DNA of 32,438 nt from contig JANQMV010000002.1 of assembly GCA_028279865.1 (NCBI GenBank), positions 1 through 32,438 on the forward strand. Reading direction: 5' to 3'. The translations under genes were made by a program, and so were the position numbers. Numbering within the stretch: position 1 is the first letter of the stretch; each line of letters starts with the position of its first letter. This document shows positions 1 to 32,438 of this stretch, piece by piece. The DNA comes from Candidatus Altimarinota bacterium (GTDB lineage Bacteria > Patescibacteriota > Gracilibacteria > JANQMV01). A model generated the notes under the pieces. The model was not told the DNA's origin and made no database searches. It worked only from the letters and a program-made list of their open reading frames with translations.

Positions 1-1259
1 CTTTTTGTTGGTTCAATGTCTCCGACTTGAACCTTAAAATTAGCTTCATTAGTCTCCTGACTAATATCCGCCTTGTCCGCCGTAGCTTCAGCGAAGGAGG
101 ATTGGTTTGTGTCTGGTGAATTATCGTGATTAAATTGCGGTCTCAAACCCCCTGACTCTACGAGTCTTTCCCCCTTGCTAAGGGGGACTCTTAAACTTGC
201 AGCTTGAGGCTTGTAGCTTGCGGCTTTTTCCCTATTTGTAATTTGTAATTCGTAATTCGTAATTAATTCTCTAACCGTTTTATAATGCTGATTCGCTAAG
301 ACTTCCGTTGGTGACATAAAAAGAGCTTGTGCTCCATGCGTCACGACTTGTAAAGCAGGTATTAAAGAAACAACTGTTTTTCCTGAGCCGACATCGCCTT
401 CTAAAAGTCTTAACATTGGCACAGGTTTTTCAATATCTTTTAATATTTCGTATAAAGATATTTTTTGTGATTCGGTTAGCTCAAACGGGAGTGTAGCTAG
501 AAATGATTTCACAAAATCCAGATCCATTGGAAAAGATTTTCCTTTGCCTTCATTTTCTTCTGCCCACTTTTGTTTTCGTTTTAGTGTATTTAATTGAATA
601 CCAAAGAGTTCCTCAAAAGCCAATCTCTCCTGAGCTTTTTCTAATTTTTCAACAGAAGAAGGGAAATGTATTTCCTTAACTGCTTCGGTTTTAGAGATTA
701 GATTTTCTTTTTTGAGAATTTCCTTCGGAAGATTTTCTTCAAATTCTTCGGCTAAATGACGTAAGGGATAAATTTTTTCGCGCAGCCAATTAGAAGTAAT
801 TTTTTCATGCTGTGGATAAATTGGTACAAGTCTGCCTGTATGAATTTGTTCTTTTTTGACATACTCAAATTTGGGACTTTGGAGAGTTATTTTTCCGTAA
901 TCATATTTGGCTTTTCCCGATAAAATCACTTCAGAACCTTCCTGCAGCATCCTCAAAATATGCGGCTGATTAAACCAAATCACCTCAACACTATCGCCAT
1001 TCTGATCTGTGAAAAGTCCCTTTTGTAGGCTTTTTCCATAGCGAGTTCTTTCTGTACGCAAATTAAAAACCGTCCCTTGCAGAGTATTCAAAGGTCCAAT
1101 CTCAATATCCTGAATTGTCTTCATTTCGCTTTCGTCTCCGTAGGTGCGTGGATAGTATTCAAGTAAATCTCGCACTGTTTTTAGTCCCATTAAATCAAGC
1201 AAAGCGTAATAATCACTTTTGGTTCGAATTGCGATTTTTAAGGAAGAATTTAGGTTCAT
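1..1259 (-). CDS. recG: ATP-dependent DNA helicase RecG, N-terminal part (cut by window edge)
   Basis: RecG remodels stalled replication forks and branched DNA. The ATG at 1259 opens a frame that runs off the window start, giving about 419 residues. The N-terminal half matches the wedge/OB region, with an early segment containing LLEYYPRTYGD. A helicase Walker A (GDVGSGKT) follows at residues 288-295 and the motif Ia-like SPTEVLANQH shortly after. From about residue 334 to 417 the frame reads through repeat-derived DNA (peptides such as VPLSKGE and SSFAEATADK) in the place where RecG normally has a short loop before the next helicase motif. The start follows the perfect promoter/sRNA region at 1285-1394, which points the other way. 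Identification of RecG is firm; the C-terminal helicase domain is outside the window. Confidence 0.9.
   Translation of the reverse strand, partial: MNLNSSLKIAIRTKSDYYALLDLMGLKTVRDLLEYYPRTYGDESEMKTIQDIEIGPLNTLQGTVFNLRTERTRYGKSLQKGLFTDQNGDSVEVIWFNQPHILRMLQEGSEVILSGKAKYDYGKITLQSPKFEYVKKEQIHTGRLVPIYPQHEKITSNWLREKIYPLRHLAEEFEENLPKEILKKENLISKTEAVKEIHFPSSVEKLEKAQERLAFEELFGIQLNTLKRKQKWAEENEGKGKSFPMDLDFVKSFLATLPFELTESQKISLYEILKDIEKPVPMLRLLEGDVGSGKTVVSLIPALQVVTHGAQALFMSPTEVLANQHYKTVRELITNYELQITNREKAASYKPQAASLRVPLSKGERLVESGGLRPQFNHDNSPDTNQSSFAEATADKADISQETNEANFKVQVGDIEPTK
10..270 (-). repeat. Repeat mosaic inserted in frame within recG
   Basis: Several repeat units lie end to end inside the recG reading frame. 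There is a 24-nt palindrome with GGTTCAA/TTGAACC ends (10-33), a unit giving the peptide FAEATADK (about 65-100), a palindrome built on CCCCCTTGCTAAGGGGG (about 170-187), and tracts of the AGCTTGAGGCTTGTAGCTTG and GTAATTCGTAATT types (195-265). Copies of the same units occur in priA, argS, valS and intergenic gaps. The frame stays open across all of them, adding about 80 residues. Confidence 0.75.
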
Positions 1260-1284
1260 ACGAAAACAGAGCTTTAGATTTTTT

Positions 1285-1312
1285 TTGACAATTTTGTCAA
1301 GTTTGATATAAT
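1285..1312 (+). promoter_or_regulatory. Consensus sigma-70 type promoter
   Basis: A perfect -35 TTGACA (1285-1290) and a perfect -10 TATAAT (1307-1312) are separated by 16 nt on the plus strand. Both neighbouring protein genes (recG and the DUF3800 gene) are on the minus strand, so this promoter does not serve them. Transcription would start at about 1318, exactly where the structured RNA begins. Confidence 0.7.
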
Positions 1313-1317
1313 ATTAG

Positions 1318-1394
1318 CGGAATTGCTTCTGATTTGAAATGTGGTATCAATTGCCGCGTTCCTAATTTATTAGGATAGAATCAGAAGTTTTTTT
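1318..1394 (+). ncRNA. Candidate small structured RNA with intrinsic terminator
   Basis: The segment starts about 6 nt after a consensus -10 box and ends in a run of seven T (1388-1394). Stem pair 1 is GCGGAATTG (1317-1325) with CAATTGCCGC (1348-1357). Stem pair 2 is CTTCTGATT (1326-1334) with AATCAGAAG (1379-1387), which abuts the T run as a terminator stem. A small hairpin TCCTAA/TTAGGA lies at 1360-1375. Stems 1 and 2 interleave, so they are alternative folds or a pseudoknot. The T run overlaps the 3' end of the converging DUF3800 gene. No long ORF is present. I do not recognise the family. Confidence 0.55.
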
Positions 1395-2019
1395 ATTTAG
1401 GCCAAACCTGTACATACATTTCTCTGGAAGAAATAATGTCACGATATTTTTTGCTATTTTTACGTTTAGTAAACATTGATCGGTTAATAGAGCCAACAAC
1501 ATAATCAGCTAGTTGCAACAAATTATTGCTAGTCGATCTTTGCATCTTTATTTTCTTAATGATTTTACGTTCACTCTTATTTATCCTCGCCTTTAAATAA
1601 CGTGCAAGTTGCCTTCTAAAATCATTGTTACCACTTTTATCAATAACAATAATTGAATTATCCAGTTTTTCTTTTGCATTTTCAAAGACAAGACTACAAG
1701 AATATTTATAAAACGATTTTTTATCTTTAAAGCCTTCACCCCACAATTGTGACTTATTCATTACAATACCATAATAAAAAAAGTTATAAGGTAATACTGC
1801 TTTCAAAAAAGCCTCTCTCACTCGATCCGAATTATTTTTAAAATGAAACTCATCTTGCGCTTTCCAATTCAATTCCCTTCTTAAAAGTGTGATTCTTTGG
1901 TCACAAGCCACTGCCTCTTCATGATCTTCAAAAATAACAAGCCCTACTGTAAAAAATTTACTTGCGCCTTGATTAATTTTCAAACCAGGATCACCTGATT
2001 CATCAATAAAAACCAACAT
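1393..2019 (-). CDS. DUF3800 domain protein
   Basis: A 208-residue protein that begins MLVFIDESGDPGL and ends with a conserved LLQLADYVVGSINR segment. These are the two hallmark patches of DUF3800, a family with an acidic N-terminal DESGD motif often suggested to be RNase H-like; the activity is not established. It starts at ATG 2019, close downstream of nadA in the same direction (27 nt gap), and is followed by the sRNA region and recG. DUF3800 proteins are common accessory genes, often near mobile DNA or defence loci, but nothing else here indicates a defence island. Confidence 0.8.
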   Translation of the reverse strand: MLVFIDESGDPGLKINQGASKFFTVGLVIFEDHEEAVACDQRITLLRRELNWKAQDEFHFKNNSDRVREAFLKAVLPYNFFYYGIVMNKSQLWGEGFKDKKSFYKYSCSLVFENAKEKLDNSIIVIDKSGNNDFRRQLARYLKARINKSERKIIKKIKMQRSTSNNLLQLADYVVGSINRSMFTKRKNSKKYRDIISSREMYVQVWPK

Positions 2020-2046
2020 AATTTTCCTATTCGTAATTACTAATTT

Positions 2047-2961
2047 TTAATTAACTTCCAACATCCTCTCCAAAGTAAACTTCGCCTTTTCCGCAATTTC
2101 TTCATCTACAAAGATCTCGTTCTTTTCTTCAAGTAAAGTCTCGTAAGTATTTTGAAGAGTAATTTTTTTCATATTAATACAAACCCCCATCAAAGCATAA
2201 AACTTGCGATCAGGATACTCCCTGCGTAACCGCTCTAGCATTCCCTCTTCTGTAGCGATTAGGAATTCTTTTGCATCAGAATTTGCTACCACATCAAGCA
2301 TACCGTTTGTACTTGTAACATGATCGGCTAAATCAACAACTTCTGACCGACTCTCCGGGTGAACAATAAGAACTGCATCAGGATGATTCTTTTGTGCTTC
2401 AATTACTTTTTCAGGCAAAAGCTGATGATGAACAATACAGTATCCCGGCCAAGTGATTATTTTCTTGTCAGTAAATCTTTGCACATACTCAGCCAAATGT
2501 TGATCAGGCACAAAAATAATCTCCTCCGCATCCAAAGAATTAACCACCTTCACCGCATTCGCAGAAGTACAACAAATATCAGACTCTGCCTTCACTGCGG
2601 CCGAAGAGTTCACATAGCAAACAACTTTTGCATTCGGGTGTTCTTTTTTCTTTTCTCTTAACTTTTCCACCGTCACCATGTCAGCCATAAAACAACCTGC
2701 TTGCATACTTGGAAGTAAAACTTTCTTTTCAGGACTGAGCATTTTTGCACTCTCAGCCATAAAATGCACTCCGCAAAAAACAATTATCTCCGCATCTGTT
2801 TTAGATGCTCTTCTTGATAAATCGAGTGAATCACCAATCAAATCCGCCACATCATAAATATCAGGAATCTGATAATTGTGTGCGAGAATAATTGCGTTTT
2901 TTTCTTTTTTGAGCTTGATGATCGCCTCTTTGAATTCTTGTGGGGTCATGTTTTTGAGCAT
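2047..2961 (-). CDS. nadA: Quinolinate synthase NadA
   Basis: NadA condenses iminoaspartate with dihydroxyacetone phosphate to form quinolinate, a step of de novo NAD synthesis, using a [4Fe-4S] cluster. The 304-residue length is typical of the short bacterial form. The three cluster cysteines fit C63 (VFCGVHFMAE), C175 (WPGYC) and C261 (GVCINMKKITL). The conserved CYVNSSAAVKA and CCTSANAV segments are at about 115-136. The HPE motif reads HPESR, where many homologs have HPECR. Neither nadB nor nadC is in the window, so the source of iminoaspartate is not shown here. Start ATG at 2961. Confidence 0.95.
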   Translation of the reverse strand: MLKNMTPQEFKEAIIKLKKEKNAIILAHNYQIPDIYDVADLIGDSLDLSRRASKTDAEIIVFCGVHFMAESAKMLSPEKKVLLPSMQAGCFMADMVTVEKLREKKKEHPNAKVVCYVNSSAAVKAESDICCTSANAVKVVNSLDAEEIIFVPDQHLAEYVQRFTDKKIITWPGYCIVHHQLLPEKVIEAQKNHPDAVLIVHPESRSEVVDLADHVTSTNGMLDVVANSDAKEFLIATEEGMLERLRREYPDRKFYALMGVCINMKKITLQNTYETLLEEKNEIFVDEEIAEKAKFTLERMLEVN

Positions 2962-3183
2962 TATTTTTAATTTTATATTATGTCATTTTGACCGAAACAA
3001 TTCGATTCTCGTAACTTTCTTACTCCATTTTCTATTGTATTTGAAATTCAACAAAAGTGAAACGGAGAAATCTAACTTATTATCTTAAGCTTTCTCCATT
3101 ACGCTCTATTCAAAGATTTACAAATTTGTAAACTTACGAACTGTTAACTAAAAAATAATTCACTCCATTCGAAATGACGCCGG
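2962..3183. repeat. Intergenic gap with decayed REP-like repeat
   Basis: This gap between nadA and the lipoprotein gene has no credible ORF. It opens with a GTCATTTTGACCGAA-type end and closes with CCATTCGAAATGACG, the inverted partner. The inside contains degenerate GAGAAATCT and TCTCCATTACGCTC segments. The same layout in better condition occurs at 14713-14768 and 24286-24387, so this is probably an old copy of that element. Confidence 0.5.
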
Positions 3184-4113
3184 TTATTCTATAGTTTTTT
3201 CAACAACAGTCTCTTTCGGCCTCACCACAACTCTAAATCCATAAATTTTGCCAATATATCCCGTATCTTCAAAATTTTGTTTTTCACAACTTGTTCTACC
3301 GAGATTACGCGCCCCAAAAGACCAATCCGCTCCGGACATGTGTCCAATTGCCGAAGTCCAAATAAAAGTATCTGTTTCATCATAATTAAAAGCATCTCCC
3401 TCCTCAGTTCCGCACGCTTCGATAAACTCCCAAGGCGTTGGCAAATGTGAATTTGCCTCAAATTGCTCATTCGCTGCTTTCCACGACCAAGTTTGTTCCT
3501 GAGTATGTACACCGTAAAAACTACACTGCTCATCAAGTCCCGGTTCTCCATCTTTTTGATCAAATTGCCCGCGATAGTCTCCGCTCAAGTAACAATTGCG
3601 CTTATTCACTTCATCTTGCTGCCAAGTCGGCACAAATCCTCCCGCATCTTCAAAAGAGCTAAAATCAAGGTCTTTCACTCCATCAACACAATCTGCAATA
3701 GCAAGTGCTGTCGGATGTAATAAATCTCGCCCTTCATCCAGCATTTTTACTAAATCCTCCCATTGAAACTTTGAGGTCAAGTCCATGCGTTTTTGCAAAG
3801 TATCAGATTTTTCATTAACCACACATTCAAAATCCACAAAAGCATAAGTCGTTCCATATTCAGGAGTGGGATTATCTCTTGTGCGTGGAGTTACATCATT
3901 ACCATGTGAAAAAAACTCTCCATAACCGTTCCAGGTATACATCCCTTTTCCGTCAGATAATTCCTTGGAAACACATGCTCGGATATCGCTGCTCCATTTC
4001 CAGCCTTCCATCAAATTACATGTCTCCTGAGACAGCCAAGGTTTGTCCGAACCAATCAAAGAACACGCGGAAATAAGAGTAGTTGTGAGTAAGAGTAAAA
4101 ATATTTTTTTCAT
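3184..4113 (-). CDS. Lipoprotein with C-terminal FGE/DUF1566-like module
   Basis: A 309-residue protein with a lipoprotein signal peptide: KK, a hydrophobic stretch, then the lipobox LISAC with the acylated Cys at residue 17. The C-terminal third carries LPTPWEFIEAC, FIWTSA and YGFRVVVRP, the pattern of the C-type-lectin-like fold of formylglycine-generating-enzyme/DUF1566 (Lcl) proteins. These are usually non-enzymatic in this context. Several cysteines in the exported part could form disulfides. It probably sits on the outer face of the membrane. It lies between priA and nadA on the same strand, with repeat-filled gaps on both sides. The specific role is unknown. Confidence 0.7.
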   Translation of the reverse strand: MKKIFLLLLTTTLISACSLIGSDKPWLSQETCNLMEGWKWSSDIRACVSKELSDGKGMYTWNGYGEFFSHGNDVTPRTRDNPTPEYGTTYAFVDFECVVNEKSDTLQKRMDLTSKFQWEDLVKMLDEGRDLLHPTALAIADCVDGVKDLDFSSFEDAGGFVPTWQQDEVNKRNCYLSGDYRGQFDQKDGEPGLDEQCSFYGVHTQEQTWSWKAANEQFEANSHLPTPWEFIEACGTEEGDAFNYDETDTFIWTSAIGHMSGADWSFGARNLGRTSCEKQNFEDTGYIGKIYGFRVVVRPKETVVEKTIE

Positions 4114-4146
4114 GACTTTTTGTATTAGTTATAAATCTATAATTTT

Positions 4147-4262
4147 GTCATCTTGAACGAATCCCGTTTGCGGGAGTAGTGAAGGATCTCTGCCACTAGG
4201 CACAGGAGATTCTTCGTCATTCACTTTTATATTTTTATTAAATGAGAATTCCTCAGAATGAC
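4147..4262. repeat. Intergenic REP-like inverted element
   Basis: It starts GTCATCTTGAACGAATCCCG and ends CCTCAGAATGAC, so the ends are inverted copies of the GTCATTC family. A small CCCGTTTGCGGG hairpin lies near the left end. It occupies nearly all of the gap between the lipoprotein gene and the end of priA and may act as a transcription terminator or REP. Confidence 0.6.
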
Positions 4263-4267
4263 AATCC

Positions 4268-6856
4268 TTACGACACATGCACCGGATCACGATCCACTCG
4301 CCAACCCACGGGTAATCGAATCTGCCTTATAATCTCATCCGGATTCTCTCCTTTCAAGATAATATTCCAATGATATTTGTTGTGCATTTTTGGAATCAGC
4401 GCCGGAGCGGATAAAATTTGAATATTTTTATCTTTGCTTAAATTAAGTAAAAATTTTTTCAAACTATCAACTTTTTGTAAAACTTTTTGAATGGAGTAAT
4501 CCACACAGGTTAATTTCACCACATTTGAAAAAGGTGGCCACTTAAGCTCCTCACGCATCTTAATCTCGTTTTGATAAAACAAAGTATAATCATGTTTGGC
4601 AATCGCCTGTAAAATAAAATTATCCGGATTATAAGTTTGTAACAAAACCTTACCTTGCTTGGCTCGTCTGCCTGCTCTGCCGCTCACTTGAGTCAGAACA
4701 TGGAAGATTTTTTCTCCACTGCGAAAATCAGGTACATTTAGCCCCACATCCGCATTTAAAATTCCTACTAAACTGACTTTGGGTAAATCAAAACCCTTGG
4801 CAATTATCTGCGTACCAATCACAATATCCACTTCTTCATTTTTAAGTTGAGTATAAAGCTGGGTATGCGCATCTTTCGCCGCCGTTGTATCGCGATCTAC
4901 CCTAGCAATGCGAGCCTTTGGAAAAAGTTTTTTTAAATCTCTTTCAATTTTTTGAGTTCCCGCTCCGACAAACTTGATTTGAGGAGATTGGCACTCAGGG
5001 CAAAGCAAAAGAGGATCCTGCATGCGTCCGCAATAGTGACAGATTAATTTCCCCTGATTACCTTTTTGGTGATAAGTCAGTCCGACATCGCAAGCCTTAC
5101 ACTTCGCGACGTAACCACATTCCCGACAAATCAAGCCGGATGAAGTACCTCGTTTATTTAAGAAAAGTAAAGCCTGCTCTTCATTTTCCAAAGTTTGCTT
5201 TAGCTCTTGAATTAACACATCCGAAAAAGGCGTAAAGTTTTTTTTCTGAAATTCTTCCTTTAGGTCAATGATTTTCACCTCAGGCAGCTTTGATTCTCTG
5301 GTAAATTTTTTACCGGAAATTTCATCTTCGTAGATGCGCTTTTTGAGAGTGAGTAATTGGTAGTTTGTAGTTGGTAGTTTTTTTGTCATTCCGGCTTGTC
5401 CGGAATTTTGAACCTCAACTTTTTCATTTTTAAATTCAACGTTCTCAACATAATGCTGGTTCAATGTCTCTGACTTGAACCGAGATGTTTTTTTACAACT
5501 CTCCTGAATTGTATCCTTTTGGTTTTGTGATTTAATTTGTTGTCCTTGAGGTACAACACCCTTTAACCTCCTCAAGGGGGACTTATTAATAGCCCTCCAG
5601 TAATCCTCCACCCTCGGTGTAGCCGTGCCTAAAATTAATTTTGATTTATGATATTTTGCTAAAAGTTCCGCAACTTTATGCGTGTGATAGCGTGGAGTCT
5701 GGTCGTTTTTGTAATACCATTCATGCGCTTCATCAATCACAATTACCCCTAATTTGGGATAAGGATAAAATAACGCGGAACGCGAGCCGATGATTACTTT
5801 TTTCTGACCAAGTTTAATCTGCCACCAGATTTTCTCCTTTTCTCCGTCGGAAAGCTTGGAATGAATCACTCCGACTGCGTCACCAAAAACATTTTTAAAA
5901 TATTCCACAATTTGTGTCGTTAGTACAATTTCAGGCACTAAAACCAAGGCTGTCTTTCCCTTTTCCAGACTCTCTCGAATTGTGTGCAGATAAAGTTCCG
6001 TTTTTCCCGAGCCTGTTATGCCGTGTAATAAAACCGGTTTTTCTGACTTTTGAATTGCTTTAAGGGCATCTTTCTGTTCGGAATTTAACGCTTTCATATT
6101 CACAATTTCTGTTACCAGATCCGAAGGTGAAAGATTTTTTACTTCTACAATTATCCATCCTTTTTCGGTCAATTTCTTCAGTGTTGCTGAACTATACTCA
6201 GGTAATTTTCTGATTTTTTCCAAATTGGCTTTTCCAAATTCTTTCAAAAATTCAATAATAGCTATTTGCTTCTTTCCTCTTATTTTTTTTTCTGAGAAAT
6301 CGATTTCAGGATTCAAAAAATATTTTATAACTTTTGGTTTATGAATTTTATTTCTCCAAAAATTTTTAGGTAAAAAAAGTTTTAAAACCTGAGAAATTGA
6401 GCAGAGATAATAATCTGCAATCTCTTGCGCAATCAATAAATCATGCTCATTAATCAGAGGTTTTGTATACAATATTTGTTCAATATTTTTTAAATTCATA
6501 GGCTGCTGGTTCAACGTCTCTGACTTGAACCTTAAGTTTTCCTTATTAGTCTCCCGACTAATATTCAATTGGTTTTGCGACTGTTCTTGCTCACCTTTTG
6601 GTACAACACCCCCCAATCCCCTCAAGGGGGACTTTTTTGAAGAATCATCTTCAAATGAAACACTTTTGCTCACAGCTTGAGGCTCGCAGCTCAAAACTTT
6701 AACTGCTACGACAAGCGCATTATAAAAAGTCTTCTGAAATGGCACTTTCACAAGTTGTCCCACTTTCAGATCAGACTGTAATTCTTCCGGCACGGCATAA
6801 TCCAAAATACCTGAAGAAAAAGCCAAATATTTTTCTAAAACAACCCTTGCAATCAT
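4268..6856 (-). CDS. priA: Primosomal protein N' / replication restart helicase PriA with two in-frame repeat insertions
   Basis: PriA rebuilds replisomes at stalled forks. From ATG 6856 the protein is 862 residues; a TTG three bases upstream is an alternative start. The N-terminal DNA-binding domain opens MIARVVLEKYLAF. Walker A GITGSGKT is at 279-286 and DEAH at 375-378. An eight-cysteine zinc region (four CxxC pairs) lies at about 565-625, followed by the C-terminal helicase lobe. It is about 130 residues longer than E. coli PriA. The excess is explained by repeat-derived segments at about residues 55-121 and 424-501. Both contain the peptide RFKSETLNQ and a KSPLR..GVVP.G peptide encoded by the same nucleotide repeats. 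The second insertion sits after GTATPRVEDYWRAIN and before LPEVKIIDL, away from catalytic motifs. Stop TAA. Confidence 0.95.
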   Translation of the reverse strand: MIARVVLEKYLAFSSGILDYAVPEELQSDLKVGQLVKVPFQKTFYNALVVAVKVLSCEPQAVSKSVSFEDDSSKKSPLRGLGGVVPKGEQEQSQNQLNISRETNKENLRFKSETLNQQPMNLKNIEQILYTKPLINEHDLLIAQEIADYYLCSISQVLKLFLPKNFWRNKIHKPKVIKYFLNPEIDFSEKKIRGKKQIAIIEFLKEFGKANLEKIRKLPEYSSATLKKLTEKGWIIVEVKNLSPSDLVTEIVNMKALNSEQKDALKAIQKSEKPVLLHGITGSGKTELYLHTIRESLEKGKTALVLVPEIVLTTQIVEYFKNVFGDAVGVIHSKLSDGEKEKIWWQIKLGQKKVIIGSRSALFYPYPKLGVIVIDEAHEWYYKNDQTPRYHTHKVAELLAKYHKSKLILGTATPRVEDYWRAINKSPLRRLKGVVPQGQQIKSQNQKDTIQESCKKTSRFKSETLNQHYVENVEFKNEKVEVQNSGQAGMTKKLPTTNYQLLTLKKRIYEDEISGKKFTRESKLPEVKIIDLKEEFQKKNFTPFSDVLIQELKQTLENEEQALLFLNKRGTSSGLICRECGYVAKCKACDVGLTYHQKGNQGKLICHYCGRMQDPLLLCPECQSPQIKFVGAGTQKIERDLKKLFPKARIARVDRDTTAAKDAHTQLYTQLKNEEVDIVIGTQIIAKGFDLPKVSLVGILNADVGLNVPDFRSGEKIFHVLTQVSGRAGRRAKQGKVLLQTYNPDNFILQAIAKHDYTLFYQNEIKMREELKWPPFSNVVKLTCVDYSIQKVLQKVDSLKKFLLNLSKDKNIQILSAPALIPKMHNKYHWNIILKGENPDEIIRQIRLPVGWRVDRDPVHVS
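5355..5585 (-). repeat. In-frame repeat insertion 2 in priA
   Basis: It contains the TAGTTTGTAGTTGGTAGTTT tract, a GTCATTCCGGCTTGTCCGGA unit (5388-5407), the GGTTCAA...TTGAACC palindrome (5458-5481) and a CCTCAAGGGGG palindrome (about 5571-5581). Matching units occur between genes elsewhere in the window. The reading frame of priA is preserved through all of them. Confidence 0.75.
6494..6694 (-). repeat. In-frame repeat insertion 1 in priA
   Basis: The segment includes the GGTTCAA...TTGAACC palindrome (6508-6531), a TTAGTCTCCCGACTAAT inverted unit, the CCCCCAATCCCCTCAAGGGGG palindrome (about 6609-6630) and a CAGCTTGAGGCTCGCAGCTC tract. The same order of palindrome, TTAGTCTCC(T/C)GACTAAT unit, then CCCC palindrome is found in recG, so a composite element inserted in both genes. 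In priA it adds about 65 residues. Confidence 0.75.
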
Positions 6857-6909
6857 CAAAGGCAGTTTAGCTTAAAAGGTTTATTTTGTCATCGAACTTA
6901 AATAAACAG

Positions 6910-7983
6910 CTATCTTTTATACATAATATAATTCACAAGCGAAACACCAGGACGTCCTCCCCCGCTCCAAGATGGTGCCCAGTTTGTACAAGGTCATGGC
7001 CATTGTCATGTATCACAATAAATTTGATACACAATTTCATTGTCACTCCACAAGTTATCCAAAGAAACTCCATTTCACATATGAAAACAATAGTTTAATC
7101 CATGTGGTTGCCACGTAGTATCTGTAGGGCTTCACCATCTCATCATTCCTGCATAATTACATGCATTAGTAATATTGTTACTCAAATTAATAAATCTTAA
7201 TCTATCAACATTATTAACAAAATTTGCTCCAGAACAATTTTCTAAAGGTAAACATTGTCAATCTCCTACATATGCCGCGTATGCATTTGCAGATTGCTGT
7301 TTCCAAACTACTAAATAATCTGTTGCTCAGTTACAGTAATTTTTAATTGGATTTGCTCAATGGACAGATCTGTCATAACACTTTTCCCAACCACTTCATA
7401 CGCTATTTACCAAGTTTATTCTCTCTGTTTCTGTAAGCAAGTTTTCTCATATTTTCATACTTTCAGTCGTCACGCTCCACAAAAAAATATTGTCTCAAAC
7501 AATTGTTTGAGCATCTATGTTTCTAGTATAATCTGAACTTGACGTTTGCCTAAGCTGTAAATACTCTCCGTTTTTTATAAAACCTTTTCCTGTTTTCCAA
7601 TCACTCTTCACAGAAGTACAATCCGAATTATTACAAATTCTATAAGCAGGATTACCAACACCGGAAAGATTAACTTCCACAGGATGATTAACACCTGAAA
7701 TCCGTTGAATGTTTGATTCAGTTAAAGTATTTAAAGCTACATCCGCTTGATCCGTAAAACTAAAGCTATCCGGAATATCGTCAATTTCATCTATAATTCC
7801 CGTTACTCCAGCAATCGTAATTCCATTCCTAATGTTTTCTGCTTTAAGATTTGCCAATGGTCCATTCGGACAACTGTCGGGAGTACATCCCACAGGAGGA
7901 CCTGAAAAAGCGTACGTTCCTAGTGCAAATCAGAAGATTATTATTAATATAGCCGGTAGTTTTGTGTTTTTACAAAGATTCAT
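6910..7983 (-). CDS. Exported surface protein 1 of the TGA-recoded cassette (code 25)
   Basis: From ATG 7983 to TAG 6910-6912 one frame runs 357 residues if TGA is read as an amino acid. It contains 11 in-frame TGA and no internal TAA or TAG. It has an N-terminal signal peptide whose hydrophobic core includes one TGA (IIIF-TGA-FALGTYAFSGPP), then a GITIAGVTG repeat-like segment. A beta-domain with LSGVGNPAYRIC and YLQLRQTSSS follows, then a Trp/Cys-rich C-terminal region. With TGA as Gly the C-terminal part reads naturally: VGDGQCLP, YCDTGQWPGPCTNWAP. The first half is paralogous to the next gene upstream. It is probably a secreted or cell-surface adhesin-like protein. Under the standard code only a 132-residue fragment remains. 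Function is not known. Confidence 0.75.
7891..7947 (-). repeat. Signal-peptide repeat of the cassette, copy 1
   Basis: This stretch encodes the end of the signal peptide of cassette gene 1 (F-TGA-FALGTYAFSGPP). It is almost identical in bases to 9058-9112 and 10760-10812 at the 5' ends of the other two genes, TGA included. It indicates recent duplication or gene conversion among three paralogs that already carried the recoded codon. Confidence 0.7.
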
Positions 7984-7991
7984 ACTGAGTT

Positions 7992-9167
7992 TTAGTAATA
8001 TTCTATAGTTGGCAAACACCTAAATCTGCTATTTGGGAAAGTGTAATAATATGTAGGTCACGTACATACTGTTGGCGCTGTGCCATCAGATTTATACGCA
8101 TTCCAACATCAATTCGTATCACAAACTATATCTGCTCTAGCAGTACAAGTATGAGAAAATTTTGTATTAACGTTTCCTCAAATATTTGTTAAAGCACAAC
8201 CTCCTCACGTAATATGCGCATCAGCAGGAATATACTGATAATTAAATCAAGATGATGTATTGTCCCATACAGAATCACAATCCTCGTCAATGCTTGGAGT
8301 AGCCGTCGCACTTCAAGAAACTGCAGAGCAAGATAAATGCTGAGAAAAAATTCATAAAGATGAATTATCACTAATTCTTGTTATTCTAACTTGGGCACCA
8401 TTCCAATTACTACCGAACCAACCATCTCATGGAAGGGAAATTGTATGATTAGAAAGGCTATTGTCACAATTATAAATTGTAGCATCTACATCAGTCCATA
8501 CTCACAATTTGTTATACTGTATCTTGCAATTACCAACCAGAACTCACGCCGTCCATGAGATTGCGAAATTTTTACTGTTTGCTGTGTGAGATAGATTTAA
8601 ACTGCTTGGATTCACTTGTGAAAGAGTAGTTAAACTCCACACATCACTTCAGCTTCCAACATTGATGTTAACATTATTAGTCGTACTTCCCACTGAACTT
8701 GACGTTTGCCTGAGCTGTAAGTACTGAGCATTTTTCAAAAAACTATCATCCGAACTCCAGTCAAAAGCTACACTACTGCAAGTCGCATTATTACAGACTC
8801 TGTGCTCAGGTGATCAATCTCACGAAATTGATAAATCAACCGGAACTGTAATATCTGTTATTTGCAATATATCAGACTCAACCTGAGTACTCAGTGACAC
8901 ATCTGTTTGATCTGTAAAATTAAAACTTGCCGGATCTGTATCAAGTCCATTCAGTGAACCGGTTATACCTGCGATTGTGATTCCTTGTTTAATATTATTT
9001 GCCGTAAGATAAGCCAACGGTCCATTCGGACAATTACCCGGAATACAACTAACCGGAGGTCCGGAAAAAGCATACGTTCCTAGTGCAAATCAGAAAACCG
9101 CAACTAAACTGCCGATGAGTTTGGTTTTTTTGAGATAACTAGCAACTTTTTGGCTTAAATTTTTCAT
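7992..9167 (-). CDS. Exported surface protein 2 of the TGA-recoded cassette (code 25)
   Basis: From ATG 9167 to TAA 7992-7994 the frame gives 391 residues with 14 in-frame TGA and no internal TAA or TAG. The signal peptide (LVAVF-TGA-FALGTYAFSGPP) is nearly identical to that of its neighbours. GITIAGITGSL and FNFTDQTDVSLSTQ precede the beta-domain. The paralog motif LSGVGNPAYRIC here reads IS-TGA-D-TGA-SPEHRVC, so both TGA codons face glycines. The C-terminal region is Cys/Trp-rich (IQYNKL-TGA-VWTDVDA, FSHTCTARADIVCDTN). Eight bases separate it from gene 1 and four from gene 3, so the three form one operon. The standard code leaves only short fragments. Likely surface-exposed; specific role unknown. 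Confidence 0.75.
9058..9112 (-). repeat. Signal-peptide repeat of the cassette, copy 2
   Basis: Nearly base-identical to 10760-10812 over about 53 nt and slightly more diverged from copy 1. A second shared block, encoding YLQLRQTSSS, links 8695-8729 with 7528-7563. Confidence 0.7.
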
Positions 9168-9171
9168 TTTT

Positions 9172-10848
9172 TTAGAAATTAACTAATGATGTCTTGGCTA
9201 AAGATTGCTCTGAAACTGTGGCTGAACTACTGTCAACCGTTCCGCTTCTTGTTGACCAAGCGGGAGTAGCTGAAGCAAGTTCAATATCAGTTCCGTTTGC
9301 AAGAGCAGTTGCCAAGGTTTGCTGAACACTGTTACTTGTATCAATTGTATAGCTTCCATAAGTACCACTTTGGACTTTGCTAAAGTCCACAGGCAACTTA
9401 ATTAATTCATCACTAGTTGTGAAATAAATATATTCATTCTTTGTGTCCAATGCGCCATATAAATCCCAATCATTTGCCGTAAAACCGGAAATCTTTATCG
9501 CGTCTGAGTCAGGATTAAAAGATCATCCCGTGTTTCAACCTCATCCATTAAGAGCAATATTATTATCGTCTTTAATCCATTCAACAAAATAATATGAAGT
9601 TGCATCACTTGCATCCCGAAGCATAAGCCAAACACTGTGTTCAGCTGTATCACCAAAAACAATTGTACCTCTATACGGGTCTATAATATCCTTACTAAGA
9701 CTTATTTGGTCTTTAACACCAAGATGATAATCCATACTCAAAGCACAAAAATCACCGGTTGGTCCTCTGGCTTGAACTGCCATTCTGGTCTGATAAGGTT
9801 GCCCGAAGAGTCTTCTAAAATTAGCACTACTACTACTATCGGCTGAACCTACTGCATATTTTGTAGCATGATGCGACGTACCATTAATACTGGTTATCAA
9901 ATGCTCATAAGGAGCACCTGAGTCAGCTGAAGTCCAGAGCATCCATAATCTATCTGAATAAATTGTTCCTCCCAATCCTCCGTATGAATACTCGCGATTC
10001 CTGATAGTCGGATTGATGTATGAACTGTTAAAACTTGGATTGCTATTCTGCCAAAAGACTAAAGCTAAATCAGCCGTATTTGCACCTCAACCAGGCACAC
10101 TACCTACATAAGCCGTATAACTCCCATTTGGCGTACCACCTACTACTCCCCGAGCATGAGAATTACCCCCGGAATATAAATAAGTTGCTTCAGCATTTGT
10201 AAATGGATAAGTCGATCGATGCGCTGCAATGGCATTTGTTCCTGCATTTTTGGCCGATGTAAAATACGCCGTCCTGTTCTTATCATTATACCAAAATCAG
10301 GCACTGTTTTCTTCTGAACCAGGATTTGTAGGTGCGATGTTTTTTGATAAAATTATGTCTCAATTATCAGAATTAACAACAATAATTTTACTATTATCAT
10401 CTTTTGCCGAACCAAGAATGAGATTATTTGTTTGAGAATCAATAAACACACCTCCATTCATAATATCAACAGAATCATATTGTGCTATCCATCCCTCTGT
10501 AATTTTTTCAGTAATATAATCCCATCCACCTTGCTTACAAATCTTCATTCAGTCTTCATCCTTATCAAAAATAAGAGTACCTAGCTTATTTGAATCACAA
10601 ACTATTGCATTAATATCAGTTGTTGACAATTGACCGACTCTCATCCCTCCATTCACGTCCAAAGTAACTTCAGGTGTGTTTGTTGCAATTCCAACACGTT
10701 GATTTACAAAATCTTGCGTTAAAGGAAGATTACAATTTCCTGGAGTACATCCCACAGGAGGTCCGGAAAAAGCATACGTTCCTAGTGCAAATCAGAAAAC
10801 CGCAACTAAACTACCGATGAGTTTGGGGTTTTTAAATTTATTGATCAT
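9172..10848 (-). CDS. Exported tail-fibre-like surface protein 3 of the TGA-recoded cassette (code 25)
   Basis: From ATG 10848 to TAA 9172-9174 the frame gives 558 residues with 8 in-frame TGA and no internal TAA or TAG. It shares the signal peptide of the two downstream paralogs (LVAVF-TGA-FALGTYAF). It then has VGIATNTPEVTLDVNGGMRVG, the pattern (VGIGTxxPxxxLDVNG) seen in phage tail fibres and bacterial trimeric surface fibres. GTLIFDKDED-TGA-MKICKQGGW follows, and a long beta-rich, Ser/Thr/Asn-rich body without recognised catalytic motifs. Three TGA cluster in a Gly-type stretch at about 9523-9541 (on the coding strand N-G-TGA-G-TGA-N-T-G-TGA). It is the first gene of the cassette, 96 nt downstream of the ftsB-like gene on the same strand. 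Probably an adhesin or appendage protein. Confidence 0.75.
10760..10812 (-). repeat. Signal-peptide repeat of the cassette, copy 3
   Basis: Third copy of the shared 5' coding block, in the first gene of the cassette. It holds the same in-frame TGA in the hydrophobic core of the signal peptide. Confidence 0.7.
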
Positions 10849-10944
10849 TTTTCGTTTTTAAACTTTATTATGTTATTTTACCACTTTTAAACACAAAAAA
10901 CAATCCCAAAACATAGGCTCTAAGCAGTTTAAGTATAATTCAAA

Positions 10945-11349
10945 TTAAATTCTCTCCTCCCCGAAAAAATATTTCTTCCATTGTTCTCTATTTGAAAGCA
11001 GCATAACGCGCTCAATTTTTGCCTCCTTCTCTTCAATTATAGGATTTTCTGAAAAAAGATTCTCTGAAGCCTCCGGAAGAACAATCATTTTCTCACCCGG
11101 TTGAAGTTTATTTAAATTTTCCTTGGCATACTTATCTTTAAAAAGAGCTGAATTGAAATAAGCATACTCTTCTTGTTTATTCAGATTATCAGCAGCAATC
11201 TTTTCATTTTCTTCCAAATACCTTTCAAGGCGCAAATTAACCTGATAGTCGTTATAAACAGAAATTGCTAAGTTAAAAAGCATGTAACCAATGATCACAA
11301 AACCAATGATAATGATGGTTTGGATTTGTAAATTGTTCTTTTTGGGCAT
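10945..11349 (-). CDS. FtsB/DivIC-like septum formation initiator protein
   Basis: A 134-residue bitopic protein: a short basic N-terminus (MPKKNN), one transmembrane helix at about 11-30 (TIIIIGFVIIGYMLFNLAIS), and a coiled-coil-prone segment (about 35-65). Then comes DKYAKENLNKLQPGEKMIVL, which matches the end of the FtsB/DivIC domain (E-x-A-R/K-x-x-L-x-x-x-x-P-G-E). Such proteins act in the divisome with FtsL and FtsQ. Start ATG 11349 lies 27 nt after the CNNM gene on the same strand, so they probably share a transcript. The C-terminal tail of about 40 residues is charged and not recognised. Confidence 0.7.
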   Translation of the reverse strand: MPKKNNLQIQTIIIIGFVIIGYMLFNLAISVYNDYQVNLRLERYLEENEKIAADNLNKQEEYAYFNSALFKDKYAKENLNKLQPGEKMIVLPEASENLFSENPIIEEKEAKIERVMLLSNREQWKKYFFGEERI

Positions 11350-11376
11350 CGGTTTGTTTTTTAGTTTTGTAGAAGA

Positions 11377-12672
11377 TTATACTTGTTCTTGAGAATTTTC
11401 GGCTTGTTCCTGTTTGTTCTGCATTTTTTTCTTGAGTAACCTAACCACTTGTATTTTGTTTTCAGCGACTTTTTCAACCAAAAGTTCACACTCATCAAAC
11501 GCAATTTTCACACCCACTTCCGGTATTTCTTGATGTTTTTCCAAAATTAAGTAGGAAATTGTTTTATGTTCCGGTGCATCCAGCTTGATTCCCGTTGCCG
11601 CATTCACGTCTTCAATTTCAGCTTCACCACTCAGAATCCAGTTATTCGCTCCGGATTTTTTAATCAAAACGCTTTCAATATCAGATTCATCCACAATTTC
11701 CCCGACAAGTTCTTCCAAAATATCTTCCATCGTCACAAGCCCGGCAACTCCTCCGTATTCATCCACAATAATTGCCAAATGTGTTCTCTTGTTCTGAAAA
11801 TCTTTAAATAAATCACTAATCTGCTTTGACTCCGGTACGATCAAAGGCTCGCTCAGATTAAGGTTCTTAAGTGGCACATCGTTATCATAATGACTGGTAA
11901 AATGCAAAAGCTGCCTCACTGATAAAATCCCTACGACATTATCAATTGTTTCCCGATAAACGGGAATACGTGAATGTGAATGCGTATTGATGTATTCAAC
12001 AGCATCAACCATAATCGTCTCTTCATCCAAAGCATCCATTTTTGTCCTTGGGGTCATCACTTCCTCAACAGTAGTTTCAGAAAAATCCAAAACATTTTCA
12101 ATCAGCTCTTTCTCTTCCTTATCTAATTCTCCTTCCTCCGCTCCGATATCAACCATCGCTTTAAACTCTTCTTCGGTAAAACTTTTTAAAGGGCTGTCAT
12201 CAATACCAAAAAGCCTCATTGTTCCTTTTGTAATACCTGTGAGAAGCCAAAGTAAAGGCAAAAACAAATAGCCCAACAAGACTAGTAAAGGAGCAATCAT
12301 TCTTGAGAAAGTCTCCGCATATTTTTGCGCAAAAGTTTTTGGTAAAATTTCACCAAAAATCAAGACAAGAAGGGTAATAGCTCCTGTTAAATAACCTAGA
12401 ACATTTGAATTAAAAGCATTACTTGCCCAGTTCGTTGCTAAAACAGAAGCAAAAATACTAACTAAATTATAGCTAATCAGAATCGTAATCAATAAGTCGT
12501 GCGGATTATCTCTAAGCTTTTTCACAGCCAAGGCTCCTTTTTTTTTATTTTCAATCAAACCTCTGACCTTTGCGGGTGAAAGAGAAAACAATGCAATCTC
12601 GGCGCCAGCAAACAATCCCGAGAAAAGGATTAAAGCAAATATAAATATCAGCAGCGGTATGTCACTTTCCAA
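11377..12672 (-). CDS. CNNM/CorC (HlyC-type) membrane protein with CBS pair
   Basis: A 431-residue protein of the DUF21-CBS-CorC_HlyC family, linked to Mg2+ and other divalent-cation transport. DUF21 occupies roughly residues 1-185 with several hydrophobic helices. EEGELDKEEKELIENVLDF leads into the CBS pair (about 205-330, with VEEVMTPRTKMDAL and LAIIVDEYGGVAGLVT). A CorC_HlyC domain follows (about 345-415). No ATG lies in frame at the expected position; the frame opens with TTG at 12672 (M-ESDIPLL). The C-terminal tail is Gln/Glu-rich. Old 'hemolysin' names for this family are not functional evidence. Confidence 0.88.
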   Translation of the reverse strand: MESDIPLLIFIFALILFSGLFAGAEIALFSLSPAKVRGLIENKKKGALAVKKLRDNPHDLLITILISYNLVSIFASVLATNWASNAFNSNVLGYLTGAITLLVLIFGEILPKTFAQKYAETFSRMIAPLLVLLGYLFLPLLWLLTGITKGTMRLFGIDDSPLKSFTEEEFKAMVDIGAEEGELDKEEKELIENVLDFSETTVEEVMTPRTKMDALDEETIMVDAVEYINTHSHSRIPVYRETIDNVVGILSVRQLLHFTSHYDNDVPLKNLNLSEPLIVPESKQISDLFKDFQNKRTHLAIIVDEYGGVAGLVTMEDILEELVGEIVDESDIESVLIKKSGANNWILSGEAEIEDVNAATGIKLDAPEHKTISYLILEKHQEIPEVGVKIAFDECELLVEKVAENKIQVVRLLKKKMQNKQEQAENSQEQV

Positions 12673-12773
12673 TGTATTTTGTTTAAGAGTTAATTTAAGG
12701 ACAAATCCAATTTTAGAGTCTTTTTTTCAAATTGGCAAGAAATGTTTAAGTTGTTAAAATGAGATCAGCAACA

Positions 12774-12830
12774 AGCCTTGAGCTTTGAGCTATGAGCTTG
12801 TCTTTCCGGCTTGCCTGGAATCTGTAACCT
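12774..12830. repeat. Intergenic repeat units ahead of argS
   Basis: The tract holds GCCTTGAGCTTTGAGCTATG followed by TCTTTCCGGCTTGCCTGGAATC. These are units also present inside recG and priA and near 14675-14705 and 19538-19561. It fills most of the divergent gap between the CNNM gene and argS; no clear promoter was seen there. Confidence 0.5.
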
Positions 12831-12842
12831 AAATTTTAAATA

Positions 12843-14666
12843 ATGACAATAAACTCCTTAAACCAACAAGTTAGCAAACTCATTGAAGAGACTGTTAAAT
12901 CGGTTTTTAACATTGAAAAAGCAATCAAACTGGAAGTACCCAAAGACACAAAATTTGGAGACTTTGCCTGTAATATCGCCATGCAAATCGTCAAAGAAGT
13001 TTCTAAAAATCCTCGCGAAATCGCGCAGGAAATTATTGATAATATTCCTGAGAATGAATTCATTGAAAAAGTAGAAATAGCCGGACCCGGATTTTTAAAT
13101 ATTACAGTAAAATCGGAAATTATTGCTGAAATTCTTTCGAATATTAATGAAAAATACGGAAATTCAGAAGAACTCAAAGGCAAAAAAATTATGGTTGAGT
13201 TCGCTCATCCCAACACCCACAAAGCTTTCCACATCGGACACTTGAGAAACATCTGCCTGGGAGAATCACTCGTGAGAATTATTAATTCCCAAGGAACAAA
13301 AGCATTTAGAGCCAACTATCAGGGTGATGTAGGACTGCACGTCGCAAAATGCCTTTGGGCAATCCTTCGACAAGCTCAGGATGACATTTCAAAAGTCCCC
13401 CTTAGCAAGGGGGAAAAGCTCGCAAATTCAAGGGGTTCAAAACCGCAAGGAGAGCTACAAACCCCTCAATCCCCTTTTCAAGGGGAAGCTAATTTGAAAA
13501 CCCCCCAACAAAAAGCAGAGTACCTCGGCAAAGTATACGCCCAAGGCGGACAAACCTACGAAAAAAACGAACAAGCCAAACAAGAAATTCATGCAATTAA
13601 CAAAAAAATCTACGCCCGTGATCCTGACATCATGCCACTTTGGAAAAAAACCAGACAATGGAGTTTGGATTACTTTGAACATATTTACAAAAGACTCGGA
13701 ACGCAACAATTTGATCACTATTACTTTGAAAGTCAAACTTTTGAGCTGGGAAAAGAGACAGTGCTTAAATTTTTAGAAAAAGGTGTTTTTGAAGAATCAG
13801 AAAAAGCTATAATTTTTGATGGAGAAAAGTATGGGTTACACAAAAGAGTCTTCATTACCAATGAAGGTAATCCGACCTATGAAGCTAAAGATATGGGGCT
13901 TTTTCAAATGCAATACAAAGACTTTCCTTTTGACAGAAACATTCACGTCGTAGCCAGCGAACAAGCCGAATACTTCAAAGTTATTTTTGAGGCAATGGAC
14001 AAAATCCAGCCTGGAATGAAAGAAAAACAATACAACCTTTCCTACGGAATGGTAAAACTCACTTCCGGAAAAATGTCATCCCGAACCGGCGACGTGATTA
14101 CTGCCGAATGGCTCATCGATGAAGCGAAACAAAAAGTAGCTGAAATTTTGAAAGAGTCTGATTTATTGGATGAAGAAAAAGAAGAAATCAATGAAAAAGT
14201 TGCCCTTGGTGCAATTAAGTTCACTATGCTACACGCAACTGCCAGAAACGATATCTCCTTTGATTTGGAACAAGCGGTTAAACTACACGGTGATTCTGGA
14301 CCATACTTACAGTATGCTTACACCAGAATCAGTTCGATTTTAAGGAATTTATCAGACAGAGATGGCACCTTTTTAAAAGGTGCCATCTCTTACGAGGTTT
14401 TAAATGAATCAGACTGGAATTTAGCCAAAAAACTAATCTACTTCCCGGAAGTGGTTACAAAATGTGCAGATGAATATTCTCCGCATCATATAACTAGGTA
14501 TTTACTTGATTTAGCTGCATTATTCTCTAGCTGGTATGAAAGTAATTCGGTTAAAAACGCTGAACCGGAATTACAAAAAGCCAGACTCAAACTACTTCAA
14601 TCAGTCAGGCAAGTGTTGAAAAATGGGCTTTATTTGTTGGGAATTGAGACGGTGGAGAAGATGTAG
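12843..14666 (+). CDS. argS: Arginyl-tRNA synthetase with in-frame repeat insertions
   Basis: A class I synthetase charging tRNA-Arg. The N-terminal Arg_tRNA_synt_N domain is residues 1-100, HIGH is at 130-133 (KAFHIGHLRN), and the KMSK-equivalent is KMSSRTGDVI. The C-terminal DALR anticodon-binding domain has HGDSGPYLQYAYTRI, YFPEVV and HHITRYLLDLAALF. At 607 residues it is longer than many bacterial ArgRS. Residues about 176-222 are repeat-derived (RQAQDD, VPLSKGE, TPQSPFQGEA) and sit between GDVGLHVAKCLWAIL and KAEYLGKVYAQG. A second insertion is a perfect 33-nt palindrome encoding residues 506-516. Start ATG 12843, stop TAG. Confidence 0.95.
   Translation: MTINSLNQQVSKLIEETVKSVFNIEKAIKLEVPKDTKFGDFACNIAMQIVKEVSKNPREIAQEIIDNIPENEFIEKVEIAGPGFLNITVKSEIIAEILSNINEKYGNSEELKGKKIMVEFAHPNTHKAFHIGHLRNICLGESLVRIINSQGTKAFRANYQGDVGLHVAKCLWAILRQAQDDISKVPLSKGEKLANSRGSKPQGELQTPQSPFQGEANLKTPQQKAEYLGKVYAQGGQTYEKNEQAKQEIHAINKKIYARDPDIMPLWKKTRQWSLDYFEHIYKRLGTQQFDHYYFESQTFELGKETVLKFLEKGVFEESEKAIIFDGEKYGLHKRVFITNEGNPTYEAKDMGLFQMQYKDFPFDRNIHVVASEQAEYFKVIFEAMDKIQPGMKEKQYNLSYGMVKLTSGKMSSRTGDVITAEWLIDEAKQKVAEILKESDLLDEEKEEINEKVALGAIKFTMLHATARNDISFDLEQAVKLHGDSGPYLQYAYTRISSILRNLSDRDGTFLKGAISYEVLNESDWNLAKKLIYFPEVVTKCADEYSPHHITRYLLDLAALFSSWYESNSVKNAEPELQKARLKLLQSVRQVLKNGLYLLGIETVEKM
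13362..13509 (+). repeat. In-frame repeat insertion in argS
   Basis: It begins with a CTTCGACAAGCTCAGGATGA unit, then the CCCCCTTAGCAAGGGGG palindrome (about 13398-13414), a GTTCAAAACCGCAAGG unit, and CCCTCAATCCCCTTTTCAAG followed by GGGAAGC (about 13466-13492). The last unit is also in valS (about 22090-22115), where it encodes the same peptide TPQSPFQGEA. Confidence 0.75.
14358..14390 (+). repeat. Perfect 33-nt palindrome in frame within argS
   Basis: Arm AGAGATGGCACCTTTT (14358-14373), one central T, and arm AAAAGGTGCCATCTCT (14375-14390) form a perfect 16-bp inverted repeat. It begins exactly on a codon boundary (codon 506) and is exactly 11 codons long, encoding RDGTFLKGAIS. It lies in the anticodon-binding domain between SSILRNLSD and YEVLNESDW. 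Its compact perfect symmetry suggests recent insertion. Confidence 0.85.
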
Positions 14667-14712
14667 AGGAGAAGCTTTGAGCCTTGATTTATGAGCTTTG
14701 ATTTTTAACTTT

Positions 14713-14768
14713 GTCATTCCGAGCGGAGCCGAGGAATCTCTCCATTCGCTACGCTCAGTCGAGATGAC
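14713..14768. repeat. GTCATTCC-type REP element
   Basis: It starts GTCATTCCGAGCGGAGCCGA and ends GCTCAGTCGAGATGAC, giving an inverted pair around GGAATCTC/TCCATTCGCT. Preceded by a GCTTTGAGCCTTGA tract (14675-14700). It could terminate argS transcription or act as a REP. Confidence 0.65.
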
Positions 14769-14792
14769 ACTACTAGCTACAAACTAAATAAA

Positions 14793-15044
14793 ATGGACTA
14801 CGAAATTTTTGGACATATCGGTGGAGCAATTATTGCAATTGCACTCTTCCCTCAAGTGCTTAAAGCTTGGAAAACAAAATCAACCAAAGACATTTCTATC
14901 CTTTGGAATTCCTTATTATTTATTGGGCTTGTTTTCTTTATCATCTATGGATTTGGGATTAACAGTCTACCAATCAAAATTTTCACAACTGTCGAAGCAT
15001 CATTAACTTTCTCTTTGCTCGTTTTGAAGCTCATTTATAAATAA
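14793..15044 (+). CDS. SemiSWEET-type sugar transporter (PQ-loop/MtN3 family)
   Basis: An 83-residue protein with three hydrophobic helices and the PQ motif in FPQVLKAWKTKSTKDIS. This is the size and layout of bacterial SemiSWEETs, which dimerise to pass sugars across the membrane. The start ATG 14793 follows a REP element; ruvB lies 300 nt downstream, so it is probably a single gene. Substrate cannot be told from sequence. Confidence 0.88.
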   Translation: MDYEIFGHIGGAIIAIALFPQVLKAWKTKSTKDISILWNSLLFIGLVFFIIYGFGINSLPIKIFTTVEASLTFSLLVLKLIYK

Positions 15045-15059
15045 ATCCCCTTCCGGAAT

Positions 15060-15182
15060 TTAAAAAAGTTAGCTAAAAACAATTAATGAAATAGGCAAAA
15101 AATTTCAATTGTTTGATCTCGCTTTGCGGGAGAGTTTTGAAATTTTAGGCTATGAATTATTTTTGTTTTCTAACTTTTTTAA
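15060..15182. repeat. Long imperfect hairpin in the SemiSWEET-ruvB gap
   Basis: Arms at 15060-15108 and 15137-15182 are imperfect inverted copies of about 46 nt. Both outer ends read TTAAAAAAGTTAG when compared on opposite strands, and both inner ends carry AATTTCAA/TTGAAATT. A small CTCGCTTTGCGGGAG hairpin is at the tip. The rest of the gap (15183-15344) holds GGTACTTTTGGTTACAAAAG (about 15199-15218) and TCGACTTCGCTCGAAATGAC (about 15249-15268), also repeat-like. No ORF or clear promoter is seen in the gap. Confidence 0.65.
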
Positions 15183-15344
15183 TAGAGGAAAACTTTTGGT
15201 ACTTTTGGTTACAAAAGTACATAAGAAGAACTCTTACAATTAAAGATTTTCGACTTCGCTCGAAATGACGCAAGGTTGAATTTACAAATCTACAATTAGA
15301 ACATAAAATAACTTTGTAATAAACATTCGTAACTTCATTCCCTC

Positions 15345-16382
15345 GTGGCTATCGAACGCAACCATTCCATCGCATCTCCCCAGACCAACGACGACGACAA
15401 TCAAAACCAGATTGATCAGATTTTACGTCCGAAAACTTTGGACGAATACGTCGGACAAAAGAAAATCAAAAACCATTTGAGAATTTTTATCAGTGCGGCG
15501 GTTAAAAGAAATGAACCACTTGAGCACTTACTTTTGTACGGTCCTCCGGGACTTGGAAAAACAACCTTGGCAAATATCATTGCCAATGAAACCAACGCCA
15601 ATATCAAAGTAACTTCAGGTCCGGCTATTGAAAAACAGGGTGATTTGGCTTCAATTCTTTCAAATTTAAAGGAAGGTGATATTTTGTTTATAGACGAGAT
15701 TCACAGACTCAAAACTAACGTAGAGGAAATCCTTTATTCTGCGATGGAAGATTTTGCCTTGGATTTAATTGTCGGAAAAGGTCCGGGGGCACGCAGCATG
15801 CGCCTTGCCTTACCGAAATTTACCTTAATAGGAGCAACGACTAAAGCCGGAAGCTTATCTTCGCCTTTGCGCGATCGCTTTGGAGTGATTCATAAGTTAA
15901 ACTTTTATGAAGCGGATGAAATTGGAGAAATTATTCAACGTAGCGCCAGTATTTTAGATACCAAAATCACGCCTGAAGCTTGCACAACTTTAGCAGGAAG
16001 AGCACGTTTTACGCCGAGAATTGCGAATAGGATCTTGAAGAGATTACGTGATTATGCGGAGGTAATTCATCAGGGAGAAATCACACATGACATTGCAATG
16101 GAAGGACTGGAAACTTTAGGCATTGATCCGCACGGACTTGATCATACGGATCGCTATATTTTGGAAACCATTTTAGAAAAATTCGAAGGAGGTCCTGTCG
16201 GACTTTCCACTCTCGCTGCTGCAACAGCTGAAGCGAAGGAAACTATCGAAGATATCTACGAACCGTTTTTACTTCAAATCGGTTTCCTAGCACGCACACC
16301 TCGTGGGCGTATTGCTACGAAGAAAGCTTTTGAGCATATGGGGATTGAGTTTGATGAAGATAAACAGGCTAGTTTTTTCTAG
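15345..16382 (+). CDS. ruvB: Holliday junction branch migration helicase RuvB
   Basis: RuvB is the AAA+ motor of the RuvABC system. The protein is 345 residues from a GTG start at 15345; no better ATG is near. Walker A GPPGLGKT is at 66-73, Walker B FIDEIH at 115-120, then the sensor [15 protein letters not shown] with the arginine finger, and the C-terminal winged helix ([17 protein letters not shown]). The N-terminal ~20 residues are hydrophilic and variable. Its TAG stop overlaps the stop of convergent thrC within one CTAG. ruvA and ruvC are not in the window. Confidence 0.95.
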
Positions 16383-18166
16383 CCTTCAATCTGACTCAAA
16401 GCAAGTTCTCTCACCTTTTTAGCAACAGCAATTAGGTCTTTGTCAAAAGCTTCAGGCTTATCTAAATCTTCTACATTCATAGACTCTAAGCGTTGGAGCT
16501 CAGGATGTTTTTTATCATGCGCAACCATAACACCAGAAGCATCAAGTGCTTCTGGAAATTTATCTGGATGAGCTGTCTCCAAAATAATAACTTTATCATT
16601 CTCACCAATAATGCCTTTTTCACGCGCACGATCTGTCGCAACTTTTGCAGTGATTCCATGTGGTTCCATCACAACATCCTGGACAGTACTTGTTCTTTCA
16701 ATTGATGCATAAACTTCTGAATCACTTGTCACATCTTCAACATGAATAAATCCTTGCAGATATTCAATGATTTCAGGCATCATTCCATAATCTTTTAACT
16801 TAATTGTTTTCTTCAATAACTTAATCAATTCTTCTCTTACTGCATCAACTTTTTCAACATCCTCACCAGTTTTTTCCATTTCCTTTATTTCCTTTCTTAC
16901 ATTTGAAATTTTAATATCAAGCTTTGTAATATCGTCTTTCATCCTTTGATAATCAATCTTTCCTTCAAAGCCAATCTTTTGAGCTGCGTAATCGAGGATT
17001 CTTTCAAAATTATTCGGATCACCAATATCCATTGAAGGAGAAGAAGTATTTTGAAAACCTGGATGTTGAATTTCCCCACGATTGATTAGTCCTGCTAAAA
17101 TATTATTTGAGTTTGTCCCAACTAAAAACTTCTTAATCGGTGCGCCACCTTCCATCGCTAAGATCCCCGCGGTTAAGTGCCCCACATTTCCGCTTGGCAC
17201 AGCATAAACGACCTTTTCTCCTTGTTCCAAATGCTTATTTTTAAGCATTTCACCAATTCCCACGAAATACTGTTTCATTTGTGGAATTAACCTCCAGATA
17301 TTCTGCGAATTAGCACTACCAAGATTTATACCTTCAAGTAGTTTTCTAACTCCTTCTACATCCTCTACCGTCAAAACCTGCTCTAATTTGATTTTTGCTT
17401 GTTTGATAATTTCTTGGATTGCTTCTGGTAATTCATTTTCATTTTTTTTCTCTAAATTTTTAACTAACTGCAGCAAAATGGAAATATCCTGACAGTTATC
17501 AAAATTACCATCAATCGGAATTACTTGGGTATTTTTGAATTTATTTTTTGTATCCAGCATCTGCTTCTCTTGAGGAGGACTCACTCCATCCGTCGGATAC
17601 ATCACCGTCACTGTAATATCTGGAGAATCTCCAAAAGCATTCATAATTGCCACACCGGTATCTCCGGAAGTTGCAACAATTAAGTTGAGCTTTGTTCCAA
17701 ATTTCTCACAATGTGCTTGCATCTTTTGCCTCAAGTCACGCGCAGCATTGTCCTTAAAACTTGCTGTCGGACCTTGATCCAAGCGTAATATAAATGTGTT
17801 GTCTTCTAAAAACTCTAGTGGTAAATCAAAATTATGCGCTATCTCCATCATGCCTAACAAACGTTCGTCATCAATTTCTTCACGTGGAATAAAATAGCGA
17901 TTCAGGTAAGCAGAGATTTCTGCTGGAGATAATTTATCTAAATTGTTAATAAATTCATCAGAAAATTTTGGTAACTGATTTGGCATCAGTAGTCCTCCGT
18001 TTTTATCTTTACCAATATTTACACTTTCCCAAAAATCCCAAAACTCTTGTGAGAGTTCATCATCTTCATTTGGCATTCCTTCTCCACGCGTACTGCGAAA
18101 TTCTGTATTAATCTCGTCTTCAGCAACATTGGCTAACATATCTTGAAAATCTATAGTTTCAGGCAT
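16379..18166 (-). CDS. thrC: Threonine synthase
   Basis: A PLP fold-type II enzyme converting O-phosphohomoserine to threonine. RSTRG is at about 24-28, [16 protein letters not shown] holds the PLP lysine K138, TSGDTG (166-171) binds the phosphate/cofactor, and [14 protein letters not shown] matches the NS-N-RI region. It is 595 residues, clearly longer than E. coli ThrC (428). Extra Lys/Glu-rich helical segments are at about 235-275 and 430-480, the second coiled-coil-like ([20 protein letters not shown]). These are not repeat insertions of the kind seen in argS. No other Thr-pathway gene is in the window. Stop TAG; convergent with ruvB. Confidence 0.9.
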
Positions 18167-18187
18167 TTTTATTTATTGTTAAATAAT

Positions 18188-18220
18188 AAAACAGGAGACC
18201 ATTGTATCCTCTCCTGTTTT
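18188..18220 (-). terminator. Terminator after serS
   Basis: AAAACAGGAGA (18188-18198) and TCTCCTGTTTT (18210-18220) form a perfect 11-bp stem with an 11-nt loop. On the minus strand the stem ends in a U-rich run. It lies between the serS stop and the thrC start, so thrC probably has its own promoter further downstream of this hairpin or relies on readthrough. Confidence 0.75.
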
Positions 18221-18242
18221 AAAAAGTCAATTTTTTGCCTAT

Positions 18243-19505
18243 TTATCCAATCTTATCAAACCCACAAAGCGGTCTCAACACCTCCGGAATCACAATCGAA
18301 CCATCTTTTTGTTGATAATTTTCCATAATCGCAATCAACGGACGCGAAGAAGTCGCTGTTCCGTTTAAAGTATGCACGAAGTGGATTTTTCCATCCGCAT
18401 CACGGTATCTGATTTTCAAACGACGCGATTGGAAATCCGTACAGTTTGAAGTCGAAGTCATTTCACGGTATTTCCCCTGCCCCGGAAGCCACGCTTCAAG
18501 GTCATATTTTTTCGCCGCACTTCCCCCAAGATCCCCTCCACAGATATTTACCACTTGGTAAGGAATTCCTAAATCTTGTAAAACTTCCTCCTCAATTTCA
18601 CGCATTTCTTCATGTGCTTCCCATGACTTATCCGGATGAGCGATGAAAACCATCTCCACCTTTTCGAATTGATGTACACGCAAGATTCCTTTCATATCTT
18701 TTCCATAAGTCCCCGCCTCACGACGGAAACACGGAGAGTAACCGACGAATTTTTGCCCCAAATCTTTTTCTTCCAAAATTTCTCCGGCATAATAAGCCGT
18801 CACCGGAACTTCCGAAGTACCGATTAAATACAAATCATCTTCACCCGGATTGACAGTATAGATTTGATTTTTATCCGCTGGGAAAAAACCTGTTCCGTAC
18901 ATTGCATCTTCACGTACCATATACGGAGGAATCATTGGCGTGAATCCCTTTTTTACAAGCTTTTGCATGACATAATTCATCAAAGCCATCTCCAGAATCA
19001 CAAGTTCGTTTTTCAAATAATAAAAACGACTTCCCGAAATTTTCGCCGCACGCTCCAAATCAATAATATCCAAAGCCTCACCAAGTTCCCAGTGTTCCTT
19101 TGGTTCAAAATCAAATTCCGGTTTTTCACCCACAGTCCGAGCAACTTGATTATCCTCATCATCTTCACCTTCCGGCACTGATTCGTGCGCCGGGTTTGGA
19201 AGTTGGTTCATCACATCCAGATAAGCTTCTTCAGCTTTTTTAAGCTCTTCGTCTTGTGCTTTTTGTTTGTCAGAGAGTTCTTTCATATCAGCTAAAACTT
19301 TTTCTTTTTCATCTCCTTGAAGCTGTGGAATTTGTTTGGATACTTTATTTTTTTCCGCTTGAAGCGTTTCTGATTCGGTAATCAATTTTCTCTTTTTTTC
19401 GTCCAACTTCAAAATCCGGTCAATCAAATTCGGATCAGCCTGCTTAATCGCAATTCCTTTTTTGAAATAATCCGGATTTTCGCGTATTTGTTTTATGTCG
19501 AGCAT
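18243..19505 (-). CDS. serS: Seryl-tRNA synthetase
   Basis: A class II synthetase charging tRNA-Ser. The N-terminal antiparallel coiled-coil tRNA-binding arm is about residues 30-100. The catalytic core has motif 2 CFRREAGTYG (259-268) with VHQFEK, and motif 3 GTATSSRPLIAIMENYQ (382-398). The length of 420 is typical. Start ATG 19505; the coiled coil ends in an acidic EGEDDEDN linker. No repeat insertion is present. A REP-like element lies just upstream. Confidence 0.96.
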   Translation of the reverse strand: MLDIKQIRENPDYFKKGIAIKQADPNLIDRILKLDEKKRKLITESETLQAEKNKVSKQIPQLQGDEKEKVLADMKELSDKQKAQDEELKKAEEAYLDVMNQLPNPAHESVPEGEDDEDNQVARTVGEKPEFDFEPKEHWELGEALDIIDLERAAKISGSRFYYLKNELVILEMALMNYVMQKLVKKGFTPMIPPYMVREDAMYGTGFFPADKNQIYTVNPGEDDLYLIGTSEVPVTAYYAGEILEEKDLGQKFVGYSPCFRREAGTYGKDMKGILRVHQFEKVEMVFIAHPDKSWEAHEEMREIEEEVLQDLGIPYQVVNICGGDLGGSAAKKYDLEAWLPGQGKYREMTSTSNCTDFQSRRLKIRYRDADGKIHFVHTLNGTATSSRPLIAIMENYQQKDGSIVIPEVLRPLCGFDKIG

Positions 19506-19537
19506 TTTTTGTCTAGTTAAAAGTGAATAAAAACAAC

Positions 19538-19607
19538 GTCATTCCGGCTTGTCCGGAATCTATAACCACAACTTCAGGTTCAAGATACTGGACAAGCCAG
19601 CATGACA
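19538..19607. repeat. REP-like inverted element upstream of serS
   Basis: GTCATTCCGGCTTGTCCGGA (19538-19557) and CTGGACAAGCCAGCATGAC (19588-19606) form inverted ends. The left end is the same unit found in frame inside priA at 5388-5407. Confidence 0.65.
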
Positions 19608-19660
19608 TTTAAAATATAACTATTATCTATATCAAAGTCAAAACTAGAAATCTGCTTTGC

Positions 19661-19689
19661 TTTACAGTTAAAGGTATTTTGATTAAAAT
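19661..19689 (+). promoter_or_regulatory. Probable promoter for the 19730 gene and valS
   Basis: TTTACA (19661-19666) and TAAAAT (19684-19689) are 17 nt apart, about 40 nt before the ATG at 19730. Confidence 0.4.
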
Positions 19690-19729
19690 GCCATTTGTAA
19701 AATTTAATCAATAATTAACTTAAACAGAA

Positions 19730-20110
19730 ATGGAACCCCATAAACAATCAGAAAAATATAATCCATTTCAAGATGCAAGTTTCTGGTCAGCTTTTTTACT
19801 AGGAGGAGGTGTTTCAGTCCCATTTATGGAATTAAATGGGTTGTTTTTTGAACCTCCAGCAATATTAAATTTAATTTTCTTAATCAGCTGGACTGGTTGG
19901 ATTATTTTCAAAAAGGGTAAAAAAGGAAGTCTACTTATTGGTTTTTTATTCGCAATAATTGTTACTGCAATCTTTTTTCCTCTCATGCTGAAAATTGAAA
20001 TAAGAAAAATGGAGGCTGAAAGACGTGAATTTATTGAGGAATATATGGGAGACGACTTAAATGCTGAACAACGCAAATTCATGGAAGAATACATAGAAAA
20101 CATGAACTAA
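19730..20110 (+). CDS. Small membrane protein of unknown function
   Basis: A 126-residue protein, not recognised. A hydrophilic N-terminus is followed by hydrophobic segments at about 17-35, 43-60 and 67-88, then a charged helical tail. The tail contains two similar stretches, RREFIEEYMGDDLNAEQ and RKFMEEYIENMN, as if a short helix was duplicated. It lies 51 nt before valS on the same strand and probably shares its promoter. Confidence 0.6.
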   Translation: MEPHKQSEKYNPFQDASFWSAFLLGGGVSVPFMELNGLFFEPPAILNLIFLISWTGWIIFKKGKKGSLLIGFLFAIIVTAIFFPLMLKIEIRKMEAERREFIEEYMGDDLNAEQRKFMEEYIENMN

Positions 20111-20161
20111 ACTTAAAAAATACGCCTTTTTAAAATAACTATTATTAATAAAAAATAAATT

Positions 20162-22924
20162 ATGCTTCCATCGAGTTACGAACACAAAAAATACGAGGAT
20201 AAAATTTATAAAAAATGGGAAGAATCAGGTGCGTTTACGCCTGATACTGATCCGAATAAAAAACCATTTACGATTTCAATGCCGCCACCAAATGCGACAG
20301 GGACTCTGCATCTTGGACACGCGGTCATGCTCGCGCTGGAAGACATCATGATCCGGCAGAAGAGAATGCAAGGCTACAATGCCTTGTGGCTACCGGGAAC
20401 TGATCATGCAGCGATCGCGACACAAAATAAAGTCGAAAAAATCTTGGCAGCTGAAGAAGGCATCACTCGTGAACAACTCGGACGTGAGAACTTCTTGGAA
20501 AGGGTCAAAGCATATGTCGCGGATTGTCAGGATACGATTCGTCAGCAAGTCAGAAAGATGGGATCAAGCTGTGACTGGACACGTGAACGTTATACTTTTG
20601 ATGATGATTTGAATAGAGCAGTAACCGAAATCTTTGTACGCATGTACGAAGACAAATTGATCTACCGTGGTCACAGACTTGTGAACTGGTGTCCGCGCTG
20701 TAAATCGACGCTGGCGGATGACGAAGTAGAACACAAAGAACGTCAGGGAAAATTGTATTGGATTAAATACGGACCGTTTGTACTAGCAACAACTCGTCCT
20801 GAAACAAAACTCGGAGATACGGCTGTAGCGGTTCATCCGGATGATGAAAGGTACAAAGATATGGTTGGGAAAGAATACCAAATCCCGGGAGTTTTGGGAG
20901 AATTCACGGTCAAAGTTATTGCGGATAAAAGTGTGAATCCAGAGTTCGGCTCAGGTGCAGTGAAAGTAACCCCGGCGCATAGTTTTGTAGATAATGAAAT
21001 GGCTGAGCGTAATGGAATCCCAATGAAACAAATCATTGATGAAGACGGATGCATGATGGAAAACTGTGGTAAATACGCAGGACTACCAACAGTTCAAGCC
21101 AGAAAAGAAATTGTCGAAGATATGGAGAAAATGGGACTAATTGAAAAAGTCGAGGAAAATTATGATATGCAATTATCGGTTTGTTATCGTTGTGAAACGC
21201 CAATCGAACCGCTTCCATCGAAACAATGGTTTATTGACGTAAACCAAAAATTTGATATCGCACATCCTGAAAAATTAGGCTTGAAAGATAAAAATGTGAG
21301 TTTGAAAGAAGCGGCGATTCATGTAATCAAAGATCAGAAAATTGAGATTATTCCAGATCGGTTTAACAAGACGTATTTCCACTGGATGGATAATCTCAAA
21401 GACTGGTGTGTTTCTCGTCAGATTTGGTGGGGACACAGGATTCCGGTTTGGTATTGTGAAGATTGTGAAGAAGTGATTGTCGATCGAGAGACGCCGAAAG
21501 CTTGTAAATGTGGAAGTGAAAAATTAATCCAAGATGAAGACACTCTCGATACTTGGTTCTCGTCCGGTTTATGGACTTTCTCAACGCTTGGTTGGCCGGA
21601 GAAAACCGAGGATCTGGAATACTTCCATCCGACAAGTGTGATGGAGACAGGTTATGATATTTTGTTCTTCTGGGTGGCGCGGATGATTATTATGAGTACA
21701 TACGCGCTTAGCGAAATTCCTTTTGAAAAAGTTTATCTGCATGGGCTTCTCCGTGATAAACAAGGACGCAAAATGTCTAAATCTTTAGGCAACGGAATTG
21801 ATCCACTTGAGATGATTGATAAGTATGGAGCGGATGCTTTACGTATGGCGCTGTTCATTGGCTCCACTCCTGGAAATGATTCAAGAATTTATGAAGAAAA
21901 AATCGAAGGATTTAGGAATTTTGTAAATAAGTTCTGGAATATTTCGAGGTTTGCGCTGGGGCGAAGTGAAGATACAAAAGTCTCCCTTGAGGGAGATACA
22001 AAGGGTGTTCAACCGCAAGGTAAGCAGACGAATGACTCCAACCAAAGCACAAACACCCCCCAACCCCCTCAAGGGGGAGCAGAACAAACCCCTCAGTCCC
22101 CTTTTCAAGGGGAAGCAGCTACAAAACCTCAAGAACTCATCAACCAATGGATCATCTCCCGTACGCAAGTTTTGATTAAAGATGTAAACAAGGGACTGGA
22201 TGAATTCAAATTCTCAGAAACAGGACAGCTTCTATATGATTTTGTGTGGAATGAGTTTGCGGATTGGTATTTGGAAATGAGTAAGAAATCTGAGTCAGAA
22301 GAAACCAAACAAACGCTGCTTTATGTTTTGCAAAATCTACTCAAACTTCTCCATCCGTATATTCCGTATGTGACGGAGGAAATCTGGGGAGAATTCAATG
22401 AAGACATGCTGATCACGGCGGCTTGGCCTGAAGCTGATGAAAGTTTGATTAATGCTGAGCAAGAGAAGAAAGCTGATTTGATCAGAAATATTATTAAGGA
22501 AATCCGTAGTAAACGTGCCGAAGCGAAAGTTGATCCAGTGAAGAAGATTTCGGCGATTGTGTTTGGAGGAAAAAACACAGCCATCGTAGAAGAGCATGCT
22601 GAGGTGATTAAATTCATGGCGGGGCTTGAAACTCTGACCGCGTCAGAGAGTGGAGACAAACCAGAAAAAGCTATCGCGATCTTTATCGACGGTGCGGAAG
22701 TTTATCTGCCTTTAGCTGACATGCTTGATCCAGAGAAAGAGAAAAAGAGGATTGAAAAAGAGATCGCTGAAGCGGAAAAATATGTAAAATCAATTCAAGG
22801 CAAACTATCGAACAAAAATTTTGTACAAAAAGCTCCTGCAAATATTATTGAGGCTGAGAAGGAAAAGGAGAAGGCTACTTTGGAGAAGATTGAGAAACTT
22901 AAGAAACAGTTGGGGGAGATATAG
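20162..22924 (+). CDS. valS: Valyl-tRNA synthetase with in-frame repeat insertion
   Basis: A class I synthetase charging tRNA-Val and editing Thr. 920 residues. HLGH is at 50-53 (PPPNATGTLHLGH), the CP1 editing domain about 190-350, and KMSKS at 537-541 (GRKMSKSLGNGIDP). Cysteine pairs suggest zinc sites (CPRCKS, CYRCET, WYCEDCEE with CKCGSE). The anticodon-binding domain and C-terminal coiled-coil arm (KKRIEKEIAEAEKYVKSIQG) follow. Residues about 601-657 are repeat-derived (VSLEGDTKGVQPQGK, TPQPPQGGAE, TPQSPFQGEA) and lie between NKFWNISRFALGR and ELINQWIISR, at the start of the anticodon-binding domain. Stop TAG. Confidence 0.96.
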   Translation: MLPSSYEHKKYEDKIYKKWEESGAFTPDTDPNKKPFTISMPPPNATGTLHLGHAVMLALEDIMIRQKRMQGYNALWLPGTDHAAIATQNKVEKILAAEEGITREQLGRENFLERVKAYVADCQDTIRQQVRKMGSSCDWTRERYTFDDDLNRAVTEIFVRMYEDKLIYRGHRLVNWCPRCKSTLADDEVEHKERQGKLYWIKYGPFVLATTRPETKLGDTAVAVHPDDERYKDMVGKEYQIPGVLGEFTVKVIADKSVNPEFGSGAVKVTPAHSFVDNEMAERNGIPMKQIIDEDGCMMENCGKYAGLPTVQARKEIVEDMEKMGLIEKVEENYDMQLSVCYRCETPIEPLPSKQWFIDVNQKFDIAHPEKLGLKDKNVSLKEAAIHVIKDQKIEIIPDRFNKTYFHWMDNLKDWCVSRQIWWGHRIPVWYCEDCEEVIVDRETPKACKCGSEKLIQDEDTLDTWFSSGLWTFSTLGWPEKTEDLEYFHPTSVMETGYDILFFWVARMIIMSTYALSEIPFEKVYLHGLLRDKQGRKMSKSLGNGIDPLEMIDKYGADALRMALFIGSTPGNDSRIYEEKIEGFRNFVNKFWNISRFALGRSEDTKVSLEGDTKGVQPQGKQTNDSNQSTNTPQPPQGGAEQTPQSPFQGEAATKPQELINQWIISRTQVLIKDVNKGLDEFKFSETGQLLYDFVWNEFADWYLEMSKKSESEETKQTLLYVLQNLLKLLHPYIPYVTEEIWGEFNEDMLITAAWPEADESLINAEQEKKADLIRNIIKEIRSKRAEAKVDPVKKISAIVFGGKNTAIVEEHAEVIKFMAGLETLTASESGDKPEKAIAIFIDGAEVYLPLADMLDPEKEKKRIEKEIAEAEKYVKSIQGKLSNKNFVQKAPANIIEAEKEKEKATLEKIEKLKKQLGEI
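21964..22130 (+). repeat. In-frame repeat insertion in valS
   Basis: It contains CTCCCTTGAGGGAG (about 21983-21996), GGGTGTTCAACCGCAAGG, CCCCCAACCCCCTCAAGGGG (about 22058-22077) and CCCTCAGTCCCCTTTTCAAG plus GGGAAGC (about 22090-22116). The units match those in argS, priA and recG. The frame stays open and adds about 56 residues. Confidence 0.75.
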
Positions 22925-22957
22925 TTTACTTTACCATTAAGCTAATTTTCATCTCAT

Positions 22958-23509
22958 ATGAAAAAAATATTTAAAATTTCCATAGCAATAATTGCATTTA
23001 TTGCTTTACTGATTTTATCCATTTTTACAGAAAATTTTTCTAAAATAGCTACACCTTTTTTAATCTTTGTTTTCGCCTTTTTATTCCTTAGAGAAACCGA
23101 GCAAATAAAATCATCAGTATCAAAAATATCGGATTACTCAATAAAATGGGCGAACGAGTTTTTCGTTGCATATAAAAACTTCTTAAACGATAGCGAAGAT
23201 ATAATAAATCTTTTACATGAATTACAATATGCTGAAAGAAATCGTGAGCAGGGAAAAGAAATTCTTAAAAGCTTTTTAAGAAGCAACCAGTCAATAAAAA
23301 AGTCTTCACTCCATATGTCAATCATAGTTTCATCTTTTCCTGAAATAAAAGATTTAAAAAATGAATTCATCCTTCATAGTGACAACGTCTTGAAAGCTTT
23401 TGATAATATAATTAAAACAAAGCAAGGAAATACAGACGAAATAAAAATAATGCTTGTATCTTTTAGTAAATCAGCACGCAAAATTCATTCAAAATTAATA
23501 GAAATTTAG
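22958..23509 (+). CDS. Membrane-anchored helical protein of unknown function
   Basis: A 183-residue protein, not recognised. Two hydrophobic helices at about 7-24 and 31-48 form an N-terminal hairpin. A long, probably all-helical cytoplasmic part follows (ISDYSIKWANEFFVAYKNFL, LLHELQYAERNREQGKEIL). It follows valS by 33 nt on the same strand, ends in TAG, and is followed directly by REP hairpins, which suggests the transcript ends there. Confidence 0.6.
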   Translation: MKKIFKISIAIIAFIALLILSIFTENFSKIATPFLIFVFAFLFLRETEQIKSSVSKISDYSIKWANEFFVAYKNFLNDSEDIINLLHELQYAERNREQGKEILKSFLRSNQSIKKSSLHMSIIVSSFPEIKDLKNEFILHSDNVLKAFDNIIKTKQGNTDEIKIMLVSFSKSARKIHSKLIEI

Positions 23510-23585
23510 CTTTCCGCTCGCTGAGGTGTTCTTCACCTCAGCGTCCTCAACCAAGGCATAAAGGTGAAGAACACCTTTATGAGCA
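23510..23585. repeat. Twin-hairpin REP unit, left copy
   Basis: Two perfect hairpins follow each other: CGCTGAGGTG/CACCTCAGCG (about 23519-23543) and CATAAAGGTG/CACCTTTATG (about 23558-23582), each with a TTCTT or AAGAA loop. The same twin unit, with small differences, is at 24826-24899. The pair brackets the RAYT gene, as in BIME/REP-RAYT systems. Confidence 0.75.
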
Positions 23586-23675
23586 GTATAAAAAAACTCC
23601 TTCATTATAAGTAAAACCAACCAAAAACTACAAAACACCAAAAGCCATGCATGCTTCATCCCATCAATTCCGCAA

Positions 23676-24173
23676 ATGTATTTTCTTACATCAACAGCAA
23701 AAAATTGGATAAAATTATTCAATCGAAATGACTTACGCAAAATAGTCATTGATTCAATGAATTTTTTGGTACAACAAAACAGAATCAAAATTCACGGATA
23801 TGTCATAATGCCAAACCATATTCATTTAATTATTTCTATTTGCGAACCTCATCAAATCTCAAACATCCTCCGCGATTTTCATAAATTTACCTCTCAACAA
23901 ATTATAAAAATATTTAGAAATGAAAATAATCCTATTTTAAATAAACTGCTTTCAGAAAAAAAAGACCGTAAATATCAGATTTGGCAAACAACTCATGCTA
24001 TCAAAGAAATTGAATCGCACAATTTTTACGTGCAAAAACTTGAATATATTCACAATAATCCTTGCCAAGACAGATGGCAGCTTTGCGAAAATCCGGAAAA
24101 TTATTTTTATTCAAGTGCAAAAAATTATATTTTAAACCAAGAAAGTTGTGTAATTGTTGAAAAAATTGAATAA
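23676..24173 (+). CDS. REP-associated tyrosine transposase (RAYT, Y1/IS200-like)
   Basis: A 165-residue HUH-type single-strand transposase. It begins MYFLTSTAKNWIKLF, has the HUH motif in YVIMPNHIHLII (H48, H50), and ends with KLEYIHNNP (124-129) and ENYFYSSAKNY. These are signature segments of Y1 REP transposases; the Tyr of YIHNNP is conserved in the family. RAYTs are usually single-copy domesticated genes that mobilise or maintain REP hairpins rather than full IS elements, and REP hairpins are present on both sides. An in-frame stretch upstream lacks another ATG, so ATG 23676 is chosen. The frame is intact, so it may be active. Confidence 0.88.
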   Translation: MYFLTSTAKNWIKLFNRNDLRKIVIDSMNFLVQQNRIKIHGYVIMPNHIHLIISICEPHQISNILRDFHKFTSQQIIKIFRNENNPILNKLLSEKKDRKYQIWQTTHAIKEIESHNFYVQKLEYIHNNPCQDRWQLCENPENYFYSSAKNYILNQESCVIVEKIE

Positions 24174-24185
24174 TAATTTATGTTT

Positions 24186-24204
24186 GAAGGTGAAGAACAC
24201 CTTC
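24186..24204. repeat. Small REP hairpin after RAYT
   Basis: GAAGGTG/AAGAA/CACCTTC is a perfect 7-bp stem just after the RAYT stop. It is a short form of the 23558-23582 hairpin, with the same loop. Confidence 0.65.
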
Positions 24205-24285
24205 AATAGCAAGTGTCTCTTAGCAAGAGTAGATCTCCTGACCTTTAGTTGGAGCAAGTTTTGTAACCTGCTTTAAAATGTTTCT

Positions 24286-24387
24286 GTCATTCCGAGCGCA
24301 GTCGAGGAATCCCTTAACGCAAGATTTTGATTAATCAGAAAATGACTTCAAGAGATCCCTCCATTCACTCCGTTCAGTCGGGATGAC
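24286..24387. repeat. GTCATTCC-type REP element
   Basis: It starts GTCATTCCGAGCGCAGTCGA and ends CCGTTCAGTCGGGATGAC, with inverted GGAATCCC/GAGATCCCTCC parts inside. It fills the gap between RAYT and the PNPOx-like gene. Confidence 0.65.
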
Positions 24388-24410
24388 AAATACCACCTAA
24401 CCTCCCTTTC

Positions 24411-24773
24411 ATGTCCTGGAAAGACACTCTACAAATCGACAAAAAAGTAACACTCATAACCAGCTCAAAAGATGGAAAACCGCATGGCATAGTTGTGGCT
24501 GTAAAAGGACTTGAGAACAACCAAGTTTTGATCAACGTTTGTCAGATGAAAACTTCCTTGAGGAATTTACAAGAAAACGATCAATGCTGCCTGATGACTA
24601 TGGAAGATGGCGAATATTATCGAATAGAAGGCACAGGAAAATTATATTCTGATGGAGAATATTTTGACCTAGCAGTGGAGAGAAATATTACCGGAACTCC
24701 AGAACCAAAATTCGCACTTGTGATTAGCATAGACGCTGTTTATGACGTTGATAAAGTAAAGAAAATTTTGTAG
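24411..24773 (+). CDS. PNPOx-like FMN-binding split-barrel protein
   Basis: A 120-residue protein with the fold pattern of pyridoxamine 5'-phosphate oxidase-like proteins: VTLITSSKDGKPHGIVVAV (strands 1-2), then NQVLINVCQMKTSLRNLQEN (FMN phosphate-binding region) and YYRIEGTGKLYSDGEYF. It is shorter than true PdxH and lacks evidence of pyridoxal-substrate specificity. It may be a flavin or F420-type reductase, or a heme-degrading relative. Start ATG 24411, TAG stop, REP elements on both sides. Confidence 0.75.
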   Translation: MSWKDTLQIDKKVTLITSSKDGKPHGIVVAVKGLENNQVLINVCQMKTSLRNLQENDQCCLMTMEDGEYYRIEGTGKLYSDGEYFDLAVERNITGTPEPKFALVISIDAVYDVDKVKKIL

Positions 24774-24780
24774 CCCATTT

Positions 24781-24899
24781 GTCATTCCGAGCGGATCCCG
24801 TTTGCGGGAGGAGCCGAGGAATCCCTTTCCGCTCGCTGAGGTTTTCTTCACCTCAGCGCCCTCAATCAAAGCATAAAGGAGAAAGACACCTTTATGAGA
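24781..24899. repeat. REP element plus right twin-hairpin unit
   Basis: 24781-24825 is a GTCATTCCGAGCGGATCCCG type with an internal CCCGTTTGCGGG hairpin. 24826-24899 repeats the twin-hairpin unit of 23510-23585. The second hairpin here (CATAAAGGAGAAAGACACCT) is degraded. Confidence 0.7.
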
Positions 24900-24914
24900 A
24901 GTAAAATAATTTTT

Positions 24915-25184
24915 ATGCCAGAAAATTTTAGAAAAAACAACGAAACGCCACCTATTTTTGATGAATGGATTATTTACTTTGAACGCCACAAAACACACAT
25001 GGTCTCAACCAGTAAAATGCCAGAGGGAGCAGAAATTCTTGTACATACATTCATGCATCATAGAAGACTAAAAGGAGAAAAAGACGCTCAAGCAACAAAA
25101 CAAGCTTCTGAAGATTTTGAAAAATTAACAGGACATTCCCTTTATGATCTGTTTGATTATAAATATCAAAAAAACTCAATCTAA
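24915..25184 (+). CDS. Small protein of unknown function
   Basis: From ATG 24915 (MPENFRKNNETPPIFDEW) it has 89 residues and no membrane segment. An upstream in-frame ATG at 24894 lies in the REP unit (it encodes MRSKIIF), so it is less likely the real start. It contains HTFMHHRRLKGEKDA and KLTGHSLYDLFDYKY. I do not recognise the family. Confidence 0.55.
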   Translation: MPENFRKNNETPPIFDEWIIYFERHKTHMVSTSKMPEGAEILVHTFMHHRRLKGEKDAQATKQASEDFEKLTGHSLYDLFDYKYQKNSI

Positions 25185-25328
25185 ATACTTCTTTAGTTGG
25201 AACAGTTTTTACAACCTGTCTCCAAACAGTCACCACCAACTCAAACACAAAACAGTGGAAAAATTTTGAAATAAGGAAAGATTTTTTCCAAAAAAAAACA
25301 TTAAAAAATCTAAATATAAAATACACTT
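25185..25328. other. Gap with partial repeat
   Basis: CTTTAGTTGGAACAGTTTTT with ACAACCTGTC (about 25190-25220) resembles 24239-24272. TTTTGAAATAAG (about 25262-25273) recurs at 25898-25909. No gene or clear promoter seen. Confidence 0.4.
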
Positions 25329-25841
25329 ATGCAAACAATTGTCGTTTACAAATCAATCTCGGGGTTTACAAAAAAGTACGCTGAATGGATCGCAGACGAA
25401 CTGAATGCAGATATTTTCAAACTCAGCCAAACAAACAAAAATATTCTTGAAAAATATGACACCATAATTTATGGAGGCGGACTACACGCAGTAGGAATTG
25501 CCGGACTCAAAAAAATGAAAAAAATGCTACAAGAAATCAAAAACAAAAAACTACTTGTTTTTGCAACCGGAGCATCTCCCCGGAAAAAAGGTCTCATTGA
25601 TAAAATTAAAAAAGATAACCTCAATAATGAAAATATTGAATTATTCTACTTTAGAGGCGGATTTGATTTTGGCAAATTAAGTTTAGGCTACAAAATTCTT
25701 ATGTTTATATTTGTTAACATCCTAAAACTAAAACCCAAGAAAACCGAAGATGACATAGGCATGATTTCGGCTTATGAAAAACCTGTTGATTTCACAAAAA
25801 AAGAATATATCAATGATCTTATTGCAAGTGTCTCCAAATAA
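25329..25841 (+). CDS. Flavodoxin-domain protein (HemG/flavodoxin_5-like)
   Basis: A 170-residue protein with MQTIVVYKSISGFTKKYAEW, where a YKSxSGFT loop matches the flavodoxin phosphate-binding loop. IIYGGGLHAVGIAGLKKM and LLVFATGASPRKKG follow (second and third FMN loops). This pattern is nearest the flavodoxin_5 family that includes HemG-type protoporphyrinogen oxidase. No heme genes are in the window, so a general FMN electron-transfer role is safer. A hydrophobic segment (ILMFIFVNILKL, about 125-136) also occurs in that family. Confidence 0.75.
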   Translation: MQTIVVYKSISGFTKKYAEWIADELNADIFKLSQTNKNILEKYDTIIYGGGLHAVGIAGLKKMKKMLQEIKNKKLLVFATGASPRKKGLIDKIKKDNLNNENIELFYFRGGFDFGKLSLGYKILMFIFVNILKLKPKKTEDDIGMISAYEKPVDFTKKEYINDLIASVSK

Positions 25842-25967
25842 CTTTTGAGCAACTTCCGCTTAGTGAAGGATTCTTTTTTGCAAGCCACTCTAAAAGATTT
25901 TGAAATAAGAAAAAAATTTATTACAATAATTTCTGAAAAATAAAAATAAATTTAACCTTAAAACAAA

Positions 25968-26606
25968 ATGTTCCAACCAAAAAAACACAGCTGGCAACTT
26001 TGGCTCTCGAGAATTCTTTGGCTTTCTGTCATCTTCTCCGCAATTTCAGCATTTTTTAAACAAGACTGGTGGTTATTAATAATGTCGATCTTTACTCTCG
26101 GACTTATGATCGCTCCTTTAATTTTAGAAAAAAAACTAGCCGTACGCTTGCCGATTTCTTTTGAAATCATCCTGACCGCTTTTATTTATGCCTCGGTTTT
26201 TCTCGGATCAGCAAATGATTTTTATGAAAAATACCATTGGTGGGATATAATCCTACATGCTGAAGCTGGATTTTTCACAGGCTTTATCGGCTTTACACTT
26301 TTATTTCTTTTTTTTAGCGAAAATAAAATTAAAGCTGTCCCCTCATTAATTGCGTTTTTCGCCTTTAGCGTTGCAATGATGATTGCCAGTGTTTGGGAAA
26401 TTTTTGAATATTTTATGGACACGCTATTTGGCTTAAAAATGCAAAGAAGTGGCTTGCCGGACACAATGGGAGACTTAATTTTGGGAGCATTTGGAGCACT
26501 AGTTGTTGCAATTTTAGGTTATGTTTACTTAAAATTTAATCAAAAAAATTGGGTACAAAAAATGATTGACGAATTAATAGAGGAAAATCCTCAATATCGC
26601 AATTAA
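25968..26606 (+). CDS. YjdF-like (DUF2238) membrane protein
   Basis: A 212-residue protein with about six hydrophobic helices. HWWDIILHAEAGFFTGFIGF has the W-D-x-x-x-H pattern, and WEIFEYFMDTLFG is followed by LPDTMGDLILGAFGALVVA. These conserved acidic/His patches within the membrane part match the DUF2238/YjdF family of unknown function. The C-terminal tail is charged. Start ATG 25968; 28 nt before the frameshifted gene downstream. Confidence 0.7.
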   Translation: MFQPKKHSWQLWLSRILWLSVIFSAISAFFKQDWWLLIMSIFTLGLMIAPLILEKKLAVRLPISFEIILTAFIYASVFLGSANDFYEKYHWWDIILHAEAGFFTGFIGFTLLFLFFSENKIKAVPSLIAFFAFSVAMMIASVWEIFEYFMDTLFGLKMQRSGLPDTMGDLILGAFGALVVAILGYVYLKFNQKNWVQKMIDELIEENPQYRN

Positions 26607-26634
26607 AATCAAGTACCTAATTTTCCTTTTCTAG

Positions 26635-27058
26635 GTGAAAGAAAAAATCATCGAAATCATCAATTGCAATCCTGATATTTCCTACAAAGAGCTTCAAGCT
26701 CAAGCAATAGAAATGAAAGTGTCTAAAGATATTGTTGAAAAGGCTTGGAAAGAAACACACCCTATTAGTATGAGAATATTTTGATTATTTTATTATCGCT
26801 GCATTACCTCTAATTATTTATCCTGGAGTCTTCTTAGCTAGTATTATGGGACTTGCTGCATATACAGTAGGTAAGACAACATTCACTATTCTCCTTTCTC
26901 AAATTTTTTACTGGCTAACTCTTTTTTATCCCATTATATACATCTATAGTTTCGTCCAATTTAAAAAATCAAAAACTAAGAAAGAGAAATTAATTTTTCT
27001 TTCAATACCTTATTTTTGCCTTATCCTTTGCGTGATAATATTCAAAGTCATGGTATGA
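26635..27058 (+). pseudogene. Membrane protein split by a +1 frameshift (or programmed frameshift)
   Basis: Frame 1 starts with GTG 26635 and encodes a helical N-terminal domain (KEKIIEIINCNPDISYKELQ, then EMKVSKDIVEKAWKE), ending at TGA 26782. The +1 frame continues directly with DYFIIAALPLIIYPGVFLAS and two more hydrophobic helices, to TGA 27056-27058. It has no good start before 26846 and a stop at 26771. A single extra T in ATATTTTGA (about 26776-26784) explains the break, and so would ribosomal slippage at TTT TGA, reminiscent of the prfB CTT-TGA site. If not joined, the product is a 49-residue peptide plus a 70-residue two-helix protein. Family not recognised. Confidence 0.55.
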
Positions 27059-27087
27059 TCATGATGGGTAATTAATCCACTTTTATT

Positions 27088-27243
27088 ATGGAAATCAGTA
27101 TTGGGCAAATGATTTTAACGGGAGGAATTATTACACTAACCGGTGCGTTAATCATTGAAGGACTTACCTTGTATGGAACAAACGAAGAAGCGCTCTGGGC
27201 AGAAACAAATGATGACCTATCTGATTTTTCCGAAAAAAACTGA
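27088..27243 (+). CDS. Small single-helix membrane protein
   Basis: A 51-residue ORF from ATG 27088: MEISIGQMILTGGIITLTG leads into a hydrophobic helix, followed by an acidic tail (NEEALWAETNDDLSDF). It ends in TGA, one of the very few TGA stops in the window. Read with TGA as Gly it would end six codons later at TAA. Too short for family assignment. Confidence 0.4.
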   Translation: MEISIGQMILTGGIITLTGALIIEGLTLYGTNEEALWAETNDDLSDFSEKN

Positions 27244-27334
27244 AAAACACTTGCCTTAAATTAATACCAAATGCATCTCACTCAAAAATAAAGGTAAGCA
27301 GGACTTTTTTAAGTAAAATCTTTATTCTTCACCT

Positions 27335-27637
27335 ATGAGCAAGAGAACAATCCTTGAACAAGTTGAAATCTGTAGAGGGCTAAGACTTTCAACTGAAGAT
27401 ACTTTGGCAACATTAGACGGAGCTGCGATTGGTCTTGCAACACTTGAAGGAGGAGAAACTATCGTTCTGGATATTTTTGAAAAATATGTTAGCAAGAACA
27501 TAAAAGGCACTAGGGAAAAAATTGTAGAAATCACTGATTTGGACATTTTCGAATCCAAAGAATCCTTGTCAAATTTTTTACAAAAAAATACAAAACTAAG
27601 GATTGCTTCTTTAAAAATTGATCTAGCTAACGTGTAA
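27335..27637 (+). CDS. Hypothetical protein
   Basis: A 100-residue soluble protein without recognised motifs: a helical start (MSKRTILEQVEICRGLRL), a Gly/Ala-rich middle (LDGAAIGLATLEGGETIVL), then charged helices. It starts at ATG 27335 and ends TAA, with 90-110 nt gaps on both sides. Confidence 0.5.
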   Translation: MSKRTILEQVEICRGLRLSTEDTLATLDGAAIGLATLEGGETIVLDIFEKYVSKNIKGTREKIVEITDLDIFESKESLSNFLQKNTKLRIASLKIDLANV

Positions 27638-27748
27638 CATTTTTTGGAGTTATCTATTTTTTTAAATCTAAATCAACACAGCACTACAAATTAAGTCAGA
27701 GTAAATTTCCAAACTGCATTACATATTTTTCTTAACCCGCTTTTGTAC

Positions 27749-28279
27749 ATGAATAAAAATCCAAAAGTAATCCTTTATATCGCTATGAGCTTGGATGGCT
27801 ATATTGCCAGAAGGGATGGTTCTGTTGATTGGTTGGATAAATTTAATTCTTCCGGAGAAGATTATGGCTATTATGAATTTTTTGATTCTATTGAGACTGT
27901 TTTGATGGGCAGCTCTACTTACAGACAAATCTTAGATTTTGGTGAATTTCCTTATAAAGGTAAAAATTGTTTCGTCTTTTCCAGCAAAAACAAAAAAGCA
28001 AAACATGTAGAATTTATTAATGCAGATGTTCGTCAGTTTTTGCAAAATTTGAAGGTAAAAGAAAATGAAAAAATCTGGCTTGTCGGTGGTGCAAATTTGG
28101 CAAATCAGTTTATCAAGCATAATTTAATTGATGAATACATCCTTTTCACTATGCCGGTTTTACTGGGATCCGGTATTAAGCTTTTTGACAAGACAAATCA
28201 AGAATTACCCTTGTTACTCAAAAAAACTGAAACTTTTAAATCCGGCGTGATTGAGTCACATTACCAAAGTGCCAAATAA
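27749..28279 (+). CDS. Dihydrofolate reductase-like / RibD C-terminal domain protein
   Basis: From ATG 27749 (TTG at 27743 is an alternative) it has 176 residues. VILYIAMSLDGYIARRDGSV and DWLDKF are the substrate-side motifs of the YyaP/YwjB-type DHFR-like family. VLMGSSTYRQIL and EKIWLVGGANLANQFIKHNL match the NADPH-binding parts, and the VLLGSGIKLFD tail is typical. In this family the true reaction is usually unknown; it may be a reductase using NADPH. It is followed by a strong bidirectional terminator. Confidence 0.82.
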   Translation: MNKNPKVILYIAMSLDGYIARRDGSVDWLDKFNSSGEDYGYYEFFDSIETVLMGSSTYRQILDFGEFPYKGKNCFVFSSKNKKAKHVEFINADVRQFLQNLKVKENEKIWLVGGANLANQFIKHNLIDEYILFTMPVLLGSGIKLFDKTNQELPLLLKKTETFKSGVIESHYQSAK

Positions 28280-28289
28280 AATCATAAAA

Positions 28290-28343
28290 AAGCGAAGAGG
28301 CAGTTTGGAAATATCTTCCAAACTGCCTCATTTTAAGTCGCTT
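28290..28343. terminator. Bidirectional terminator between convergent genes
   Basis: GAGGCAGTTTGGAA (28297-28310) and TTCCAAACTGCCTC (28316-28329) form a perfect 14-bp stem, extended outward by AAGCGA/TCGCTT. A-rich on the left and T-containing on the right, it sits between the DHFR-like gene (+) and the exported-protein gene (-). Confidence 0.8.
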
Positions 28344-28351
28344 CCCTCTAT

Positions 28352-28858
28352 TTAGGTAACAGGATTAGAACTTCTTTTGATAATAATCTTCCTGTTTTCC
28401 TCTAAATTTAAATCTTTGAGAAAAAAATTACGATAACCAGTTTCCTTAAGCAGAACAACAGCTTCTCCTCCATCATTTGGGTATCCTTGGAAAACCGCAT
28501 AATAGACAGAAATTTTATAAACAGCAGATTGGCTATCATAATCAACCCTTAAAAGCTCCAGCTCATTAATATAAACATAGAAGCTTGTTTTCGATTGCTC
28601 CACTGTCGTTTTTGGAACAGCTCCTCCTTGATCAGAAAGGGCAAACCAAGCAATTGCCTGAGATAAAATCAAAACATCCTTATAATAAAGATTAAAATAA
28701 AAATCTTTTTCACCTCCCTCAAGAGAGTAGGTAAAAGGTTTGATTCTATCAACTTCTGCTGCGTTTACAACTTTACAATTTGCCTCTAGCACTGAACAAA
28801 GTATAAGAAAAACTAGCAACAAAACCATTAACCGCGTGGGGGTTTTTCTTTTTTCCAT
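28352..28858 (-). CDS. Exported protein of unknown function with strong SD
   Basis: A 168-residue protein with a signal peptide: MEKRKTPTRLMVLLLVFLIL, then SVLEANCKVVNAAEV with a probable cleavage after VNA. The mature part is mostly beta-like (FYFNLYYKDVLILSQAIAWF, YKISVYYAVFQGYP), with a final RNFFLKDLNL. No family recognised. Unlike most genes here it has a strong Shine-Dalgarno (AAAGGAG, 28869-28875) at good spacing before ATG 28858. It also has its own TTGACA promoter and a long structured leader, and is the only minus-strand gene of the right end. These features suggest independent regulation and possibly transfer. Confidence 0.65.
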   Translation of the reverse strand: MEKRKTPTRLMVLLLVFLILCSVLEANCKVVNAAEVDRIKPFTYSLEGGEKDFYFNLYYKDVLILSQAIAWFALSDQGGAVPKTTVEQSKTSFYVYINELELLRVDYDSQSAVYKISVYYAVFQGYPNDGGEAVVLLKETGYRNFFLKDLNLEENRKIIIKRSSNPVT

Positions 28859-28867
28859 AAAAAGTAA

Positions 28868-29027
28868 TCTCCTTTAAATAATGAAGAGGGAAGCTGCCCC
28901 CTTCTTAATTAATATTAAAAAAATATTAAAAACCGACTCATTTCAGAGAAGGTGTTTTTTACCAAACCCTTATCCTAAATAAGGGGACAAATGACTCTTC
29001 ATTATTCTCGATGATTTTAAAGAACCA
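28868..29027 (-). promoter_or_regulatory. Structured 5' leader of the exported-protein gene
   Basis: On the minus strand, AATAATGAAGAG (29006-28995) is perfectly complementary over 12 bp to CTCTTCATTATT (28888-28877), which ends beside the SD. The second arm also overlaps CCCTCTTC (28890-28883), which can instead pair with GAAGGGGG (28903-28896). These two pairings exclude each other. A perfect 7-bp hairpin CCCTTAT/ATAAGGG (28967-28985) lies between. This is the layout of a switchable leader, but no known riboswitch is recognised. Confidence 0.4.
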
Positions 29028-29033
29028 GATCTC

Positions 29034-29062
29034 ACTATGCTGCCAATTTAATTTTTTGTCAA
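29034..29062 (-). promoter_or_regulatory. Probable promoter of the exported-protein gene
   Basis: Minus-strand TTGACA (29062-29057), 17 nt, then CATAGT (29039-29034). The transcript would begin near 29027 and carry a leader of about 170 nt. Confidence 0.45.
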
Positions 29063-29114
29063 TAAAAGTGCCAACTATTGCGTTCCTTAAAAAAAATTAA
29101 AATTTATAGATTTT

Positions 29115-29143
29115 TTGTTTTAGCAGAAGTTTTAGGATATAAT
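29115..29143 (+). promoter_or_regulatory. Probable promoter of the 29181 gene
   Basis: TTGTTT (29115-29120) and a perfect TATAAT (29138-29143) are 17 nt apart, with the start codon at 29181. Confidence 0.45.
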
Positions 29144-29180
29144 TCCCCTGTTCAAAGTTAATTTTCAATACACAGAAAAA

Positions 29181-29447
29181 ATGATAAAGAAATCATGCTT
29201 TCAATGCGGAGCAAAAGAAGAAAATAAAAATTTGCATGGCTACCCTGTTTGCCAAACCTGCAAATCTAAACTGAAATTATTTACCGATGAAAAAATTGGA
29301 GAATTTATCACAGAGTACAAAAAAAATAAAAAACACTCACTGGAAGCAGAAATGAAACAGAGATTAGATATTTTAGAAAAAGATTATATTAGAAAGAAAA
29401 TCAAACTTTTGCATGTACTGGCAAGAATAAAAAAAATAAAAAAATAG
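29181..29447 (+). CDS. Small zinc-ribbon protein
   Basis: 88 residues. CFQCGAKEE and CQTCKSK give two CxxC pairs (about residues 6-9 and 24-27) that could bind one zinc. A basic, helical C-terminal half follows (KQRLDILEKDYIRKKIKLL, RIKKIKK). Such proteins bind nucleic acid or act as adaptors; no specific family is recognised. It is 46 nt before the large secreted protein and probably cotranscribed from the promoter at 29115-29143. Confidence 0.6.
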   Translation: MIKKSCFQCGAKEENKNLHGYPVCQTCKSKLKLFTDEKIGEFITEYKKNKKHSLEAEMKQRLDILEKDYIRKKIKLLHVLARIKKIKK

Positions 29448-29493
29448 ATCTAATATCGCCCTTTAGTCAGTTTTAAATTTTAAATAATTTTCC

Positions 29494-31461
29494 ATGAAAA
29501 AATTCTTTAATCTTCTTTTATCGTTAGCAATTCTTTTCCTGGCTGCCTTTTTTATACAGACTAGGTTCTTACCGCCGGAAACAAACCTTTTGCCAACAAA
29601 AATCCCGGATTCATCTTCGGAAAAGGATAAAATCGACGAATTATTCCAGTCTCTCAAAGAGAGCACGCAGATTGATTTTTCTGAAGATGTGGCAGCTGAA
29701 TTTGAATGGGCGACAGAAAATAGTAGGCAATCTATCTCCGGAAAAAAAATTATCGCACAGACTTCACTGAGTTCCGCCAATACGATAGACCGGTTCTTTT
29801 ATGAAAATAGTTTTAATCTTGATCAATATAATTTAGCGGATGGGAGCGTTGCTTCGCTTGTCGGATTTCAAAAAGATTCGCTTATTTGTAAAGTCTTAGT
29901 TCAAAGTGAATACGACGAGTTTAGCCTGCCGACAGAATCGACGAAAACCGAAGTTGAAATAGATTGTGGAATTTTAGAAAAACAAGAACCTCGCATCATC
30001 ATTAACACAAGCCCCCATGATCCTTTGGCGATGATTTCTGTGAACGAACAAGGAATCGGAATCAAACTCTATACAAAAGAATTACAAAATAAAGAAATTG
30101 TGGATTATTTTATCATTGAGACAGCAAATTCAAATCCTGTAAAAGTCGTGGTAGATGAAAAAGGCAGGTCAAAAGAAGTTTTTATTGAGGATTATGTATT
30201 GCAATTTTCCAATTACACTGAAAAAACCGTCGATCTTTCTGTGGTCGCTCCGGATGGTAAAATTGAAAATGCAAAAAATCTACCAATTAACAAAGCAAAA
30301 GTTAGCTTAATCCCCATGATTTACGCTGCAAATTCTCCTGAAAGTGCAGGTAAGCGCAATGATAATCTGGACGGAAAATACTATTCCGATGTCGTAGGTA
30401 CTGCATGGAATGGCGTTATTTGCGCGGGAGGGATTTTAACTAATATTATTCCCAATCCCGTCTCTACAACAACAGCGGTAATTGGCTGTGGAACTTTGGT
30501 TTCTCGAGTCACGCCAACACCAGGGAAAATTAACAATTGCAGTGACAAAAGTGTTTTTGATTGTATCACAGGAAAAATTTCATCAATTATTTCCACTCCC
30601 GAATCATTTACTTACCTAAGAGGAAGCGTTGCTTCATCAGATGGAGCACACTTGATCCCGGAAGTTGCCATTACTCTCAAGCACAAATCAGGTTCGGAAA
30701 AAAAAGCAGTTAGTCAAAAATATGGTATATATGGTGACAATGCGGAATTACCTTTGGAAAAAAACGGAGCATATACCCTAGAATTTTTGCACCCTGAGTT
30801 TAAAGTTAAGACTCTGCAAATTGTGCTAAGTGACGAGCGCATTAAAATTGTTGAGGAAGAAAGCAAAGAAACATTTGTTGACATTGCCAACACCGAAGAT
30901 GCCTTGATTTCTTTGGACATAACTCTGGAATTAGCCAGTGGTTTTAAAGCAGAAATTTCCACACGAGATAGTGCCAATACAGCAGCAGGAATCTATGGAG
31001 ATTTAAGAGGCTCCATTGAAATCAATCCGGATGGATTTGGAAAATACGAATGCAATTGGGAGCTTTCCGGCACAATTGACTATGAAGCCAGCTCCGGTTA
31101 CGGCGGTATGCACGGTGATGTCAAAGCATATTCTACCAGTTGTAGCGGGGAGGAAAATGCTGATGGTAAAATCGAGCTTATTGGAACAGCCGACGGCATG
31201 GAACCTCTTCCCGACAGTATTACTGAAGAGCAGCTTAAATCGCCTATTTTCGAGGGATATAGTGAAATTGTGGGAGAAATGAAAGATATAGGATTCAAGA
31301 TAGATTTAGAGCAAAAACCGGAAGGAATGCACGGAAATATCTTGATCTCCAGAACCAGTTTTCAAGGAAAAGCGACTGAGGGAAATGAGAATATTGGTAG
31401 TGCAATTCGTCTAAAAAGAGGTCTGAATCAAGGAATTTATTTTCTGGCATTGCCTAATTAA
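29494..31461 (+). CDS. Large membrane-anchored or secreted protein of unknown function
   Basis: 655 residues. An N-terminal hydrophobic helix (about 5-23, FNLLLSLAILFLAAFFIQT) acts as signal or anchor and the rest appears extracellular. The first half is beta-like with conserved-looking Pro/Gly turns. A central Gly/Cys stretch (GTAWNGVICAGGILTNIIP, about 302-320) could be a short hydrophobic segment. At about 365-450, YLRGSVASSDGAHLIPEVAI and YTLEFLHPEFKVKTLQIVL look like a carboxypeptidase-regulatory/Ig-like beta-sandwich. The C-terminal part repeats Gly/Glu-rich strands with two Cys (YECNWELSG, STSCSGEENADGKIELIGT). No catalytic motif seen. Confidence 0.65.
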   Translation: MKKFFNLLLSLAILFLAAFFIQTRFLPPETNLLPTKIPDSSSEKDKIDELFQSLKESTQIDFSEDVAAEFEWATENSRQSISGKKIIAQTSLSSANTIDRFFYENSFNLDQYNLADGSVASLVGFQKDSLICKVLVQSEYDEFSLPTESTKTEVEIDCGILEKQEPRIIINTSPHDPLAMISVNEQGIGIKLYTKELQNKEIVDYFIIETANSNPVKVVVDEKGRSKEVFIEDYVLQFSNYTEKTVDLSVVAPDGKIENAKNLPINKAKVSLIPMIYAANSPESAGKRNDNLDGKYYSDVVGTAWNGVICAGGILTNIIPNPVSTTTAVIGCGTLVSRVTPTPGKINNCSDKSVFDCITGKISSIISTPESFTYLRGSVASSDGAHLIPEVAITLKHKSGSEKKAVSQKYGIYGDNAELPLEKNGAYTLEFLHPEFKVKTLQIVLSDERIKIVEEESKETFVDIANTEDALISLDITLELASGFKAEISTRDSANTAAGIYGDLRGSIEINPDGFGKYECNWELSGTIDYEASSGYGGMHGDVKAYSTSCSGEENADGKIELIGTADGMEPLPDSITEEQLKSPIFEGYSEIVGEMKDIGFKIDLEQKPEGMHGNILISRTSFQGKATEGNENIGSAIRLKRGLNQGIYFLALPN

Positions 31462-31549
31462 AATCTTGGAATCATCAAACATTGTTACCTTTTTCAAATT
31501 TTAACGTATCACTACCTGAAGATCATTTTATTTTTTAATTCAAAAAAAC

Positions 31550-32317
31550 ATGAAAAAAGAAGCAACTATGATTGTCTCGGTAGTTGTCGTCTGCGCGACA
31601 ATCTTCGGTGTTACGCAAAACTTAAAAAACACAGGCATTTCAATCAAAAATACCGGAACTGTCGGTAATGCCGTTCAGAACTCAATTAATGTCTATGGTG
31701 AAGGAAAAGTCATGGCTACACCCGATATTGTACGTATTCACGCCGGTGTGTCTGAAACGCGTGATACGACCAAAGAAGCCCAAGACGCTACAAATCAAAA
31801 AATCAGTAATATTTTAGATATCCTCAAAAAACAAGGTGTACCTGAAAAAAATATTCAAACAGCCAATCTTTCCTTTGATGAAGAATATGATTGGAGTGAA
31901 AACAAACGTGAAGTCATCGGTCAAAGAGTCAGACAAACTTTAGAGGTTAAAGTTCCCGGAATTATCAAGAACCCTGAGAGAGTGACGAATATCTTGGATC
32001 AGCTTGGAACTGTTGACGGACTGGAATTAAATTCGGTAATGTTTGATATTGAAGATAAAAAAGAATTTTATACAGCCGCACGTGCCAAGGCATATGAAAA
32101 AGCTGAGCAAAAAGCTCAAGAGTTGGCAGGTCTCAGTGATGTAAAACTTTTAAAACCAATCACTATTTCCGAAAGTAATGTCAGCTTTATCCAGCCGAGG
32201 TATTCAAACTATGCCTTTGCGGAAAAAAGTATGGATGACAGTGTCGGAGGATCAGCTCTACCGTCAGGGGAACTGGAAATAACCACAAAACTTGATGTTA
32301 TCTTTGGGATAAAATAA
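31550..32317 (+). CDS. SIMPL (DUF541) domain protein
   Basis: A 255-residue protein with an N-terminal membrane helix or signal (about 7-23, MIVSVVVVCATIFGVTQNL). A SIMPL/DUF541 domain follows, recognisable by INVYGEGKVMATPDIVRIHA, ILDILKKQGVPEKNIQT and AYEKAEQKAQELAGL. The family forms periplasmic or surface oligomers of uncertain function (BP26/OMP28 relatives). ATG 31550 is 88 nt after the preceding gene; a terminator follows. Confidence 0.88.
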   Translation: MKKEATMIVSVVVVCATIFGVTQNLKNTGISIKNTGTVGNAVQNSINVYGEGKVMATPDIVRIHAGVSETRDTTKEAQDATNQKISNILDILKKQGVPEKNIQTANLSFDEEYDWSENKREVIGQRVRQTLEVKVPGIIKNPERVTNILDQLGTVDGLELNSVMFDIEDKKEFYTAARAKAYEKAEQKAQELAGLSDVKLLKPITISESNVSFIQPRYSNYAFAEKSMDDSVGGSALPSGELEITTKLDVIFGIK

Positions 32318-32340
32318 TTAAATCAAAATTAAGTCAAAAA

Positions 32341-32376
32341 AGGAAGCAGCCAAAAAAAGGCTTGCTTTCTTTTTTT
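32341..32376 (+). terminator. Intrinsic terminator after the SIMPL gene
   Basis: GGAAGCAGCC, a 7-A loop, then GGCTTGCTTTC form a stem with one mismatch, followed by a run of T. It lies about 25 nt after the stop. The remaining bases to the window end show nothing. Confidence 0.75.
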
Positions 32377-32438
32377 TATATGTTAAAGTACAGAACCTAA
32401 AAAATTAAAAAATAATTAAAAATGTGCTAAGGTTAAAA

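What the first reader, a model, noticed from the sequence alone, without database searches (positions are those of the whole stretch)
1285..1394. Unannotated small RNA with a perfect promoter and terminator
A TTGACA-16-TATAAT promoter leads into about 76 nt with two interleaved stems (1317-1325/1348-1357 and 1326-1334/1379-1387), an inner hairpin and a T7 tract, on the strand opposite to both neighbours. It is the best promoter I see in the window. Interleaved stems point to a pseudoknot or to two exclusive folds.
Basis: partly seen in the sequence, partly recalled or inferred. Interest (0 to 1): 0.6.

Follow-up and report, generated by a model that had tools for sequence, protein, structure and literature searches.

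The report
Partner RNA of a DUF3800 nuclease
The sequence holds a real small RNA of a known but unexplained family, read tail-to-tail against the gene of a nuclease-like protein; in related bacteria the RNA and the gene travel together as one small unit, which suggests that the RNA binds and controls the protein.

Summary
In detail: TTGACA-16-TATAAT (1285-1312), a ~76-nt transcript and a T7 tract, opposite to both neighbours. It is not a new RNA: Rfam places 1325-1392 + in DUF3800-IX (RF02968, 46.9 bits, cut-off 36.8). The gene tail-to-tail with it (1393-2019 -) is DUF3800, predicted to fold like RNase HII. Found here: in 80 loci picked by protein alone, the RNA faces DUF3800 in 77 by covariance score (one below cut-off), 2 more by eye, 1 without. 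Promoter and 5' leader (GGAAUU or ACAAA, outside the Rfam model) are conserved. RNA and protein distances correlate (r 0.78). DNA similarity between loci is confined to the gene-RNA unit, and 13 of 69 loci carry flanking repeats, several of them duplicated, recoded ends of a neighbouring gene. Of 25 RNA loci, 5 lack the gene. Best reading: a mobile two-part unit in which the RNA binds and restrains an RNase-H-like effector, antitoxin-like. The RNA gene is near certain; the restraint is inferred. New member of a known kind.

The parts
1285..1312 (+). promoter of the RNA: -35 TTGACA 1285-1290, TG 1304-1305, -10 TATAAT 1307-1312
   Evidence: same elements at the same distance in relatives
1319..1324 (+). 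conserved 5' leader GGAATT, inferred transcription start at 1319-1320; not part of the Rfam model
   Evidence: alignment of 69 loci; start inferred from the -10, not mapped
1325..1392 (+). DUF3800-IX RNA (RF02968), three-way junction: P1 1325-1335/1378-1388, P2 1339-1346/1352-1359, P3 1360-1365/1370-1375
   Evidence: covariation
1378..1394 (+). 3' strand of P1 followed by T7 (1388-1394): terminator-like end
   Evidence: sequence; termination not tested
1393..2019 (-). DUF3800 gene, 208 aa, RNase-HII-like predicted fold; stop codon overlaps the last two T of the RNA's T tract

Best explanation
The segment is a DUF3800-IX RNA gene and forms one unit with the DUF3800 gene that it faces tail-to-tail. 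The RNA is made from its own strong promoter, folds into a three-way junction closed by the helix that also ends the transcript, and is bound by the DUF3800 protein, an RNase-HII-like nuclease. Binding keeps the nuclease in check until the short RNA is lost or displaced (for example when transcription is shut off during phage infection); the freed enzyme then acts as the effector of a selfish or defensive toxin-antitoxin-like module that spreads between phyla as a ~0.8-kb unit. Shown: RNA family, structure, linkage, orientation, promoter conservation, co-divergence of RNA and protein, exchange of the unit between unrelated flanks. Inferred: transcription itself, direct binding, inhibition, toxicity, defence.
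For: Rfam match 46.9 bits. Of 80 loci found by protein alone, RNA tail-to-tail with the gene in 74 by model R1, 2 more over the Rfam cut-off, 1 below it, 2 by eye, 1 without. Covariation: 19 of 23 pairs change on both sides, 85.9% of cells paired against 34-55% for slid partners. Conserved promoter: 48 of 69 with 5 or 6 of 6 at the -10, shuffles mean 20.3, max 30. RNA and protein distances, Mantel r 0.78, n 58, 0 of 2000 permutations as high within each leader type; leader type changes once on the protein tree. RNA without gene 5 of 25, gene without RNA 1 of 80, p 0.003. RNase HII fold, Z 12.6, with D6 and D172 invariant, E57 and D127 at 90% or more. Unit moves. In L063 the neighbouring cassette holds a PemK toxin and the same right end. 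Precedent for an RNA that neutralises a toxin by direct binding: AbiF-RCd22 (PMC12373285, abstract and passages).
Against: No expression, binding or toxicity data. The RNA sits in one copy, downstream and convergent, unlike ToxIN/AbiF. The RNA-only count and the gene-only count come from different samples, and the protein query was built from RNA-linked genes. The small transcript of the PemK cassette folds no better than shuffles. Three other DUF3800 plasmid loci show no Rfam RNA. Activation by the RNA fits the same anatomy.
Confidence: 0.5

Rival explanations
1. The RNA is a required cofactor (scaffold or guide) that activates the DUF3800 nuclease as a ribonucleoprotein, as omega RNAs do for IscB and TnpB.
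For: Constant pairing and co-divergence fit any RNP. RNase-H-superfamily fold (an IsrB-omega RNA structure is also in that list at Z 6.0). DUF3800 accompanies some class 2 CRISPR systems (PMC10910872, PMC12669027, passages).
Against: No guide-like match of the RNA to its own flanks: 5 of 67 with 10 or more nt against 2.0 with swapped flanks. RNA found without the gene in 5 of 25.
Confidence: 0.25
2. The RNA is a cis-antisense or transcription-interference element that limits the DUF3800 mRNA from its 3' end.
For: Convergent, usually within a few nt of the stop, sometimes overlapping the coding end; own strong promoter.
Against: Antisense action needs no conserved fold with compensating changes and invariant unpaired letters; overlap with the coding sequence is absent or short.
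Confidence: 0.12
3. Independent regulatory pseudoknot RNA or leader that has to do with recG, as the first reader's stems and its proposed recG survey suggest.
For: The complementary letters exist at 1317-1325/1348-1357; the promoter lies next to the recG-like start.
Against: -7.6 against -26.0 kcal/mol; the stem is not conserved; in relatives the constant neighbour is DUF3800 and the rest of the flanks differ.
Confidence: 0.03

Closest known systems
DUF3800-IX RNA, Rfam RF02968 (recalled as first described by Weinberg et al. 2017, NAR 45:10811; that paper is not held and was not read)
   Same: Sequence, three-way junction, neighbour DUF3800 gene
   Different: Nothing in kind; conserved promoter and 5' leader lie outside the Rfam model
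Type III toxin-antitoxin systems (ToxIN) and AbiF-RCd22 (PMC12373285)
   Same: Structured RNA paired with a toxic-protein candidate, transferred as a pair; proposed inhibition by direct binding
   Different: Single RNA without repeats, convergent and downstream, own promoter; RNase-HII-like protein
IscB/IsrB/TnpB with omega RNA
   Same: RNase-H-superfamily protein with an adjoining structured RNA in a mobile unit
   Different: No guide found; nearest fold is RNase HII; RNA on the strand opposite to the gene
Retrons with a DUF3800 effector (type VII, recalled; PADLOC profile DUF3800_VII matches weakly)
   Same: DUF3800 protein tied to a structured RNA
   Different: No reverse transcriptase recurs in the flanks held

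Membership tests
DUF3800-IX RNA (RF02968) | Covariance score over the gathering cut-off | tested here: met
   46.9 bits against 36.8, full model 1-67
DUF3800-IX RNA (RF02968) | Three-way junction with covarying helices | tested here: met
   MFE fold; 85.9% of cells paired, 19 of 23 pairs with changes on both sides over 74 distinct sequences
DUF3800-IX RNA (RF02968) | Lies beside a DUF3800 gene | tested here: met
   PF12686 E 9.8e-16 at 1393-2019 -
DUF3800-IX RNA (RF02968) | Transcribed as a separate small RNA | not testable with these tools
   Only a conserved promoter and a terminator-like end; no RNA-seq
Type III toxin-antitoxin | Tandem RNA repeats upstream of, and co-transcribed with, the toxin gene | tested here: not met
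   One RNA, downstream of the gene and on the opposite strand
Type III toxin-antitoxin | ToxN-like toxin fold | tested here: inconclusive
   Best matches are RNase HII/H2; absence of ToxN from such a list is no proof
Type III toxin-antitoxin | RNA binds and neutralises the protein | not testable with these tools
   Inferred from pairing and co-divergence only
IscB/TnpB-omega RNA | RNA carries a guide that matches the element's flank or target | tested here: inconclusive
   5 of 67 with matches of 10 or more nt against 2.0 expected from swapped flanks
Retron | Reverse transcriptase gene in the unit | tested here: not met
   No partner gene recurs in the flanks held, largest neighbour cluster 6 of 80 loci; in the window the unit is flanked by nadA and the recG-like frame
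Integron gene cassette | attC site and integrase | not tested
   Repeats found are gene ends, not compared with attC models

The most novel reading that the evidence does not exclude
DUF3800 with its DUF3800-IX RNA is a minimal mobile toxin-antitoxin-like module of a new layout: an RNase-HII-like toxin and a convergent three-way-junction RNA antitoxin with its own promoter. It spreads across phyla as a ~0.8-1.0-kb cassette without an integrase of its own that enters at the ends of host genes, bringing a recoded copy of the gene end, and can sit in arrays beside other single-gene cassettes such as PemK.
Probability: 0.3. Interest if true: 0.75.

Novelty: new member of a known kind. Interest (0 to 1): 0.5.

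Why it matters
The DUF3800 RNAs appear without a function in the papers I could search and read (the founding paper is not held). The anatomy found here turns them into a directly testable protein-RNA pair, and it points to small cassettes that settle at gene ends in ultra-small and other bacteria with no integrase inside the unit.

Tried and rejected
Pseudoknot 1317-1325/1348-1357: rejected. A leader GGAA / junction UUCC pseudoknot: both present in 31 and both absent in 31 of 74 sequences, 12 break the rule, and leader type changes only once on the tree, so not claimed. Guide hypothesis: no clear support. Conserved third gene: none. Solved relatives by sequence: 0 at E up to 1. Phage records: no match to the protein. 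Plasmid records: 20 with distant DUF3800, under 60% identity; three of them read, no Rfam RNA at E up to 0.1, so the pairing is not shown for DUF3800 in general. pemK RNA (RF02913): 0 of 379 genomes, and nothing rang in the controls, so it shows nothing. Viral contigs: of 8 loci, RNA over the Rfam cut-off in L109, L114, L116; weak hits of 12-13 bits at the expected place in L110-L113; L115 none there. The cassette literature search was seen as a listing only.

Rows dropped: six partly matched RNAs from the promoter table (68 of 74 plus the window used); proteins under 190 aa from tree and distances; RNAs from the Mantel test, because alignment A3 holds only; loci with runs of N (L049) from the repeat count; the contig-edge pair L024/L027 from the RNA-first count; loci read under code 25 from the flank scan (130 frames). 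In one search one repeat (L033) was read in a wrong frame; corrected, where L063 was left out. Frames there were chosen from the gene whose end is duplicated (and by inspection of the codons for L041).

Full report
WHAT IS THERE. The promoter, the ~76-nt transcript and the T tract are as described; the promoter is the only one with 11 or more of 12 consensus matches in the window. Rfam gives one match in the 32-kb window: DUF3800-IX RNA at 1325-1392 +, 46.9 bits against a cut-off of 36.8. The gene facing it, 1393-2019 -, is DUF3800 (PF12686, E 9.8e-16); its stop codon overlaps the T tract. On the other side the recG-like frame starts at 1259 on the minus strand. It is the only copy found in the 1.48-Mb genome (completeness 95.8%).

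HOW WIDESPREAD. RF02968 over its cut-off: 5 of 99 relatives, 11 of 353 genomes of the class, 16 of 379 sampled from the phylum; each set includes the window's genome. Several class members appear to read TGA as glycine; the DUF3800 genes of L006, L010, L011 and L012 are open only under code 25. The pattern is sporadic.

PAIRING. A profile of nine DUF3800 proteins found 80 loci in named bacterial genomes of many phyla. A covariance model built from 25 RNAs with their leaders finds the RNA in 74 of the 80. Rfam adds L084 and L087 and, below its cut-off, L081 at 34.6 bits. L088 and L107 show the same elements by eye (sequence; 11-13 bits at the right place). L089, on a long branch, has none. In every scored case the RNA is on the strand opposite to DUF3800 at its 3' end; median distance from the stop 4 nt, with two broken or misread genes, L099 and L074, at 206 and 411 nt included. 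The converse: of 27 RNA hits (two at one contig junction set aside), 20 of 25 face a DUF3800 gene; L003, L018 and L022 have none within the flanks held, L007 and L028 are second RNAs upstream of a gene that has its own. G025 and G035, two species of one genus, share the RNA block at 94% while one has DUF3800 beside it and the other an unrelated frame.

TRANSCRIPT. Aligned on the leader, 69 loci show a -35 and a TG-n-TATAAT -10 in otherwise little conserved sequence; 48 of 69 have at least 5 of 6 matches to TATAAT in the last 20 nt, shuffles 20.3 on average and 30 at most. The commonest gap from -10 to leader is 6 nt, so the leader is the inferred 5' end. Two leader types exist, GGAAUU (the window's) and ACAAA; they change once on the protein tree.

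STRUCTURE AND CO-DIVERGENCE. In 74 distinct sequences 85.9% of cells pair, against 34-55% when the partner column is slid, and 19 of 23 pairs show changes on both sides (the alignment was fitted to the model, so the figures lean towards it; the number of such pairs is not above shuffles, the number of cells and the score are). Protein and RNA distances correlate at r 0.78 over 58 loci, and within each leader type at 0.62 and 0.67. Descent of linked genes gives such a correlation by itself; what it shows is that the two parts have not been reshuffled.

PROTEIN. AlphaFold2 on a 65-sequence alignment gives pLDDT 94.3. The best folds are RNase HII and H2 (Z 12.6, rmsd 2.7, 156 residues; Foldseek E 2.6e-4). 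D6, G9 and D172 are invariant, E57 and D127 at least 90% conserved. That these are catalytic is inference; I could not superpose active sites. quotes a report of an RNase H fold 'with a catalytic rearrangement' for a DUF3800 domain. PADLOC profiles PDC-M04A, PDC-S51 and DUF3800_VII match, the best at E 5e-13 and for the window's protein 1.8e-10, 0.0009 and 0.001. I recall DUF3800 as an effector of type VII retrons; no call shows it (one search found no paper with both words).

MOBILITY. The protein tree mixes phyla: 24 labels need 31 changes (least possible 23), though labels are still clustered (shuffled mean 42.4), so transfer is likely but the tree alone is no proof. Stronger: in 16 of 17 close pairs DNA similarity stops just outside gene + RNA + promoter (L097/L098 share longer flanks; in the pairs with L072 and L087 the left side is cut by the contig). 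Local alignment of the two flanks of one unit gives direct repeats of score 18 or more in 13 of 69 loci; swapped flanks predict 0.5, other placements in the same loci 0.36 (570 placements). The enclosed stretch is 768-1087 nt. Six of the repeats lie in a reading frame at a gene end (the 3' end of an amino-acid-kinase/PUA gene in L051, of a transglycosylase-like gene in L108, of an ABC-transporter gene in L033, the start of recX in L082, two unnamed in L041 and L080), and the two copies differ in 24 synonymous and 10 replaced codons, against 18.6% synonymous expected at random and at most 42% in 5000 draws. L108 alone goes the other way (0 and 2). So in most of them both copies evolved as coding sequence, which fits a unit that brings its own version of the gene end, as prophage e14 does at icd (recalled). 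In G515, a genus mate of the L082 genome, recX is uninterrupted; the same question for L058 reached only its own genome. In L033, L058 and L063 the repeat occurs three times and encloses a second cassette: RhuM/Fic-like in L058, PemK toxin in L063, unknown in L033. The two L063 cassettes share a 98% identical 99-nt right end, which includes the promoter region, but the short transcript of the PemK cassette folds no better than shuffles. The window's own unit shows no such repeat (score 12, within chance), so mobility of this copy is inferred from relatives.

FLANKS. Of 130 nearest flanking frames, up to 4 match type IIG restriction models and 3 type III methyltransferases, and 7 match ResIII in Pfam. 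Suggestive of defence islands, but without a background control. No partner gene recurs: most clusters printed are frames antisense to DUF3800 itself, and the largest other one covers 6 of 80 loci.

MECHANISM. A nuclease-like protein always beside one small structured RNA, transferred as a pair, the RNA able to outlive the gene but hardly the reverse (5 of 25 against 1 of 80, p 0.003, with different sampling on the two sides): this is most simply a protein restrained by its RNA. The same anatomy would fit an RNA-activated enzyme, to which I give a quarter. The experiments listed separate them.

WHAT IS KNOWN. The family and a refined structure are in Rfam and in print (passages), and association of DUF3800 with putative ncRNAs is stated in PMC10910872 (passage). 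The founding 2017 paper is not held and was not read, so whether it already notes the convergent layout I cannot say. In the held library 11 papers name DUF3800; of these I read passages of four, none of which gives the RNA a function; the rest were seen only as a listing.

Noticed in passing
L033 1842-3881, L058 2932-4954, L063 2876-4841: Arrays of single-gene cassettes of about 0.9-1.1 kb separated by copies of a repeat (in L033 the 3' end of an ABC-transporter gene); DUF3800 + RNA is one cassette, others hold RhuM/Fic-like, PemK and unknown proteins.
   Followed up: partly
L063 3726-3824 and 4690-4788: The DUF3800-RNA cassette and the PemK cassette share a 99-nt right end, 98% identical, which includes the RNA promoter region; the PemK gene is followed by a short convergent T-tract transcript candidate that is not unusually stable.
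   Followed up: partly
L003 and L004 (genomes G035, G025): Two species of one genus share a 138-nt RNA block at 94%; one has DUF3800 beside it plus a second RNA upstream, the other an unrelated frame instead.
   Followed up: partly
L088 2480-2562 +: sRNA-Xcc1 (RF02221, 74.5 bits) lies upstream of a DUF3800 gene in a Legionellales bin.
   Followed up: no
L006, L010, L011, L012: DUF3800 genes of some relatives in the window's class hold in-frame TGA codons where others have glycine and are open only under code 25; the window's genes read normally under table 11.
   Followed up: partly
L110-L113, about 3620-3715, minus strand: On viral contigs, more distant DUF3800 genes have weak RNA matches (12-13 bits) at the expected place and strand, perhaps a diverged subtype.
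   Followed up: no

What the first reader, a model, noticed from the sequence alone, without database searches (positions are those of the whole stretch)
6910..10848. A three-gene cassette in which TGA is read as glycine (code 25) inside a standard-code neighbourhood
Seen: three adjacent minus-strand frames (357, 391 and 558 residues) stay open with start, signal peptide and TAA/TAG stop only if TGA is sense. I count 33 in-frame TGA (11, 14, 8) and no internal TAA or TAG, which random decay in AT-rich DNA would not give. Gly is supported from the sequence: paralog 1 LSGVGNPAYRIC aligns with paralog 2 IS-TGA-D-TGA-SPEHRVC, placing both TGA opposite Gly. V-TGA-DNIFLW in paralog 1 faces V-GGA-S-TGA-SDVW in paralog 2, placing a third TGA opposite GGA. 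Known: UGA=Gly is the code of Gracilibacteria and Absconditabacteria. Flanking ftsB-like, CNNM and priA genes need no recoding. Inference: a transferred code-25 island, or a genome in transition. If the host uses standard RF2, the proteins would be cut short.
Basis: partly seen in the sequence, partly recalled or inferred. Interest (0 to 1): 0.93.

Follow-up and report, generated by a model that had tools for sequence, protein, structure and literature searches.

The report
UGA read as glycine, RF2 retained
The stop codon UGA appears to be read as glycine in many genes across this bacterium's genome, not only in the three flagged genes, although the genome still carries the protein (RF2) that normally ends translation at UGA; it lies outside the lineages known to use this code and may show such a change while it is still under way.

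Summary
In detail: three minus-strand genes (6910-7983, 7992-9167, 9172-10848) hold 33 in-frame TGA and no internal TAA/TAG. They are not a transferred island. In a 538-kb sample (36%) of the window's genome (G000, a 1.48-Mb, 59-contig assembly), 65 of 395 ORFs carry 312 TGA, including conserved genes. All 7 TGA that fall in strongly conserved columns face glycine (PilB/GspE family 6, KefB-like 1).

G000 encodes tRNA-Gly(UCA) with glycine identity elements, and also RF2 with SPF and GGQ motifs and the UGA-dependent +1 frameshift leader. UGA=Gly clades of the class lack RF2.

Trees put G000 beside standard-code, RF2-bearing relatives (family f10), not with the known UGA=Gly clades (AU p=0.011).

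No sampled gene clearly relies on TGA alone to stop. ORFs with a single TGA have it near the C-terminus more often than expected (9 vs 1.7), as if former TGA stops gained TAA/TAG backups.

Best reading: an early, probably independent UGA-to-glycine reassignment in which the tRNA arrived before RF2 was lost. Residual termination at UGA, RF2 activity and the origin of the tRNA gene are untested or unresolved.

The parts
9172..10848 (-). Exported protein, 558 aa, 8 in-frame TGA (signal peptide VF-UGA-FALGTYAFSGPP), stop TAA; first gene of the cassette
7992..9167 (-). Exported protein, 391 aa, 14 in-frame TGA, stop TAA; about 51% identical to the next gene over its first half
6910..7983 (-). Exported protein, 357 aa from ATG 7983, 11 in-frame TGA, stop TAG; third gene of the cassette
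4268..6859 (-). PriA-like flanking gene, no in-frame TGA (shows the locus lies in a core-gene neighbourhood)
   Evidence: naming from sequence
10945..11349 (-). FtsB-like flanking gene, no in-frame TGA
   Evidence: naming from sequence
11377..12672 (-). CNNM-type flanking gene, no in-frame TGA
   Evidence: naming from sequence
9..205 (.). Repeat shared (85% over 198 bp) with contig C1, which carries tRNA-Gly(UCA): links that contig to this genome

Best explanation
This uncultured bacterium (class Gracilibacteria, outside the known UGA=Gly clades) reads UGA as glycine genome-wide with a dedicated tRNA-Gly(UCA), while still encoding RF2. It is an early and probably independent stop-to-glycine reassignment in which the tRNA came before the loss of RF2. 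Shown from sequence: UGA stands at conserved glycine positions; the tRNA has glycine identity elements; RF2 looks intact; no sampled gene clearly depends on TGA alone to stop; UGA is only 3.4% of Gly codons in the sample. Inferred mechanism: UGA was already a rare stop in the ancestor; in this lineage, with lower G+C than its relatives, tRNA-Gly(UCA) began to read it; genes ending in TGA survived if a TAA/TAG followed closely; new UGA codons then accumulated in fast-evolving exported and pilus proteins such as this cassette. RF2's own mRNA needs a +1 frameshift at a UGA. If tRNA-Gly(UCA) reads that codon, translation runs Val-Gly-Leu-Cys-stop and no RF2 is made, so the tRNA should itself turn RF2 down and favour glycine over termination (inference, untested).
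For: In-frame TGA genome-wide: 312 in 65 of 395 ORFs, 538 kb sampled; no ORF with 4 or more TGA in 213 ORFs of RF2-bearing relatives against 29 of 402 in G000. Residue: 6 of 6 conserved columns Gly in three PilB/GspE paralogs, 29 of 29 relatives; 1 of 1 in a KefB-like protein, 11 of 11; PDB alignments made with TGA=Trp still place Gly opposite. tRNA-Gly(UCA) on C1 with G1:C72, C2:G71, G3:C70, U73 (rules from PMC8629427), C1 tied to the window by repeats. RF2 over the curated cut-off, SPF and GGQ, frameshift leader, about 3 kb from the PilB gene with 5 TGA on one contig. Placement beside RF2-bearing f10; union with f11/f14/f22/f24 rejected, p-AU 0.011. Tail enrichment of single TGA, 9 against 1.66 expected, P 5e-6.
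Against: One metagenome assembly; no reads, proteomics or second genome of the order. Only 7 strongly conserved columns are informative; several TGA lie in variable columns, one mostly Lys/Arg in relatives (PilC 241). The support for the exact sister group is moderate in rpoB (87/90). The tRNA gene could have been acquired from a code-25 relative. RF2 might no longer act on UGA. A common origin with G011 (f12) is not rejected (p 0.22).
Confidence: 0.8

Rival explanations
1. UGA is fully reassigned to glycine and RF2 survives only to read UAA (or is dying); there is no real competition, and low UGA usage only reflects a recent change.
For: No sampled gene clearly uses TGA as its only stop; cassette TGA occurs at background rate; PilB and other conserved genes carry internal TGA.
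Against: RF2 keeps SPF, GGQ and normal conservation (4 of 99 near-invariant sites differ, within the range of relatives) and keeps a UGA-dependent frameshift leader; tail enrichment of TGA.
Confidence: 0.4
2. The tRNA-Gly(UCA) gene, and with it the ability to read UGA, was acquired by transfer from a code-25 relative rather than arising anew.
For: G000 tRNA-UCA is 69-70% identical to UCA tRNAs of f22/f24, slightly more than to its own Gly-UCC tRNA (66%).
Against: The difference is within noise for 77 nt; D-arm and anticodon stem differ; the recoded genes themselves are not from code-25 bacteria.
Confidence: 0.35
3. The three genes are a transferred code-25 island in a standard-code genome.
For: The flanks need no recoding; paralogs cluster (C24, C37).
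Against: TGA genes on more than a dozen contigs, including PilB nearest to standard-code relatives; own tRNA-Gly(UCA).
Confidence: 0.03
4. The assembly mixes a standard-code bacterium with a code-25 bacterium (binning or assembly chimera).
For: 59-contig metagenome assembly.
Against: Contamination estimate 0.16%; TGA genes and core genes share contigs (C37, C59, C31); TGA-bearing PilB is f10-like; repeats link C1 and C37.
Confidence: 0.05
5. The TGA are selenocysteine codons or the frames are decayed pseudogenes.
For: ARAGORN labels the UCA tRNA 'SeC' from its anticodon.
Against: No SelB over cut-off; 77-nt tRNA with glycine identity; no TAA/TAG in the frames; TGA at conserved Gly.
Confidence: 0.01

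Closest known systems
Genetic code 25 of Absconditabacteria (SR1) and Gracilibacteria (BD1-5)
   Same: UGA read as glycine by a tRNA-Gly(UCA) with U73 and GCG/CGC acceptor pairs; A+T-rich host-associated lineage of the same class
   Different: RF2 present with its frameshift leader; separate place in the class tree; UGA only 3.4% of Gly codons and absent from RpoB
UGA to tryptophan reassignment in Mycoplasmatota (code 4)
   Same: UGA captured by a UCA-anticodon tRNA in an A+T-rich genome
   Different: Glycine instead of tryptophan; there prfB is mostly lost, and the genomes that keep prfB have no frameshift motif (PMC12421855)
prfB +1 programmed frameshift (RF2 autoregulation)
   Same: SD-like purines, xTT TGA C site, downstream frame beginning at the homologous place; shared with f10 relatives
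   Different: Slippery codon GTT rather than the consensus CTT; here it coexists with a tRNA that can read its UGA

Membership tests
Genetic code 25 (UGA = Gly) | UGA at positions where homologs have glycine | tested here: met
   7 of 7 strongly conserved columns
Genetic code 25 (UGA = Gly) | tRNA-Gly with anticodon UCA and glycine identity elements | tested here: met
   G000:C1:4485-4558 and flanking CCA
Genetic code 25 (UGA = Gly) | Glycine found at UGA in the protein | not testable with these tools
   Needs mass spectrometry
Absconditabacteria/BD1-5 code-25 clades | RF2 (prfB) absent | tested here: not met
   prfB at 464 bits, cut-off 370; BD1-5 lack prfB (PMC6851277)
Absconditabacteria/BD1-5 code-25 clades | Groups with these clades in the organism tree | tested here: not met
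   Sister of f10; joint clade rejected p-AU 0.011; PilB tree agrees
Genetic code 25 (UGA = Gly) | UGA never a stop | tested here: inconclusive
   No clear sole-TGA stop in 36% of the genome, but TGA followed by TAA/TAG is common at C-termini
Selenocysteine system | SelB and a long tRNA-Sec | tested here: not met
   No SelB over cut-off; tRNA of 77 nt

The most novel reading that the evidence does not exclude
A living intermediate of stop-codon reassignment: tRNA-Gly(UCA) and a functional, UGA-sensing RF2 compete in the same cell, so UGA is both glycine and stop, and the RF2 frameshift leader acts as a switch that the tRNA turns off. The change arose independently of the code-25 clades, tRNA first and RF2 loss later.
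Probability: 0.45. Interest if true: 0.93.

Novelty: new variant of a known kind. Interest (0 to 1): 0.87.

Why it matters
How a stop codon becomes an amino acid is an old question: is RF2 lost first (the idea invoked for BD1-5 in PMC6851277), or does a new tRNA come first and compete? In the papers searched I found no report of a UGA=Gly bacterium that keeps RF2. This genome has both, with a low and uneven load of UGA, which favours the tRNA-first order and makes it testable. It also means that gene calls for this lineage made with the standard code cut its surface and pilus proteins short.

Tried and rejected
(1) A His-to-Gln change in RF2 as loss of UGA recognition: rejected, because Glu or Gln stands there across the class and f10 has the identical motif. 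(2) Transferred island: rejected by the genome-wide spread. (3) Selenocysteine: rejected. (4) The tRNA pattern search also hit tRNA-Glu(UUC) in f11/f5, so it says nothing about tRNA-UCA in f11, f14 or f12. (5) Enrichment of UGA in exported proteins is suggestive by eye, but a crude hydropathy split did not resolve it (2.6% of Gly codons in single-helix, 7.9% in multi-membrane, 2.5% in other proteins), so no statistic is claimed. (6) Pfam for the cassette and most paralogs: no families. (7) PilC (4 TGA) was uninformative: all four lie in variable columns. (9) search for related loci in named genomes returned only distant PilB relatives, so the organism itself could not be named beyond the class.

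Full report
What was checked. The three frames are real. On the minus strand they are 9172-10848 (558 aa), 7992-9167 (391 aa) and 6910-7983 (357 aa), with 8, 14 and 11 in-frame TGA and no internal TAA or TAG. For 1,321 codons of this composition about 52 in-frame TAA/TAG are expected, and zero has a probability near 1e-23; TGA occurs near its background rate (33 against 36.6 expected), as it would if it were simply sense. TGA makes up 33 of 124 Gly codons in the cassette.

Not an island. A search of the window's own genome (G000; 1.48 Mb, 59 contigs, 95.8% complete, 0.16% contamination) with one cassette protein found ten places, all with TGA inside, on contigs C37, C24, C9, C20, C16 and C31. 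A sample of stretches, 538 kb or 36% of the genome, gave 395 ORFs, 65 with TGA and 312 TGA in total, 3.4% of all Gly codons. As a control, the same procedure on 258 kb of RF2-bearing relatives gave no ORF with four or more TGA among 213, against 29 of 402 in G000 (the caller was retrained for each set, hence 402 rather than 395). Those control loci surround conserved genes, so the comparison is favourable to the claim. Among the recoded genes are PilB/GspE ATPases, a PilC-like protein, TrkA, TrkH, a LOG-family protein, a KefB-like antiporter and many exported proteins (names partly from sequence inspection, TrkA, PilB and LOG supported by PDB matches).

Meaning of UGA. PilB of G000 (contig C59) is 64-67% identical to standard-code relatives of family f10. 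In its three PilB/GspE paralogs, six TGA fall in columns that are Gly in 29 of 29 relatives, for example STLPTVN-UGA-EK and EDPVEYQMD-UGA-LNQ. A KefB-like antiporter adds one more, 11 of 11 Gly. PDB alignments made on purpose with TGA read as Trp still place Gly opposite three PilB positions. Other TGA lie in variable columns and say little. In the exported family the same column is GGN in some paralogs and TGA in others, e.g. AFSGPP and AFS-UGA-PP.

The decoding tRNA. ARAGORN finds a tRNA with anticodon UCA on contig C1 and labels it SeC from the anticodon. Its acceptor is GCGGGAG...CTCCCGC-U-CCA, that is G1:C72, C2:G71, G3:C70 and U73, the glycine rules used by Shulgina and Eddy (PMC8629427). 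It is 77 nt long, and no SelB passes its cut-off in G000. C1 also carries the end of an ileS gene and glnA, and shares an 85% identical 198-bp repeat with window 9-205, which ties it to this genome.

RF2 is still there. prfB lies on C59 (6984-8006, 464 bits, cut-off 370), about 3 kb from the PilB gene with five TGA. The ORF has SPF and GGQ. Upstream is the classic autoregulatory leader: ATG CAG GAT ... GAT AAG GAC TAT GTT TGA C, with the +1 frame continuing as FDFAKLEQEIQ; f10 relatives keep the same kind of site. In the class survey families f11, f14, f22 and f24 have no RF2, in line with the report that no BD1-5 genome has prfB (PMC6851277). In Mycoplasmatota the few genomes that keep prfB have no frameshift motif (PMC12421855).

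Where it sits. All 39 relatives drawn are of the same class only; none is of the same order. In an rpoB tree (1,074 columns) G000 is sister to f10 with support 87/90, inside the RF2-bearing group. Uniting G000 with f11/f14/f22/f24 is rejected (p-AU 0.011), as is one clade of all UGA=Gly lineages (p 0.014); uniting it with G011 alone is not (p 0.22). The PilB tree places G000 in a starred clade (98/93) with f10, f2, f15, f17 and G011, and anchors f22 to a named Gracilibacteria record (PDRA). 'Independent' refers to the organism tree; whether the tRNA gene itself was acquired is open.

Signs of transition. No sampled gene clearly ends at TGA without a TAA/TAG close behind; a few single-TGA ORFs with the TGA 14-21 codons before the stop remain ambiguous. 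Among 23 ORFs with exactly one TGA, nine have it within the last 13 codons, 1.66 expected, P = 5e-6: LepA, DapF and a homoserine-dehydrogenase-like protein end TGA-TAA or TGA-TAG directly, PurA has one codon between and NAD kinase seven (names from sequence inspection). These look like former TGA stops rescued by a second stop, or stops still in partial use. TGA stops are already rare in relatives (4 of 63 in f10; 13 of 105 in others), and G000 has lower G+C (0.357 against 0.42-0.43). RpoB of G000 has no TGA.

Mechanism, inferred. A rare stop is captured by a new tRNA while RF2 persists. In the prfB leader, reading UGA as Gly gives ...Tyr-Val-Gly-Leu-Cys-TAA and no RF2, so the tRNA should lower RF2 and shift the balance toward glycine. 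This follows from the sequence and from the known sensitivity of this frameshift to RF2 and near-cognate tRNA levels (PMC12421855); it has not been tested here. The rival that RF2 now serves UAA only cannot be excluded.

The cassette itself. The three proteins and their paralogs share a signal peptide and a cysteine-bearing start (GPPVGCTPGNC); no Pfam family matches. They are most likely exported or surface proteins of unknown role (inference); their interest lies in carrying UGA.

Limits. One metagenome assembly, no reads, no proteomics; home-made gene calls; about 36% of the genome; seven informative columns for the residue; literature search limited to open-licence papers.

Noticed in passing
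Genome G011 (family f12): L183 (rpoB), L272 (PilB), L328 (PilC): A 0.7-Mb genome of the class with no prfB match and UGA as almost the only Gly codon (rpoB piece: 77 TGA, 2 GGN; 54 of 59 conserved columns Gly), which branches next to RF2-bearing f17, apart from the other UGA=Gly clades: perhaps another separate, far advanced reassignment.
   Followed up: partly
window 5455-5516, 6505-6564, 9-205, 13391-13449: Short repeats inserted inside coding frames (PriA, RecG-like, ArgS-like), also on contig C1 inside ileS (80-92% identity).
   Followed up: partly
L296 2900-19036 (contig C31): A 5,378-aa ORF with 28 in-frame TGA, probably a giant exported protein.
   Followed up: no
L003 1450-1854 (contig C15): A third, short RF-domain protein (134 aa, GGQ, ArfB-like) besides RF1 and RF2; a rescue factor could matter where UGA decoding is ambiguous.
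   Followed up: no
L037 100-177 (contig C53): ARAGORN reports a tRNA-like gene with an odd four-base anticodon (ttaa).
   Followed up: no
L298 3519-9204 (contig C29): A run of neighbouring genes (513, 762, 96, 63, 145 and 158 aa) that nearly all carry several TGA (48 in six genes): a second dense cluster like the window's cassette.
   Followed up: no
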